Shown in pieces: positions 1 through 64,000 of a stretch of 64,000 bases of DNA. The notes under the pieces were generated by a model. The model had not been told where the DNA came from, did no database searches, and saw only the letters and a list, made by a program, of their open reading frames with translations. The DNA comes from Salinivibrio sp. ES.052 (GTDB lineage Bacteria > Pseudomonadota > Gammaproteobacteria > Enterobacterales > Vibrionaceae): NCBI RefSeq assembly GCF_900141775.1, contig NZ_FSRI01000001.1:1768251-1832250 (forward strand). Direction: 5' to 3'. The translations under genes were made by a program, and so were the position numbers. The first letter of the stretch is position 1. Every line of letters begins with the position of its first letter.

Positions 1-686
1 ATAAAGGTACCAGCAAGTTTAAAGATCAAGGCGAGTTTAAAGATCTTCGCGCCGTTTTCTCTATTCACCCAGAACCGTTCACCGTGGTAGCACGTGCCGA
101 TGCAGACATTACAACCTTTGATGATCTGGAAGGTAAACGCGTTAACATTGGTAACCCAGGATCAGGTCAGCGTGGCACCATCGAAGTACTGATGGATGAA
201 ATGGGCTGGGATATGGACAAATTTGGCCAGATCTCAGAGCTAAAAGCAGCTGAACAATCAAAAGCCCTGTGTGACAACAAAATCGATGCCATGGTCTATA
301 CCGTGGGTCACCCAAGTGGTGCCATTCAGGAAGCGACTACCGCGTGTGACAGTGTCTTGGTCGAAGTCGCAAACGATGCGGCTAAACAACTTATCGAAGA
401 CCGTGACTACTACCGCCAAGCGATCATTCCAGGCGGCATGTACCGTGGCAACGACAATGACGTCACCACCTTTGGTGTGGGTGCAACCTTTGTATCTTCT
501 AACCAAGTACCTGAAGACGTGATCTATAACGTAGTGAAAGCGGTATTTGAAAACTTTGACGACTTCCGTCGTCTGCACCCTGCGTTTGCCAACCTGAAGA
601 AAGAAGAGATGGTAAAAGACGGCCTATCTGCCCCCCTTCACCCAGGTGCTGCGCGCTACTACCGTGAAGCCGGATTGATTGAATAA
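1..686 (+). CDS. TAXI-family TRAP transporter solute-binding protein, 3' part
   Basis: C-terminal part of a periplasmic solute-binding protein of the TAXI type, which captures a substrate for a tripartite ATP-independent periplasmic (TRAP) transporter. The reading frame is already open at base 3 and runs through FSIHPEPFTVVAR, so the start and signal peptide lie outside the window. TAXI-family signs are the DLEGKRVNIGNPGSG stretch early in the visible part, the AMVYTVGHPSGAIQE segment and the FGVGATFVSSNQVPEDVIY segment before the C-terminal helices, ending in HPGAARYYREAG. The membrane subunits are not in view and may lie upstream. A strong hairpin terminator follows the stop. The substrate cannot be read from the sequence; glutamate or other dicarboxylates are known for some relatives. 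The family call is firm. Confidence 0.9.
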   Translation, partial: KGTSKFKDQGEFKDLRAVFSIHPEPFTVVARADADITTFDDLEGKRVNIGNPGSGQRGTIEVLMDEMGWDMDKFGQISELKAAEQSKALCDNKIDAMVYTVGHPSGAIQEATTACDSVLVEVANDAAKQLIEDRDYYRQAIIPGGMYRGNDNDVTTFGVGATFVSSNQVPEDVIYNVVKAVFENFDDFRRLHPAFANLKKEEMVKDGLSAPLHPGAARYYREAGLIE

Positions 687-702
687 TCAACCCCCGCTTA
701 CC

Positions 703-733
703 AAAAAGCGAGCGTTTAACGCTCGCTTTTTTT
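703..733. terminator. Bidirectional intrinsic terminator between the TAXI gene and mltA
   Basis: A nine-base-pair stem (AGCGAGCGT with ACGCTCGCT, three-base loop) is flanked by A and T runs on the two sides. It can therefore end both the plus-strand TRAP gene and the converging mltA transcript. Confidence 0.85.
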
Positions 734-765
734 ATTTCCTCAGGAGTCTCTCCTAACCTTGGCCT

Positions 766-1857
766 TTAGGGCTGGCTCACCACTTGTGGCGCTAAGGCAT
801 CTAGCTTCCAAACCCGACCAAAGTGTTTGTAATGGCCGGCTTGCTCGCCTGCTTCACGACCCATGCCATGGTATAAATCCAAGTGATTTTCTTTCACCGC
901 GCCACCGGTATCCAATGCCATTAACAGCTTGAGTACATGCTCGCCCGTCCAATTTCCTTGTTCATCAAGCTGGGGCACTTCGGCAAGCAATACACTTCCC
1001 ATGGGTAAATAACGTCGATCCGCTGCCACAGACGCCCCCGCTTTCAACGGAATACCTGCCGTGCCACTGACTGGGGCAGCCGCTTTTGGCGTAAAGAAAA
1101 CATAAGAGGGGTTTTGCTCGAGTAATTCACGCACTTCATCTTTACTGTGGGCAGCCACCCAATCTTGGATCGCTTTCAGCGACATTTTTTCGCGCGGGAC
1201 TTCCCCGTTCTCAATCAAGACTTTGCCAATGCTGACATACGGGTGACCATTCTTGCCACCGTAAGCAAAGTATTCTAGTTGGTCGTTGTCGCCAAAATGG
1301 ACAAAGCCACTCCCCTGCACTTCCATAATAAAGTTATCAATCAACGAAGCGCTGTATCCAAGCACTAGCCCTTGTTCTTCAAGCGCACCGGCATAAATTG
1401 CGGCCCTATCCGGACAGTCAAACTCACATTCCGGTTTGGCATACACGGGATAACGAAATAAGGCATCCGGTTGGTGACGCATCTCTATCACAGGAGAAAA
1501 GTAACCTGTAAACATCACGTTACCAAAGTCATCGCCGCCTCCCATTTGATTCACGCCCAAACCATAGTCAGCAAGCGCTTCAATATCTCCACCAGCGTCT
1601 AACCAAGCTTGTAGACGTTGATAGACAGCCTGATGTTTGGCTACCAAGGAGGGCGACTTAACCTCGACTTCAGCAAGCTGATCCTGAAATAAACTGAAAT
1701 CGCGCGGGCTCTCCGATACCACCTGAGGAACTGGCGTTAAAATGCGTTCAAAACGCCCATCCTGATACTGCTGCCCTCGATCGGTTGGACGGACACAACC
1801 CGCCAGTGCTAACACACACCCTACTACTGCTAACGCTTTAATCACACCCGTTCCCAA
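766..1857 (-). CDS. mltA: Membrane-bound lytic murein transglycosylase A
   Basis: Outer-membrane lipoprotein that cleaves peptidoglycan glycan strands with formation of 1,6-anhydromuramic acid. The N-terminus is a lipoprotein signal with lipobox LAGC (Cys21). The MltA domain follows (GNVMFTGYFSPVIE, then FIMEVQGSGFVHFGD and GYGGKNGHPYVSIGK-like segments). The C-terminal 3D domain carries the conserved aspartates, including the one in MALDTGGAVKENHLDLYHG that matches the catalytic region. The length, 363 residues, is that of E. coli MltA (365). It is a single gene facing the TRAP gene, with a shared terminator between them. The upstream neighbours are a small unknown gene and DUF2850/argA. Nothing looks damaged. 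Confidence 0.93.
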   Translation of the reverse strand: MGTGVIKALAVVGCVLALAGCVRPTDRGQQYQDGRFERILTPVPQVVSESPRDFSLFQDQLAEVEVKSPSLVAKHQAVYQRLQAWLDAGGDIEALADYGLGVNQMGGGDDFGNVMFTGYFSPVIEMRHQPDALFRYPVYAKPECEFDCPDRAAIYAGALEEQGLVLGYSASLIDNFIMEVQGSGFVHFGDNDQLEYFAYGGKNGHPYVSIGKVLIENGEVPREKMSLKAIQDWVAAHSKDEVRELLEQNPSYVFFTPKAAAPVSGTAGIPLKAGASVAADRRYLPMGSVLLAEVPQLDEQGNWTGEHVLKLLMALDTGGAVKENHLDLYHGMGREAGEQAGHYKHFGRVWKLDALAPQVVSQP

Positions 1858-2076
1858 TCAATTGATTTATAGCGCTAAGGCTCGCAAAAAGCAGTGAGCT
1901 TGGCAATCACTTCTCGTTCTCAAGTTGTAACTGTCTGCAAAACAATACAGAAATATTGTGATGCTATTCAGATTATCTCAGCCAGGGGGGCGGTGTTCAT
2001 CAAAGTGTCATATAATTATTATGTACTGTCCTTGCAACAAAACTGCATAGAAAGTGCAACATAAAGGAGTAAAGCT

Positions 2077-2295
2077 GTGATGGATTTAAAAGTTGGTCGT
2101 TCAACGCTACTTGATAGCGATGCAGTGGAATACCAGTGGATTCGCATGATGGCCAGTGAAGGATGCACCCGCCATGTTATCAATACCAGTATCCAACGCT
2201 GCCTAGGTGGCGATCCAGAAACCGCAGATTTACTACGACGCATCGCCACCAAGCAATGTTCGGTTAATGAATTATTATCGACTCTTGAATCGTAA
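2077..2295 (+). CDS. Small protein of unknown function, 72 residues
   Basis: I do not recognise a family. The gene is credible because an AAAGGAG ribosome-binding site (2063-2069) stands just before the start, the frame is free of interruption, and the product is a balanced soluble sequence with a likely helical C-terminus (PETADLLRRIATKQCSVNELLSTL). It contains three cysteines. The start may be GTG at 2077 (seven bases after the RBS) or ATG at 2080 (ten bases after). No membrane segment or signal peptide is seen. It is transcribed divergently from mltA and lies tail-to-tail with the DUF2850 gene. No function is proposed. Confidence 0.6.
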   Translation: MMDLKVGRSTLLDSDAVEYQWIRMMASEGCTRHVINTSIQRCLGGDPETADLLRRIATKQCSVNELLSTLES

Positions 2296-2385
2296 AAGTA
2301 CTAGTCCAGTATGCTATACGCCCTGAAACGCAAAATATAAACGCCAAGTAGGATATGTCACGCATCTAGAATATGGTGCCTGGCA

Positions 2386-2781
2386 TCAGTCAGCTTTAAT
2401 GAAAAAAGAGGTGTAATGGGCCGGCGATAAGCGTTCTAGGGTGCTTTTGTTTTCAATCCGATAAACATAATTCTGAGAACCAATCGAGTAACGAAACTGA
2501 TCTCCATCAAACTGGTACTCGGTTGTAATTTGGCTGCCATTTGTATAGACGCCATCAGGTCGGATCTCAAACCGATCAGCCGCATATGGCGCGACATCTT
2601 TTTCAACCCACTCACCATATAAATCAGACAGGCCAACATCGGGGGCAAATATTGCTGGCTGGGTCGCCACTAAAAAGCCCGTACCACCAAATAGGATAAA
2701 TAAGAGTAAAAGAACAACTTGTTTCGTTTTTCGCACGCGTTTACCCCTCAATGCATTTTTAGCACAGTTTAACTGACCCAT
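2386..2781 (-). CDS. DUF2850 domain protein, membrane-anchored
   Basis: A short vibrio-type protein of the DUF2850 family: an N-terminal basic stretch and one membrane segment (about residues 20-40, rich in L, F and G), then a small extracytoplasmic domain with GEWVEKDVAPYAADRFEIRPDGVYTNG and a repeated Tyr/Phe-rich strand pattern (EYQFDGDQFRYSIGSQNYVYRIE). The function is not established for the family. The topology implies the C-terminal domain is periplasmic. It is divergent from argA, with about 170 bases between the starts. The start is uncertain because the first 15-18 residues before the membrane segment could be trimmed. Confidence 0.75.
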   Translation of the reverse strand: MGQLNCAKNALRGKRVRKTKQVVLLLLFILFGGTGFLVATQPAIFAPDVGLSDLYGEWVEKDVAPYAADRFEIRPDGVYTNGSQITTEYQFDGDQFRYSIGSQNYVYRIENKSTLERLSPAHYTSFFIKAD

Positions 2782-2892
2782 TACTTTACTTTAGACGCTG
2801 AGAGCCAGATTGTGATCTCACTTCCGTAACCCACCCGTTGAAGGCAAGCCAGTACTCGCCCTTCTAGCGAAGTCTCTGGCACCGTGAAAGAC

Positions 2893-2945
2893 TTGACATA
2901 AACAGCAAAAAAAGCATAAAAAGGCATGATTAATGAATAATTAAA
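2893..2945 (+). promoter_or_regulatory. Candidate argA promoter and possible ArgR half-site
   Basis: TTGACA at 2893-2898 is followed after 17 bases by ATAAAA. Downstream, at about 2932-2945, is TTAATGAATAATTAA, an inverted repeat containing TGAATAATTA, which resembles one half of an ARG box. The right half does not match the ArgR consensus well, so arginine repression is plausible but unproven. Confidence 0.4.
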
Positions 2946-2950
2946 CGGAC

Positions 2951-4282
2951 ATGCACGTGAAGATAAGAAGTACCGCCCTGGTTAAAGGATTTCGCCAATC
3001 GGCGCCGTATGTCAATGCTCACCGAGATAAAACCGCGGTGATCATGCTTGGCGGCGAGGCAATGGCGGATGAGAACTTTCAAAATATCGTCAATGATATC
3101 GCGCTACTCAATAGCCTAGGCATGAAACTGGTATTGGTCTTCGGCGCCCGTCCACAGATTAATCGCGCTCTCAATCAGTACGGACTGGAAACGCCTTATC
3201 ACAAAGCAATACGCATCACCGACAGCCACGCGCTTGAAGTAGTCAAACAAGCCGCCGGCCAAGTGCAGCTCGACATCACGGCGCGTTTATCCATGGGGCT
3301 CAACAACACCCCAATGGCGGGCGCCCAGATTAATGTGATCAGTGGCAATTTTGTTATTGCTCAACCGTTGGGCGTCGATGAAGGGATTGATTATTGTCAT
3401 AGTGGCAAAATTCGCCGCATCGATATTGATGGTATTCAGCGACAATTGGATCAAAACGCGATCGTGCTGATGGGGCCGGTAGCCAGTTCAGTGACAGGGG
3501 AATGCTTTAATCTCACCTCCGAAGAAGTGGCGACTCAGGTCGCGATTCGGTTACGCGCAGACAAGTTGATTGGCTTTTGTTCCGAGCAAGGGGTGCTGAA
3601 CCAAGATAATGAAGTGATTTCTGAGTTACTCCCTACCCAAGCCCTTCCGCTCTTAGAAGCCAGAGAAGCTGCTGGCGATACTGGCTCTGGCACCAGTCGC
3701 TTTTTACGGGGCGCGATTGCTGCGTGTCGCGCGGGCGTTACGCGTAGCCATTTGATCAGCTATAAAAAAGACGGGGCCTTGATCCAAGAGTTGTTCTCGA
3801 TTGAGGGGATCGGCACCCAGATCGTGATGGAGCGTGCCGAAAAAGTGCGCCAAGCCCAAATTGACGATATCGGTGGGATCTTGGATTTGATCCGGCCTTT
3901 GGAGCAACAAGGGATCCTGGTGCGCCGCTCACGAGAACAATTGGAGCAGGAAATCCCACGCTTTACCATCATCGAACGGGACGGGTTAGTGATAGGCTGT
4001 GCGGCGCTCTACCCATTTAGTGACGCGCGCACCGGCGAGATGGCATGCGTCGCCATTCATCCGGACTATCGTGATGGCGACCGCGGCGTCATGCTGCTCA
4101 ATCACCTCAAACAACGCGCCAAAGCCAAAGGGCTCGAAACCATTTTTGTGCTCACCACCCACAGTCTACATTGGTTTTTGGAACAAGGTTTTTTGCTCTC
4201 CGATGTGTCAGCGCTCCCTAACACCCGTCAAGAGCTATACAACTATCAGCGCCGCTCTAAGGTACTGACCCTATCGCTTTAA
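2951..4282 (+). CDS. argA: Amino-acid N-acetyltransferase (N-acetylglutamate synthase)
   Basis: First step of arginine biosynthesis: acetyl-CoA plus L-glutamate gives N-acetylglutamate. The N-terminal amino-acid-kinase-like domain (about residues 1-285) binds the arginine feedback inhibitor and carries [27 protein letters not shown] and [13 protein letters not shown]. The C-terminal GNAT domain (about 295-443) carries [15 protein letters not shown] and the acetyl-CoA-binding [17 protein letters not shown]. At 443 residues it matches the gammaproteobacterial ArgA length. It is a single gene between DUF2850 and the recBD pair and is convergent with recD, with only about 12 bases between stop codons. 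No defects are seen. Confidence 0.96.
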
Positions 4283-4294
4283 CTGGCTTCGCTA

Positions 4295-6136
4295 CTATAA
4301 AGGCGCCAACAAAGCATCTGGCAAGCCGCTATAACGAGCGGTGCGTGCGCCCACACCGTGACGTAATACCGGCCAAGACGCGTAGAGATCAAGCTGGCGC
4401 TTCGCCCGCGTAATGCCGGTGTAAATCAGCTCGCGAGTGATCACCGGTGAAATCGTAGGCGGACACACCAGCACTGTGTGCGCAAACTCCGAACCTTGTG
4501 ATTTATGCACCGTCATCGCAAACGCGGTTTGATGGGCGGGCAGGCGGCTGGCAAGCAAATAGCGCACTTCGCTATCGTGGGTTTCAAACGCCACCCGCGT
4601 GATCCCCTCATGCTGCACCGCAATCCCAATATCACCGTTATACAACCCTAGGGCATGGTCGTTTTGCAAAATCATGATCGGCCGACCGTGATACCAGGTA
4701 TCTCGCTCTTTAGCGATCAACCCTGCGGACGCTAAATGCTGCTCAATGGCTTGGTTGAGGCCAGCGACGCCAAACGGACCTTCAGTCAATGCGCATAACA
4801 ATCGAAATTGGCTAAAGGCACTCAGCACATCCACCATTGATGACGGGGTTTCGAGCGTCGCATTATCGAGTGTCGTTAAGTAATCGCGATATCCTGCCAC
4901 CGCTTGTTGCATCAGGGTCTGATAGCTGTCATCACTCAGCACATGGTGGGTAATATCGCCATAGCCGCGTTTTAACACCGCCCCCACCTCAGCCATTTCT
5001 CCTCGGTTCACCGCAAAGGCAAGCTGACCAATGCCGGATTGGGCATCAAAACGATAACTTTTGCGCAGCAGGCAAAGGGCACTGGCAATCGCTGGCGCGT
5101 GCGGGTTGTCTGGTACGTCAAAGCCTGTCAGTTGGCTTAAACGCGCTGCTTGCGCCGCTGGATAGCCCGCCTCGGCGTACTGACAAATATCGCCTAACAC
5201 CGCCCCTGCTTCCACAGAGGCAAGCTGATCTTTATCCCCCAGCAAAATAATGCGTGTTGAGGGCGCCAAGGCATCGAACAGCTGCGCCATCAAAGGCAAG
5301 TCCACCATTGAGGCTTCATCGACAATCAACACATCCGCATGCACGGGATTATTTTTATGATGGCGAAACGCTACTCGCTGCGGAATCGCCCCTAATAATC
5401 GGTGAATGGTACTGGCTTGGGTCGGCAGCGCCGCTTTCACGTCATGATCAACAGGCAAGGCGGCAATCGCCCGTCCCAGTGATTCGGTCAATCGGTTGGC
5501 CGCTTTACCGGTCGGGGCGACCAATTTGATAGTGAGCGCTGCAGACGTTGTACGCTCGGCGTGGTGCGACGCCATCAGCGCCGCCAACAAACGGGCGACG
5601 GTGGTGGTTTTACCCGTGCCCGGGCCCCCTGAAATCACCGCAAAAGGCTGGGTCAACGCGGTGGCTGCCGCCACTTTTTGCCAATCAATCTCCGCCTGTG
5701 AGGCGGCAAATAAGCTATCCAGGGTTTGTCTGGCCTCATCCGGTACCGATAGCGCCGTGAGACGCTGGCGAATATGTCCCGCCACTTGCTGCTCTGCATG
5801 CCAGTAGCGATGTAAATACAGTCGGTGTCCGGCAAGCACCAAGGGCGTTGACTGCATCCCATCGGATACGACTGAGGCCTGCGCCAATTGCTCGCTTGGC
5901 GCTTGGCTATCAATATGTTCCAGCAAGGGCTGCCACGCGACATCAACGGGTGGCTGCCACTGGCGCAAGTCAAGGCAGACATGGCCTTTCCCCACTTCGC
6001 GACTCAACAGTGCCGCCCATACTGTGATAGCCGCCTTATCTAATTGGGTTTCTTCTTCGCCCATCAAACAAGCAAATTGCACATCAATCGCTCGCAATTC
6101 CCCACGCTGGTAAAGCGCCATTAATGCTTGCTTCAT
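4295..6136 (-). CDS. recD: Exodeoxyribonuclease V alpha subunit
   Basis: The fast 5'-3' helicase of RecBCD, which processes double-strand breaks for RecA-dependent repair and degrades linear foreign DNA. Walker A is GGPGTGKT at residues 170-177, Walker B is VDEAS at about 272-276, and a motif with FAMTVHKSQGSEF followed by ELIYTGITRAK lies near the C-terminus, as in the UvrD/RecD superfamily. The length, 613, is close to E. coli RecD (608). The start codon overlaps the recB stop (ATGA, 6133-6136), so the two are translationally coupled. recC is separated from recBD by another gene (see 9866-12112). Confidence 0.96.
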   Translation of the reverse strand: MKQALMALYQRGELRAIDVQFACLMGEEETQLDKAAITVWAALLSREVGKGHVCLDLRQWQPPVDVAWQPLLEHIDSQAPSEQLAQASVVSDGMQSTPLVLAGHRLYLHRYWHAEQQVAGHIRQRLTALSVPDEARQTLDSLFAASQAEIDWQKVAAATALTQPFAVISGGPGTGKTTTVARLLAALMASHHAERTTSAALTIKLVAPTGKAANRLTESLGRAIAALPVDHDVKAALPTQASTIHRLLGAIPQRVAFRHHKNNPVHADVLIVDEASMVDLPLMAQLFDALAPSTRIILLGDKDQLASVEAGAVLGDICQYAEAGYPAAQAARLSQLTGFDVPDNPHAPAIASALCLLRKSYRFDAQSGIGQLAFAVNRGEMAEVGAVLKRGYGDITHHVLSDDSYQTLMQQAVAGYRDYLTTLDNATLETPSSMVDVLSAFSQFRLLCALTEGPFGVAGLNQAIEQHLASAGLIAKERDTWYHGRPIMILQNDHALGLYNGDIGIAVQHEGITRVAFETHDSEVRYLLASRLPAHQTAFAMTVHKSQGSEFAHTVLVCPPTISPVITRELIYTGITRAKRQLDLYASWPVLRHGVGARTARYSGLPDALLAPL

Positions 6137-9100
6137 ACCGACTCTCCAGCAAAGAGGTTGTCCAAGGCGTCAATCAGCGCCTTATCGGGACGGTGCGCGA
6201 ATACGCCGGTCTCGCCGCTATCGCTGGCGCCCCGTAAAAAGAAATAAAACACGCCCCCCACATGGGTGTCGTAGTCATAATCTGGGATCCGCTGTCGCAA
6301 AAAGCGGTGCAACGCCAAGGTATAGATCTGGTACTGAAAGTCGTATCGGTGTGCGATCATCGCCTCTTTGAGCGCCTCAGGATGGTAATCGGCCACGCTA
6401 TCCCCCAAATGGTTCGACTTCCAATCCAGCACGTAATACTTACCATCGGCGCGGAAGGTTAAATCGATAAAGCCTTTTAGCATCCCGCGCGCCGTGTCAA
6501 AGGTGAGCTGGCCAGCACGCGCTGATAGCGCATCGTATCGCGCGGCGAGTCGGTTCAATCGCTGGCAGTCTAGTGCGGCCAAAGGCATCACGAACTCCAT
6601 CTCCGTTAATCGACTGGTATTATCAATATGGTTGAGCATCAACCCGTGCTCATTGAGCGGGTGTTTCAATACCTGTGTCATCCACTGCTGCAATATCGGG
6701 CACCACTGTGGGTCATAGTTTTCCAAGCTAAGATGATGGGTAATAAGCTCAGCGATTTCTTCACTCATCAAATCGGCGGTAAAGTCCACCTCTTCAAATA
6801 AGGTATGTAAAAAGGTACCGGCTCGCGCCCCTTTGGGAAACGCAAAAACCGACCAAGGATCCACCGCCACATCCGCCGTCTCCTCGTCAGCGAGATCATC
6901 GTCCGCGTCCAAGTCATAACTGGCCAATGTTGGCAAGGCACTGATGTGATGGCTTTGTTTTAGCAGCCCTGAGTAACTGGTTAAGCGCCACTGACGGTCA
7001 ATCTTGCCGTCGAAGTGACGCGCGCTTAGCGCCTCGTGGGAGCCTGTTTGAGGGGCATAACGGCTATCATCCGGCTCAGGCGGGGCGACCACAGCCACCG
7101 CATCGCTCGCGCTTGCTAATCCAGCCAAACTCTCGGCCAGCAGGCTAGCATCACCGGCTTCTCCATGCTGGATCAAATACCCAAGGGCCGTTAGGTGCAA
7201 GGCCGAGTCTTTTTGCCGACTGTTACCTTGTTTAAGGGGCGCACAGCCAATAAAACACCCATACACGGCACGGGTCACCGCCACGTACAGCAAGCGGATA
7301 TCTTCAGCCAGCCGCTCTTTTTCAGCGCGCTCTTTGCCTTCATCGACATTATCCAGCGCCAGCACCGGCTGATACTGTTCATCGTGATAAAACGGTTGGC
7401 TGCTTTCGCGATACTGACAAGCAAACGGCAAGTAAACCAGATCGTATTCCAAGCCTTTCGATTTATGGATGGTGACGATTTGCACCAAATCACGCTCCGA
7501 CTCCAACCGCACCTGCTGCTCTTCCGATTGTTGAACCGGCTCGGCCATTCGCTCTTGTAGCCAGCGGATCAGCGCGTGTGGGTTGTCCAATTGCTGGCTG
7601 GCACTTTGCAGCAACTCCGCGATATGCAAAAAGTCGGTCACACAGCGCTCGCCTTGCGGCATCGCCAACCAGTTTTCTGCCACTTGGCGGGCACTGGCGA
7701 CTTGGCGAAGCATCGGCATCACCCCACGGCGCTGCCAAGTGTCACGGTAATGGCTAAAGGCCACCACCTCTTGCTCCCACAAGGCTTCGTCTTGATTGAG
7801 TAACGCCAGCTTCTCGGCGGTCAAGCCAAATAAGGGGCTGGCTAGTGCCGCTCGCAACTTACGCTCGTTTTCAGGCTGCATCACCGCCACTAAGATGCGC
7901 TCAATATCACTGGCGACAGGGCTGGCGAACACATTATCACGGTTAGAAAGATAGACAGACGCCACGCCTTTTTCGGCCAGCGCTTGCTTGACCAGCTGTG
8001 CCTCGCGTCCGGTGCGCACCAACACAGCGATATTGTGCGGCTGAATTTCGGCTTGGCCGGAAGGAGTTTGTAGATAACTATTGCCCGCCACCGATTGATT
8101 GAGTACCTGAGTGATATGCTGTGCGGTACTCACCGCTAAGGTCTGTTCAAAATCTTGCTTGGCACACAATTCATCCGGGCTGTGATGCCAAAAGGTGAGC
8201 GCGGGCTGCTCGTTTCCCTCCACCACCAGCGCTTTTTGTTTGGCGCTAGGCGAAGAGGCCACCGCTAAAAAGGGAATGCTGTCTTGATAAACGAACGGCG
8301 CCTTAGCACGTGAGAACAAGGCATTGACCCCGCGCACCATACCATCTGTCGAGCGCCAGTTAGTAGCAAGGTTGTAGTGATCACTCACCTGCGCACGGGC
8401 ATGAATATAGGTGAAGATGTCGGCACCACGGAAGGCATAAATCGCCTGCTTAGGGTCGCCAATCATCATTAAACCGGTGCACTCACCCCCTTCTTCTTGC
8501 TCTTCGAATACAGGGGCATCGTCCGCCACTGGCGGCTGATAGACAGTGCTAAAAATCTGATATTGCAGTGGGTCGGTGTCTTGGAATTCATCAATCATTG
8601 CCACCGGATATAAGCTGCGAATACGCGCAGCCAACTGGCCTTGGCTATCTTGGTCAAGTGCGCTGGCAAGTTGAGAAAGGAGATCGTCAAACGAGAGCCA
8701 CCCTTGGCGGCGTTTTTCTTGGCGGAGCAGCTGCCGCACGTCTTTAATCGCCAGTGCGGTTAATCCCGGCTTTAACGTCGGCGGCTGATCAACCAATGCC
8801 TGAATGTGATCAAATAGCGCCAGACTCGGTGGCTCGGCTTTGCTCTTGGCCGCTAATGTCTGTTGGGCGAATTTTTCTAATTTGTCGGGTAATTGGTAAT
8901 CAAGCGTCTCGGCATTAGCCCATTGTTCCATCGCATTAAGCCAATTCGCCAGATGATCTTTACGATAACTGCGGCCATCGAGCTTGGCGGCGCTGAGCTG
9001 GTCGGTGATCTGCTCCCCGGCCTCGCGCCATGCGCGCTTCACCGCATCAATCTTGGCAATCGCCGCTTGGTGTGCCGCCATGAGATCTTCGCCGAGATCA

Positions 9101-9714
9101 GGCGCCTTAACCGTGACAGCCGGCCCGGATAAATAGGGCGCAATCTCTTTTAATAAGGCCTCTGGTGCGGGCCAGTAGCTGCTCACCACACCGGCTAACG
9201 ATTTTGGCAGCGGATAAAAACGACGACGCCAAAAATCGGCCGCCGCGCGCGCTTTAATTTGTCGCTCGTCGGTGACAAATTCATGACTGAAGAGGCTGCC
9301 CGATTCAAACGCATTTTGGGTCAGCATCCGCTGACAAAAACCGTGAATGGTATAGATAGCCGCTTCGTCCATCTGACGCTCGGCCTCTAACAGTCGCTGC
9401 GCCGCGGTTTTATGATCGCTAATCTCTGCTAGTAAAGGGCCAATGATAGGATCGTCACTCTCCCCGCGCATAAAGGCAAAACGTGCCTCATGGATACGAC
9501 GCCGAATACGGTCTTTTAGCTCTTGGGTTGCCGCTTCGGTGAAGGTCACCACCAGTATTTGCTCGACCCGACACGGCGCTGCGCGGCCATGCCCAAGCAA
9601 CAATCGCAGGTACAAGCCAGCAATGGTAAATGTCTTGCCGGTGCCAGCGGAGGCTTCGATTAATCGGACGCCATCAAGTGGCAAGGTGAGCGGGTTGAGG
9701 ATCTGCGGTTCCAT
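6133..9714 (-). CDS. recB: Exodeoxyribonuclease V beta subunit
   Basis: Helicase-nuclease subunit of RecBCD. Walker A is ASAGTGKT at residues 21-28. The DEFQDTDPLQYQIF helicase motif lies mid-protein, then MIGDPKQAIYAFRGAD, and VTIHKSKGLEYDLVYLPF in the second RecA-like half. The C-terminal nuclease domain ends with GFIDLTFRADGKYYVLDWKSNHLG, where Asp1097 and Lys1099 match the nuclease-essential DxK motif. The length, 1193, fits the family (1180 in E. coli). recB is preceded by a terminator belonging to the upstream PHP gene, so it probably has its own promoter in 9715-9820. A TACAAT-like -10 is visible at 9745-9750 without a convincing -35. The ribosome-binding site is weak. Confidence 0.96.
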   Translation of the reverse strand: MEPQILNPLTLPLDGVRLIEASAGTGKTFTIAGLYLRLLLGHGRAAPCRVEQILVVTFTEAATQELKDRIRRRIHEARFAFMRGESDDPIIGPLLAEISDHKTAAQRLLEAERQMDEAAIYTIHGFCQRMLTQNAFESGSLFSHEFVTDERQIKARAAADFWRRRFYPLPKSLAGVVSSYWPAPEALLKEIAPYLSGPAVTVKAPDLGEDLMAAHQAAIAKIDAVKRAWREAGEQITDQLSAAKLDGRSYRKDHLANWLNAMEQWANAETLDYQLPDKLEKFAQQTLAAKSKAEPPSLALFDHIQALVDQPPTLKPGLTALAIKDVRQLLRQEKRRQGWLSFDDLLSQLASALDQDSQGQLAARIRSLYPVAMIDEFQDTDPLQYQIFSTVYQPPVADDAPVFEEQEEGGECTGLMMIGDPKQAIYAFRGADIFTYIHARAQVSDHYNLATNWRSTDGMVRGVNALFSRAKAPFVYQDSIPFLAVASSPSAKQKALVVEGNEQPALTFWHHSPDELCAKQDFEQTLAVSTAQHITQVLNQSVAGNSYLQTPSGQAEIQPHNIAVLVRTGREAQLVKQALAEKGVASVYLSNRDNVFASPVASDIERILVAVMQPENERKLRAALASPLFGLTAEKLALLNQDEALWEQEVVAFSHYRDTWQRRGVMPMLRQVASARQVAENWLAMPQGERCVTDFLHIAELLQSASQQLDNPHALIRWLQERMAEPVQQSEEQQVRLESERDLVQIVTIHKSKGLEYDLVYLPFACQYRESSQPFYHDEQYQPVLALDNVDEGKERAEKERLAEDIRLLYVAVTRAVYGCFIGCAPLKQGNSRQKDSALHLTALGYLIQHGEAGDASLLAESLAGLASASDAVAVVAPPEPDDSRYAPQTGSHEALSARHFDGKIDRQWRLTSYSGLLKQSHHISALPTLASYDLDADDDLADEETADVAVDPWSVFAFPKGARAGTFLHTLFEEVDFTADLMSEEIAELITHHLSLENYDPQWCPILQQWMTQVLKHPLNEHGLMLNHIDNTSRLTEMEFVMPLAALDCQRLNRLAARYDALSARAGQLTFDTARGMLKGFIDLTFRADGKYYVLDWKSNHLGDSVADYHPEALKEAMIAHRYDFQYQIYTLALHRFLRQRIPDYDYDTHVGGVFYFFLRGASDSGETGVFAHRPDKALIDALDNLFAGESV

Positions 9715-9820
9715 ATCATTATTTCATCGCCTAGTCTGCTCGCTATTGTAGCAACCCCTTGGGGTAAAACATATTCCAACGAAGCTAACCAAGCGGAGCC
9801 CACTAACGTTACGATCAAAA

Positions 9821-9841
9821 AAGGCCAGCATGGCTGGCCTT
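9821..9841 (-). terminator. Terminator after the PHP hydrolase gene
   Basis: The stem AAGGCCAGC/GCTGGCCTT has a three-base loop and is followed on the minus strand by a T run. It lies 25 bases after the stop of the PHP gene and about 106 bases before recB. Confidence 0.85.
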
Positions 9842-9865
9842 GGTTCGTTTATTGAGACTCAACGC

Positions 9866-12112
9866 TTACGACTGAAGCCACACTGGGTTGGTCCATGCCG
9901 TGCTGCCGTCTTTGTCTTCCACTTCTAGGTTGATCCAACCTTCTGCATCCGCAGGGATTGGCAGTGACAGCTCAAGACGCTGGGTGCTCTCTTCCGGGTT
10001 TATGGTGACGCTGTTTAGCACCTCACCACCTTGACCGATTAAGCGCACTTCTTTGAGGCCGTCAGCGGCGACGACGTTAATATCCCATTTATCACCTGCC
10101 TTGGCGCTTTCACCAAACATGATGTTTTGTGGGTATAGAATTGGCCCCTGCGTGGCATAGCCGTGACCGGCTTTTAACGCTTTAGCAAAGGCGAGAGGCG
10201 TTAGCTCACCATCAACATTGGCCATCATACGAATACGACCGGTTAGCTGATTCCACGCATCATGAGTATCGGTACCCGCAGTCAGGTACATGGCTTCGCC
10301 GCTATCCCACATATCATGTGCTTTTTTCAGGGTCGGCTCGTTATCAACACGTGCGTTGAGCTCCATCAGGTCGAAACGATCGGTCTCGCCGCCTGGTACC
10401 GCATCTTTAGCGATGTTGGTGAAGTAACCATAATCGTTATATGGGTGGTTCATTGGCACCACTTCTGCGCCCATCTCATGCGCAGCATCAATCAAGGTGT
10501 GCACGTCATCAGTACCCGGATCGACCGTCAGCGCCGCGCCATTATCGATGGGGAACGGGTTCATGTGACCCCACGATGGCGAAATCTCAATCGATGGAAT
10601 GAAAGGCACACCACGTTTTGCTGATAGGTCAGCAAACACTTTGTGATTAATGGTGGAGTCATGATCACTGATAAAGGTCAGATCCAAGTCAGTTGCCAAC
10701 TGAGCACGCACCACGATTTCTGGAGGTGTTACTCCTTCCAGCACATTGCCGTGGTGGTGCAAGTCAGCGCCATACCAATGGTTACGGTTCGGGAAAGTCA
10801 CCTGAGGCACTTTCACCACTTGTTGGTTGGTTTTGCCCGATTCGAGCGTCACGTCCAAGGTTTGTGATTCGGCGGTAAAGCCCGCACCGGCGTTAATGCC
10901 CAGCTTGTATTCACCCGGTGCCAGTTTTAGCTCAGCATGGCCTGCTGGCAGCAAATCAGTGAAGAAGGTGCGTTTACCCAAAAATTCAACCGGTGGCGCT
11001 TGGCCTTCGATGATGGTGACACGCGCATCTTTGGCCACACCAGAGGCCGCTTCTTCAACGTTAAGCGCAAGCGTCGCTGGGCTTTTCAGCGATGTGAAGT
11101 CCAATGTTTGCTCACTATCAGCACCCACGGTAATAGATTGCAGCTGGCTGTTCGCATGTCCTGTTGCCGTGCCATACACTTGGTACTTGCCTTCTGGCAA
11201 TGCCATGTTGTATTGACCATCTTTGGCAAGCGTCCACGCATAAGGGTGACCGTCTTTTTCAATCATCACAATCGCATCTGCAGGGACATTGCCATTGTCA
11301 GCAAGAAGTTGGCCTTGAATCGTGCCCGTTGCTTCGCCATGACGCTCAGCTTCTGCTTTAACAATCGGTGCCATATCACCATTAGGAACAACTTGCAGCT
11401 GGGATTCGAAGGTACGGCTTTCACCGGCTTTGAGCGTGTGACCCAGATACATATCGCGGCCATTATACTTAATGCGATCAAAGTCAGGCGCATGCAGTGC
11501 AAAGGCCCAATCCCGGTCATACGCGACCATGCGATCCGCGAGGGCATTATCCGCCATCGCTTCTTCATTGCCTTCAAGACCCGGGACCGCGAACTGATAG
11601 CCCGTATCCGGCCAAATCGTGTGGCCAGATTCCAGCTCAAGATCGTCTTCGCCTTGGTTGGTCATCACGGTTTTGAGCCCGATCGCGTCAGAGCCAGCTT
11701 CCAGCGTGTACCAAGTGGTAATGTCGACCTTGTCAAAGTTACGGCTCACTTTGATCACCGCTTTTTCATCGCTATCTTCGACAATATCAATCGACTTGCG
11801 ATCGTTCGGCCAAGCCGACCAACTGTTGGGGATGAAATCTGCAAAAGCGACTCGGTCTAGATCAATTTTGCCATTTTTCACCGCCGCGAGATCCACTAAG
11901 GTGCCACGTGGCACACCCCACGGTGGCGCAGACTCAACTGCCAATGCGAACGCGACATACTCGTTTTTTACCGTGATGTCTTGGGCATGCGTTGCCTCAC
12001 CATCTGGGATTGCAGTCTTACCTTGAGTAATGCTGACGTCGGCGTGCGCTGACGCACCTAACAATAGGCCAGACACTAAAGTCGCCACTGCGCTTTTTGA
12101 GAATTTATGCAT
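9866..12112 (-). CDS. Exported PHP-domain metallohydrolase, CehA/McbA-like
   Basis: A secreted or periplasmic protein of 748 residues. Residues 1-24 form a signal peptide (cleavage probable after ASAHA). Residues 25 to about 440 look like beta-rich modules, including carboxypeptidase-regulatory-like repeats around 262-330 and 340-430 (PEGKYQVYGTATG, APGEYKLGINAGAG). The C-terminal PHP-type metal site is seen in LHHHGN (452-454), SDHDS (His484), IEISPSWGH (Glu509), MNHPYND (His556) and GTDTHD (Asp615, His617). CehA/McbA relatives hydrolyse phosphoesters or carbamates, but the substrate here is unknown. RBS AAGGA precedes the ATG. It has its own terminator and a long AT-rich upstream region. 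It separates recC from recBD, the place where E. coli carries the exported protease gene ptrA. Confidence 0.75.
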   Translation of the reverse strand: MHKFSKSAVATLVSGLLLGASAHADVSITQGKTAIPDGEATHAQDITVKNEYVAFALAVESAPPWGVPRGTLVDLAAVKNGKIDLDRVAFADFIPNSWSAWPNDRKSIDIVEDSDEKAVIKVSRNFDKVDITTWYTLEAGSDAIGLKTVMTNQGEDDLELESGHTIWPDTGYQFAVPGLEGNEEAMADNALADRMVAYDRDWAFALHAPDFDRIKYNGRDMYLGHTLKAGESRTFESQLQVVPNGDMAPIVKAEAERHGEATGTIQGQLLADNGNVPADAIVMIEKDGHPYAWTLAKDGQYNMALPEGKYQVYGTATGHANSQLQSITVGADSEQTLDFTSLKSPATLALNVEEAASGVAKDARVTIIEGQAPPVEFLGKRTFFTDLLPAGHAELKLAPGEYKLGINAGAGFTAESQTLDVTLESGKTNQQVVKVPQVTFPNRNHWYGADLHHHGNVLEGVTPPEIVVRAQLATDLDLTFISDHDSTINHKVFADLSAKRGVPFIPSIEISPSWGHMNPFPIDNGAALTVDPGTDDVHTLIDAAHEMGAEVVPMNHPYNDYGYFTNIAKDAVPGGETDRFDLMELNARVDNEPTLKKAHDMWDSGEAMYLTAGTDTHDAWNQLTGRIRMMANVDGELTPLAFAKALKAGHGYATQGPILYPQNIMFGESAKAGDKWDINVVAADGLKEVRLIGQGGEVLNSVTINPEESTQRLELSLPIPADAEGWINLEVEDKDGSTAWTNPVWLQS

Positions 12113-12601
12113 GAAGGCACATCCTTTTTTTCATGGTTTGTTATATGAATTTTCGATGACATTGTGCGTTAAGTTAATTACACGTTCAAATAAAAAACAG
12201 AATAAAGCCCCCTATAAACAACACAAAAACGATGCCCTCTAACCATTATTTTAAATATAAGAGTTTAATTTTAATTAAAATTAAAACACAACCCTGCATT
12301 AAAATGATCGTTTAAAAAATATTTAGACCCCAAATAGATTGAACCCTAACGAGCAGCAAAATGTGCAATGTTTAACCAACACGATGATAACAAACATGAC
12401 AAAAAGGATGGTTGTATCGACGAACCACCCATTTTCTCTATCCTAGTATCCAACCTCTTTAAATGAATAAAAACTTAGAAATAAAGAATAAAAATAGCTA
12501 AAGAAGCCATGCATAGACTTGGCTAACAGGGAGATGAGTGGGAAAGAGAGTGGAATGGGGGGAAACGGCGCCGCACTATTCCTACGAGGCGCCTTTGGTG
12601 A
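12113..12601. other. Intergenic region between recC and the PHP gene, with a 22-bp A/T palindrome
   Basis: 489 bases without a credible gene, conspicuously AT-rich between about 12120 and 12500. It holds the presumed promoter of the PHP gene; on the minus strand TTGAAC and CACAAT are 17 bases apart, roughly 60 bases before the start. A perfect 22-base palindrome made only of A and T lies at 12264-12285. No clear terminator for recC was found: a GGCGCC inverted pair near 12570-12592 lacks a T tail. Confidence 0.6.
12264..12285. repeat. Perfect 22-bp A/T palindrome upstream of the PHP gene
   Basis: TTTAATTTTAA followed by its exact reverse complement. It sits about 150 bases upstream of the PHP-gene start codon. 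It could be an operator or only a cruciform-prone AT stretch; no known consensus is recognised. Confidence 0.55.
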
Positions 12602-15600
12602 TTAGCGTATTTGTCGCTGCGCAAGCATCGGCAGTACGTGTTGATCGCCTTTTGCTAACAGCGCGAGACAGAGACTCTCGTTCCATTGCGGCCAAACACG
12701 ATACACATAGGGGTCTTGTCCTTCACCAAGGCTAAAGCCCCCCACAAAGGCATCGCGTATCGCTTTCAGCGCTTTGTCTTGCCCGGTTTCACTGTTATCA
12801 AACCCTTTTTTACTATCTCGGGCTTTTATCCCCGCCCCGATTGAGCTTGGCAGATAGGTAAGCGGCTGATTCAAGCCCTGTTGATAGTCTTCAACCAAGG
12901 CTTGTAGGTGTGCTCGCGCGTCATCTTTGCTGAGTGGGGAAAACTCGATGGTTTCTTTCACTCCCACCAGCGTACTCGGCACGGCTTCGCCCATTGCGCA
13001 TTGGCATAAATGATCAATCCATACTGAAAGCTGATGACGTACAGTCAGATCGCCACAATGAAAGCGAACCAAGCTGTCTTGATAACGCCGATTGAGCCAA
13101 CCTTGCAGTTGTACCTCACCCAAGGCAGTAGGAAGGGTCAGATTGAGTTCAAGATCGGGGCGCAGCGCGGCGAGCAATGGCGTTAAGCGTTGGTACATAT
13201 CACGGATCACCATAACTTGCGTATCCAAGGTCAATTCGCCAAAGTACGCTAAGGGCAACTTGCCCTGTCCTCGCTGTCGGGCCATAAAGTCCTGCACACT
13301 TTGGGGGCTGTCATCGGTTTCAATAAAGTGGGCTAACAGCTGATCGCGCAGCTGAAAACGGTGCAAGGTATCTAAGCGAAAGGGTTCAAATTCTTCTAAC
13401 GGCGCTTCTAACTGCTCAAAGAAGACTTTCAAGCGGCGTTGGAAAAAATAGCGCACGGGCAACCGCCAAAAGCGCTGCAACTCAGCCAACTCAATCACAG
13501 GATCAGTATGGCTATCCGGATCTGGGCTTAATGCATCATCCATAAATGCCGGTAGTTGCGTCCCTTGTCCTTTGGCAGCCGGTAGCCACTCTTGCGCGTA
13601 GCTACCATCATGAGCAAACGCCTCTGGGCTAAAGGGAGTGAGTGGATGAGTCTGGATAAGCCTCTCTTCCAGCCGCTGACGTGACTGGACTTCGGGTAAG
13701 TCGCGGTCACCGGCCAAACAGTAGCCTTGGGTACAATATTCAAGCAGCTCGGTAACCAGCACCGACGGGACTTTTAAGCTGTTATCTTGCACTGAGCGCC
13801 CGACATAACTGATATATAAACGCTGCTGTGCTGACTGCAGCGCTTCTAAAAACAGGTAACGATCATCGTCGCGACGCGAGCGATCCCCTGCCCGCGTGCG
13901 GCCCACCATTAAATCAAAACCGACGCTAGGCACAGTGCGCGGGTACACGCCATCATTCATCCCAAGCAAACACACCACATCAAAGGGAATTGAGCGCATC
14001 GGCATCAAGGTACAAAAGTTGACCTGACCGGCCAAAAAGCGCTGGCTGACTCGCTCGTTGTTGAGGCGACCATTAAAGTAATCGCGCACCACGGGCAACG
14101 TTAGCGTGTGGGTAAAGGCTGCATCGCTAAGCTGTGTCAGCCAACTGTCTAACTGGGTACGGATCAATTTGACCGCTAACTCTTCATCCCCTTCAATGGC
14201 GAAGCAGTCATCCAGCATTTGGGTCAATCGCGCCACCCACGCCTTGCCATCGCACTCAATCGCTAACTGCTGCTGGTAGTAAATTAAGGTGTCGATAAAC
14301 AGCCCTAAACGCCCCGCCAGCTCCGCATTAAGCCCTTGGACTTCATCATAAGGGACGGTGTCTGCAAACAAGCCAGCCTCACTCGGCATCGCGTAGCCGA
14401 GTAGCATGCGTTTCAGGCCAAATAGCCACGTATTCTGATACTGCTCGGGCAAGGCAAATTGACTCGCGGTATGGGTATCAAGCCCCCAGCGAATGCCGGT
14501 TTCTTCCACCCACTGCTTAATCTGATCAAACTGTTGGCTGTCGATGGCAAAACGGCGCGACACCGCCGGCACCTCAAGAATTTCCAATAGCTCCGCCGCA
14601 CTGCATCGACTATCAGGCAGGGTGAGCAGGCGCAAAAAGGCGGCTAATACCGGGCTTTCTTGATCGGCGCTGCGATCTGAGATGGAAAAGGGAATAAAAC
14701 GCTCACTCGGCGCATTACCAAACACCGCTTGAATGGCGGGGCTGTAGGCATTGATATCCGCCACCATCACAATCACATCGCGGGGGCTCAGTGATGGGTT
14801 GGCCTCAAACATCGCGAGTAGCTGATCGTGCAGCACTTCGACTTCGCGCATCGGGCTGTGACAGGCATGGATTGCGATGGATGCATCATCTGGCTCGATT
14901 TCTGTTTTCACCGCACTGGTTTCAGTCTGCTTGGGATCGCCCGGCTCATTCAAATCCAAAATATCGGCTTGGATGTGATGCAGTAGATTATCGCGGTTAA
15001 TAGGTACAAAGCCGCTATCAATCTCATTACAGGCCATTTCCGAGAGCAGCAGTAAGTTGTCGCGCCCCAGTTTTCCCATCGACGCCAGCAAGCTGTTCCC
15101 TACTTCACCGTGCTCGGGCTCATCAAGTCCCAGTGCCAATTGGCTCTCGGCGGGGATGTTTTCAATTCGGCTGATCTTATCCCGCGCCAATGCGGCACGT
15201 TTAGCCAGATAGCGCTTGTCGCGAATATCGCCCCAATAGTAACGGCATGGGTTGGTGAACATAAAATGCACCTCCACATGCTCGCCCAGTGCTTGCAACG
15301 CATCCAGATAGCGTGGTGGGAGCGCGGAGATGCCAAACACAAACACCCGTTCAATATCAGCCAGCCCCGCAGGCTTGTGCTGATGGCTGGTTAAGGTATC
15401 GATAAACTCTTGATACAAGTTAGCGCGATGGTAAGGCGATTGGCCCAGCGCCAATGTGTGATCGTATAAGCGACGCCACAGTTTTTGCTGCCAAGGCTGC
15501 ACATCGTCAAGCTCGGGTACCGGTTGCTCTTGCTCCCATGCCAATACCCACTCGGGGCGATAGACCAAATACTGGTCGAAAATATCGGCCACTTTTTCGG

Positions 15601-15982
15601 CCAGCTGGTAAGCACGCTGCTGATCCTGGCTATCTTCCAAATACGCGGCTAAATCAGCGAACTCTGGCGCATCCAGACAGCTGGGTAAGATGTCCATTAG
15701 CTTCCATGTCATCGCCTCTTTATTGAAATCACTGCGCTCAGGCACGCCATCCAACACCCGAATAAACAACTGCCAGATAAAGGTGGCGGGAAGTGGGAAT
15801 TCGACGTTTGCAACAATCTGCTGCTCGTTGGCGAGTGCCATTTTTAACCACTGCGCCATGCCGGGGCTTTGCACCAGAATAAGTTCTTTTTGAAAGGGGT
15901 CAGACAGCGGACGCTGCTGGATCAGGGAGACCAACAGCGATTTTAACAGATCGAGCTGATTAGAGTGATAAACAGTAAACAC
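12602..15982 (-). CDS. recC: Exodeoxyribonuclease V gamma subunit
   Basis: RecBCD subunit that scans for Chi and splits the duplex ahead of the two helicases. At 1126 residues it matches E. coli RecC (1122). N-terminal helicase-like signs are QRPLSDPFQKELILVQSPGMAQWL, which is typical of RecC, followed by IVANVEFPLPATFIWQLF. Mid-protein segments VMVADINAYSPAIQAVFG and LNNERVSQRFLAGQVNFCTLMPMRSIPFDVVCLLG match the inactive helicase fold, and the C-terminal part is the inactive nuclease-like domain. It is separated from recBD by the PHP gene and its terminator, so stoichiometry must be set from at least two transcripts. The upstream neighbour is the tag-like gene, 134 bases away. Confidence 0.95.
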   Translation of the reverse strand: MFTVYHSNQLDLLKSLLVSLIQQRPLSDPFQKELILVQSPGMAQWLKMALANEQQIVANVEFPLPATFIWQLFIRVLDGVPERSDFNKEAMTWKLMDILPSCLDAPEFADLAAYLEDSQDQQRAYQLAEKVADIFDQYLVYRPEWVLAWEQEQPVPELDDVQPWQQKLWRRLYDHTLALGQSPYHRANLYQEFIDTLTSHQHKPAGLADIERVFVFGISALPPRYLDALQALGEHVEVHFMFTNPCRYYWGDIRDKRYLAKRAALARDKISRIENIPAESQLALGLDEPEHGEVGNSLLASMGKLGRDNLLLLSEMACNEIDSGFVPINRDNLLHHIQADILDLNEPGDPKQTETSAVKTEIEPDDASIAIHACHSPMREVEVLHDQLLAMFEANPSLSPRDVIVMVADINAYSPAIQAVFGNAPSERFIPFSISDRSADQESPVLAAFLRLLTLPDSRCSAAELLEILEVPAVSRRFAIDSQQFDQIKQWVEETGIRWGLDTHTASQFALPEQYQNTWLFGLKRMLLGYAMPSEAGLFADTVPYDEVQGLNAELAGRLGLFIDTLIYYQQQLAIECDGKAWVARLTQMLDDCFAIEGDEELAVKLIRTQLDSWLTQLSDAAFTHTLTLPVVRDYFNGRLNNERVSQRFLAGQVNFCTLMPMRSIPFDVVCLLGMNDGVYPRTVPSVGFDLMVGRTRAGDRSRRDDDRYLFLEALQSAQQRLYISYVGRSVQDNSLKVPSVLVTELLEYCTQGYCLAGDRDLPEVQSRQRLEERLIQTHPLTPFSPEAFAHDGSYAQEWLPAAKGQGTQLPAFMDDALSPDPDSHTDPVIELAELQRFWRLPVRYFFQRRLKVFFEQLEAPLEEFEPFRLDTLHRFQLRDQLLAHFIETDDSPQSVQDFMARQRGQGKLPLAYFGELTLDTQVMVIRDMYQRLTPLLAALRPDLELNLTLPTALGEVQLQGWLNRRYQDSLVRFHCGDLTVRHQLSVWIDHLCQCAMGEAVPSTLVGVKETIEFSPLSKDDARAHLQALVEDYQQGLNQPLTYLPSSIGAGIKARDSKKGFDNSETGQDKALKAIRDAFVGGFSLGEGQDPYVYRVWPQWNESLCLALLAKGDQHVLPMLAQRQIR

Positions 15983-16116
15983 AAGGCGCTCACATGGGAA
16001 AGATAACTGGCATCGATTGTGGCCGATTGCCGTACTAAGCGCAAACCGCTACCGACACACCGCGACCTCGCACACGACTTGTTAAGCGCGTGATAATGCG
16101 GCAAATCGCTGAGCGA

Positions 16117-16800
16117 TTACACGCGATTGTCACCCACACTGAATGCGATCAGCTGGCTGATATGGTTCAGTGAACGCCCCGACTCTTGCTGCCACTCATT
16201 AAATGCCTGTTGCGCTGCTTGCATCGCCCGCTTGGTCTCTCGACCGCTATCAACGATTTTAGTCGCGCGCAGGTAGTGCTCGATATCACGGGTGAACAAG
16301 AAGGTGTCCTTGCCCATTCGGCGCAAGGTATAAGCACCGGTATTACCGCCTAAACGCTTACCGTGTTTTTTTAAATACTGCCATAAACCGACAATATCCT
16401 CGCTGGGCCAATCGGCGACAAACTGGCTAAAACTGCCGTGCGATTGCTGCACGCGGTGGATCATTTCCGCGTTGTGCGGAATCGTCATCACCTTGGTAAG
16501 GTGACGAATAATCGCTGGGTTGGTGGCTTTTTCTTCCCACATTTCCGGTGGCATCAGCAGCATTTTCTCAATATCAAAGCCCCAGAATACCTCTTCGAAC
16601 CCCGGCCACTTTTTACGGACGACCTGCCAACTAATGCCCGATTGAAACACCTTCTGACTAAACGCCGCTAACCAGCGATCATCCGGTATCTCACACAAGG
16701 CATGAGGCGCAAGCGGTGCCACCAACATGCGCTCTACCTCGCGTTGACCGCCTTTGCGCTCAGCGGCACGTTGATAAATGGTGCTAAATTTTTCTCTCAT
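16117..16800 (-). CDS. DNA-3-methyladenine glycosylase I family protein
   Basis: Predicted base-excision repair glycosylase of the Tag family: helix-hairpin-helix-type all-alpha protein with WQVVRKKWPGFEEVFWGFDIEKM and an AIIRHLTKVMTIPHNAEMIHRVQ segment characteristic of Tag-like proteins. It is longer (227 residues) than E. coli Tag (187), so it belongs to an extended branch and substrate range is uncertain. It is divergent from yebG, with a perfect-arm LexA box at 16842-16861 between the two starts, which suggests SOS control. It stands next to recC, in a DNA-repair neighbourhood. The ATG start at 16800 is supported by conserved MREKFSTIYQRAAERKGG. Confidence 0.75.
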   Translation of the reverse strand: MREKFSTIYQRAAERKGGQREVERMLVAPLAPHALCEIPDDRWLAAFSQKVFQSGISWQVVRKKWPGFEEVFWGFDIEKMLLMPPEMWEEKATNPAIIRHLTKVMTIPHNAEMIHRVQQSHGSFSQFVADWPSEDIVGLWQYLKKHGKRLGGNTGAYTLRRMGKDTFLFTRDIEHYLRATKIVDSGRETKRAMQAAQQAFNEWQQESGRSLNHISQLIAFSVGDNRV

Positions 16801-16841
16801 GTCACAATCATGGCCGGGTCAGTGGACAATGGCCCTTATCC

Positions 16842-16861
16842 TACTGTATAAAAAGACAGTA
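16842..16861. promoter_or_regulatory. LexA (SOS) box between the tag-like gene and yebG
   Basis: TACTG at one end and CAGTA at the other, enclosing ten bases (TATAAAAAGA), is the exact LexA arm consensus. It lies 22 bases before the yebG start and about 42 bases before the divergent tag-like start. Confidence 0.92.
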
Positions 16862-16883
16862 AATCAACGAAGAGAGGGTAATT

Positions 16884-17192
16884 ATGGCCGTTATCGTCAA
16901 GTACGTGGTCGAACGCGAGGGAGAAGAAAAGATGACATTTACCTCCAAAGCTGAAGCCGACGCCTACGACAAAATGTTGGATATGGCAGATGCCATGTTC
17001 GATCTGATTGGAGAAAGCGAACTGGTAGACGACGAAGAAAAGCGTGAAGCCTTGTCGCTATACCTTGCTCAACACAAAGACTCGGTGCTTGAAGCACTGG
17101 GCGCAAAACGCAAGGCGGCAAAGAAAAAGCCGGCAAAAAGCGAGAACAAAGCGGACGAGAGTCGCGACGACAAAGACGCCGATGCGGCCTAA
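16884..17192 (+). CDS. yebG: YebG-family SOS-induced protein
   Basis: Small DNA-damage-inducible protein of the YebG family; the exact molecular role is unknown. The N-terminus MAVIVKYVVEREGEEKMTF and the following EADAYDKMLDMADAMFDLI, LVDDEEKREALSLYLAQHKD are the family core (residues 1-75). The tail (about 76-102) is a Lys/Ala then Asp-rich low-complexity stretch. The LexA box at 16842-16861 is the expected regulator. The ATG is preceded by GAGAGGGTAATT, which carries an acceptable RBS. A hairpin terminator follows at 17229. Confidence 0.9.
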   Translation: MAVIVKYVVEREGEEKMTFTSKAEADAYDKMLDMADAMFDLIGESELVDDEEKREALSLYLAQHKDSVLEALGAKRKAAKKKPAKSENKADESRDDKDADAA

Positions 17193-17228
17193 AGTTGTGA
17201 TTGCTGACCCTTTTAGCATCCGCGAAAG

Positions 17229-17255
17229 AGCAAGCCCATTTGGCTTGCTTTTTTT
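17229..17255 (+). terminator. Intrinsic terminator after yebG
   Basis: The stem AGCAAGCC/GGCTTGCT has a five-base loop followed by six or more T. Confidence 0.85.
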
Positions 17256-17415
17256 ATGCCTGTCTCCTGATGACTATGCATCAACATGAATCGGTGCGCT
17301 GACCTGTAACGGTTTTTGCCTCCGCCAGCCGTTAAGCGCTTCCAACCACCGCCGCTTGTCTTTAAGATGAAGTGTTTGATGTTTTAAGCCCAACGACACA
17401 AGGAGATTCCCCCCA

Positions 17416-18447
17416 ATGGCAAGCTTTGCTCTGGCACTCGGTACCGCCACTCAAAACCAGGACGGTAAAATCATTGAAGCCTATTTCCCAGCGCCCCTGC
17501 TTAATCCTAGTGATGATCTGGTAAGTGCCCTAAGCGCGCTAACCGATTATAGCGCCGGTAATCAGGTACTAGAGGTTGCACCAGAAACCTGCGCTGCAAT
17601 CAGTGAAGCCTTCGCCGCCGCTGGCGCTCAAAAGGCAGCTAACTTTGCGAGCAAGGCTCAACAAACCACACAGCCACTGGTGCTGGTTATTCTAGAAAAC
17701 GACAGCAAACCCGCATCGGTGGCTGAAGGCTTCCTCAAGCTTCAACTGATCTCGCACCGCTTAGTCAAACCACACGGTGTGGTGCTAGACGGACTCTTTG
17801 GCCTGCTGCACAACATTGCTTGGACCAACCAAGGCCCAATCGACTTGCCGGAACTGCCTGAGCGTCAGATGGAAGCGCGTCTGAAAGGCGAAACATTAAC
17901 CGTTGAGTGCGTGGATAAATTCCCGAAAATGACCGATTACGTGGTGCCTGCCGGTGTGCGTATTGCTGATACCGCCCGTGTTCGCTTGGGCGCCCATGTG
18001 GGTGAAGGCACCACGGTGATGCACGAAGGCTTTATCAACTTCAATGCCGGCACCGAAGGCAAGAGCATGATTGAAGGCCGTATCTCTGCGGGTGTGATGG
18101 TCGGTCAAGGTAGCGATATTGGCGGCGGTGCATCCATTATGGGGACGCTGAGTGGCGGCGGCCAGATTGTGATCTCAATTGGTGAGAACTCACTGTTGGG
18201 TGCCAATGCTGGCCTTGGCTTCCCATTAGGCGATCGTTGCACCATCGAGTCAGGACTGTATGTCACCGCAGGCACCAAAGTCACCATGCTCGACGCTGAC
18301 GGCAATGTGGTCGAAAGCATCAAAGCACGTGATTTGGCCGGTAAGTCGGACCTATTGCTACGCCGCAACTCAAAAACGGGGGCGGTTGAATGCTTAACCA
18401 ACAAAACGGCAGTTGAGCTCAACCATGAGCTACACGCCAATAACTAA
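17416..18447 (+). CDS. dapD: 2,3,4,5-tetrahydropyridine-2,6-dicarboxylate N-succinyltransferase (long form)
   Basis: Lysine and meso-diaminopimelate synthesis: succinylates tetrahydrodipicolinate using succinyl-CoA. At 343 residues it is the long type found in vibrios and pseudomonads rather than the 274-residue enterobacterial form. The C-terminal left-handed beta-helix is evident from hexapeptide-like runs (VRIADTARVRLGAHVGEGTTV, ISAGVMVGQGSDIGGGASIMG, IGENSLLGANAGLGFPLGDRC). The N-terminal domain (1-170) is the variable part. The start follows AAGGAGA, eleven bases before the ATG. It is a single gene with a terminator downstream. The product feeds both lysine and the peptidoglycan cross-bridge. 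Confidence 0.95.
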   Translation: MASFALALGTATQNQDGKIIEAYFPAPLLNPSDDLVSALSALTDYSAGNQVLEVAPETCAAISEAFAAAGAQKAANFASKAQQTTQPLVLVILENDSKPASVAEGFLKLQLISHRLVKPHGVVLDGLFGLLHNIAWTNQGPIDLPELPERQMEARLKGETLTVECVDKFPKMTDYVVPAGVRIADTARVRLGAHVGEGTTVMHEGFINFNAGTEGKSMIEGRISAGVMVGQGSDIGGGASIMGTLSGGGQIVISIGENSLLGANAGLGFPLGDRCTIESGLYVTAGTKVTMLDADGNVVESIKARDLAGKSDLLLRRNSKTGAVECLTNKTAVELNHELHANN

Positions 18448-18474
18448 TCAAGCCCGCTTTTAGTTCTTTTCAAC

Positions 18475-18499
18475 GGCGGCCAACTTGGTCGCCTTTTTT
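18475..18499 (+). terminator. Intrinsic terminator after dapD
   Basis: GGCGGCCAA pairs with TTGGTCGCC (one G-T wobble), followed by six T. Confidence 0.8.
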
Positions 18500-18842
18500 A
18501 TGCCGACTTTGCCTTAATGACTATCGCGTCACCGCAATACGCCAAAAAGCACAAGCAGGTTTGTGGCACATTTTTAACCACAAGCGAAAACTAGGAAAAT
18601 AAACAGGCGCGAGGCGGCCCTGACTGGCGGGTAAATCAGCGTTCGTGATCTCTCCCAACGTAGCATTTTTGGCATTGATTTCAAGGCTTTTCCGGCCTTT
18701 TCGATGTCAGGATTCGCGAATGCTCACAGATCCTCCTATCGAAAAACTCCCCCCCTTTAAACATGAGCCAAGTCACGTTATCAATGGCGTAAAGCGGTAA
18801 TCTAAAGATGAACCTAATACAGGGGAACAAAGAGGAACGAGT
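18500..18842. other. Intergenic region before raiA
   Basis: About 340 bases without a credible gene between the dapD terminator and raiA. It presumably contains the raiA promoter and leader. I see no recognisable operator, RNA gene or repeat. Confidence 0.5.
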
Positions 18843-19193
18843 ATGAGAGTGGAAATTGCAGGCAAAAACATCGAAATCACTCCCGCCATCCGTGAGCGCA
18901 TCGAAAGCCGCTTTGACAAGTTGGCCAAGTGGCAGGTGGCACTCATCAATCCTCATGCTGTGATCAGTAAAGAGCCAAACCACCAGTTTAAAGTAGAAGC
19001 CAAAGCTGGGTTGCCGGGTTCAACGCTGGTTGCCTCAGCGGAAAGCGATGACATGTACAAAGCGATCAATGACGTAGGCCAAAAGCTGGAGAAACAACTC
19101 AATAAAGTCCAACACAAGGGCGAGGCGCGTCGTAACGAAAAATCTGCCGCGACGGTTGCGATGGAAGAAAACCCATCCGATGAGGAAATCTAG
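18843..19193 (+). CDS. raiA: Ribosome-associated inhibitor A (hibernation factor family)
   Basis: Stationary-phase or cold-shock factor that binds the 30S decoding channel and blocks translation. The sequence begins MRVEIAGKNIEITPAIRERIE, then FDKLAKWQVALINPHAVI and the conserved EAKAGLPGSTLVASAESDDMYKAI-type core, with an acidic tail (EENPSDEEI). Its 116 residues agree with E. coli RaiA (113). The tail length and the gene's place just upstream of the phe leader and pheA, as in E. coli, favour RaiA over HPF. GAGGAA lies just upstream of the ATG. A terminator follows. Because RaiA is a starvation factor, the loss of rpoS in this strain may matter for its context, but no direct link is visible. 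Confidence 0.9.
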   Translation: MRVEIAGKNIEITPAIRERIESRFDKLAKWQVALINPHAVISKEPNHQFKVEAKAGLPGSTLVASAESDDMYKAINDVGQKLEKQLNKVQHKGEARRNEKSAATVAMEENPSDEEI

Positions 19194-19229
19194 ACCCTCA
19201 ACGCAACACCAAATATGCTAAACATGTCA

Positions 19230-19252
19230 GCCCCGCTCTTGCGGGGCTTTTT
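19230..19252 (+). terminator. Intrinsic terminator after raiA
   Basis: The stem GCCCCGC/GCGGGGC has a four-base loop (TCTT) and five T. Confidence 0.9.
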
Positions 19253-19320
19253 GATCCTTGACACGCCTGCCCGCGCCCCATATGGTTAATCCATACGCAA
19301 ACATAACAACACAACGCCCA

Positions 19321-19386
19321 ATGCTGATGACCGCCCATTTTTTTCGCTTCTTTTTTATCTCGCTAACGCGGGAGGAAGCGTGCTAA
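19321..19386 (+). CDS. pheL: Phenylalanine operon leader peptide
   Basis: A 21-residue open frame, too short for normal gene calling: it reads MLMTAHFFRFFFISL and then TREEAC before TAA. Five of seven consecutive codons are Phe (two, an Arg, then three), the mark of a pheA attenuation leader. It is followed 21 bases later by the attenuator hairpin. Slow translation at the Phe codons when Phe-tRNA is scarce would keep the terminator from forming and allow pheA transcription. The GGGAGG at 19370-19375, inside the leader frame, is complementary to the left arm of the terminator and is a candidate antiterminator strand. The E. coli pheL peptide is very similar. Confidence 0.93.
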   Translation: MLMTAHFFRFFFISLTREEAC

Positions 19387-19407
19387 GCCCAATCAGCCTG
19401 GCGCACT

Positions 19408-19432
19408 AACCTCCCAACCGGGAGGTTTTTTT
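19408..19432 (+). promoter_or_regulatory. pheA attenuator (intrinsic terminator)
   Basis: AACCTCCC/GGGAGGTT has a four-base loop and a seven-T tail. It lies between pheL and pheA, and its left arm can alternatively pair with GGGAGG in the leader peptide region. Confidence 0.92.
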
Positions 19433-19453
19433 GTATTAGAACAAGGATAATGT

Positions 19454-20638
19454 ATGCCAGACACACCACGCCCATTGGATGAAATACGCACGCGAATAAG
19501 CCAGCTTGATCAAGAGCTGCTGACACTATTGGCCGAGCGCCGTCGCTTAAGCCTGGATGTCGCCAAAAACAAAGTCGCCGTGCAAAAGCCCATTCGCGAT
19601 CAAGCTCGTGAGCAAGCCTTATTAGAAAAACTGGTGAATAAAGCGCAAGATCACCAGTTAGACGCTCACTATGTGCTGAGCCTGTTTCACACCATTATCG
19701 AAGATTCGGTGCTTATCCAGCAGCGTTATCTGCAAAACCTGGCCAACCCCGACAATCAGCGTCCAGTGGCACGGGTTTCTTTCCTGGGCAACCAAGGCTC
19801 TTATTCCTATCTCGCCGCGCGCCAATACTTTAGCCGCAAGCAAACCGAACTGGTGGAAATGGCCTGTGACAGCTTTAAAAAGGTGGTAGAAACGGTAGAA
19901 ACGGGCCATGCCGATTACGGCATCTTACCCGTAGAGAACACCAGTTCTGGCTCAATCAATGAAGTGTACGATCAGCTGCAGCACACACGTTTATCGATTG
20001 TCGGTGAGCTCACGCTGCCTATCGACCACTGCCTGCTTACCGTCGGTGACCAAGATCCAAACCATATTGATACCTTGTATGCCCACCCGCAGCCGCACCA
20101 GCAATGCAGCGAATACATTGACACTTTGGGTAAAGTGAAGAAGATTTATTGCTCCAGCACCGCTGAAGCCATGCAACAAGTGGCGGATTTAAACCAGCCC
20201 AATGTGGCCGCGATTGGTCATGCGGCAAGTGGTGAGTTTTACGGTTTAACCGCGATTAAGAGCGAGATAGCCAACCAACAGCAAAATCACACCCGCTTTA
20301 TTGTCGTGGCCCGCAAGCCGGTTAAAGTGTCGTCACTGACCCCGGCCAAAACCACTTTTATTATGTCGACCTCGCAGCAAGCCGGCTCCTTGGTCGAATG
20401 CTTGATGGTACTGCGCGAGCGCGGCATCAATATGACCAAGCTCGAATCTCGGCCCGTGCTTGGCAACCCATGGGAAGAGATGTTTTACGTCGATGTTGAA
20501 GCCAATATGGCTAGCAACCTGATGCAAAGTGCGCTGGACGAACTCACCACCCTGACCCGTTATCTAAAAGTGCTCGGCTGCTACCCGTCAGAGACCATTT
20601 CCCCCACCGAGGTATCGCTGCCGGACAGCAATGAATAA
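19454..20638 (+). CDS. pheA: Bifunctional chorismate mutase / prephenate dehydratase
   Basis: P-protein of phenylalanine synthesis: chorismate to prephenate to phenylpyruvate. An N-terminal AroQ-type chorismate mutase domain (about 5-95; IRTRISQLDQELLTLLAERRRL) is followed by prephenate dehydratase (about 105-285; FLGNQGSYSYLAARQYF, GILPVENTSSGSINEVYD, HTRFIVVARKP) and a C-terminal ACT domain (about 300-385) with GSLVECLMVLRERGINMTKLESRP, the Phe-binding motif for feedback inhibition. It has 394 residues (E. coli 386). The ATG at 19454 follows AAGGA. Expression is controlled by the pheL attenuator. It converges on the AT-rich cassette through a bidirectional hairpin. Confidence 0.96.
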   Translation: MPDTPRPLDEIRTRISQLDQELLTLLAERRRLSLDVAKNKVAVQKPIRDQAREQALLEKLVNKAQDHQLDAHYVLSLFHTIIEDSVLIQQRYLQNLANPDNQRPVARVSFLGNQGSYSYLAARQYFSRKQTELVEMACDSFKKVVETVETGHADYGILPVENTSSGSINEVYDQLQHTRLSIVGELTLPIDHCLLTVGDQDPNHIDTLYAHPQPHQQCSEYIDTLGKVKKIYCSSTAEAMQQVADLNQPNVAAIGHAASGEFYGLTAIKSEIANQQQNHTRFIVVARKPVKVSSLTPAKTTFIMSTSQQAGSLVECLMVLRERGINMTKLESRPVLGNPWEEMFYVDVEANMASNLMQSALDELTTLTRYLKVLGCYPSETISPTEVSLPDSNE

Positions 20639-20653
20639 TAATAAGTTACCAAT

Positions 20654-20684
20654 AAAAAAAGCCCACGATGTGGGCTTTAATTAT
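20654..20684. terminator. Bidirectional terminator between pheA and the AT-rich cassette
   Basis: AAAGCCCAC and GTGGGCTTT form the stem. The T tail is stronger on the minus strand (seven T) than on the plus strand. Confidence 0.8.
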
Positions 20685-20686
20685 TA

Positions 20687-21013
20687 TCAATACCAATGCC
20701 CATATGGGATATCTCTGGCGTCTTTAGGCAACTTTCTTAATGTGTACTCATCTTTTAAGTATAATTTTTCAAAATTATTTCTTCTAGCTCCAGCTGGGGG
20801 CATATCTCTAAGTATTTTAACAATTGATTGTATTTCCTTAGACTCAAATCGATACCCGCGCGATAAAGCATCATGTAGTATGGGAATTAAAGCATTATAT
20901 TTCTCATTTGCATCTTTTTTGTCTTCTAGTAGTCCATACATCATTTCCAAAGGTGTAGCCAAAGGAGATGCTTTAGATATAGAGCCTAAAAGTGACTTAG
21001 GATTCATACTCAT
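20687..21013 (-). CDS. Unknown soluble protein, second gene of AT-rich cassette
   Basis: I recognise no family. The product has 108 residues, is charged, and has no obvious signal or membrane segment. Notable parts are the helical centre (MMYGLLEDKKDANEKYNALI) and a basic C-terminus ending in PKDARDIPYGHWY. The ATG at 21013 overlaps the stop of the upstream membrane-protein gene (ATGA, 21010-21013), a strong sign of coupled translation and shared function. A second in-frame ATG at 21007 is also possible. The DNA is clearly richer in A and T than pheA and tyrA on either side, which suggests horizontal acquisition. A hairpin terminator lies immediately after the stop. Confidence 0.65.
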   Translation of the reverse strand: MSMNPKSLLGSISKASPLATPLEMMYGLLEDKKDANEKYNALIPILHDALSRGYRFESKEIQSIVKILRDMPPAGARRNNFEKLYLKDEYTLRKLPKDARDIPYGHWY

Positions 21014-21453
21014 TTTATAATGACCTTTGCTATCGCAGCATTAATGCCAACCTCGATTAAAAAAAGAGAATAATGACTAGAACTAAAGCTCTGATCCCAA
21101 TATCTTAAAATGGGATATAAATAGTCAGCAATAGTTATTGCAACATATGCTAAAGCGATAATTTTACACTCTAAATCGCTAAAAATGGCTATATTTCTAT
21201 ACTTTGAATATAATGCGATAATGACAAAAAACATCACAACAGGTGATATGAAATTAATCGCGTGCTCTACATAGTCTCCAACTGTAGACATTGAAAATAA
21301 CAACGAAGAGCTGAATACTATATATATGAAACCCACTAACGGAAAATATCTATTCTGCATAAAATTCTTATTTAAATTAATCTTTAGATAAAAGAACAAT
21401 AAAAGCCGAAAAACACTACCAATATATAAATAAAAAATCGATTGAAAAATCAC
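21010..21453 (-). CDS. Unknown membrane protein, first gene of AT-rich cassette
   Basis: I recognise no family. The product has 147 residues with three to four predicted membrane segments (about 4-22, 37-54, 67-84, and a weaker one at 94-112). It is rich in I, F, Y and L. The start is uncertain: the frame opens with a GTG at 21453 that has a GAGGA sequence directly abutting it, too close for a normal ribosome-binding site, and a stop codon lies two codons further upstream. An internal ATG at residue 32 would remove the first membrane segment. It overlaps the following gene by four bases. Composition is strongly AT-rich. The pair is inserted between pheA and tyrA, which are direct neighbours in E. 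coli. Confidence 0.6.
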   Translation of the reverse strand: MIFQSIFYLYIGSVFRLLLFFYLKINLNKNFMQNRYFPLVGFIYIVFSSSLLFSMSTVGDYVEHAINFISPVVMFFVIIALYSKYRNIAIFSDLECKIIALAYVAITIADYLYPILRYWDQSFSSSHYSLFLIEVGINAAIAKVIIK

Positions 21454-21562
21454 TCCTCATTGGAGATATAATGTTTTTTAGGATCAATATCTCACTCTAG
21501 TTACCTCATTATTTTTATTCCATTGCTATTTATGACAGAGAAGGTATTTCTACGCTATCAAA

Positions 21563-21584
21563 AAACCAGCCAAGCGGCTGGTTT
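21563..21584. terminator. Hairpin downstream of tyrA
   Basis: AAACCAGCC/GGCTGGTTT with loop AAGC; on the minus strand a run of T follows, so it probably ends aroF-tyrA. Confidence 0.8.
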
Positions 21585-21609
21585 GAGTATAGATTTATCA
21601 TCTATTGTC

Positions 21610-21620
21610 GGGGGGGGGGG
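21610..21620. repeat. Homopolymeric run of 11 G
   Basis: Eleven consecutive G on the plus strand, nine bases beyond the tyrA stop and before its terminator. Not inside a coding frame. Runs of this length are prone to slippage and to sequencing error. Confidence 0.85.
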
Positions 21621-21629
21621 TTAGGTACG

Positions 21630-22763
21630 CTAGGTCGCGGTGCGGTGGGTCGCATCGTTAGCTTGTCGCAACAGGCCTTGGCTTTCTTGTAAAAAGCGTG
21701 GCGCGTAGTCACCAAACCAATTTTCGACTTGCGCGAAGGCATCAACAAACGTGGACTTATCATGTTGTTCAAGCAAATCAATCGCTTCGCCAAAACGCTG
21801 GTAAAAGCGTTTGATCATCGCCAGGTTTTGCGGCGAGGACATAATAATATCCGCATACAGACCCGCATCTTGGGCGAACAAGCGCCCCACCATCGCAAGC
21901 TCTAAACGATAAATCGGTGAACTTAGCGCGGTGAGCTGATCTAAATTGGGGTTTTCTTCTGCCAGATGGACCCCGTAAACAAACGACGTAAAGTGACGTA
22001 GCGCTTGGATCAGCGTCATGCCCTCATCATGCTCAACGGCACTGATCCTGTGCAGTCCCGCCCCCCAAATACGAAATTGCTCGAGCAGCCATTGGTAGGC
22101 TTCTGGCTCGCGGCCATCGCAGTAAACAATGACCTGTTTAGCCAGGCTAGCCACATCGGGGCCAAACATCGGGTGTAGACCGACCACTGGGCCTGAATGC
22201 GCGGCTAACATCGCTTGTAGCGGACCTGATTTGACTGAGGTGAGATCCACTAATAAGCAGTCATCTGGCAGTTGGGTCAATTGATTAATGACCGTTTCCG
22301 TGACATCAATGGGCACAGACACCACCACCATACCCGCGTCAGCCAGCAAGGTATCCGCATGCTCCCAATCGTCTTTATCCAGCACGGTGACTTGATAGCC
22401 AGAAAGCGCAAACAAGCGTGCAAATAAGCTACCCAGTTGGCCTTTACCGCCAATCACCACCACCTGGCGCAAATCAGGGTTTAAACACTTAAAGCCAGAG
22501 TCATTTTCACTGCTGTACGACTCACGCATGGTACGACGCAGCACGTCTTCAATTAAATCCGGTGGCACGCTTTGCGACTCGGCTTCTTGACGACGCGAAG
22601 CGAGCATCGCCGCTTCACGGTCTGGTGCATAGATGGGCAAACCATGTTGGCTTTTCACCTCCCCCACTTCTGCCACCAGTTCTAAACGGCGCGCGAGCAA
22701 GCTCACCATTTGTTTGTCGACATCATCGATTTGATCGCGCAGTCGGCTCAGTTCTGCCACCAT
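21630..22763 (-). CDS. tyrA: Bifunctional chorismate mutase / prephenate dehydrogenase
   Basis: T-protein of tyrosine synthesis: chorismate to prephenate to 4-hydroxyphenylpyruvate, with NAD. The N-terminal AroQ mutase domain (about 1-90; [22 protein letters not shown]) is followed by the dehydrogenase, with the Rossmann motif [18 protein letters not shown] near residue 105 and [26 protein letters not shown] further on. At 377 residues it agrees with E. coli TyrA (373). It lies three bases after aroF in one operon, presumably repressed by TyrR from the boxes upstream of aroF. Confidence 0.96.
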
Positions 22764-22766
22764 GAT

Positions 22767-23843
22767 TTAGCCCTGTTGAATACGTTGTTGAAGAGAGGTT
22801 GCCAGCTCTTGGTGAGCATGACGCAACAATTGTTCAGTAGACGCCCAATCAATGCAAGCATCGGTGATCGATACCCCGTATTCCATTTCGTGTTTGGGTA
22901 AGTCTGCCGATTGGTTACCCGCGTTGAGGTGGCTTTCGATCATCAGCCCAATCACGGAGCGGTTACCTTGTTTAATTTGATGGATCACATCTTCTGCCAC
23001 CAGCGGCTGACGACGGTAGTCTTTGCGCGAATTCGCGTGGCTGCAATCCACCATCAAGGACGGATTCAGTCCCGCTGCTTCCATTTGCTGCTCGCATTCG
23101 GCGACGGAGACTGAGTCGTAGTTGGTTTGCTTACCGCCACGTAAAATCACATGGCCATTGGGGTTACCTTGTGTGGTCAATAATGCCACTTGGCCGGCTT
23201 GGTTGATCCCCATAAAGCGGTGACCTGAGGCGGCGGCTTTCATCGCATTGGTGGCGGTGGCGAGATTGCCATCTGTACCGTTTTTAAAGCCGATTGGCAT
23301 CGACAGGCCACTGGCCATTTCACGATGGGTTTGTGACTCGGTGGTACGTGCGCCAATCGCCGCCCAGCTAAACAGATCCCCAATGTATTGCGGGCTGATC
23401 GGATCCAGCGCTTCGGTGGCCAGCGGGATCCCCATTTGCGCTAAATCTGTGAGTAGACCGCGCGCTTGTTTAAGGCCTGATTCAACATCAAAGCTGCCAT
23501 CCAGGTGCGGATCATTGATTAACCCTTTCCAGCCAGTGGTAGTACGTGGCTTTTCAAAGTACACCCGCATCACGATAAACAAATGATCGCTCAGCTCATC
23601 CGACAAGGCTTTCAGACGGTGAGCATAATCTTTGGCTGCCTCAACATCATGAATCGAACACGGTCCACACACCACGAGTAGGCGATGATCGCGCTTGTGA
23701 ATAATATCTGCCACGGTTTGACGCGCGTGACTGATCGCCGCCCGGGTACTTTTTTCAATCGGAAATTGCGCGCGAAGCTGCTCTGGTGTCAGAAGCACCT
23801 GCTCATCGCGGATATGGATATTGATCACCGAATCTTGCTGCAT
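22767..23843 (-). CDS. aroF: 3-deoxy-7-phosphoheptulonate synthase, probably Tyr-sensitive
   Basis: First step of the shikimate pathway: phosphoenolpyruvate plus erythrose 4-phosphate gives DAHP. The type I AroFGH sequence is clear: LLVVCGPCSIHDVEAAKDYA, VMRVYFEKPRTTTGWKGLINDP, GIPLATEALDPISPQYI, SGLSMPIGFKNGTDG, MVDCSHANSRKDYR. It has 358 residues (350-356 in E. coli isozymes). Its position upstream of tyrA and the TyrR-like boxes before it point to the tyrosine-regulated isozyme AroF; sequence alone does not prove which amino acid inhibits it. Confidence 0.92.
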   Translation of the reverse strand: MQQDSVINIHIRDEQVLLTPEQLRAQFPIEKSTRAAISHARQTVADIIHKRDHRLLVVCGPCSIHDVEAAKDYAHRLKALSDELSDHLFIVMRVYFEKPRTTTGWKGLINDPHLDGSFDVESGLKQARGLLTDLAQMGIPLATEALDPISPQYIGDLFSWAAIGARTTESQTHREMASGLSMPIGFKNGTDGNLATATNAMKAAASGHRFMGINQAGQVALLTTQGNPNGHVILRGGKQTNYDSVSVAECEQQMEAAGLNPSLMVDCSHANSRKDYRRQPLVAEDVIHQIKQGNRSVIGLMIESHLNAGNQSADLPKHEMEYGVSITDACIDWASTEQLLRHAHQELATSLQQRIQQG

Positions 23844-23858
23844 AGCCTCGCCTTAAAT

Positions 23859-23950
23859 TGTTCATTAAGTTTTACAACGACAATACCAGTCTCCATTTTA
23901 AAAGCAATAGAGGTGTACCCTTTTATTTACTGTGTAAAGTTTTAATTACA
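23859..23950 (-). promoter_or_regulatory. Three TyrR-like boxes upstream of aroF
   Basis: The TyrR consensus is TGTAAA, six bases, TTTACA. Matches are 23933-23950 (TGTAAA ... ATTACA), 23914-23931 (TGTACC ... TTTACT) and 23859-23876 (TGTTCA ... TTTACA). The first two are almost contiguous and the third is just before the aroF start, a three-box layout like that of E. coli aroF. Confidence 0.75.
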
Positions 23951-24010
23951 AAAGCGATTAATATAGAGTCTTAAACCGTCAACCGTTACTATAACCTATC
24001 CGTCTTCTTT

Positions 24011-25720
24011 GTGTGGGTCGTTATGGCACTGGTTCTCTCACTTCTTCAGCAGATGAGCGTCTATCTGGTGATCGCCTATTTGCTGAGTAAAACGCCGGCG
24101 TTTATGCCACTGCTGAGTATTTCTGGACGACTGTCGCATAAGGTCGCTTGTTACTTCCTCTTCTCTGGCTTTTGTATTCTCGGCACCTATTTTGGGTTGG
24201 GCATTCAAGATGCAATTGCCAACACACGGGCGATCGGGGCCGTGATGGGGGGCTTGCTTGGCGGGCCGATCGTGGGCTTTTTGGTTGGGCTGACCGGGGG
24301 CTTGCATCGCTATAGCTTGGGTGGTTTTACCGATCTCGCCTGTGCTATATCGACGACTGCCGAAGGGTTGATTGGTGGGTTAATGCATCGGTACTTGGTG
24401 TCACGCAATCAAACTAGCCGTTTGTTTTCTCCTGCTGTCGTGTTAGCCGTGACCTTTGTCGCTGAGCTGGTGCAAATGGCAATTATCCTCGCGGTGGCTG
24501 AACCCTTTAGCCGCGCATATGAACTGGTTAGCGCGATAGCTGCCCCCATGGTGATTGCCAACTCCATTGGCGCGGCAATGTTTATGAGCATTATTGTCGA
24601 CCGAAAAACCTTGTTTGAACGCTATTCGGCGGCTTTTTCCAGTAAAGCGCTTAAAATTGCTGAACGCTCGGTCGGCATTTTAAGAAGCGGGTTTAATCAA
24701 CAAAGTAGTGAACAGGTCGCCGCCATTATCCAGCAAGAGACCGGTGTCGGGGCTGTGGCAATCACGGATCGCGAGAAAATCCTCGCCTTTACCGGCATTG
24801 GTGATGACCACCACTTACCCGGTACTCCAATTGCGTCGGATTATACCCGGCGTGCCATTGCGGATGACCAACTCATCTATATTGACGGCGCGGATACCCC
24901 TTATTGCTGCTCACTGTCTCCCCATTGCAAACTTGGCTCTGTGTTGGTGATCCCCTTGCGCGGTGGAGATGGCTATGTGCTTGGCACTGTCAAGCTTTAT
25001 GAACCTAAACGTAAACTCTTCTCGGCAATTACTGTCACCATGGGAGAGGGGATCGCGCGGTTACTCTCCAACCAGATTTTGACTGGGCGTTATCAGCGCC
25101 AACAAAGCTTGCTCACCCAAGCCGAGTTAAACTTGTTACGCGCCCAAGTCAATCCGCACTTTTTGTTTAATGCTTTAAACACCATTAGTGCGGTGGTAAA
25201 GCGCGAGCCGGAGCGCGCCCGCCAGTTAATCCAACACCTCTCGACCTTTTTTCGCAGTAATCTCAAGCAAAATCGCGAGACCGTCTCGCTTGCACAAGAG
25301 CTGAATCACCTCGATGCGTATTTAGAGATCGAGCATGCTCGCTTTGCTGATCGTATGAGTGTTGACAAGCAGATTGACCCGGCTATCTTGCAGGCGGTGA
25401 TCCCAAGCTTTACCTTACAACCTTTGGTCGAGAATGCGGTTAAGCATGGGATCAGCCAATTGATGGCGGACGGCAAAATTATTATTCGGGGCTGGCAAGA
25501 AAACGAATGCTTGTATCTACAAGTGGAAGACAATGCTGGGCTTTACCAACCGGCGGCACAGCACTCAGGACTGGGGATGCGTATTGTCGATAAGCGCGTA
25601 AGAGGGTTGTTTGGTGGCCAGTACGCGCTGAGAATGACCTGTCAGCCCGAAGTATGGACGCGGGCAACTGTTACCCTACCCTTGACCTATCAAGCGCCCA
25701 GCAAGGAGAGAGAGGCATGA
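24011..25720 (+). CDS. btsS: Pyruvate-sensing LytS-type histidine kinase
   Basis: Membrane histidine kinase of the LytS/YehU family, close to E. coli BtsS, which senses extracellular pyruvate. The N-terminal 5TM-5TMR_LYT membrane domain (about 1-195) has LLQQMSVYLVIAYLLSKTP and RAIGAVMGGLLGGPIVGFLVGLTGGLHRYSLGG. A GAF-like part (about 225-350) has VGAVAITDREKILAFTGIGDDHHLPG. The kinase has the phosphoacceptor His383 in QVNPHFLFNALNTISAV and the ATP-binding GLGMRIVDKRVRGLFG. It has 569 residues (E. coli 561). The start is GTG at 24011 or ATG at 24023, neither with a good RBS. Its stop overlaps the btsR start (ATGA). It is divergent from aroF. Confidence 0.9.
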   Translation: MWVVMALVLSLLQQMSVYLVIAYLLSKTPAFMPLLSISGRLSHKVACYFLFSGFCILGTYFGLGIQDAIANTRAIGAVMGGLLGGPIVGFLVGLTGGLHRYSLGGFTDLACAISTTAEGLIGGLMHRYLVSRNQTSRLFSPAVVLAVTFVAELVQMAIILAVAEPFSRAYELVSAIAAPMVIANSIGAAMFMSIIVDRKTLFERYSAAFSSKALKIAERSVGILRSGFNQQSSEQVAAIIQQETGVGAVAITDREKILAFTGIGDDHHLPGTPIASDYTRRAIADDQLIYIDGADTPYCCSLSPHCKLGSVLVIPLRGGDGYVLGTVKLYEPKRKLFSAITVTMGEGIARLLSNQILTGRYQRQQSLLTQAELNLLRAQVNPHFLFNALNTISAVVKREPERARQLIQHLSTFFRSNLKQNRETVSLAQELNHLDAYLEIEHARFADRMSVDKQIDPAILQAVIPSFTLQPLVENAVKHGISQLMADGKIIIRGWQENECLYLQVEDNAGLYQPAAQHSGLGMRIVDKRVRGLFGGQYALRMTCQPEVWTRATVTLPLTYQAPSKEREA

Positions 25721-26433
25721 TAAAGGCATTGATTGTCGATGATGAGCTTCATGCGCGTGAAGCATTAGAAGACGAGTTACTCGCACTCGGTGACGTTGAG
25801 GTGATTGGGCAATGCAACAATGCCATCGACGCCCTGAAAACCATCAATCAAACCCGCCCCGATGTGGTGTTTTTAGATATTCAAATGCCTCGCGTGACAG
25901 GATTAGAGCTGTTGGCTATGCTCGACCCTGACACCATGCCCAAGGTCGTCTTTGTCACCGCCTATGATGAGTACGCAGTGCAAGCATTTGAGGAAAATGC
26001 ATTCGACTATTTGCTCAAGCCTGTTGAAACTGTACGGCTAAAAAAATCACTGGAAAAACTGACCCGAGAGCTAAGCCAAAAAAATGATTACCAAGTGATC
26101 ACTCCCGCGTTGGATTTACTCCCTTGCGCAGGGCATAACCGGATTATCTTGATCCCTCACCAAGACGTCGAGGTTGCAAGAACGACCGTAACGGGTATAG
26201 CCCTGCTCACCACCAACGGCGAATCGACTACGCACTTGAGCTTAAAGGTGCTAGAAGATAAAACGCCGCTCATGCGCTGCCATCGCCAATATTTGATTCA
26301 CCCAGGCGCCATCCGAGAGATCCGTTTATTGGACAATAGCCTAGCAGAGGTCATCACCGTCTCTGGGCATGTAGTACCCGTAAGCCGACGCTACTTAAAA
26401 GCGTTAAAGGATAAACTCGGGCTCTGCCCGTAG
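25717..26433 (+). CDS. btsR: LytTR-type response regulator
   Basis: Partner of BtsS. Receiver domain (about 1-120): MIKALIVDDELHAREAL with acidic residues 8 and 9, phosphoacceptor Asp54 in VVFLDIQMP, and the VTAYDEYAVQAFEENAFDYLLKP end. The C-terminal LytTR DNA-binding domain (about 140-238) has MRCHRQYLIHPGAIREIRLLD and VPVSRRYLKALK. The frame extends upstream to 25654, but the ATG at 25717 is preferred: it overlaps the btsS stop (25718-25720), is preceded by AGGAGAGAGAGG and gives the standard 238-residue length. In E. coli this regulator activates btsT; here the CstA-type gene at 26967-28391 is the obvious candidate target. Confidence 0.92.
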   Translation: MIKALIVDDELHAREALEDELLALGDVEVIGQCNNAIDALKTINQTRPDVVFLDIQMPRVTGLELLAMLDPDTMPKVVFVTAYDEYAVQAFEENAFDYLLKPVETVRLKKSLEKLTRELSQKNDYQVITPALDLLPCAGHNRIILIPHQDVEVARTTVTGIALLTTNGESTTHLSLKVLEDKTPLMRCHRQYLIHPGAIREIRLLDNSLAEVITVSGHVVPVSRRYLKALKDKLGLCP

Positions 26434-26457
26434 CGCACCACCACCAGTCGTCACTGC

Positions 26458-26847
26458 TCAATAAAACAGACTATTGGCTTGGCTTTGAAAATCGTTGTAC
26501 CCACGCTGCCACTCCATTCTAAAGCGCTGTGAGCCAGGGCGACTTTCACACACGCCCATATACGGATTTCCATCTAATCCTAGTTGGTAAGCATGCTTGG
26601 GGTCACAATAGGCGTCAATACCATGGATGTAGCCCTGTTCGTAATCCAAGTAGTTAGCATTCATGGTGTCGCCCGTTTTTCTGGCTAAGGCTTGCAAATC
26701 GTTGAGCGTGCGCTGCGGTAGACCACGCTGCCCATCTTGCTCACCTAACCCGTACCAATTCTGGTCTTCCACCAAGCCTTGTGTCGTGGAAGCAGCACAT
26801 CCAACCAAAAATATTAATAGCAACAGTGAAAAAAGCGTCTGTTTCAT
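26458..26847 (-). CDS. DUF2799 lipoprotein
   Basis: Small predicted lipoprotein of the DUF2799 family. The signal peptide ends in lipobox LVGC (Cys17). The mature part has the family pattern of Trp/Gly and Asp-Gly repeats: NWYGLGEQDGQRGLP, YEQGYIHGIDAYCDPKHAYQLGLDG, FRMEWQRGYNDFQ. The function of the family is unknown. Convergent with btsR; a cstA terminator lies upstream, so it is transcribed on its own. No retention Asp directly follows the lipid Cys, so outer-membrane sorting is likely. Confidence 0.8.
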   Translation of the reverse strand: MKQTLFSLLLLIFLVGCAASTTQGLVEDQNWYGLGEQDGQRGLPQRTLNDLQALARKTGDTMNANYLDYEQGYIHGIDAYCDPKHAYQLGLDGNPYMGVCESRPGSQRFRMEWQRGYNDFQSQANSLFY

Positions 26848-26870
26848 GCCCTGTCCTTACCCAGATGAAA

Positions 26871-26894
26871 AAGCCTCAGCAAAAGCTGAGGCTT
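26871..26894 (-). terminator. Intrinsic terminator after the CstA-type gene
   Basis: AAGCCTCAGC/GCTGAGGCTT with an AAAA loop; on the minus strand it ends in a five-T run. It lies about 73 bases beyond the transporter stop and 24 bases before the lipoprotein start. Confidence 0.85.
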
Positions 26895-26966
26895 AGATCT
26901 TAGCGCACTTAATTGAATATTGCTTGAAGACCAAGCATTTAGATGAGAATACCCTCTCGTCGGCGA

Positions 26967-28391
26967 TTATTTCTCATCCGCTATCAACTGCGGGTTAGGC
27001 TTATAGCCAATAAAGAAGGCGATAGTGGCCGCTATCGTGGCACCCACACCAATCATGGTGGCGATATTCATTGGTAGGCTAAAGCCAATTTCGGCATTGG
27101 CCAGGTAAGTGATTGTGACTGCAGTCATGAACATCGCAGGGATGGTGCACACCCAGTGTAACTTATCGCGTTTAATCAAATAAGCAGCCGCGGCCCATAG
27201 CATAATCATCGCGGTGGTTTGGTTGGCCCAGCCGAAGTAACGCCAAATCACGCCAAACTCCGCTTTGGTGATCAAAAAGCCCACCACAAACATAGGGACT
27301 GCAATCATCAGTCGCTTAACCATCGGTTTTTGCTGAATGTTCAAAAAGTCGGCGATAATCAAGCGTGCAGAGCGGAATGCCGTGTCGCCAGAGGTAATCG
27401 GTAACACAATAACACCCAATACTGCCATGATTCCGCCAACGGTACCAAGCAGCGAGGTGGATACCTCATGCACTACCGCGGCCGGGCCACCATTCGCCAG
27501 TGTTTGGTTCAGTGCTTCGCTCGATTCATAGAAGCTCAAACCTAGGCTACACCAGATAAGTGCAATGACGCCTTCGCCAATCATCGCCCCATAAAAGATA
27601 AAGCGGCCTGACTTTTCATTCTGCATACAACGCGCCATCAGAGGGGACTGAGTGGCGTGAAAACCTGATACCGCCCCACACGCAATAGTGATAAACAGCA
27701 GTGGCCACAGTGGCAGGTCAGTCGGGTGGAAGTTGGTAGCAAAATCCAGCCCTTGGCTGTAAAAGCTGTGATCGCTAACCGCCAAACCAATAATTAATCC
27801 TACTGACATAAATACCAGCAAAGCACCAAATACGGGATAGAAGCGACCAATAATTTTATCAATCGGTACCACCGTCGCCAGCACATAGTAGGCAAAGATA
27901 ATGCCCACCCACATGGCAACGCTCATCTCTGATAGGCTACCCAGCAACTTAGCCGGACCAAGTACAAAGACCACCCCAACTAACATCAACAGCAACACCG
28001 CAAAGAAGTTCATAAAATGTTTAGCGAAGTTACCCAGATGCTCACCCACCACGGAGGGCACAGACGCGCCATTAGCACGAACACTGAGCATGCCAGAGAA
28101 GTAGTCGTGCACCGCACCAGCGAAGATACAACCAAATACAATCCACAGCATCGCTACTGGGCCATAAAGTGCGCCAAGGATCGGACCAAATATAGGCCCG
28201 AGACCAGCAATATTTAATAGCTGGATGAGGTAGACTTTTTTATCTGACAATGGCACAAAATCCACGCCATCGTTCATGCTCATTGCGGGGGTCGCTTTTT
28301 GCGGCTTAGGCCCAAAGATCTTGGTGATAAAGGTGCCGTAGGTGAAATAACCGACAATCAAGGTCACCACACAAAGTAAAAACCAGGACAT
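26967..28391 (-). CDS. CstA/BtsT-family peptide or pyruvate transporter (short form)
   Basis: Integral membrane transporter of the carbon-starvation (CstA) family, with about a dozen hydrophobic segments. Family signatures are LLNIAGLGPIFGPILGALYGP, GCIFAGAVHDYFSGMLSVR, ACGAVSGFHATQSPLMARCMQNE and LPITSGDTAFRSARLI. With the start at 28391 (MSWFLLCVV, preceded by GGAGAG) it has 474 residues, the short form common in vibrios, against about 700 for E. coli CstA or BtsT. The frame stays open to 28478, but those residues are not hydrophobic and have no RBS. Tandem BtsR-like sites lie 100-127 bases upstream, and btsSR is a near neighbour, so pyruvate uptake under BtsSR control is the favoured role. 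Confidence 0.88.
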   Translation of the reverse strand: MSWFLLCVVTLIVGYFTYGTFITKIFGPKPQKATPAMSMNDGVDFVPLSDKKVYLIQLLNIAGLGPIFGPILGALYGPVAMLWIVFGCIFAGAVHDYFSGMLSVRANGASVPSVVGEHLGNFAKHFMNFFAVLLLMLVGVVFVLGPAKLLGSLSEMSVAMWVGIIFAYYVLATVVPIDKIIGRFYPVFGALLVFMSVGLIIGLAVSDHSFYSQGLDFATNFHPTDLPLWPLLFITIACGAVSGFHATQSPLMARCMQNEKSGRFIFYGAMIGEGVIALIWCSLGLSFYESSEALNQTLANGGPAAVVHEVSTSLLGTVGGIMAVLGVIVLPITSGDTAFRSARLIIADFLNIQQKPMVKRLMIAVPMFVVGFLITKAEFGVIWRYFGWANQTTAMIMLWAAAAYLIKRDKLHWVCTIPAMFMTAVTITYLANAEIGFSLPMNIATMIGVGATIAATIAFFIGYKPNPQLIADEK

Positions 28392-28490
28392 AGTTGCTCT
28401 CCGTGTCGTTAGCAGCGATTCTGCCAATTTTTTAGTAAGGTACACATGCCATTCTGCCGGGTTATTGGTCGAACTCACGTCCTTTCGCCG

Positions 28491-28518
28491 CGAGTGGTCG
28501 CATGCTCAAATAAGCGGT
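28491..28518 (-). promoter_or_regulatory. Candidate tandem BtsR-binding sites
   Basis: On the minus strand ACCGCTTA (28518-28511), twelve bases, then ACCACTCG (28498-28491). From memory, the E. coli BtsR motif is ACC[G/A]CT[C/T]A as a direct repeat with about 13 bases between. The first copy matches fully and the second in seven of eight positions. The insertion sequence lies upstream of the pair and leaves it intact. Confidence 0.55.
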
Positions 28519-28667
28519 TGTGAGGAGAATTAAGCGGCACAGACATGGGGAATAGCTTTGTGTCAGGTAACGTTATCTCAGGTAGCTTTGGGGAGTTCGC
28601 TTTGGGGGAGGTTTATAGTAGCGGGAAAGTTTATAGTGTGTCCCGTCCTAATATAGGTTGACAGTTT

Positions 28668-29435
28668 TTAGGCCAGCTCCAGTAGCTGGCCTTTTTTATT
28701 ATGCACCTGATTGGGGGTTGCCATACTTAAACTTAGGTGCGGTCTCATTTCGTTGTATATCGCTATCGATTCTTTTACCAATATTTTAAGCTCTGTCAGT
28801 GTCTTACACCGGTACAGTAAAAACTCATGCTTCAGTATGCCATTGACTCTTTCCGCTAACGCGTTTTGGTAGCAATCATAACCATCCGTCATCGACGGCT
28901 GGATTTGACTCTCCTGTAGCGCACTCTGATAAACGGCTGAGCAGTATTGCGAACCTCGGTCTGAGTGATGTACCGCATTGCCGATATAGCGCTTATCTTT
29001 GACGGCCATTTTCAGCGCTTTCACTACATTGTCGACTTTCATATCTTCGCTAACGTGATGACCCACTATCTTGCGTGAGTTGGCATCGGTCACCAGTGAC
29101 AGATAGTGCACACCTTGGTCTGATTCAACATAAGTGATGTCGCTGACCAGTATATGCGCAGCATCATGCAGTCCGTCTTCTTTTAGCAGGTTAGGATGCT
29201 TCTTCATCCAGTGCTTACTACACGTAGTTTTTGTGTAGCTTTTCTTGGGTTTAACCAGTAAGCCTTCGCTTCTCAGATAGCTAAAAAACCCGTCTCGCCC
29301 TAGCTTAATTTCGTGTTCAACTAGCTTGGGCTTTACCAACGCGTAGAGCTTACGCGCCCCTAACCTCGGCATATACTTACGCCAGTATTGGACCCAGTCT
29401 CTGATGATTGATAGTTCAGCTCTTCGGCTTTCCAT
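28668..29435 (-). CDS. IS3-family transposase, OrfB (copy 1)
   Basis: Catalytic part of the transposase, with an integrase core. DDE residues are in LVSDITYVESDQGVHYLSLVTDANS (first Asp), HHSDRGSQYCSAVY (second Asp) and YQNALAERVNGILKHEFL (Glu). The 255-residue frame from ATG 29435 lacks the N-terminal HTH_21-like region, which is read in the same frame from further upstream. The functional product is probably the OrfAB fusion made by -1 slippage at 29552-29546, giving about 409 residues. Ends 29 bases inside the IS right end. Confidence 0.9.
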   Translation of the reverse strand: MESRRAELSIIRDWVQYWRKYMPRLGARKLYALVKPKLVEHEIKLGRDGFFSYLRSEGLLVKPKKSYTKTTCSKHWMKKHPNLLKEDGLHDAAHILVSDITYVESDQGVHYLSLVTDANSRKIVGHHVSEDMKVDNVVKALKMAVKDKRYIGNAVHHSDRGSQYCSAVYQSALQESQIQPSMTDGYDCYQNALAERVNGILKHEFLLYRCKTLTELKILVKESIAIYNEMRPHLSLSMATPNQVHNKKGQLLELA

Positions 29436-29500
29436 TCGAGCAACGGCTTGATAGACACCTTGCCGAGAAATGCCTGTGGCACGACATGCCGCCGCTAACT

Positions 29501-29896
29501 TTATTTTACTTTTGGCTTTGGCTTGCCAGATGTACCGGATAAGTACTTTTTTCTGAGGCCGGCTCCGTACTCATTGTCCATGATATCGACCATACCATTG
29601 AGGATTTGGTTACGCAGTTTCTCTTCGGCTAACTCACGCTCAAGGCGCTTGATAGTTTCGGATGGGGTTTCTTTTGAATGTGGCATAAGGGGATGCTGAA
29701 ATGGCTTCGACCAATCGAGTCTACCATGTTTTCTGAGCCAGACGAGTACCGTTGAGCGGCCCTGAATGCCAAAACGGGCTTGAGCTTGTTTGTACGTCAT
29801 TTCGCCTTTTTCAACACGCTCTACAACGCCTAATTTAAAGGCTAAGGTGTAATCACGTTGCGTGCGCTTACGGCTTGAATTACTTGATGTTGTCAT
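29501..29896 (-). CDS. IS3-family OrfA, helix-turn-helix protein (copy 1)
   Basis: 131-residue DNA-binding protein of IS3-type elements. Residues 14-60 (RDYTLAFKLGVVERVEKGEM, TYKQAQARFGIQGRSTVLVW) form the helix-turn-helix that binds the terminal repeats. Residues about 85-112 form a leucine-zipper-like helix (IKRLERELAEEKLRNQILNGM). The A AAA AAG heptamer near the 3' end is in the correct phase for -1 frameshifting into orfB. Identical to the orfA of copy 2. Confidence 0.92.
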   Translation of the reverse strand: MTTSSNSSRKRTQRDYTLAFKLGVVERVEKGEMTYKQAQARFGIQGRSTVLVWLRKHGRLDWSKPFQHPLMPHSKETPSETIKRLERELAEEKLRNQILNGMVDIMDNEYGAGLRKKYLSGTSGKPKPKVK

Positions 29897-29944
29897 AAAG
29901 AAGTCCTCTTTATGTCAACGTATTTCAGGACGGGACAGTGCGAT

Positions 29945-29976
29945 TAAAAAAGCCCGTCCTGTCGGACGGGCTTTTT
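29945..29976 (-). terminator. Intrinsic terminator of the rpsP-rimM-trmD-rplS operon
   Basis: AGCCCGTCC/GGACGGGCT with a four-base loop; six T follow on the minus strand. The IS target duplication starts four bases beyond it. Confidence 0.92.
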
Positions 29977-29998
29977 GAGCAATAAACGCCAAGGGCGA

Positions 29999-30352
29999 TT
30001 ATTTCTTGTTAAGACGCTCTTTGATTCGAGCTGACTTACCAGAACGCTCACGCAGGTAGTACAGTTTGGCACGACGTACTGCACCGCGACGTTTAACAGT
30101 AATGCTGTCGATAACTGGCGAATGGATTTGGAAGGTACGCTCTACACCTTCACCGCTAGAAATTTTACGTACGGTGAATGCAGTGTGCAGGCCACGGTTG
30201 CGCTTAGCAATAACCACACCTTCATATGGCTGCAGACGCTCACGGTTACCTTCTTTTACTTTAAGCTGTACCAGGACAGTGTCACCCGCTTGAAACTCAG
30301 GCAGGTCTTTTTTCATTTGCTCGTCTTCGAGCTGCTTGATGATGTTACTCAT
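29999..30352 (-). CDS. rplS: 50S ribosomal protein L19
   Basis: Large-subunit ribosomal protein at the 30S-50S interface. The 117 residues match bL19 throughout: [80 protein letters not shown]. It is the last gene of rpsP-rimM-trmD-rplS and is followed by a strong terminator. The first few residues ([20 protein letters not shown]) are typical. Confidence 0.97.
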
Positions 30353-30380
30353 TATTTATAACCCTAGAATAAACTGAAAC

Positions 30381-31136
30381 TCAATTTGATTCGGCACTTG
30401 CACGCTGTTCGTTAACGAATTCGGCAAGTAATGATTCCTGTTCGTCAGTCAGAGCTAGGTTTTCCAGGAGCTCTGGTCGTCGTAGCCAAGTGCGACCTAG
30501 CGATTGCTTTAATCGCCAGCGACGAATGTCCTTATGGTTGCCGGATTTTAGCACCTCAGGTACCACCAACCCATCTAACCGCTCAGGACGCGTGTAATGT
30601 GGACAGTCTAGCAACCCGTTGGCAAAGGAATCTTCCTCTGCTGACGCCATGTCGCCCAATACGCCCGGTACAAACCGTGCAACGGCATCGACTAACGTCA
30701 TCGCGGGTAGCTCGCCTCCACTGAGCACAAAATCGCCCACTGACCATTCTTCGTCAACGTGAGTTTGAATAATGCGCTCGTCTACCCCTTCATACCGGCC
30801 GCAAATCAAAATAAGTTTGTCATTGCTAGCCAGTGATTCAACCCCCGCTTGATCGAGCTTGCGCCCTTGCGGAGAGAGGTAAACCACTTTCGCTTTATCG
30901 CCTGCGGCGTGTTTGGCTGCGTGAATGGCATCGCGTAAAGGCTCCACCATCATCAACATACCTGGGCCACCACCGTAAGGTCGATCATCAACCGTGCGAT
31001 GTTTGTCTTGTGTGAAGTCACGCGGATTCCACATCTCGACGTTCAAAAGCCCTTTTTTTACCGCTTGGCCCGTGACTCCAAAATCAGTGACCGCTCGGAA
31101 CATTTCTGGAAACAGGCTGATAATGCCAACCCACAT
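30381..31136 (-). CDS. trmD: tRNA (guanine-N1-)-methyltransferase
   Basis: Makes m1G37 in tRNAs with G36, preventing +1 frameshifting, with S-adenosylmethionine. The trefoil-knot SPOUT motifs are clear: [13 protein letters not shown] at the start, [46 protein letters not shown] and [17 protein letters not shown]. It has 251 residues (E. coli 255). The order rpsP-rimM-trmD-rplS is the conserved one. Confidence 0.97.
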
Positions 31137-31161
31137 ATTTCCGCTCGCTTACTGTTGGAGT

Positions 31162-31689
31162 TTAAAAACCAGGATCCCAGTCAACTTCGATCCGTTGAGC
31201 AGTGCGATCAATCGACTTGATGACCTGCTCTTCAAGGAACGGAATTAAGCGTTCCTTTTTGCCAAAAGCATCTTTTAGGTTGGCTTTGACGACGAGTACG
31301 TCGTTTGAGCCAGTTTCTAGCATGTCTGTCACAGTACCGAGGTGATAGCCTTTTGCATTCACCACGTCCATGCCAAACAACTCGCGCCAATAAAACTCTT
31401 CATCCGATAGAGCAGGAAGTGCTTGTGCACTGACTGCAATCTCAGCATTGGTCAGCATCTGCGCATCTTCGCGCTGATCCAGCCCTTTGAGTTTGGCAAC
31501 ATACCCTTTGTTGTGGCGTTTCCAGTCTTCAATCTCGAAACGTTGCCACTGCCCGCGCACCTGGATAAACCAAGGTGAGTAGGCAAAGATGCTGTCAGCT
31601 TCTTCAGTGTAAGAAAAAATCTTGAGCCAGCCTCGAATGCCGTAAGACGAGCCAAGCTTGCCGACGACGATAGTTTCTTGCTCACTCAT
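31162..31689 (-). CDS. rimM: Ribosome maturation factor RimM
   Basis: Assists assembly of the 30S head by binding S19. The N-terminal RimM domain has [28 protein letters not shown]; the C-terminal PRC-barrel has [31 protein letters not shown] and [15 protein letters not shown]. The frame is open to a GTG at 31710 that would add seven residues; the ATG at 31689 is preferred because [11 protein letters not shown] starts just before the conserved domain, although its ribosome-binding site (AAGAAG) is weak. 175 residues from this start. Cotranscribed with rpsP. Confidence 0.94.
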
Positions 31690-31717
31690 TTCTTCTTTTA
31701 ACCCTGACACTGATTAC

Positions 31718-31966
31718 TTACGCTGCTTTCGCGGCGTCTTTAACAAGCTTAGCGACACGGTCAGAAACCGTTGCGCCTTCGCCAACCCAGTGATTTACAC
31801 GATCTAGGTCAAGGCGTAATTTCTCTTCCTGGCCTTGAGCAACCGGGTTAAAGAAACCAATTTTCTCGATGAAGCGACCGTCGCGCGCCTGGCGGCTGTC
31901 AGCTACAACGATTTGATAAAATGGGCGTTTTTTCGCGCCATGACGTGCCAAACGAATGGTTACCAT
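31718..31966 (-). CDS. rpsP: 30S ribosomal protein S16
   Basis: First gene of the operon. bS16 sequence, 82 residues: [25 protein letters not shown] then [16 protein letters not shown] and [32 protein letters not shown] precedes the start. A promoter and a leader hairpin lie upstream. Confidence 0.97.
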
Positions 31967-31997
31967 ATCGTCCTCATTTGCATTACTTAATAAAATT

Positions 31998-32027
31998 GGC
32001 CCCGTTTCGCGTGAGCAATGCGGGGCC
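31998..32027 (-). promoter_or_regulatory. Leader hairpin of the rpsP operon
   Basis: GGCCCCG and CGGGGCC form a seven-base-pair GC-only stem with a 16-base loop in the 5' leader, about 32 bases before the rpsP start. On the minus strand it is followed by AATTTTATT, so it may act as a weak attenuator or only stabilise the mRNA. Confidence 0.5.
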
Positions 32028-32050
32028 TCGTGCCAAAATAAAGCTCGGGA

Positions 32051-32078
32051 ATTTTACTCTTTATTGCTGTGAATGCAA
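32051..32078 (-). promoter_or_regulatory. Candidate promoter of the rpsP operon
   Basis: Minus strand TTGCAT (32078-32073), 16 bases, TAAAAT (32056-32051). It lies between ffh and rpsP and gives a leader of about 80 bases that contains the hairpin at 31998-32027. Confidence 0.6.
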
Positions 32079-32172
32079 CTGGTTTAGTCAAATTTCCACC
32101 AGCTGTCCCAAGCCTCACAGCGAGTTATCATGCCTGCTAGCACTGGGCTAACAGGCAAAATATCGAATCTAA

Positions 32173-33555
32173 TTAGCCCATGAATCCGCCAGGACCACCT
32201 GGACCACCGCCCGGTGGCATCATCCCCTTCATTTGGCGCATCATGTTGCGCATCCCACCTTTCTGCATTTTCTTCATCATTTTCTGCATCTGGGTAAACT
32301 GCTTAAGGAGACGGTTCACGTCTTGCACTTGCGTCCCCGAACCGGCGGCTATCCGTTTTTTACGTGATCCCTTGATGATTTCAGGGCGCTGACGCTCACG
32401 TGGCGTCATCGAATTGATGATCGCTTCCATCTGTAAGAACATCTTATCATCAACGTTGTCTTTTACATTGTCAGGTACATTGGACATGCCAGGTAGCTTG
32501 TCCATCATTCCCATCATGCCGCCCATCCCTTTCATTTGTTCAAGCTGGTCGCGGAAGTCTGCCAAGTCAAAGCCTTTTTTCTGCTTAAACTTCTTGGCCA
32601 TTCTCTCTGCTTTATCTTGATCGACATTGCGTTCAAGATCTTCAATAAGCGAGAGCACATCGCCCATCCCCAATATACGGGATGCCACCCGGTCTGGATG
32701 GAATGGTTCAAGAGCATCGGTTTTTTCCCCTACACCCAAGAATTTAATCGGCTTGCCAGTGATATGACGGACAGATAACGCCGCACCACCGCGGGCATCA
32801 CCATCAACCTTAGTCAGTACCACGCCGGTTAGTGCCAATGCGTCGTTAAAGGCTTTTGCCGTATTCGCCGCATCTTGACCCGTCATGGAATCGACCACAA
32901 ACAAGGTCTCAACCGGATTCACCGCACTATGAACGTCTTTAATTTCGCCCATCATGGCGTCATCGACGTGCAAACGGCCCGCCGTATCGACGATGACGAC
33001 GTCATAAAATTTTAGTTTACCGTGTTCAAGTGCCGCTTTGGCGATGTCCACAGGATCTTGATCGGCACTCGACGGGAAGAAGTCCACCCCCACTTCGCTT
33101 GCCAAGGTCTCTAGCTGTTTAATCGCCGCGGGGCGATACACATCCGCTGACACCACCAATACTTTCTTTTTCTCTTGCTCGGCAAGCATTTTACCCAGCT
33201 TGCCCACACTGGTGGTTTTACCCGCCCCTTGCAAGCCCGCCATCAAAATTACCGCGGGTGGCTGCGCAGCCAAGTCGAGTTTTTCATTAGCATCGCCCAT
33301 CACCGCTTCGAGCTCGGCTTGGACAATCTTGATAAACTCTTGCCCTGGGGTCAGGCTTTTGGAGACTTCAATGCCTACGGCGCGTTCTTTGACGCGTTTG
33401 ACAAAATCACGGACCACAGGGAGCGCGACATCGGCTTCCAGCAGCGCCATACGCACTTCGCGTAGGGTTTCTTTGATATTGTCTTCCGTTAATCGACCGC
33501 GGCCGCTCACATTTTTGAGCGTCCGGGATAAACGTTCTGATAAGTTTTCAAACAT
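32173..33555 (-). CDS. ffh: Signal recognition particle GTPase Ffh
   Basis: Binds signal sequences and 4.5S RNA and targets inner-membrane proteins to FtsY/SecYEG. N domain (1-85), G domain with LMAGLQGAGKTTSVGKLGKML (near residue 105), DTAGRLHVDDAMM, LTKVDGDARGGAALSV, and M domain (about 330-460) with a methionine-rich end (MMKKMQKGGMRNMMRQMKGMM) and a Gly/Pro tail. It has 460 residues (E. coli 453). Lies upstream of the rpsP operon and divergent from ypjD, a conserved arrangement. Confidence 0.97.
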   Translation of the reverse strand: MFENLSERLSRTLKNVSGRGRLTEDNIKETLREVRMALLEADVALPVVRDFVKRVKERAVGIEVSKSLTPGQEFIKIVQAELEAVMGDANEKLDLAAQPPAVILMAGLQGAGKTTSVGKLGKMLAEQEKKKVLVVSADVYRPAAIKQLETLASEVGVDFFPSSADQDPVDIAKAALEHGKLKFYDVVIVDTAGRLHVDDAMMGEIKDVHSAVNPVETLFVVDSMTGQDAANTAKAFNDALALTGVVLTKVDGDARGGAALSVRHITGKPIKFLGVGEKTDALEPFHPDRVASRILGMGDVLSLIEDLERNVDQDKAERMAKKFKQKKGFDLADFRDQLEQMKGMGGMMGMMDKLPGMSNVPDNVKDNVDDKMFLQMEAIINSMTPRERQRPEIIKGSRKKRIAAGSGTQVQDVNRLLKQFTQMQKMMKKMQKGGMRNMMRQMKGMMPPGGGPGGPGGFMG

Positions 33556-33736
33556 GCGTTACTCGCCCACTCGTCCTATTGGCCCATGATTTTTCATCTG
33601 GGTGCAATCGCTGTCGCGAAATTACTGAGATTATACCGCAATCCCCCCATCACTTGCATGTATCGATAGCGACAGAGATTGAGGCAAGGTATACTCACAC
33701 CTTCATTCTTATTGATTAACTGACTGATCGGTGACG

Positions 33737-34534
33737 ATGGAAATTCTGACAGCCTTATTCGCATCACTGCTTTATCTGGCCGCCATTTTGCAGATCATCC
33801 CCGGCTTGTCCAGCAACAATCAAATTAGTGCGAAGCCGGTCTTTTTCACCGCATTGGCTGCGCTGGCGTTACATGCTTATCTGCTTAAAGATCTGATTTT
33901 ATCAGGCACCGGGCAGAATCTTAGCATGCTTAACGTCGCCTCCTTGGTGAGTTTTATCATTGCGATGATGACCACCGGGCTAATTTTCCGATTGCGGCTG
34001 TGGTTCTTGCTGCCGGTGGTTTATGCCTTTGCGGGCTTAAACCTTGCGAGCGCGACCCTGCTGCCTGGTGCCTTCATTACGCATCTTGAATCACACCCAG
34101 AAGTGCTATTGCATATCTCTCTGGCGCTGTTCTCATACTCAACATTGATGATCGCGACCCTATATGCCTTACAATTAGCATGGCTGGATTATCAGCTCAA
34201 ACACAAAAAGCGTCAGGTCATTAATCATAATGTTCCTCCTTTAATGATGGTGGAACGCCAGCTTTTCAACATTATTTTAGTCGGACAGGTATTATTAACC
34301 TTCACTCTAATTTCTGGGTTTGTCTTTGTCGATGACATGTTTGCGCAAGGGAAAGCGCACAAAGCCTTCCTCTCAATGGCGGCTTGGGTCGTGTATGGTG
34401 TTCTGCTTTGGGGTCACTATCAATCAGGCTGGCGTGGACGTCGGGTGGTCTGGTTTAGTATTGTGGGCGCCTTTCTACTCACATTGGCCTATTTTGGCAG
34501 CCGATTTGTTCGTGAGATTTTGATCACTGGCTAA
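33737..34534 (+). CDS. ypjD: YpjD, CcsA-like inner-membrane protein
   Basis: Multi-spanning membrane protein (about eight hydrophobic segments) of the cytochrome c assembly CcsA-like family, commonly found between ffh and the CNNM/CorE-like gene in gammaproteobacteria. LIFRLRLWFLLPVVYAFAGL and the HISLALFSYSTLMIATLYALQLAWLDYQLK region resemble the family. The function is not established; it lacks the strict WWD haem motif of CcsA. The start may be GTG 33731 or ATG 33737; neither has a strong RBS. Probably cotranscribed with the next gene. Confidence 0.82.
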   Translation: MEILTALFASLLYLAAILQIIPGLSSNNQISAKPVFFTALAALALHAYLLKDLILSGTGQNLSMLNVASLVSFIIAMMTTGLIFRLRLWFLLPVVYAFAGLNLASATLLPGAFITHLESHPEVLLHISLALFSYSTLMIATLYALQLAWLDYQLKHKKRQVINHNVPPLMMVERQLFNIILVGQVLLTFTLISGFVFVDDMFAQGKAHKAFLSMAAWVVYGVLLWGHYQSGWRGRRVVWFSIVGAFLLTLAYFGSRFVREILITG

Positions 34535-34638
34535 ATGTAGCATGCTGGTGGCTAGGCTGACCGGCCACCCAAACGCGCGTCTATAGTATACACTCGAGCA
34601 TACGCTCGGATTTTCAAACAAACGTAAGGAACAGTTCG

Positions 34639-35919
34639 TTGGACGACATATCGACGGGAATATTAATTTCCCTTTTGGTATTGCTTATCGTCATTTCCGG
34701 TTATTTTTCCGGGTCTGAGACAGGCATGATGGCACTCAACCGATACCGGTTACGCCACCTTTCTAAATCAGGCCACAGTGGCGCTAAGCGGGTCGAAAAA
34801 CTGCTTACTCGGCCAGACCGACTGATCGGACTGATCCTGATCGGTAATAACCTGGTGAATATTCTTGCCTCTTCGATCGCAACCGTCTTAGGGTTACGCC
34901 TCTATGGGGATGCGGGGATTGCGATTGCAACCGGTGTCCTGACCATGGTGATCTTGGTCTTTGCCGAGGTCACGCCAAAAACACTTGCTGCCCTTTACCC
35001 TGAACGTGTGTCTTTTATCAGTAGCTACGTGCTGACGATTCTGATGAAGGTATTCTATCCGCTCGTGAGCCTAGTGAACTTTATCACCAATGGCTTTTTA
35101 CGTTTGCTCGGGCTGGGGGCGAAAGCCGATAGCAAAGATAGCTTAAGCACCGAAGAGCTGCGTACAATTGTAAACGAGGCAGGTAGCTTGATCCCTCGTC
35201 GTCACCAGCATATGTTGCTGTCTATCCTTGAGCTTGAAGAAGTGACCGTGGATGACATCATGGTACCGCGCAATGAGATCACCGGGATCAATATCAATGA
35301 TGACTGGAAATCAATCATGCGCCAATTTACGCATGCCCCACATGGGCGAATGGTGCTGTATCGCGATACAATTGATGAAGTCGTCGGGATGCTACGAGTC
35401 CGCAAAGCCTATCGCTTGATGGTAGAGAAAAACGAATTTAATAAAGAGACACTGCTTCGCGCCGCGGATGAAGTCTACTTTATTCCTGAAGGCACACCAT
35501 TAAACGTGCAAATGCTTAAGTTCCAGCGTAACAAGCAACGTATTGGTTTGGTGGTTGACGAATATGGCGACATGATTGGCTTGGTCACCTTAGAAGATAT
35601 TTTGGAAGAGATCGTAGGCGAGTTCACTACGTCTCTATCACCTAGCCTGGCGGAAGAAATCACACCACTCACCGATGGTGGCTATTTAATTGAGGGCAGC
35701 GCCAATATCCGCGATTTAAATAAAAGCCTTAACTGGGCATTGCCAACCGACGGGCCTCGTACCCTAAATGGCTTGATCCTCGAGCACTTGGAAGATATTC
35801 CTAACAATCGCTTGAGCATTGAAATCGACGGCCATCATATTGAGATTGTCGATGTGGCTGACAATATGATCAAACAAGTGAAAGTGTTACCCGCCAAACA
35901 GCCAGCAGCCAGTCTGTAG
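34639..35919 (+). CDS. yfjD: CNNM/CBS-domain protein, YfjD (CorE) type
   Basis: Predicted divalent-cation transport or efflux protein. N-terminal CNNM (DUF21) membrane domain (about 1-190) with ISGYFSGSETGMMALNRYRLRHL and RLIGLILIGNNLVNILASSIATV; paired CBS domains (about 205-335; VDDIMVPRNEITGI, GLVVDEYGDMIGLVTLEDILEEIVGEF); C-terminal CorC_HlyC domain (about 345-420). 426 residues, as E. coli YfjD. The TTG start at 34639 is well supported by AAGGA eight bases before and by alignment with the E. coli N-terminus. Immediately downstream of ypjD; a strong bidirectional terminator follows. Confidence 0.92.
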   Translation: MDDISTGILISLLVLLIVISGYFSGSETGMMALNRYRLRHLSKSGHSGAKRVEKLLTRPDRLIGLILIGNNLVNILASSIATVLGLRLYGDAGIAIATGVLTMVILVFAEVTPKTLAALYPERVSFISSYVLTILMKVFYPLVSLVNFITNGFLRLLGLGAKADSKDSLSTEELRTIVNEAGSLIPRRHQHMLLSILELEEVTVDDIMVPRNEITGININDDWKSIMRQFTHAPHGRMVLYRDTIDEVVGMLRVRKAYRLMVEKNEFNKETLLRAADEVYFIPEGTPLNVQMLKFQRNKQRIGLVVDEYGDMIGLVTLEDILEEIVGEFTTSLSPSLAEEITPLTDGGYLIEGSANIRDLNKSLNWALPTDGPRTLNGLILEHLEDIPNNRLSIEIDGHHIEIVDVADNMIKQVKVLPAKQPAASL

Positions 35920-35960
35920 CGAGGCGAGATACGATTCGGAACTCGGTTTTATCGCCCATA

Positions 35961-35991
35961 AAAAAGGTGTGGTCATTGACCACACCTTTTT
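35961..35991. terminator. Bidirectional terminator between the CNNM gene and luxQ
   Basis: A perfect 14-base-pair stem (AAAAAGGTGTGGTC and its complement) has a three-base loop and A/T runs on both sides. Confidence 0.93.
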
Positions 35992-36022
35992 CGTATGGAA
36001 TGAGATCAAACAGGCAGCCCAC

Positions 36023-38611
36023 TCATGACAACGGGGTGTGTTCCATTTGCTTTAGGTGGCGTAGAGCCTCTATAAAGCTGGCTTCTTTGATAGGCTTTAC
36101 AATTACGTAATTAGCACCGGCCCGGTAAAAGGCCTCATGTACGCTACCATAGGCATCGGCCGTGCACGCATAGATAGGAACACTAAGGCCAAGCGTTTCA
36201 CGAATCGCCCGCGTTGCCTCGACACCACCAAGGTTGGGCATATGGTTGTCCATCAATACCAGGTCATAGTGAGCGTGATCAAGGCTAGCCAAGGCTTGCT
36301 CACCGTCTTTTACCCACTCCACATCAATATGGTATTTATGACAAAACGCTTGGGCGACCATGGCATTAATTTTGTTATCTTCCACCAATAAAACCCGCTC
36401 AATACCGAGTAAGGCAGGATCAAAGGGCTCCTCCTCGGGGGCTTTTTCCGGCTTTTCATCAACCAGGGTGAGTGGTACGTCAACCACAAAATGGCTACCT
36501 TTTTCAGGCTCACTGGTGACGTCAATCTCACCTTCCAGCAAGTCTAATAGGCTTTTGACAATAGAGAGGCCCAGCCCGCTCCCTCCATAAGTACGCGTGA
36601 CACTGGAATCTGCCTGTACAAAGGGGTCAAATAAGGATTCAAGCGCCTGTTGGTTCATTCCCACCCCTGTATCGCTCACTTCAAAGCGCAATATTGATGG
36701 TCGATGAGTATGCTGAGGATCCTCATTTTTTGTCTCACGTTGATTCAGGGTAACGGTTAATCCCACTTGTCCCACATGCGTGAACTTAATCGCATTACTC
36801 ATCAGATTAAAAAGGATTTGAGTTAGGCGTGATTGATCCGAACGCACCATGGTATCAGCAGCAATCGGTGCATCGATATTGAGCGAAATATGCTTACTCT
36901 CACAAAGCGGGGTGTATATATTTTCCACCGTACGAATAATATCCAGCAGATAAAACTCACCGTACTCTATCGTCATTTTGCCTTGTTCTATTTTAGACAA
37001 ATCGAGAATATCATTCAGTACTGTCAGTAAGTGCTCACCACTTTGATACAAACTCCCCAAAAGCTCTTTTTGCGCCTTATCTTCAGCTCTATCGTTCAAT
37101 ATTTGGGTGATCCCCAAGATGCCATTAAGTGGGGTACGTATTTCATGGCTCATCTTGGCTAAGAACTCTGACTTCGCACGCGCAGAAGCTTCTGCTGCCT
37201 CTTTTGCTCGTTGACTTTGTTGCTCGGCTTCGATCAGTGAGGTGATTTCTTGGCCCTGGCCAATCACAGCTTTGACTTGATTATTCACCATCAAAGGCGC
37301 GAGGTTCCAGCGATAGACGCGGCGGTCAATATCAATGTTCACCCCTTTGAGGATGGTCCCATTAACGGCACGTTTTAAGTGGGGTGAAATCGCATACATA
37401 AACTGATCGTAAAGCCAGCTAGATGTATGTATTTGCTCATCGTAGTTGAGCTTAAGCTTCGCCGCCGGGTTGATACGAGTAATTTCAAAATCCGTATCCC
37501 AGACAATAATCGGTGACAGCGCGTAATCAAATAGGTCTTGCAATGAGCGCTCTTTTTCATACAGGGCATCAAAGGTCGACTCTAAGGTTTTACCGATATG
37601 GTTAAATTCTTCGATATCCGAGCCACCAAACGGCAAGGTACGTTGACGTGAGCGGGCTCCCTGGGTGTAACGCATAAGTTTATCGAGCGAGTCTGCAATT
37701 CGGGTTTTCACAAACCGGTTAACCCAAAAAGCCGCCACTATAATCACCAACGTGGTGAGTAATAAATTAATACCCATTTGTCGCTGTAACGCGATGACAT
37801 TGTCGTTGCGCTGGGCCGAGAGTAGCGAAATCTTAGATGGCTCCCCTGCGATACGTAACTTGACTTGACTGACTAAATAGTGCCTAAACGCTTGACTACT
37901 CTCTTCACTTGGCAAAGTCAGATCATTACCAATATCATCATTGCCACTCAGAGTGGATGCTAACGTCACATTGTCCGCCGAGAGCCACACGGCTTGCGTA
38001 CCACTAGCACGCTGTAGGCTTTTAACAAAGGAGAAGTTACCATTGAGCATGACCACCACATACAAGTAGCCGCCTAACTTACCGTTTGCCTGAAAGACGA
38101 TAGGCGTTTTTCGCATTAACAGGTAGCTTTGCTCCATGTCGGTGGTCATGGTCGTCAGTGTCCAGCGATTAATCGCTCGCAGTTGAAGGCGAAGCCGCTC
38201 TAAGTCTGCACTATCAATGCCGTGAAACAGACTACTACCATCATGCCAAAGGACGCGATCGTCCTTGGCAATAAAGCGAAAATCTGGGGTGTTCGCCACG
38301 TCTTGCTGCTCTTGCTCAATAAAATAATCATCAAGTGCGTAGCTGTCTTCACTGTTGACCAGCGATTGCAGTGTCATGCTGGCGGCATTCGTATTTTGGT
38401 GTATTTGTAGGGAAGTTAAACGGCTATCAAACACGTTTTGCAGTAAGCGAGAAGTCTGGGTCAAAGTACGGGTGATCTCTTGGTTAATCCCGGCCAACGT
38501 AAGTTGGTAACTTTGAATATAAACCCCCACAGTCACAAACAAGAAAAAGACCACGATTAAGCGGGTCAGTAATTGCGACAGTGATAACTTAGGTGAACCA
38601 GAGAGGGGCAT
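36023..38611 (-). CDS. luxQ: AI-2 hybrid sensor kinase/phosphatase LuxQ
   Basis: Inner-membrane hybrid kinase that works with periplasmic LuxP in autoinducer-2 sensing and feeds LuxU-LuxO. TM1 about 14-35, periplasmic PAS-like sensor about 40-280, TM2 about 281-298, HAMP-like/PAS region about 300-460. Kinase: phosphoacceptor His489 in KMSHEIRTPLNG, N box near Asn606, DTGVGM at 647-652, GGSGLGL at 676-682. Receiver domain (about 738-855) with VLLVEDNKINA and phosphoacceptor Asp788 in LVLMDNHMP. No HPt domain, as expected for LuxQ. 862 residues (about 859 in V. harveyi). Three bases separate it from luxP. Confidence 0.94.
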   Translation of the reverse strand: MPLSGSPKLSLSQLLTRLIVVFFLFVTVGVYIQSYQLTLAGINQEITRTLTQTSRLLQNVFDSRLTSLQIHQNTNAASMTLQSLVNSEDSYALDDYFIEQEQQDVANTPDFRFIAKDDRVLWHDGSSLFHGIDSADLERLRLQLRAINRWTLTTMTTDMEQSYLLMRKTPIVFQANGKLGGYLYVVVMLNGNFSFVKSLQRASGTQAVWLSADNVTLASTLSGNDDIGNDLTLPSEESSQAFRHYLVSQVKLRIAGEPSKISLLSAQRNDNVIALQRQMGINLLLTTLVIIVAAFWVNRFVKTRIADSLDKLMRYTQGARSRQRTLPFGGSDIEEFNHIGKTLESTFDALYEKERSLQDLFDYALSPIIVWDTDFEITRINPAAKLKLNYDEQIHTSSWLYDQFMYAISPHLKRAVNGTILKGVNIDIDRRVYRWNLAPLMVNNQVKAVIGQGQEITSLIEAEQQSQRAKEAAEASARAKSEFLAKMSHEIRTPLNGILGITQILNDRAEDKAQKELLGSLYQSGEHLLTVLNDILDLSKIEQGKMTIEYGEFYLLDIIRTVENIYTPLCESKHISLNIDAPIAADTMVRSDQSRLTQILFNLMSNAIKFTHVGQVGLTVTLNQRETKNEDPQHTHRPSILRFEVSDTGVGMNQQALESLFDPFVQADSSVTRTYGGSGLGLSIVKSLLDLLEGEIDVTSEPEKGSHFVVDVPLTLVDEKPEKAPEEEPFDPALLGIERVLLVEDNKINAMVAQAFCHKYHIDVEWVKDGEQALASLDHAHYDLVLMDNHMPNLGGVEATRAIRETLGLSVPIYACTADAYGSVHEAFYRAGANYVIVKPIKEASFIEALRHLKQMEHTPLS

Positions 38612-38614
38612 GTT

Positions 38615-39754
<1,140 letters not shown>

Positions 39755-39974
39755 TCATGCTTAAATCATTATCAGCTTAGCGAAACCCGTGAGAGTACGC
39801 AGCGACAAAACACAGAAGCGTGCTTGATCAGGCAAAAAAGCTGCAACAACGCCTACACTTCCCAATAATTTATCTAACAACCAAGACAGGTTATGTGGAA
39901 AATCTAATTAAATCAGGAAGGAGCGGTAACACAAAACATTGCATTACCGCTTAGAATGGCATCAGGGAGAAGTG

Positions 39975-40493
39975 CTAGTCGACACGCAATGTTTTCAGCA
40001 TCGATTCCGGCAAGGCGAGGTCATCATTTTTATTAACCGTTACGCCCGCATCAATAATGGCACGTGCAATATCCTTAGCCTCATTCAATGAATGCATATC
40101 GTACGTTCCACATTGATACTCATTAAGCTCAGGGATTTTATCTTGTGACGGCACGACCAATACGTCTTCCATCGCGAGTTCCCAAGCTTTGGCAACCTCC
40201 GGCTCTTGTGGCTCACCCACTAAACTCATGTAAAAGCCGGTTCGACACCCCATCGGTGAGATATCAATGATTTCCACCTTGTCGCTATTAAGGTGATTAC
40301 GCATAAAACCCGCAAAAAGGTGCTCTAGTGTATGGATCCCTTTTTCTGTTAGGTGCTCTTCATTGGGACGACAAAATCGTAAGTCAAAGACGGTAATGGT
40401 GTCACCGCTTGGGGTTTGCATCGTTTTTGCGACCCGTACTGCAGGTGCACTCATGCGGGTATGGTCAACGGTAAAGCTATCTAGTAGTGGCAT
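39975..40493 (-). CDS. luxS: S-ribosylhomocysteine lyase, AI-2 synthase
   Basis: Cleaves S-ribosylhomocysteine to homocysteine and DPD, the AI-2 precursor, in the activated methyl cycle. Metal-binding residues His54, His58 (HTLEH, with catalytic Glu57) and Cys128 (EYQCGTYDM) and the catalytic Cys83 (MGCRTGFY) are present. The ATG at 40493 is chosen over the earlier in-frame start at 40514 because GGAGG lies just before it and the product, [14 protein letters not shown] onward, then has the standard 172 residues. It is about 230 bases upstream of the luxP start on the same strand, so synthesis and sensing genes adjoin. Confidence 0.97.
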
Positions 40494-40521
40494 CTTACCT
40501 CCTTCATTCGTCACTGCGGCC

Positions 40522-41139
40522 CTAAAATGGCCACCAGCTCAGATTGTCCTCTAATTGTTGGCGGCATCCTTTCAGTTGCCAACCGTAGTCCTTTGCTTGT
40601 TGCTCTACTTTACGTGCAACACGTTTTAGCCCAGGTTTACGCTCAAACGAGCCACGCTGAAATCCGCCTCTTCCTTCATGGTAAGCCAAATATTGTCGAT
40701 AAACATCCCATTTGGACACCCCAAGTTGGCGATAGGTTTCATCGGTATACCAACCAATAAACTGTAGTGCATCGGCAAAGTCAGTACGAGATCCACCATT
40801 GTCTGTGGCTTTTTGATAATCAGACCAAGCGGGATCCTGCGCCTGGGCATAACCGTAGGCACTACTGACACGCCCCCAGGGTAGGATACCTAACACATAA
40901 TCTCTCGGTGGTAAGGCATCATGAACAAACGCGCTTTCTTGCTTGACGAACGCCATCGCCACTTGGATGGGCGTCCCCCAATCTTCTTCCATGTCGACTG
41001 CCGCTTCAAACCAATCAGGATGTTGTTCGAAGATAGCACAAACATTATTGGGGTTATCCGGAGGCGGTGTCGCACACCCGGATAACAGCACAATCGCAGC
41101 GATGAGACTTAATCGACTGAGAAAACGCGTCCTGCTCAT
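40522..41139 (-). CDS. Lytic-transglycosylase-like (SLT) lipoprotein
   Basis: Predicted outer-membrane lipoprotein with a lysozyme-like SLT fold. Lipobox LSGC (Cys22). [12 protein letters not shown] carries the likely catalytic Glu68, followed by [25 protein letters not shown] and [14 protein letters not shown], which match the SLT motif order (E-S, G-Y-A-Q, Y-H). 205 residues, similar in size to EmtA-like enzymes, but assignment to a named MltX subgroup is not justified. Located between gshA and luxS on the same strand, 15 bases after gshA. Confidence 0.8.
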
Positions 41140-41154
41140 GTCAGTCGACCCCAG

Positions 41155-42732
41155 TTACCAGCTTTCTGCCATGGGCACATCTTTAAAATAAGCATTTAAA
41201 AATTGTTCAAAGCTCTGCGTATCACTGGCTTCTACCGCTTTTTGACGTGCACAACTCTCTTCCGCTTCCTGCAAAAAATCCGCATCACTATGAACACGGT
41301 AAGGCGCATCAGCCAAGGCTGCTTTGTGTGTACTGGCAAGGCCTAAGCCCACGCTACCAATGCCCCCTTGGGCGATGACATCCGTGAGAACACGCCCAGA
41401 CAAGGTGAGCTCAGGATTGTCGAAGCACGCAATCATCTTGTCGCACACTGTCTCATAGCGGCTATCACCAACGGCTTGATCCATCACTTTTGCCAACTGT
41501 TTGAGCTCTGCCATCACCTGATGACCCCACTGAGCTTGAGTTAAGGTGTCGCCGTGACAACCTGTAGTCAAGGTTAAGCCTGGTTTGCGTCCTTCGAGAA
41601 CAATTTTGTTCCAATTATCGCGCCAACAATTCAGTTCAGGATCCGTCATCGGCTCGGAAGGAGAGAGGGCACACCAAGACACAAATAAATCGAGAAAATG
41701 AATTTGGTCTTCTTCAATACCGATAGGGCTATAAGGATTCACATCGAGCGAACGCACTTCAATATACTCGACACCACCACGTTCAAGCGCCTCGGTCGGC
41801 TTCTCACCACTCTCAGCATTACGCTTGGGCCGGATAGGCGCATACAGCTCGTTTTCAATTTGCAACACATTGGTGTTGAGCTGGCGATAGGTCTCGCCGT
41901 CACGAATACCTAATTTGGCAAACGCATGTGACGGTGTACGAATCGCGCTTCTTAAGCCTTCAAGGTATTGTTCTAGCGTATTGAAGCCAATTTTCAGATC
42001 GGCTTGTGCATTATTGGTATACCCCAAGTCACTCAAGCGTAGCGAAGTGGCATAAGGAAGGTAACAAGTCCCCGAGGGCATATGCTCAAACGGCAGTTGG
42101 CTTTCGGCATGTTTGATAAACGACCCACATAAGGCTGGCGAGGCACCAAATAGATACGGGATCATCCAGCCATGGCGATAATAGTTACGGATAAGATCAA
42201 AGTAGCCTTGTGTCACCGATGCTTGGCTTACCGTATCTGAGTGGTATAAGTGCTGCCAAAATGTCTCTGGCAAAGAGATGTTAAAATGCACCCCTGAGAT
42301 CACTTGCATCACGCTACCGTAGCGATGCTTGAGCCCCTGACGATATAAGGTCTTCATACGGCCAATATTCGAGTTACCGTATTGCGCTAAGGTAATATCG
42401 TCTTCCGATGCCACCACGCACGGCATCGACATTGGCCACAGCTGCTCGTCGCCCATTTGCTGATAGGTAAATCGATGGATGTCTTGTAACTCATCCAACA
42501 TGCCGTTAACCGACGTGTTGACTGGGGTGATAAACTCCAACAATGACTCGGCGAAATCGGTGGTGATCCAACGATGCGTTAGTGCTGAGCCAAGCGCGCC
42601 TGGATGCGCGGTCTGTGCCAACTGGCCATTCGGTGTGATGCGAAGTGCTTCACGCTCTAGCCCTCGGCCAATCCCCTTTAATGCGTCTGGGTTTTGCGCT
42701 AAACGCGCTAACCGTTGGGTGAAATCAGTCAA
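41155..42732 (-). CDS. gshA: Glutamate-cysteine ligase
   Basis: First step of glutathione synthesis: ATP-dependent gamma-glutamylcysteine formation. Class I enzyme signs: [78 protein letters not shown]. The frame is open to an ATG at 42789, giving 544 residues, but the TTG at 42732 ([11 protein letters not shown]) aligns with the usual vibrio start MTDF and gives 525 residues, near the family's 518-522; the extra upstream residues look non-homologous. Start therefore uncertain. Lies between the M16 peptidase and the SLT lipoprotein. Confidence 0.92.
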
Positions 42733-42827
42733 AATGTGTCTCTTATCTTTATGCTGCGTGACGGTCAATATAAACAAGCTATTAGTCAAAAGCCATCACG
42801 CAGCGCTGTGAGTTTATCCAAATGGTG

Positions 42828-45677
42828 TTAACGATAATCTAATGTCAGTGTGTTAACTGGCAAGCCTAGTTGACGCAAGCTATCACGAAGACGTGCTGCA
42901 TCGCCAACCACCACGATTTGATAATCATTGGGATCGAACCAGCGTGATGCTTGTGCATTAAGTTGCGGTAACGTCAGCGACTGGAGTAACGCTTTTTGCG
43001 CCTCACGGTAGTTGTCGTCCAATTCAAACTCTTCCAGGTGGGCAATCAACCCCGCTTTTTCCCATGGCGTTTCATAACGTAACGCATCCTGCTGGCCACT
43101 CGATTGGCGTAAATAGGTGAGTTCTTGTGCCGTAAAACCATTTTCTTTTACATGGGCCATTTCTTGCCAAAGTTCTTTTATGGCGTCGACACTCGCGTCT
43201 GCACGCACATCGGTACTGACTTCTATCGTTCCTGTTTGACGACCACCGTAGACACCACTATGTGCACCATAGGTATAGCCTTTATCCTGACGCAGATTCT
43301 GGTTTAGTCGGGCATTGAAGTTGCCGCCGAGGTTAAAGTTGGCTAAGCGGGTTTGATACATTGCTCCTGTCGCATCATATGGCATGCCATGACGCACCAT
43401 ACGAATACTGGTCTGTGGGGCTTGTGGTTTATCGACCAACCAAATTTGTGCGTGATCATAATCGCGCGGCACTGCTCGCGCTGGCTGCGCATAGCCCTCA
43501 GGCGCACGTTGCCAAGGTTTAATGCGGTTAGCGAGATTAATCGCATGTTCACGGGAAAGGTCCCCGACCACCACCAGCTGGCTTCCTTTTAATACGTAGT
43601 GACGACGATAAAAGCGCTTGACGTCTTCAACCGTCATCCCAGCGATATCGTCGGCCACACCGCCTTGAGGGGCGCGGAAAGTCGCATCCTGATACAACAA
43701 CTGGTTAATGGCTTGATCGGATAACCAACCGGCATCGTCCGCACGTGACGCCATACTCTCCAGAAGCTGGTTTTTTACCCGCGCAAAGTCCTGCTCAGCA
43801 AACGTCGGCGCACTTAACACGTTATTCACCAGTTTAAGGGTTTCACCAAGATGCTTTTTCAGTGACGTCACGGTCAATGTCGTATGATAGCTATCTGGGT
43901 TAACACTTACTTGACTCCCAAGTTTGTCCAACGCTTGGGTCAACTCAGCGGCAGACATCCCTGCCGCACCTTCCGTGATCATTTGGGCCGTAAGGTTAGC
44001 GACACCTCGCTTGTCATTCGGCTCCATCAATACCCCAGCCGGTAAGCTGAGTTGCAAGGTGACCGTCGGCGTTTCGCGACTCACCGTCCCAGCAAGATGA
44101 ATACCGTTATCCAGATCCGCTCGATAGATGATCGGGACGTTCACAGTCACACTGCCATTTGGCGGTGGGATTTGGTAACGATCGAAATCTACAGGGGTTT
44201 GGCGTAACGCCAGAGTATCAGCTTCATGTTGGTCAGTAACCTGACGATAATCGGGACGCTGATAGATGAAATTTGCAGGCTCCGCCACTAGGTCTGTACG
44301 CCCCTCGGGGACCACACTAAGGGTGACCGCCGGTTGGTTTTTCACCCACTGCTGATAGCTGGCCATCACATTGTGTGGGTTAACCGCGTCCAAACGCGAT
44401 AAGCGCGGCTCCAGGCGGCTAGCGTCGCCGAACAAGGTATAATCGCTCGCCAGTTGTGAGACCTTGCCATCAACGCTTTGCAGGGCAAAGATATTGTCCG
44501 CTTCCACCATCGCTTTGATTGGCGTGATATCGTCTGGGCTGACACCCTGTGACTCAAATTGCGTCATACTCTGTCGCAATAGCGTACGTACCTCAGCTAA
44601 CGACTGCTCTTGGCTACCTACACCATATATTTCAAATGTACATGCAAGTTCACCACATTGGTGGGAGGCACCCGCACTAAGAAGTTGTCCAGTTTGCACC
44701 AAAGACTGATATAACACGCTATCTCGTCCTTGCCCGAGAATGTTAGCAAGGACGCTTAAGCGGGTACTGGTATCCGTTTCGGGCGTGCCTGTAGGAAAAC
44801 GCATCACCAACACAGGCTGTGACACTTTATCTTCTAACGTGACAAATCGATTGGCATCCAGCGTGACGGGTTGAGGCTCAGCGGCGGGGATTGATGGCCC
44901 GGAGGGAATATCACCAAAGTATTTGTTCACCCACGCCAAGGTTTGTTGCACATCAATATCGCCTCCGACGGTCAAAGTCGCATTATTGGGGCCATACCAG
45001 CGTAAAAAAAACTGTTTAAGATCGCTCACATCAACTCGATCAAGATCTTCAACATAGCCAATCACTGGCCATGAATAAGGATGACCATCGGGATAAAGCG
45101 CTTGGTTAAGGGTTTCATTAACTCGGCCATAGGGGACATTATCAATACGAAAAGCGCGTTCGTTTTTCACCGTGTCACGCTGCACTTCGAACTTGCGTTG
45201 AGATACCGCGTCTAACAAAAAACCCATACGATCAGATTCTAGCCAGAGCACTCGCTCTAGCTCATTTGCCGGCACAGTTTGATAATATTGGGTGGTGTCA
45301 CGGTTGGTCGAGCCATTGTTATAGCCCCCGACTTCTTTGATTCGCTTGCCGTGATCATCAACATGCTCCGAGCCTTCAAACATCATGTGTTCGAAGAAAT
45401 GGGCAAACCCAGACTTACCGGGCTCTTCACGCGCCGATCCCACATGATAGCGCATATCAACATTGACCAAGGGATCCGAGTGATCTTGGTGAAGCAAGAC
45501 CGTGAGTCCATTATCGAGCTCAAATTGCTGATAAGGCACTTGGGCGCTTCCCGCTGGCGGCGAGACCGTTTTTATCCAAGTGACACCGTCAGGCGTCGCA
45601 GTGGGGGATGAGCCAATAAACTGACACCCAGTGAGTGCCGAGACCACGAAAAAAGCGACGAGCAATAAACGTTGCAT
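42828..45677 (-). CDS. M16-family zinc metallopeptidase lipoprotein
   Basis: Pitrilysin/insulinase-like peptidase with two fused M16 halves (949 residues). Lipobox LTGC (Cys18) predicts attachment to a membrane, facing the periplasm or outside. The inverted zinc motif HFFEH (93-97) and distal Glu in VKNERAFRID (173) are present in the N-terminal half. The C-terminal half (about 510-949) has the M16_C pattern (NFNLGGNFNARLNQNLRQDKGYTYGAHS). Natural substrates are probably short peptides; not known. Vibrios carry this gene near gshA. Note that E. coli ptrA, another M16 gene, sits between recC and recB, whereas here it is elsewhere. Confidence 0.9.
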   Translation of the reverse strand: MQRLLLVAFFVVSALTGCQFIGSSPTATPDGVTWIKTVSPPAGSAQVPYQQFELDNGLTVLLHQDHSDPLVNVDMRYHVGSAREEPGKSGFAHFFEHMMFEGSEHVDDHGKRIKEVGGYNNGSTNRDTTQYYQTVPANELERVLWLESDRMGFLLDAVSQRKFEVQRDTVKNERAFRIDNVPYGRVNETLNQALYPDGHPYSWPVIGYVEDLDRVDVSDLKQFFLRWYGPNNATLTVGGDIDVQQTLAWVNKYFGDIPSGPSIPAAEPQPVTLDANRFVTLEDKVSQPVLVMRFPTGTPETDTSTRLSVLANILGQGRDSVLYQSLVQTGQLLSAGASHQCGELACTFEIYGVGSQEQSLAEVRTLLRQSMTQFESQGVSPDDITPIKAMVEADNIFALQSVDGKVSQLASDYTLFGDASRLEPRLSRLDAVNPHNVMASYQQWVKNQPAVTLSVVPEGRTDLVAEPANFIYQRPDYRQVTDQHEADTLALRQTPVDFDRYQIPPPNGSVTVNVPIIYRADLDNGIHLAGTVSRETPTVTLQLSLPAGVLMEPNDKRGVANLTAQMITEGAAGMSAAELTQALDKLGSQVSVNPDSYHTTLTVTSLKKHLGETLKLVNNVLSAPTFAEQDFARVKNQLLESMASRADDAGWLSDQAINQLLYQDATFRAPQGGVADDIAGMTVEDVKRFYRRHYVLKGSQLVVVGDLSREHAINLANRIKPWQRAPEGYAQPARAVPRDYDHAQIWLVDKPQAPQTSIRMVRHGMPYDATGAMYQTRLANFNLGGNFNARLNQNLRQDKGYTYGAHSGVYGGRQTGTIEVSTDVRADASVDAIKELWQEMAHVKENGFTAQELTYLRQSSGQQDALRYETPWEKAGLIAHLEEFELDDNYREAQKALLQSLTLPQLNAQASRWFDPNDYQIVVVGDAARLRDSLRQLGLPVNTLTLDYR

Positions 45678-45687
45678 ATGATAATTC

Positions 45688-46110
45688 CTACCCTGCTACC
45701 CAACGGTATGACCCGACAATGATCAGGTAGCGCGATGCTTTGGCGATAAAAATAACTAACCAGCACCATGATTGACGCAAACGAAGCCAACCTGCAACCA
45801 CGCATAATGGATCACCAATCACGGGTACCCAACTTAAAAGCAAGGCCGCATAACCATAGCGTTGAAGGCCGGCGAGTGCACGACGGTGCCAGCGCTGGTG
45901 GGGGTGATAATTCGGTATCCAACGCCCTATTGCATAATTGGTCATCCCACCGAGAGTGTTTCCTACAGTGGCGATCGCAATGATCAGTCCGTCAGTAAAT
46001 TGGTGCTGAGTTAACAGATAAACGAGATTGGCTTCAGAGCCACCGGGTAACAAGGTTGCGCTCAAAAAGCTGGTAGCAAACAACATCACCAGCGCAGTCC
46101 AATCGCTCAT
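45688..46110 (-). CDS. yqaA: YqaA, DedA-like (VTT) membrane protein
   Basis: Small inner-membrane protein (140 residues) of the DedA/VTT group, close to E. coli YqaA. LMLFATSFLSATLLPGGSEANLVYLL-like N-terminus, GNTLGGMTNYAIGRWIPN and GYAALLLSWVPVIGDPLCVVAGWLRL, the last containing the conserved VPVIGDPL. DedA relatives are linked to lipid scrambling and membrane potential; the role of YqaA is unknown. In E. coli it also lies by gshA. Upstream of the M16 gene on the same strand (about 10 bases). Confidence 0.88.
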   Translation of the reverse strand: MSDWTALVMLFATSFLSATLLPGGSEANLVYLLTQHQFTDGLIIAIATVGNTLGGMTNYAIGRWIPNYHPHQRWHRRALAGLQRYGYAALLLSWVPVIGDPLCVVAGWLRLRQSWCWLVIFIAKASRYLIIVGSYRWVAG

Positions 46111-46202
46111 TCGACCTCATGTATGATTATTGGTTCAGAGCGATGATGGATCCACACCATGAATCGCCACTGTGCATTTCCGCTCACGGCTTGCTATCTC
46201 GC

Positions 46203-47159
46203 CTACGATGACGGCATTTCCAAGACTCGCTTACCACGTGTATGACCAGATTCCAGCGCTTTATGTGCTTGCGTCCCTTGCTCTAGCGGATAAACAGCGG
46301 CGATGTCGACCTTGAGTTCTCCCTGATCGAGCATATCGAGCAAACGCTGAGTCTGCCATGTGTTTGGCTCAACTAACATACTTATGGCTTTCAATCCTCG
46401 CTCGGCAGCAGCCGAGGTAATGGTATCTTGGGTATTAGTTGGTACCGTTACAACGCGTCCGCCTGTTTTGAGACAGGCAAGAGCTTCAATACCGGTATCA
46501 CCACCGACTAAATCAATCAGTACATCAAACTCACCGTTGGACGTTGCCCAATGGATCTGGTGGTAATCTATCGGTGTGGCATCCAATTGATGCAAAAACG
46601 CATGATTGTCCGGTGATGCTGTCGCATAAACCTGAGCGCCCGTTCGCACTGCCAATTGCACCGCCAGATGGCCCACTCCCCCAGCGCCCGCCAAGATCAG
46701 GATTCTCTCATCACGGGCGAGCTTGGCGTGCTCAAGGGCTTGCCAGGCAGTAAGGCCAGCAAGTGGCACGGCAGCGGCATCCACCATGGGGACACTGGGT
46801 GGAACCGTTGATAGCCGTCCTGCATCAGCGACGACATATTGGCTATAGCCTCCGCCATCGGTAGGAAAACCGATCATACCCGCCACCCGATCACCGACAT
46901 CGAATTTGCTTTCATTCGTTCCGTTAGCGACCACGATGCCAGACACATCGTAACCTGGTATCCAAGGTAGCTTGTCTTTGTTATGCGCGGCGGCCCAACC
47001 CAGCCCCGCTCGAGTTTTGGCATCGATCGGGTTCACCCCTGCGGCTTTTACCTGGATCAACACCTGCTCTTCTGAAGGTGATGGAATAGAACGATTGACG
47101 GGATTAAGAACCTCTGGTCCACCAAATTCGGTGATCGCCAGAGACAGATTATTCGACAT
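46203..47159 (-). CDS. NADP-dependent zinc-type alcohol dehydrogenase / quinone oxidoreductase family
   Basis: Medium-chain reductase of the quinone-oxidoreductase branch, without zinc ligands. GroES-like N-terminal part (VLIQVKAAGVNPIDAKTRAG, IPGYDVSGIVVANG, DVGDRVAGM), then a Rossmann domain with ILILAGAGGVGHLAVQLAVRTGA (AxxGxxG-type) and DVLIDLVGGDTGIEAL. The 318-residue form starts at ATG 47159, which has AAAGGAG before it; the frame extends upstream to 47258 without an RBS. Substrate unknown. It lies downstream of the oadGAB operon but beyond its terminator, so regulation is probably separate. Confidence 0.88.
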   Translation of the reverse strand: MSNNLSLAITEFGGPEVLNPVNRSIPSPSEEQVLIQVKAAGVNPIDAKTRAGLGWAAAHNKDKLPWIPGYDVSGIVVANGTNESKFDVGDRVAGMIGFPTDGGGYSQYVVADAGRLSTVPPSVPMVDAAAVPLAGLTAWQALEHAKLARDERILILAGAGGVGHLAVQLAVRTGAQVYATASPDNHAFLHQLDATPIDYHQIHWATSNGEFDVLIDLVGGDTGIEALACLKTGGRVVTVPTNTQDTITSAAAERGLKAISMLVEPNTWQTQRLLDMLDQGELKVDIAAVYPLEQGTQAHKALESGHTRGKRVLEMPSS

Positions 47160-47274
47160 ATTGACTCCTTTCGCATGCCGTTGTGCTGATTGGTAATACA
47201 CATGCTTCTTCGACGACGCGTTAGCGTGATTACCAAGCACAGGGTCATAGCAAAGCATAAACCTCTAGTCTTAA

Positions 47275-47306
47275 CAAAAAAAGCGGCAGACTCAATGCCT
47301 ACCGCT
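47275..47306 (-). terminator. Terminator of the oadGAB operon
   Basis: On the minus strand AGCGGTAGGC pairs with the downstream copy GTCTGCCGCT (ten pairs, two G-T wobbles), five-base loop, and seven T. Confidence 0.75.
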
Positions 47307-47338
47307 GTTTTCTTTTCACTGCCGAAGCCGAAGAGGCA

Positions 47339-48469
47339 TTACCCGACCAAGGCCAACAGTATACCCGCTGCCACCGCAGAGCCCAGAACGCCAGCTACAT
47401 TGGGGCCCATCGCATGCATCAACAGGAAATTATGTGGATTGGCATCGAGCCCAACCTTGTTGACGACCCGTGCTGCCATCGGCACCGCGGAAACCCCTGC
47501 CGCACCGATTAAGGGGTTGATAGGATCGCGACTAAACCGGTTGAGGATCTTCGCCATTAAAACGCCGGTTCCGGTGCCAATACTGAACGCGACAGCCCCC
47601 AGAACCAGGATCCCTAACGTCTCGAACTGGAGAAATTTGTCCGCCTCGAGTTTTGAGCCAACCGCAAGTCCCAAAAAGATGGTCACAATATTGATCAATT
47701 CATTTTGTGCCGTACTCGACAAGCGATCGACGACGCCACTCTCGCGCATCAAATTGCCTAAACAAAACATACCCACGAGAGGTGTGGCTGATGGCAAAAA
47801 TAAGATAGTCATCATCAATACCGCCAGCGGAAACAGCACTTTCTCGGTTTTCGAGACGTGGCGAAGCTGCTTCATTTCAATTTGGCGTTCTTGTGGTGAC
47901 GTAAATAGTTTCATGATCGGCGGTTGAATAATCGGCACCAACGCCATATAGCTGTAGGCCGCGACAGCGATCGCACCAAGCAGATCCGGCGATAGTCGGC
48001 TAGCCAAGAATATCGCTGTCGGCCCATCTGCCCCCCCAATAATCGCAATCGATGCGGCATCTTGGAGACTAAATTCCATGCCAGGGATCAGGTTAAGCAA
48101 AATCGCCCCGAACAGGGTCGCAAAAATACCAAACTGTGCAGCCGCCCCGAGGAGCAAAGTCCGCGGGTTAGCAATCAAGGCCCCGAAATCGGTCATTGCA
48201 CCGACGCCCATGAAGATCAATAGCGGGAAAACCCCAGTATCAATCCCCACATGGTAGATGTAGTACAACAAACCACCAGGTTCGTTAAAGCCGGCATTGG
48301 GAATATTCGCCAGTATTGCGCCAAAGCCGATGGGCAAAAGCAGTAACGGTTCGAAGCCACGCCGAATCGCAAGAAAAAGCAACAAACAGCCAACGGCAAT
48401 CATTACAAGCTGTGGCCACTGGAAATTCGCCAGCCCCGTCTCTGACCACAGGATCATTAATCCTTCCAT
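47339..48469 (-). CDS. oadB: Sodium-pumping oxaloacetate decarboxylase beta subunit
   Basis: Integral membrane subunit (about nine to ten segments) that decarboxylates carboxybiotin and pumps Na+. Beta-family signs: [54 protein letters not shown] (with the Na+-linked Asp of GADGPT), [13 protein letters not shown]-like segment and [20 protein letters not shown]. 376 residues. Last gene of oadG-oadA-oadB, about ten bases after oadA. It links citrate/oxaloacetate fermentation with the sodium gradient, in keeping with a marine or halophilic host. Confidence 0.95.
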
Positions 48470-48478
48470 GCTGTCCTC

Positions 48479-50269
48479 TTATCCTAAATGTAAAAGCGGC
48501 ATTCCAACAGTCACTGCATCGCCTTCTTTCACTTGCACATCTTGGACCGTGCCAGCACGCGCCGCCCTCACTTCCGTTTCCATTTTCATTGCTTCTAAGA
48601 TGATCAGGACATCACCTTCTTGGACATGCTCTCCGGCGGTCACCATGACTTTAAAAATATTCCCAGCTAAAGGCGCCGTCACAGGATCAGCATTCACAGA
48701 CGTAGGTGGTGATACGGGAGTATTTGTCGCCGTAGCGGCGTCGGTTGGTTGAATATCACCGAGTGTGCCATCCGGCCCCACATCGACTTTATAAACTTGG
48801 CCGTTCACACGCACACTGTATGTCTCCACCTCGGTATCTTCGCTTGGATGAGTATCCGTGCGAGCCACAGGAGGGCGTTCACCGGTCGGAACGGGTTCAA
48901 ACGCATCAGGGTTGCCACGATTTTGTAGAAACTTCCACCCCACCTGAGGAAAAAGCGCATACGTAAGGACGTCATCAATCGTATCGTCAGCGAGGCTCAC
49001 CCCTTCCGTCTCCGCCTTATCGGATAATGCCTGAGTCAACCTCTCCATTTCCGGCTCAAGCTTATCTGCTGGTCGACAGGTAATTGCTTGCTCACCGTCT
49101 AGCACGCGCGCTTGTAACTTAGCATTCACTGGCGCGGGTGCTTTGCCGTATTCACCTTTTAATAATGCTGCCGTTTCTTTGGTAATACTCTTGTATCTCT
49201 CACCAGTAAGCACATTGATGACGGATTGCGAGCCAACGATTTGCGACGTCGGAGTTACCAGTGGGATATAGCCTAGATCTTCGCGAACACGCGGGATCTC
49301 TTCCAAGACCTCGTCCATTTTATCGGCGGCCCCCTGCTCTTTGAGCTGGCCTTCCATATTGGTCAGCATGCCACCAGGCACCTGCGCAATGAGAATGCGT
49401 GAATCGACGCCCTTTAACTGCCCTTCAAACTGTGCGTATTTTTTACGCACTGTACGGAAGTAAGCAGCGATAGACTCCAGCTTGTTCAGATCAAGGTGGG
49501 TCTCACGCGCCGTTCCTTCAAGCATGGCCACTACCGTTTCAGTCGGCGTGTGTCCATAGGTTTGGCTCATTGAGGAAATCGCAGTATCTAGGACATCCAA
49601 GCCAGCTTCTACAGCTTTTACCGCCGTCGCTGTTGATAGCCCAGTGGTGGCATGGCAATGCAGTGAAAGTGGAATGTCACAGGCGGATTTAATCCGACTG
49701 ACAAGTTCATAGGCTTCATAAGGCTTTAACAAGCCAGACATGTCTTTAATACATAGAGAATGACAGCCAAGATCTTCTAACTGCTTCGCTAAATCTGTCC
49801 ACGTATCCATCGTATGAACAGGGCTGGTTGTGTACGAAATAGTGCCTTGGGCATGCGCTCCCACGTCGACGGCAGCACCAACAGCCGCTTGAAAGTTACG
49901 TACGTCGTTCATGGCATCAAAGATGCGGAATACGTCCATGCCATTAGCATGTGCGCGTTCAACAAACTTGTGTACGACATCGTCAGCATAGTGGCGATAG
50001 CCTAATAGATTTTGTCCGCGTAATAGCATTTGCATCGGGGTATTGGGCATGGCTTTTTTCAATTCACGCAACCGCACCCAGGGATCTTCACCTAAATAAC
50101 GAATACAAGCATCAAAGGTCGCCCCTCCCCAGGTTTCCAATGACCAAAACCCGATTTGATCGAGTTCGGCGGCAATCGGCAACATATCGTCCAAACGCAG
50201 ACGCGTGGCAAACAACGACTGATGGGCATCACGTAATACCACATCGGTAATAGCTAACGGCGTAGACAT
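48479..50269 (-). CDS. oadA: Oxaloacetate decarboxylase alpha subunit
   Basis: Cytoplasmic carboxyltransferase subunit. The N-terminal TIM barrel (about 1-270) has [56 protein letters not shown] and [11 protein letters not shown] (metal and catalytic residues). The conserved carboxyltransferase domain follows (about 290-470). The C-terminal biotinyl domain (about 520-596) carries Lys562 in EAMKMETEV, the biotin site. 596 residues, as in vibrios. Middle gene of oadGAB. Confidence 0.96.
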
Positions 50270-50300
50270 AACAAACTCCTTTTTATATGTGCCTTACCAC

Positions 50301-50549
50301 TCAACGATGGCGTTGGCGGTACTGCTGAACAGCGACAGTGATCGCGGCAACGACATCGGGTGAAAGCGTGTCCGATGCAGATTGTGCTTTAGGTTGAGGG
50401 ATCGCTTTAGTAGCGGTTGGCGGGGTCGGATCACCAAAACGTTCCAGTTGGCGAACCAAGAAAATTAAAATAGAGAGAAAGACAAACACGACAGCCATGC
50501 CAGTCAGCATCAACATCAGTGCCTGTTCTAAAAGTGGGCCTAAATCCAT
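50301..50549 (-). CDS. oadG: Oxaloacetate decarboxylase gamma subunit
   Basis: Small membrane-anchored subunit that assembles alpha with beta and binds Zn through its C-terminus. One membrane segment (about 8-30; MLMLTGMAVVFVFLSILIFLV) and a Pro/Ala-rich linker, then SPDVVAAITVAVQQYRQRHR. The start is set at ATG 50549 because AAGGAAG precedes it (82 residues); the frame is open eight codons further. First gene of the operon; a promoter candidate is 100 bases upstream. Confidence 0.9.
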   Translation of the reverse strand: MDLGPLLEQALMLMLTGMAVVFVFLSILIFLVRQLERFGDPTPPTATKAIPQPKAQSASDTLSPDVVAAITVAVQQYRQRHR

Positions 50550-51082
50550 GGTTATCTTCCTTGTTACACTCACTCTTGCTTACAACGAAGCGGTGATTAC
50601 CACTGTTATTATCTGTTTATCTTGGTGGCAAATTCATCATCGGCGTTCAAAATACTAACAATTCGCATAAATGACAATCTGGCGTTACGTTTTTGTTACC
50701 TTACAACGCCCGTTTTTAGGCGATTATTCTCGTTTATTTGTTGTAATAACCGTGTGCGTGTTTATGCAAAAACAGCGTCGCCCTGTACGGTGGTGACAGC
50801 GTTGACACCTATGCGTGTGATGGACAGTTCACGATTGGCGAGATGCACACTATGCCATCTTTGGAAAAAGCATTTTTCCGTCATCAACATTTGCCGAGAT
50901 AAGAAGATACGAGGGGACTGATAGCCGGTAAAGCGAGAATAATGCGATTATATGATCAATGTAACGCGTCAAATCACTCGAAGCGTAAAAATATCACGAA
51001 GACTAACGTCCACCAGACATCATCTAGACGTTATAAAAAGAAAGGGAAACTAAAAACAATGATTGAGGAGAGGATGCAAAAA
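50550..51082. other. Intergenic region between oadG and the tRNA cluster
   Basis: About 530 bases with no credible gene. It holds the promoter of oadGAB (50649-50677) in its first half. The part from about 50800 to 51080 is without recognisable features apart from being downstream of the tRNA operon. Confidence 0.5.
50649..50677 (-). promoter_or_regulatory. Candidate oadGAB promoter
   Basis: Minus strand TTGTCA (50677-50672), 17 bases, TATTTT (50654-50649), about 100 bases before the oadG start. Confidence 0.45.
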
Positions 51083-51159
51083 TGGCGCGTCCGGGAGGAT
51101 TCGAACCTCCGACCGCCTGGTTCGTAGCCAGGTACTCTATCCAGCTGAGCTACGGACGC
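51083..51159 (-). tRNA. tRNA-Arg (ACG)
   Basis: 77 bases on the minus strand including the encoded CCA. Acceptor GCGTCCG/CGGACGC, anticodon loop CTACGAA with anticodon ACG, T-arm GGTTCGAATCC. Last of six tRNA genes in one operon. ACG is the I34-type arginine tRNA, matching argV/Y/Z/Q by csrA in E. coli. Confidence 0.98.
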
Positions 51160-51185
51160 GCTGACAGATTTGCATTGATTGAAGA

Positions 51186-51262
51186 TGGCGCGCTCGGGAG
51201 GATTCGAACCTCCGACCGCCTGGTTCGTAGCCAGGTACTCTATCCAGCTGAGCTACGAGCGC
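51186..51262 (-). tRNA. tRNA-Arg (ACG), variant acceptor stem
   Basis: Same as the other copies except the acceptor, which is GCGCTCG/CGAGCGC: two base pairs are exchanged with compensation on both strands. Anticodon ACG; CCA encoded. Confidence 0.98.
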
Positions 51263-51316
51263 GTGTCGTCAATCTATGTTCGTCCTGAACAATGTTGCGG
51301 GTCTTCCGTGAAATGA

Positions 51317-51393
51317 TGGCGCGTCCGGGAGGATTCGAACCTCCGACCGCCTGGTTCGTAGCCAGGTACTCTATCCAGCTGAGCTACGGACGC
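51317..51393 (-). tRNA. tRNA-Arg (ACG)
   Basis: Identical in sequence to the copy at 51083-51159. CCA encoded. Confidence 0.98.
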
Positions 51394-51423
51394 ACATCTT
51401 GTACAAGGCAGGCTTGTAATCAA

Positions 51424-51516
51424 TGGCGGTGAGGGAGGGATTCGAACCCTCGATACGGCTACAAACCGTATACTCCCTTAGCAGGGGAGCGCCTTCAGCC
51501 ACTCGGCCACCTCACC
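51424..51516 (-). tRNA. tRNA-Ser (GCT)
   Basis: 93 bases with a long variable arm, as expected for a class II tRNA. Acceptor GGTGAGG/CCTCACC, anticodon GCT in CTGCTAA, T-arm GGTTCGAATCC. CCA encoded. Matches serV beside the arg tRNAs in E. coli. Confidence 0.98.
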
Positions 51517-51524
51517 GCAAGTAG

Positions 51525-51601
51525 TGGCGCGTCCGGGAGGATTCGAACCTCCGACCGCCTGGTTCGTAGCCAGGTACTCTATCCAGCTGAGCTACGGACG
51601 C
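51525..51601 (-). tRNA. tRNA-Arg (ACG)
   Basis: Fourth arginine copy, same acceptor as 51083-51159. It stands between the two serine tRNA genes. CCA encoded. Confidence 0.98.
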
Positions 51602-51625
51602 GCATCTATCTTGCTTGCAACAACA

Positions 51626-51718
51626 TGGCGGTGAGGGAGGGATTCGAACCCTCGATACGGCTACAAACCGTATACTCCCTTAGCAGGGGAGCGCCTTCAG
51701 CCACTCGGCCACCTCACC
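51626..51718 (-). tRNA. tRNA-Ser (GCT)
   Basis: First gene of the tRNA operon and apparently identical to 51424-51516. CCA encoded. A near-consensus promoter lies 16-44 bases upstream. Confidence 0.98.
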
Positions 51719-51734
51719 GTCGCTGCGGGAGCAC

Positions 51735-51762
51735 ATATTACTTTGAGCCACACATATGTCAA
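51735..51762 (-). promoter_or_regulatory. Promoter of the tRNA operon
   Basis: Minus strand TTGACA (51762-51757), 16 bases, TAATAT (51740-51735), followed by a GC-rich stretch before the first tRNA, as in stringently controlled stable-RNA promoters. Confidence 0.8.
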
Positions 51763-51880
51763 ACACTTTTCTGGCAAAAACTGTCTCGCCACCAACAAAT
51801 GGACAATTATCATCCATAGTGTGTTTTTATTGTTGGTTTTATCGCCGTTTCATTTTGATTTTATAGGAAAACCGTCCATA

Positions 51881-51905
51881 AAAAAGGCCGACCTTAGTCG
51901 ACCTC
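51881..51905 (-). terminator. Terminator after csrA
   Basis: AGGTCGAC and GTCGGCCT (one G-T wobble) with a four-base loop; six T follow on the minus strand. It separates csrA from the tRNA operon. Confidence 0.8.
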
Positions 51906-51915
51906 TTTTGCCTTC

Positions 51916-52113
51916 TTAGTAGTCGCTTTGACTACTCGCTGGCGTACCTTTTTCGGCCTGAATACGCATGTAGATCTCTTCACGATGAACAGAAACATCT
52001 TTCGGTGCATTCACACCAATACGTACTTGGTTACCTTTTACACCCAACACGGTGACGGTGACTTCATCACCAATCATCAAGGTTTCGCCAACACGGCGAG
52101 TCAAAATCAGCAT
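51916..52113 (-). CDS. csrA: Carbon storage regulator CsrA
   Basis: Post-transcriptional regulator that binds GGA motifs in mRNA leaders, controlling carbon metabolism, biofilm, motility and virulence. 65 residues: [24 protein letters not shown], the Arg44-region [18 protein letters not shown] and a variable tail ending SQSDY. The key RNA-binding Leu4 and Arg44-type residues are in place. AAGGAG precedes the ATG. In the LuxPQ system CsrA activity is one of the downstream branches in vibrios, although nothing here shows that directly. Followed by a terminator and the tRNA cluster, the order seen in E. coli. Confidence 0.97.
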
Positions 52114-52455
52114 GCTTCTACTCCTTGAGTATCAATCTTTTACTTATTCAATTAGTGTCTGAGCCAGATAACCCGCCAGCGTATCGGCCCGTTACCTGTA
52201 ATCGTTGGATTATTTCCCTGCTCGTGATGCCAATGCGGACGTTATTATCGTACGCACTTCACACTATGGCCGAATTATCACACCATATCCAGAAAAGGGC
52301 AGAGAAATTTACTGTTTTATCATCATGCCGTTAGCCGTTAGGCCGATTGACCTGAGATAACAGTATAAGAGAAATCTGTGTTGCACTGGCCAGCAAAGCG
52401 ACAAAATCTAAGCGATATCACCTCTTAGAGCCGGCACATCGCCTAAGGCGTTGCA

Positions 52456-52483
52456 CTATACAGAATCAGAAAAAAAGTGCAAT
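52456..52483 (-). promoter_or_regulatory. Candidate csrA promoter
   Basis: Minus strand TTGCAC (52483-52478), 16 bases, TATAGT (52461-52456). The hexamers belong to an inverted pair TTGCACT/AGTGCAA that encloses the spacer. About 340 bases before the csrA start, so a long leader or further promoters are implied. Confidence 0.45.
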
Positions 52484-52500
52484 TATTAATCTAGATCACA

Positions 52501-52523
52501 AAAAAAGGTCGCGACTCGCGACC
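52501..52523 (-). terminator. Terminator after alaS
   Basis: GGTCGCG/CGCGACC with a three-base loop; seven T follow on the minus strand. 33 bases after the alaS stop. Confidence 0.88.
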
Positions 52524-52555
52524 CTCTTGACATTTTCGATATGACTATCAGGCAA

Positions 52556-55138
52556 TCATAAACGCTCAGTTAACCAAGCATCCGCAGAGGCTAATGCACT
52601 GGGTAACGCACTGATATCGCTGCCCCCTGCTTGCGCCATGTCTGGGCGACCTCCGCCTTTGCCACCCACTTGTTGCGCGACAAGGTTTACCAGCTCACCG
52701 GCTTTGACTTTGCTGGTCAGATCCTTGGTGACACCCGCGATCAGACCCACTTTGCCATCAGACACGTTGCCGAGCAGCACTATGCCGCTATCCATTTGGT
52801 TTTTCAGGTCATCGACCATACTACGTAGCGCTTTGTTATCCGCACCATCAAGTTGGCTAATCAGCACTTTCACACCGTTTAGCTCACGGACTTGATTGAT
52901 CAGCCCAGCACTTTCTTGTGCGGCCAGTTTCTGCTTAAGCTGCTGAATTTGCTTCTCTAGCGCTTTGGCTTTGCTCTGGGCATCGTCAAGCTTGGCTTCA
53001 TAGTCCGCCTGTTGCTGATAAACGCTATCAATGGCCTCTTGCCCAGTAATGGCTTCAATGCGGCGCACACCGGCCGCGATACCCGCTTCCGATACGATTT
53101 TAAACATGCCAATATCACCCGTGCGGCTCGCATGCGTGCCGCCACACAGCTCGATAGAGAAGTCGCCCATGCTTAATACGCGCACCTGGTCATCATACTT
53201 CTCACCAAACAGTGCCATTGCGCCTTTTTGTTTAGCGGCCTCGACATCCATCACCTCAGTGTGCACGGGGCTGTTTTCTCGGATTTGCTGATTGACTATC
53301 CGCTCAACCGCTTTGAGTTCGTCAGCAGTGACGGGCTCAAGGTGTGAGAAGTCAAAACGCAACCCATCAGGGCGGACTAGCGAGCCTTTCTGCGCAATGT
53401 GCTTACCCAACACCTCACGCAGCGCGGCGTGCAGTAAGTGAGTCGCTGAGTGGTTCATCGCCACCGCATGACGACGCTTGGCATCGACTTGCGCGGTCGC
53501 TTTCGCACCCACATTCAGTTGCCCTTCCGACAAGCTACCGTAATGCGCAATGGCTTGCCCTGCTTTCTGGGTATCGGTTACCGTGAAACGTCCTTGGGCT
53601 GTGTCAATCACCCCTGTATCACCACACTGGCCACCGGCTTCGGCATAGAAAGGGGTATGATCTAAGATCACAACTGCTTTATCACCTGATACCAAGCTAT
53701 CAACAGTGCCACCGTCGACAAAAATCTCGGTGATCTGACCGGTGCCTTCTGTCCCTGTGTAACCACAAAAATCAGAGCCATGCTCCACTTTTATTGCTTG
53801 GTTGTAGTCAGTCCCAAACTGTCCGGCTTCCCGCGCGCGCTGACGCTGGGCTTGCATCGCCGCTTCAAAGCCGGCTTCATCAATGCGATAACCGCGCTCA
53901 CGAGCAACATCATTGGTTAAGTCTGCCGGGAAACCGTACGTGTCATAGAGTTTGAAGACGGTTTCGCCATCAAGCTCGTCACCCTTAACCTTGTCCAAGG
54001 CCTCTTCCAACATCAACATGCCACGCTCAAGGGTGCGGCCAAAGTTGTCTTCTTCAATCTTTAGCACCTTTTCCACCATGGTTTGCTGTGCTCGCAAGTC
54101 TTCACCTGCCGTGCCCATGATGGTGGCGAGAGGGCCAACCAGTTTATAGAAAAACGCGTCTTTGCTGCCCAGTTTGTTGCCATGGCGAACCGCACGGCGA
54201 ATGATACGGCGCAACACATAGCCCCGCCCTTCGTTCGATGGCATCACGCCATCAACAATCAGATACGCGCATGAACGGATGTGGTCTGCTACCACACGCA
54301 AAGACTGGTTGGTCAGGTCTTCAACCCCGATAACCTCAGCCACTTGCTTAATTAATTGCTGGAAAACATCAATTTCATAGTTGGAATGGACGCCCTGCTT
54401 AATTGCTGCAATGCGCTCAATTCCCATGCCGGTATCAACCGACGGCTTAGGCAGATTTTCCATGGTGCCGTCAGCTTGACGGTTGAACTGCATAAAGACG
54501 ATATTCCAGATCTCAATGAAGCGATCTCCGTCTTCTTCTGGCGTGCCTGGGGGGCCGCCCCAAATATGATCACCGTGGTCATAAAAGATCTCACTGCATG
54601 GCCCACATGGTCCAGTATCACCCATTTGCCAAAAGTTGTCTGACTCGTAAGGCTTACCACCTTCCTTATCGCCAATACGCACGATGCGATCCGCAGGCAC
54701 ACCGATTTTCTGGTGCCAAATATCAAACGCTTCGTCGTCGGTTTTGTAAACGGTCACCAATAACTTTTCTTTCGGCAAACCGATGGTCTCGGTTAAGAAC
54801 GCCCACGCATAAGTAATGGCGTCTTTTTTAAAGTAATCACCAAAGCTGAAATTACCTAGCATTTCAAAAAAGGTGTGATGGCGAGCAGTAAAACCGACAT
54901 TTTCGAGATCGTTATGTTTACCACCTGCGCGAACGCAACGCTGAGCGGAAGTCGCACGCGTGTAGTCCCGTTTCTCGACGCCTAAAAAGGTGTCCTTAAA
55001 TTGGTTCATCCCTGCGTTGGTGAACAACAGTGTTGGGTCATCGGCAGGCACGAGCGACGAGCTAGGCACAATCTGGTGCCCTTTGCTTTCAAAGAACTTG
55101 AGAAACGCGGTACGGATCTCATCAGTGCTCATATACAT
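52556..55138 (-). CDS. alaS: Alanyl-tRNA synthetase
   Basis: Class II synthetase that charges tRNA-Ala and edits Ser and Gly mischarging. Catalytic core (1-450): [82 protein letters not shown]. Editing domain (about 550-700) with [16 protein letters not shown] and [13 protein letters not shown] (zinc and editing residues). C-terminal C-Ala domain with a coiled coil at about 720-760 and a [15 protein letters not shown] motif near the end. 860 residues (E. coli 876). Starts at 55138 or the ATG two codons later. Confidence 0.97.
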
Positions 55139-55266
55139 TGGCTAATCCTGATAATCGAATATTGCGTTAGCAACCGGTCATGGTCGTGACGCGATGGAAG
55201 CATGGAATTATTTACGCCATTGTAAACAACCGATCGCGTGTGGAAAAGAGACAGAGTGGGATTGGT

Positions 55267-55734
55267 TTAGAAATGTGTGTCGATGTCGTCGTGATTTAGC
55301 GCATATTGGATTTGATCGAAGTTGAAACCACGCGACTGCAAAAAGCGCATGCGTTTCGCTTTCACCTTGTGCTCAACAGGAGGAAGACAGCCATCTTGAT
55401 CCGCATATTTACGTAACGCTGTTTCTTTGGCGAGTAGGTACCAATCCACTTCAGCGTCCTGCTCTGCACGAGCTAATAGCTCAATATCAATGCCTTTACG
55501 CTTCGCATCTTGGCAGATACGCAGCCAACCATGGTGTTTGTTGACCCCTTGCCGCAGTAAGCTGGCGGCAAAGCGCGCATCATCCAACCAACCACGCTCT
55601 AAGCACTCACTTAACGTGGTGTCGATAGTGTCATCATCAAATCCACGTTGGGACAGCTTCTGTTGTAATTCGTGAACGGAATGGTCGCGGCGGGCAAGTA
55701 AGCCCACCGCTACCTCTTGGCACGATGCCGCCAT
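55267..55734 (-). CDS. recX: Regulatory protein RecX
   Basis: Inhibitor of RecA filament growth. All-helical repeat protein with AVGLLARRDHSVHELQQKLSQRGFDD, LSECLERGWLDDARFAASLLRQ and FLQSRGFNFDQIQYALN typical of RecX. 155 residues (E. coli 166). The ATG (55734) shares one base with the recA stop, so it is translated by reinitiation after recA and shares the SOS promoter. Confidence 0.93.
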   Translation of the reverse strand: MAASCQEVAVGLLARRDHSVHELQQKLSQRGFDDDTIDTTLSECLERGWLDDARFAASLLRQGVNKHHGWLRICQDAKRKGIDIELLARAEQDAEVDWYLLAKETALRKYADQDGCLPPVEHKVKAKRMRFLQSRGFNFDQIQYALNHDDIDTHF

Positions 55735-56783
55735 TACAACTTATCGTCTTCAGTTTCTGCTTTAGCGTCAGCATCAACTGCTTCATTGTTTAGCGCGGTT
55801 TGTAACAACATCTCACGCAATGTGGTATCAATTTCTTGAGCGATATGCGGGTTTTCTTTCAGGTATTTACACGCATTCGCTTTGCCTTGACCAATTTTAT
55901 CGCCCTTGTAGCTGTACCACGCCCCAGCTTTTTCTACCAGCTTGTGTTTCACCCCTAAATCCACCAACTCGCCTTGCAAGTTAATGCCTTGGCCATAAAG
56001 GATTTGGAATTCAGCTTGCTTAAACGGCGCGGCAACCTTGTTTTTCACCACTTTTACGCGGGTTTCGTTCCCCACCACTTCATCGCCATCTTTGATAGCA
56101 CCAATACGACGAATATCTAGGCGAACGGACGCATAGAATTTCAATGCGTTACCGCCAGTAGTGGTTTCTGGGTTACCAAACATCACACCAATCTTCATAC
56201 GGATTTGGTTAATAAACACCATCATGGTATTGCTGTTTTTGATGTTTGCAGTCAGCTTACGCATCGCTTGTGACAACATACGAGCTTGTAGACCCATGTG
56301 TGAGTCACCCATCTCGCCTTCAATCTCCGCCTTTGGTGTCAAGGCCGCGACTGAATCGATAACAATCATGTCTACGGCACCCGAGCGGGTCAGCGCATCA
56401 GCGATTTCGAGCGCTTGCTCACCGGTGTCTGGCTGAGAAACCAGTAGGTTATCGATGTCGACACCCAGCTTACGTGCGTAAATGGGATCCAATGCGTGCT
56501 CGGCATCAATAAACGCACACGTTTTACCCATTTTTTGCGCTTCAGCGATCGCTTCTAGCGTCAATGTCGTTTTACCTGATGACTCTGGGCCGTAGACCTC
56601 AATGATCCGACCAAAAGGCAGGCCACCTGCACCCAGCGCAATATCTAGAGACAAAGAGCCGGTCGATACAGTTTCGATGTCCATGGTACGGTCATCACCC
56701 AGGCGCATGATTGAGCCTTTACCAAATTGCTTTTCGATTTGCCCGAGTGCGGCTGCGAGCGCCTTTTCTTTGTTATCGTCCAT
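55734..56783 (-). CDS. recA: RecA recombinase
   Basis: Strand-exchange protein and LexA coprotease. Walker A GPESSGKT near residues 65-72; Walker [13 protein letters not shown]; loop L1 ([22 protein letters not shown]) and L2 ([31 protein letters not shown]) intact; acidic C-terminal tail (AETEDDKL). 349 residues. The LexA box lies within the promoter, about 65-85 bases upstream. Together with recBCD, recX and mutS in this window it makes up much of the recombination and repair set. Confidence 0.98.
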
Positions 56784-56844
56784 TTCAGTCTCCAGGAAAT
56801 AAAACGCTATCTATATGAGATGAAAGCTATCATTAATGGGGGTA

Positions 56845-56872
56845 AGTATACTGTCCATTTATACAGTGTCTA
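56845..56872 (-). promoter_or_regulatory. recA promoter with LexA box
   Basis: Minus strand TAGACA (56872-56867), 16 bases, TATACT (56850-56845). The LexA box, CTG then ten bases then CAG with TAC/GTG flanks (56849-56868), fills the spacer, so LexA blocks polymerase directly. Confidence 0.9.
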
Positions 56873-56914
56873 GCCCTGTTTAGAAAAAATCTATCTGATG
56901 CGACATGCCTCCAG

Positions 56915-57400
56915 TTACGGCGTTAGTCGATTAAGGGCATAGGCCAACGCATGTTCAATCGTTTGTTCTCTCACAGCACGTCGGCCACCATCAAAATGGC
57001 AGACCTCTGTATCGGTTTCACCATGATGCCATGCCCACGCAAACCACACGGTACCAACAGGCTTATCCGCGCTGCCACCGCTTGGACCTGCAACCCCACT
57101 CACGGCAATCGCCAAATCCGCCTCTGCGTCTGTCAGTGCACCTTCTGCCATCGCCATGACCACGGGCTCACTGACAGCACCATATTGCGCCAATAAACTC
57201 TCTGGTACATGCACCTGTTGGTGTTTGGCTTGATTACTGTAGGTCACCCATGCTTGATTAAACCACTGAGAACTGCCCGCCACATCGGTTAAATAGTAGG
57301 CAATACCACCGCCTGTACACGACTCAGCAGTGGTTACCGTTAATTCAGCATCAATCAGTGACGCTCCCAAACGCTTAGCCAGTGAGAATAGATGCTCCAC
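56915..57400 (-). CDS. pncC: Nicotinamide-nucleotide amidase (CinA C-terminal family)
   Basis: Deamidates NMN to nicotinate mononucleotide in NAD recycling. Single-domain CinA_C protein: ELTVTTAESCTGGGIAYYLTDVAGSS with the Ser-Cys-Thr active region, WVTYSNQAKHQ, LAIAVSGVAGPSGGSADKPVGTVWFAW. 161 residues (E. coli 165). Located beside recA, as in most gammaproteobacteria, and divergent from mutS. No N-terminal MoCF domain, as expected for the short form. Confidence 0.93.
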   Translation of the reverse strand: MEHLFSLAKRLGASLIDAELTVTTAESCTGGGIAYYLTDVAGSSQWFNQAWVTYSNQAKHQQVHVPESLLAQYGAVSEPVVMAMAEGALTDAEADLAIAVSGVAGPSGGSADKPVGTVWFAWAWHHGETDTEVCHFDGGRRAVREQTIEHALAYALNRLTP

Positions 57401-57507
57401 AGCAATCTCCTCTATTCGTGGTTGATAAACCGATACCGCAACTTTACCCCTTGCCGTACTATCACGTATTCTAATCGCCCTTAACGTTCCATTTTGCAGG
57501 TCTAGTC

Positions 57508-60087
57508 GTGACAGTACAAGCGCTCGAAAAGCACACGCCCATGATGCAACAATATCTCAAACTAAAAGCTCAGCATCCTGAAGAGCTGCTGTTTTATCGT
57601 ATGGGGGATTTTTACGAACTCTTTTACGACGATGCGAAACGTGCCTCTCAGCTTCTGGATATCTCGCTGACAAAACGCGGCAGTTCTGGTGGTGAGCCGA
57701 TCCCAATGGCAGGTGTGCCGTTTCACGCGGTGGAAGGCTATTTAGCTAAGCTCGTACAGCTTGGTGAACCTGCCGCTATCTGTGAGCAGATTGGGGATCC
57801 CGCCACAAGCAAAGGCCCCGTTGAACGACAAGTGGTACGTATCGTCACCCCTGGAACCGTATCAGATGAAGCATTATTGAGTGAGCGGGTGGATAATTTG
57901 GTCGCAGCGCTAACCTGCGATAAAGCGCGTTTTGGCTTTGCCACACTGGATATCACTTCCGGTCGCTTTGTGCTCACCGAACCGGCCACGCTTGAGCAGA
58001 TGCAGGCGGAGTTGCAACGCACTCAGCCTGCTGAGCTGCTTTATCCTGAGGATTTCCCTTACCCCGACTTACTGTCGGTCTGCAGAGGGGCTCGCCGCCG
58101 CCCCATTTGGGAGTTTGATCTCGATACCGCACGCAGTCAGCTTACCAGCCAATTTGGCACCCGTGATTTGGTAGGATTTGGCGTCGAGGATTGTCCGATC
58201 GGTCTTAGTGCGGCTGGCTGTGTCTTGCAATACGCTAAAGAAACCCAGCGTACCGCATTGCCTCATATTCGTGCCATCATCAAAGATCAACAAGATACGT
58301 CGGTGGTGTTAGATGCCGCGACCCGTCGCAACTTAGAAATCACGCAGAACCTGTCCGGTGGTAGTGACAATACCCTAGCCGAAGTACTGGACCGTACGAC
58401 AACACCGATGGGCAGTCGCTTACTGAAACGGTGGCTCCACCAGCCACTTCGCGATCGTCGAGTGCTCAACCAGCGCTTAGATGCTATCGATGCCTTATTG
58501 GAAAGCGGTTTGTTTACTGATTTGAGTACCGCGCTTCATCCCGTGGGCGATATTGAGCGCGTCCTGGCTCGCCTAGCGATGCGATCAGCACGTCCACGTG
58601 ATATGGCAAGACTGCGCACCGCGCTTGCACAATTACCCGACATTCAAACCCTATTAGCTGAACTCGATCACATTGCGTTTGCCGATCACCAAACCGCCAC
58701 CACACCAATGCCTGAGCTGCTAGATTTGCTCACCCGTGCCGTGGTAGACAATCCGCCAGTCGTGATCCGCGATGGCGGCGTCATCGCGCCAGGTTATCAT
58801 GCGGAACTGGATGAGTGGCGCGACCTCTCGGAAGGGGCTTCACGCTACCTGGAAGAGCTAGAGCTCCGAGAGCGCGAACAATACGGTATCGACACGCTGA
58901 AAGTCGGCTATAACCAGGTGCATGGCTTTTATATTCAAATCAGTCGCGCGCAAAGTGATCGGGTGCCTGCGCACTATATTCGCCGTCAAACACTCAAAAA
59001 CGCAGAGCGCTACATTATCCCTGAGTTAAAAGAACACGAGGATAAAGTATTAAGCTCTCGGTCAAATGCTTTGGCACTCGAAAAACGCCTATGGGAAGAA
59101 TTGTTTGATCAATTGCTCCCACACCTCGCGCAATTGCAGCAGGCATCAGAGTCATTGTCAGCACTAGATGTGCTGTGTAACCTCGCCGAACGCGCTGACA
59201 CGCTTAACTACCACCGCCCCACCTTGGTCGAACAACCCGGGATCCATATCGAGGCTGGCCGCCACCCAGTCGTTGAGCAGGTGATGACTGACCCTTTTAT
59301 TCCCAACCCAATAGCATTAGCCCCTGAACGACGGATGTTAATCATCACTGGGCCAAACATGGGTGGTAAATCCACCTATATGCGCCAAACCGCGTTGATT
59401 ACGTTGTTAAGCCATATTGGCGCCTACGTCCCGGCAGAGTCTGCAACCATAGGCCCTGTGGATCGTATATTTACCCGTATTGGCGCGTCTGATGACCTCG
59501 CCTCTGGCCGCTCCACGTTTATGGTCGAAATGACGGAAACGGCCAATATTCTTCATAATGCTACCGCCCATAGTTTAGTATTGATGGACGAAATTGGCCG
59601 TGGCACCAGCACCTATGACGGTCTGTCGCTAGCCTGGGCCAGTGCTGAATGGTTAGCAGAAAAGATCCACGCAATGACGCTGTTTGCCACTCACTATTTC
59701 GAGCTCACCGAACTCCCTGGGCAAATGGAAGGTTTGGTCAATGTCCACCTAGATGCCATGGAGCATGGCGATGAGATTGCCTTTATGCACGCCGTTCAAG
59801 AAGGCGCGGCCAGCAAGTCTTATGGTCTAGCGGTTGCCAGTTTAGCCGGCGTACCGAAACCCGTTATTCGTCGCGCTAAACACAAATTGAACCAATTGGA
59901 ACGCAGTGGCCAGCACACATTGAATACTGAGCCCAAACACGATGACAGAGCGCCAGCCCAATTGCCATTACTGTCTGAGCCAAGCGAGCTAGACAACGCG
60001 GTCGATGCATTGACGCCAGATGAAATGACCCCTCGCCAAGCCTTAGATGCGCTTTACGCCCTCAAAGCTTTGCAACAATCTCGCTAA
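57508..60087 (+). CDS. mutS: DNA mismatch repair protein MutS
   Basis: Mismatch recognition ATPase. Domain I (about 1-125) with the mismatch-contact Phe-x-Glu region in [21 protein letters not shown]; domains II-III; clamp (IV) region [25 protein letters not shown]; ATPase (about 560-800) with Walker [10 protein letters not shown] at 615-623, [21 protein letters not shown] and [11 protein letters not shown]-terminal dimer tail ([11 protein letters not shown]). 859 residues. Start GTG at 57508 with AGGT before it. Intact, so a hypermutator phenotype from mutS is not indicated. Confidence 0.97.
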
Positions 60088-60120
60088 TCGACCAGGCCCG
60101 GCAACATCATGGCTACAAAC

Positions 60121-60153
60121 AAAAAGGGACAGCAAACGCTGTCCCTTCTTTTT
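60121..60153. terminator. Bidirectional terminator between mutS and rpoS
   Basis: AAGGGACAGC/GCTGTCCCTT with an AAAC loop; T-rich on the plus side and A-run giving T on the minus side. About 40 bases beyond the mutS stop and 47 beyond the rpoS stop. Confidence 0.85.
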
Positions 60154-60329
60154 CATCGGTTAATTAATCCACGCCTACTCAGCGAAATTGATATGTTGCT
60201 TACTGTTCAACGTTAAAGAGCGATTCGATGCTTAATCCTTGATGAGTCAGCATATCACGCAAACGGCGCAAGCCTTCAACTTGAATTTTGTCCCGTCCTG
60301 AAATACGTTGACATAAAGAGGACTTCTTT

Positions 60330-60725
60330 ATGACAACATCAAGTAATTCAAGCCGTAAGCGCACGCAACGTGATTACACCTTAGCCTTTAAATTAGGCGT
60401 TGTAGAGCGTGTTGAAAAAGGCGAAATGACGTACAAACAAGCTCAAGCCCGTTTTGGCATTCAGGGCCGCTCAACGGTACTCGTCTGGCTCAGAAAACAT
60501 GGTAGACTCGATTGGTCGAAGCCATTTCAGCATCCCCTTATGCCACATTCAAAAGAAACCCCATCCGAAACTATCAAGCGCCTTGAGCGTGAGTTAGCCG
60601 AAGAGAAACTGCGTAACCAAATCCTCAATGGTATGGTCGATATCATGGACAATGAGTACGGAGCCGGCCTCAGAAAAAAGTACTTATCCGGTACATCTGG
60701 CAAGCCAAAGCCAAAAGTAAAATAA
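60330..60725 (+). CDS. IS3-family OrfA, helix-turn-helix protein (copy 2)
   Basis: 131 residues, identical to the copy 1 OrfA. The helix-turn-helix lies at about residues 14-60 and a leucine-zipper-like helix at about 85-112. The frameshift heptamer A AAA AAG is at 60674-60680, with codons AAA (60675) and AAG (60678) in frame 0, the usual arrangement for IS3-type -1 slippage. Confidence 0.92.
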   Translation: MTTSSNSSRKRTQRDYTLAFKLGVVERVEKGEMTYKQAQARFGIQGRSTVLVWLRKHGRLDWSKPFQHPLMPHSKETPSETIKRLERELAEEKLRNQILNGMVDIMDNEYGAGLRKKYLSGTSGKPKPKVK

Positions 60726-60790
60726 AGTTAGCGGCGGCATGTCGTGCCACAGGCATTTCTCGGCAAGGTGTCTATCAAGCCGTTGCTCGA

Positions 60791-61558
60791 ATGGAAAGCC
60801 GAAGAGCTGAACTATCAATCATCAGAGACTGGGTCCAATACTGGCGTAAGTATATGCCGAGGTTAGGGGCGCGTAAGCTCTACGCGTTGGTAAAGCCCAA
60901 GCTAGTTGAACACGAAATTAAGCTAGGGCGAGACGGGTTTTTTAGCTATCTGAGAAGCGAAGGCTTACTGGTTAAACCCAAGAAAAGCTACACAAAAACT
61001 ACGTGTAGTAAGCACTGGATGAAGAAGCATCCTAACCTGCTAAAAGAAGACGGACTGCATGATGCTGCGCATATACTGGTCAGCGACATCACTTATGTTG
61101 AATCAGACCAAGGTGTGCACTATCTGTCACTGGTGACCGATGCCAACTCACGCAAGATAGTGGGTCATCACGTTAGCGAAGATATGAAAGTCGACAATGT
61201 AGTGAAAGCGCTGAAAATGGCCGTCAAAGATAAGCGCTATATCGGCAATGCGGTACATCACTCAGACCGAGGTTCGCAATACTGCTCAGCCGTTTATCAG
61301 AGTGCGCTACAGGAGAGTCAAATCCAGCCGTCGATGACGGATGGTTATGATTGCTACCAAAACGCGTTAGCGGAAAGAGTCAATGGCATACTGAAGCATG
61401 AGTTTTTACTGTACCGGTGTAAGACACTGACAGAGCTTAAAATATTGGTAAAAGAATCGATAGCGATATACAACGAAATGAGACCGCACCTAAGTTTAAG
61501 TATGGCAACCCCCAATCAGGTGCATAATAAAAAAGGCCAGCTACTGGAGCTGGCCTAA
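60791..61558 (+). CDS. IS3-family transposase, OrfB (copy 2)
   Basis: 255 residues from ATG, identical to copy 1 OrfB. DDE residues are present. After -1 slippage at 60674-60680 translation continues directly in this frame (KVLIRYIWQAKAK onward) up to the ATG at 60791, giving an OrfAB fusion of about 409 residues. No internal stop, so the transposase looks functional. Confidence 0.92.
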   Translation: MESRRAELSIIRDWVQYWRKYMPRLGARKLYALVKPKLVEHEIKLGRDGFFSYLRSEGLLVKPKKSYTKTTCSKHWMKKHPNLLKEDGLHDAAHILVSDITYVESDQGVHYLSLVTDANSRKIVGHHVSEDMKVDNVVKALKMAVKDKRYIGNAVHHSDRGSQYCSAVYQSALQESQIQPSMTDGYDCYQNALAERVNGILKHEFLLYRCKTLTELKILVKESIAIYNEMRPHLSLSMATPNQVHNKKGQLLELA

Positions 61559-62581
61559 AAACTGTCAACCTATATTAGGACGGGACATTTGACGAACACG
61601 CTCACGTGTCAAACCAATTTCACGACCCACATCTTCGAGGGTTGAAGCCTCATGACCTAGCAGCCCAAAACGACGCGACAACACCTCACGCTGCTTAGGA
61701 TTTAGCTCTTGTAACCACTGAACAATCGATTTTTTCATGTCATCGTCTTGCGTGGTGTACTCAGGGCCGTCTTGCTTCTCATCAGGAATAATATCCAATA
61801 GTGCTTTTTCTGAGTCACCACCAATAGGATTATCCACTGAACCTATCCGCTCATTGAGACGAAGCATACGGTTCACATCTTCTACCGGCTTATCAAGCTG
61901 AGCCGCAATGTCTTCAGCCGTCGGTTCATGATCAAGCTTTTGCGCCAATTCACGGGCAGTACGTAGGTATACATTTAACTCTTTGACCACATGGATCGGT
62001 AAGCGAATGGTACGTGTTTGATTCATGATGGCGCGTTCAATGGTTTGGCGGATCCACCACGTCGCATAGGTTGAGAAACGGAAACCACGCTCTGGGTCAA
62101 ACTTCTCGACCGCGCGGATCAGGCCAAGGTTACCCTCTTCAACCAGATCTAACAGCGCCAGACCACGATTGGAATAACGACGGGAAATTTTCACCACCAA
62201 GCGGAGGTTGCTCTCAATCATACGCTTGCGAGCCACTTCGTCACCACGCAAAGCTCGGCGCGCGTACAGTACCTCTTCTTCCGCAGTTAGGAGCGGTGAA
62301 AAACCAATTTCACTCAGGTAAAGTTGGGTGGCATCTGAAGCCTTTGAGGTGGCCGCTTGTTGCTGAACAGCCTCCTCGACTTCTTCGACCACTTCTTCAG
62401 CTTGAGAACGCGCCTCAACGGTGTCGAACTCCACGTCTTGATTCAAGCCGTCCAGTCTCTTTGCGGTATTTGTTTGGCTCATAGCGCCTCCCTTATGACG
62501 TAGCAGCAAAGCAGAATTCGTTTCTGCTTTCACCGGCCCCGTCACATTGTGGCTGCGCGATATCACCTTGGTTTCCCTGTG

Positions 62582-63517
62582 CTACCGCTTTGGCAGATAA
62601 TGCAACGGATTGACCGATTTTCCTTTGTAGCGAATTTCAAAATGCAACCGAACACTGTTTGCACCAGAACTGCCCATTGAAGCTATTTTTTGCCCCTTTT
62701 TGACAGTACGGCCTTCTGAAACATAGAACCTATCGTTGTGCGCATAAGCACTCAGATAATCATCATTGTGTTTCACTATTATTAATTTACCGTAACCTCG
62801 AAGTGCGCTTCCGGCGTACACGACTTTACCATCCGCCGCCGCCTGAATACCCTGTCCTCGTTGTCCAGCAATATCTATGCCCTTATTGCCTCGCTCTGTG
62901 CTAGAAAATCGGGACACCATCCGGCCTCTTGTTGGCCATTGCCAGCTTATCTGTTGGTTCGATGAGCTCGCGGTCCGCTTGTTAACATTTTTTTTACTTT
63001 TTGCTTTAGTTTGACTGTACCCCGACGAAGTCCCCGATTCAACGCTTTTTGTGCGTTCAGTCGCGGTTTTTGACTTATTTTTCTCCTCAAATTTGCTAAG
63101 TTCAGCGCTTTTTCTAGAAGATGCTGCTACTACACTTGCGCTTGCAGCCGAATTTGTAGCTGAGGCCACAGAAGCGGCACTTGATGCCGGTGTCGACACC
63201 AGAGAAGAAGAGCTCGATGTCGACGTCGCCACATCAGGACGCTGGTAGGCGGGCTTCCACAATGCTAGCGTCTGCCCGGGATAGATGGTGTAGGGGCGCT
63301 GTAAATCATTATGCTCGATGATGTCGTCGATATCGCGATCAGTGATGTAGGCGATGTAATAGAGGGTATCGCCCTTTTTCACTTCGTAATAACTGCCGCG
63401 ATAGCTGCCTCTATCAACGCTGGTATAATCGGGGGTCACACTAGATACCGGTGCCGGCCCTCGCCAGGAGCAACCAGATAAAAAAACTAGTAGTGACAGA
63501 AAAAACGCGATTTTCAT
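62582..63517 (-). CDS. nlpD: NlpD, LysM/LytM amidase activator lipoprotein
   Basis: Outer-membrane lipoprotein that activates the septal amidase AmiC during division. Start taken as ATG 63517: lipobox LSGC gives Cys16; the frame extends upstream without a signal sequence. LysM domain (about 44-90; YEVKKGDTLYYIAYITDRD, PYTIYPGQTLALWKP), long Ser/Ala-rich linker (about 95-185), C-terminal LytM domain with NKGIDIAGQRGQGIQAAADGKVVY and RLHFEIRYKGKSVNPLHYLP. The zinc ligands of active M23 enzymes are replaced (Asn and Arg instead of His), as in true NlpD. Upstream of rpoS; in relatives the main rpoS promoter lies within nlpD. Confidence 0.94.
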   Translation of the reverse strand: MKIAFFLSLLVFLSGCSWRGPAPVSSVTPDYTSVDRGSYRGSYYEVKKGDTLYYIAYITDRDIDDIIEHNDLQRPYTIYPGQTLALWKPAYQRPDVATSTSSSSSLVSTPASSAASVASATNSAASASVVAASSRKSAELSKFEEKNKSKTATERTKSVESGTSSGYSQTKAKSKKNVNKRTASSSNQQISWQWPTRGRMVSRFSSTERGNKGIDIAGQRGQGIQAAADGKVVYAGSALRGYGKLIIVKHNDDYLSAYAHNDRFYVSEGRTVKKGQKIASMGSSGANSVRLHFEIRYKGKSVNPLHYLPKR

Positions 63518-63551
63518 CTGTTTTAAAATACAGCTCCATCTCTGAGGCAGT

Positions 63552-64000
63552 TTATGCCAGCTCACCCGCAACAAGGGGAACAAATTTAACCGATTCAACT
63601 GTCTCGGTATGGAAAGCGGTTCCCTGGCGCGTGACCTTCATCAACGCTTGATCAGTATCGCCAATCGGGATAAGCATCACTCCGCCTTCATTCAGTTGAT
63701 CACACAACGCCTCGGGTATCGTCGTCGCGGCAGCAGTCACCATGATGGCGTCATACGGACCTTTCGTTGGCCAACCTTGCCAGCCATCGCCGTGTTTGGT
63801 CGACACGTTATAAATATCCAATTGTTTTAAGCGTCGTTTGGCTAGCATTTGTAGTTGCTTGATCCGCTCGACAGAGTAAACATGATCCACCAAATTAGCG
63901 AGGATCGCCGTTTGATAACCGGAGCCCGTCCCAATTTCTAAAATGCGACTATCGCGTTGCAAATTGAGAAGTGATGTCATCTTAGCCACAATATAAGGTT
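63552..64000 (-). CDS. pcm: Protein-L-isoaspartate O-methyltransferase, partial
   Basis: C-terminal part; the frame continues to the window edge (PYIVAKMT read from the last bases), so the start is outside. SAM-dependent repair of L-isoaspartyl residues in aged proteins. [27 protein letters not shown] is the SAM-binding motif I with the acidic motif II, then [25 protein letters not shown] and LIPIG. About 35 bases before nlpD on the same strand, the usual surE-pcm-nlpD-rpoS order. Confidence 0.95.

Follow-up and report, generated by a model that had tools for sequence, protein, structure and literature searches.

The window analysed here, 64,000 nucleotides of Salinivibrio sp. ES.052 from an assembly of 3.57 Mb in 6 contigs, contains rpoS within the gene order mutS / rpoS / nlpD / pcm, the three neighbours being presumptive names given from gene order. 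The coding sequence of sigma-S is split after codon 298 of 326 by an element of the IS3 family (Table 1). The original prediction had placed an insertion sequence in region 4.2 after RVRQ, with a perfect TTT duplication, 28 intact codons on its far side and 1302 bp in all. This was borne out in each part: 298 native codons run directly into the element, which at 1299 bp makes up 1302 bp with the 3-bp TTT.

Table 1. Positions of the features of the rpoS locus and of the inserted element within the window
Feature	Position	Strand	Basis or remark
Terminator-like hairpin between mutS and rpoS, GGGACAGC-AAAC-GCTGTCCC with A and T runs	60121..60153		Read in sequence; not used by the element
rpoS 3' remnant, 28 codons and stop, detached from the 5' part	60200..60286	minus	Translation
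Weak terminator look-alike GGC-GCAA-GCC-TT in the usual target register	60265..60276	+ (rpoS antisense strand)	GCC at -17..-15, TT at -14,-13
Target duplication TTT	left 60286-60288, right 61588-61590		Sequence
IS3-family element, 1299 bp	60289..61587	+	Terminal repeats, profile searches, duplication
OrfA, 131 aa, HTH_28	60330..60725	+	Profile search
AAAAAAG (A6G) heptamer, presumed -1 frameshift site OrfA/OrfB	60674..60680	+	Sequence
OrfB, rve (DDE) transposase domain, 255 aa from ATG, 300-codon open frame	60791..61558	+	Profile search
Built-in terminator-like hairpin and T-run against antisense transcription entering the right end	61529..61555	minus	Sequence
Truncated sigma-S tail, seven codons MSRPNIG and stop (stop 61565-61567)	61565..61588	minus	Nearly all element-encoded
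rpoS 5' part, 298 native codons	61589..62482	minus	Start ATG 62482, ends LTRERVRQ
Another copy of the element, identical and intergenic; its left end faces a terminator-like hairpin at ~29946-29976	28639..29937	minus	Sequence

The open part of the gene scores above the thresholds of two RpoS profiles, NF004207 (493.7 bits vs a cut-off of 394) and TIGR02394 (437.7 vs 378.7 bits). Region 4 is incomplete, as Pfam PF04545 covers profile positions 1-40 of 50 and the last 28 native residues are missing. Alignment to E. coli RpoS (6omf) puts the break directly past RERVRQ, a point that we take to lie within the recognition helix of region 4.2. In the MSRPNIG tail, the opening base comes from the TTT duplication and all else from the element, and the predicted truncated sigma-S has 305 residues (298 native and 7 added).

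Because the rest of the recognition helix and the tail are lost, the activity of the protein is most likely abolished or strongly cut, and the truncated sigma-S is most likely non-functional or nearly so. Partial function is the main alternative, though an unlikely one, in which the protein would still bind core polymerase and serve promoters free of a -35 contact, as a hypomorph or with altered specificity. Sigma factors that lack region 4.2 can act at extended -10 promoters, and regions 1.2 to 4.1 are kept together with RERVRQ, the initial portion of the recognition helix; a stable short message is also plausible, since the break is directly followed by a stop codon and then a hairpin of terminator form. 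Against this, the protein lacks the distal half of the recognition helix and the entire C-terminal tail (28 residues), and far more is missing from the other broken alleles in the genus, an indication that loss was selected.

A search of the whole genome with the RpoS model retrieved no backup RpoS over the cut-off. The sub-cut-off matches were confined to two frames of 634 and 287 codons, taken for RpoD and RpoH from their lengths. The strain had been called a probable RpoS-null; the probable loss of function and the lack of a second RpoS stand, and that the null would be complete is our reading of the lesion.

The inserted element bears the ends of an IS3-type transposon, with TG..CA terminal repeats (60289-60313 and 61563-61587; 25 nt, 88% complementary) and a short target duplication. 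OrfB scores 217.7 bits against the IS3 model NF033516 (cut-off 160), and OrfA alone reaches 44.4 bits, below that cut-off. The annotation 'programmed frameshift' is given by NCBI in four E. coli relatives. The element in rpoS looks intact, and profile scans of it recovered the rve transposase and no reverse transcriptase. The terminator-like hairpin ~50 nt inside its right end was also present in 19 of 21 genomes tested at one copy per genome, in addition to the rpoS element. No near DNA match to the element was found in plasmid records, and OrfB-like proteins occur in 94 phage records, all at less than 60% identity.

Twenty-one complete copies of the element are present in this genome, along with three partial copies at the ends of contigs. 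Six of the 20 copies examined, the rpoS copy among them, are identical, and the others differ by 2-3 bases. Three contigs of the assembly end inside copies of the element, and the rpoS break might then be an assembly artefact at a repeat. We consider this very improbable: a perfect 3-bp duplication flanks 20 of the 20 copies examined (of 21 complete), which fits real transposition rather than a misjoin, and at rpoS the duplication is likewise perfect and the two parts of the gene are in register.

The copies are not distributed at random with respect to transcription signals. A common rule was applied to all insertion sites, namely a stem score of at least 10, T at three or more of the following five positions and a distance of 8-24 nt from the element. 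The left end in rpoS fails; of the others, 20/21 passed in this genome, 4/5 in the sister species G003 and 52/59 in other Vibrionaceae, so that 76 of the 85 pooled left ends other than rpoS have a terminator-like site. Under the same rule, 1/84 right ends passed, these serving as an intergenic control, and 118/5000 random sites taken from the whole window. Terminal repeats and duplication served to pick the element ends in the relatives, and terminators played no part in that choice. One locus with the element at a contig start and ends not found (L256) was left out of the rule, intragenic and matrix counts, and two with the right flank only (L159 and L154) likewise.

The left flanks of the 20 non-rpoS complete copies share a fixed register, with T at -14 in 20/20, T at -13 in 19/20 and G at -17 in 19/20. 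A GC-rich stem of 6-9 bp with at most 1 mismatch ends at -15 in all 21 non-rpoS left ends (one of them a partial copy); in the relatives the stem end around -15 is more variable than in this genome. The hairpins of the 20 complete copies differ in sequence and most are followed by a T-run, which speaks against the targeting of one repeated REP palindrome in this genome. By form, these left-flank hairpins are intrinsic terminators, and the statistics of the insertion sites show that the element has a strong, oriented preference for them. Among surviving copies this preference is partly due to purifying selection, which contributes because fewer insertions survive in genes; register and orientation go beyond that explanation.

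Relatives of OrfB at E 1e-75 or better were found in 25 of the 324 Vibrionaceae genomes searched, including this one and G003, with at most 8 candidates scored per genome; 60 of the 62 relatives' copies on the resulting list were fetched. Beyond the family, 6 of 15 listed non-Vibrionaceae plasmid records with OrfB 51-64% identical were fetched, and all 6 agree with the terminator pattern, two of which need loops longer than 8 nt. A stem and T-run precede the left end of the copies in Pseudoalteromonas, Acinetobacter, Flavobacterium and Marinobacter; those in Enterobacter and Salmonella (ISSen1) fail with loops of at most 8 nt and pass with loops of at most 12. Among 7 fetched of 25 listed ISSen1-like records of E. 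coli, 4/7 have a terminator-like site (behind topA, at the rtT RNA twice at one site, and in ATCC 25922). No hairpin was seen at two others, one between integrase gene pieces (L268) and one beside transposase remains (L269). In the remaining record (L267), beside cgtA, the element lies behind a hairpin which we take to be a REP-like unit from its motif, a possible bridge within the IS3 family between the targeting of terminators and that of REP units.

On OrfB identity and ends, and with the terminator target in common, the element is placed within the ISSen1-like clade. A wider generalisation, which we regard as possible but somewhat less than even, is that this whole IS3 clade, from Vibrionaceae to Enterobacteriaceae and Flavobacterium, uses intrinsic terminators as landing sites, with the left end nearly always placed at a near-fixed distance downstream and the element insulated there; gene hits would be look-alike misses, kept when loss pays. 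The landing signal could be the hairpin in DNA or the terminating transcription complex.

Insertions inside genes, defined by at least 15 open codons on each side and at least 120 in all, could be sought in 81 testable copies for which a duplication and both flanks were available (the two Salinivibrio genomes contribute 26 and relatives 55); four relatives for which no duplication was found, L200, L207, L245 and L257, were excluded. Eight of the 81, rpoS included, lie inside long open frames. The rpoS copy is the only such case among the 21 complete copies of this genome. Two further copies fall outside the rule, L009 with 362 open codons on one side and 10 on the other, and L002 with 499 and 1; either could trim a gene end. 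The seven other intragenic copies (L218, L219, L221, L226, L202, L239 and L115) come from genomes G303, G144, G009, G220 and G003, and the genes struck in relatives include those for a GlgC/GlmU-like protein, a PmbA/TldD-like protease, a response regulator and another transposase.

Seven of the 8 intragenic sites have no terminator by the rule, and L221 passes at an odd distance of 22 nt. With a matrix built from 78 other sites and each intragenic site scored against its own flanks as background, 6/8 fall in the top 3.3% of matrix scores, rpoS with p 0.03; L239 (p 0.09) and L218 (p 0.42) are not significant, and the eight sites together give a combined p of 7.5e-8. At rpoS, GCC-TT stands in register behind a 3-bp stem. 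A stem as good as this occurs in 15.8% of random sites, 2.2-4.8% of window positions score as high as the rpoS site (three matrices), and 26, 52 or 71 of 1848 positions within rpoS itself are as good or better (three matrices). A strong terminator mimic in rpoS was rejected, the site being a weak one. Because the look-alike is weak, a plain miss that no mimic guided is also possible.

Plain chance would take this further: a burst of the mobile element struck rpoS with neither selection nor target mimicry. We hold this to be improbable. It would agree with the 21 complete, nearly identical copies, with off-target copies that strike varied genes in relatives and with the weakness of the look-alike; but the sole copy well inside a gene (1/21 complete) is in rpoS, which is also broken in 3/7 sister species by unrelated lesions.

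Across the genus, rpoS is broken in 4 of the 8 Salinivibrio species examined, by four different lesions. Besides the insertion in this genome (G000), G006 has a 7-bp tandem duplication (GACCGCT), G002 has one additional A within an A-run, and G001 has a deletion of ~2.75 kb from mutS into pcm, by which the end of mutS, rpoS and nlpD are gone. Its junction (L148:8752-8753, syntenic to window 59806-63889) has ~4 bp of shared sequence. The gene is complete in G003, G004, G005 and G007.

In the family as a whole, 324/329 genomes have an RpoS match at 1e-60. A close look was taken at 19 of the 329, chosen by a poor best E-value, and breaks beyond residue 298 escape this count. Outside the genus, rpoS is broken in 9 clear to 15 possible of 321 genomes: it is split or absent in nine (G101, G143, G139, G133, G235, G215, G191, G030, G044), four are contig-edge or incomplete-genome cases (G103, G183, G087, G037) and two have a shortened gene (G193, G267); in four others (G112, G294, G186, G187) it is apparently whole. 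Fisher's test of 3/7 in the genus, this genome left out, vs 13/321 gives p 0.003 and vs 16/321 p 0.005, with counts that differ from the final 9 and 15. In G235 (L157, G235:C1:740000-745500) the gene is split near codon 160 by an insert that appears IS66-type from its translations. The IS3-family element described here was considered as a cause of this rpoS break and rejected, since G235 carries the IS66-type insert instead.

The original prediction had also stated that no other decay is seen and that the event is recent. Upstream of the lesions, 138 codons were compared among seven genomes with rpoS broken or whole; each of the 21 pairs has a dN/dS within 0-0.014, and pairs involving this genome show 1-3 nonsynonymous vs 63-75 synonymous differences, in agreement with both points. 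By this measure rpoS is under strong constraint even where it is broken. The breaks are therefore young, and the rpoS insertion itself is recent, because there is no decay in the 138 codons upstream of its break.

As a control for gene breaks in general, the genes of the syntenic stretch were tested against reference G005 or G003. With G005, 3/44 were flagged in G002 and 3/44 in G006; with G003, 2/44 and 4/44, respectively. After flags of a mechanical kind were set aside (a tRNA-cluster ORF, genes at piece edges, a 106-codon ORF near 50304-50570, and full-coverage stops from alternative starts), rpoS is the sole remaining flag in G002 and G006. The other counts with reference G005 are 7/40 for this window, 2/44 for G003 and 5/35 for G004; G005 itself has 3/44 with reference G003, one G007 piece has 4/8 and G001 has 6/11. 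With 6 of its 11 tested genes flagged broken, the assembly or genome of G001 is poor at this stretch, and its lesion, like that of G002 with one base in a homopolymer, could be a sequence error. Two further features of the window were noted. A row of six tRNA genes, four Arg(ACG) and two Ser(GCT), lies at 51083-51718, and an 862-codon gene at 36023-38611 is in two pieces in the sister genome G005 (850-862 codons).

The setting of rpoS loss may be nature or, more likely, culture and storage. In one study, the E. coli rpoS-null strains of a careful collection are traced to laboratory handling and are rare there (PMC3484664), and other papers describe selection of rpoS mutants in E. coli stabs and stored cultures (PMC3240573; also PMC7376263). 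A culture origin is likely here too because E. coli rpoS mutants arise in storage and are rare under careful handling. An origin of the Salinivibrio lesions in isolation and laboratory storage, not in nature, is somewhat favoured; this is compatible with our preferred explanation and agrees with the lack of decay besides the lesions in the tested segment and with the E. coli precedent.

Taken together, we consider it quite probable that a terminator-targeting IS3 element of the ISSen1-like clade inserted off-target at a weak look-alike in rpoS, and that the mutant persisted because losing rpoS has brought an advantage time and again, possibly in culture. In this mechanism the transposase or a host partner would recognise the junction of stem and T-tract, and the left end would be joined ~14 nt downstream of that junction. 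The host terminator on the left would shield the transposase gene from read-through, and the element's own right-end terminator would shield it from antisense transcription. In rpoS, this right-end terminator should end the rpoS message just past the new stop codon, and the product would be the 305-residue sigma-S lacking the end of region 4.2. The mutant clone may have persisted because RpoS loss is repeatedly favoured in the genus; selection for this loss is inferred from its recurrence.

An insertion sequence in rpoS is in itself an event of a known, ordinary kind. Less usual is a DDE transposon with oriented, spaced insertion behind intrinsic terminators. Intrinsic terminators are plentiful in such genomes, and terminator targeting would explain how 21 complete copies coexist with one clear gene break, a safe-harbour strategy that is known for group IIC introns. 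The choice of target becomes testable with mutated terminators, and the recurrent rpoS lesions are a natural experiment on the conditions under which a halophile can do without the general stress response. No DDE element that targets terminators was found in the literature searched, and the specificity may have been noted before, for instance in ISfinder or in subscription reviews; in the Aliivibrio salmonicida genome paper (PMC2627896), 'terminator' gave one unrelated match.

Among known systems, the closest are the ISSen1-like elements, ISSen1 being the name used by NCBI in Salmonella records, with E. coli copies 87-91% identical in DNA. They share with the present element the IS3 architecture, the programmed frameshift, the terminal repeats (TGACCCGTCCTGAA, against TGTCCCGTCCTGAA here), the 3-bp duplication and terminator-like hairpins at most left ends examined. 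They differ in an OrfB that is ~51% identical, in the absence of terminator targeting from the annotation examined, and in the E. coli copies, 2/7 of which have no hairpin and 1/7 of which lies at a REP-like one. IS1397 and ISKpn1 are also IS3-family elements that choose palindromic extragenic DNA (PMC1525189). Whereas these two target repeated REP sequences, the present element uses a different hairpin followed by T at nearly every site, with its left end downstream of the T-tract. The rpoS alleles of the E. coli collection and of long-term culture are likewise recent null lesions (PMC3484664, PMC3240573), but here the lesions are spread across species of a halophile genus, and one of them was made by a terminator-seeking element. 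Finally, Rho-independent terminators also mark the insertion sites of group IIC (bacterial class C) introns, which enter immediately downstream of them (PMC3522654); these introns are ribozyme retroelements, whereas the element described here is a DDE DNA transposon.
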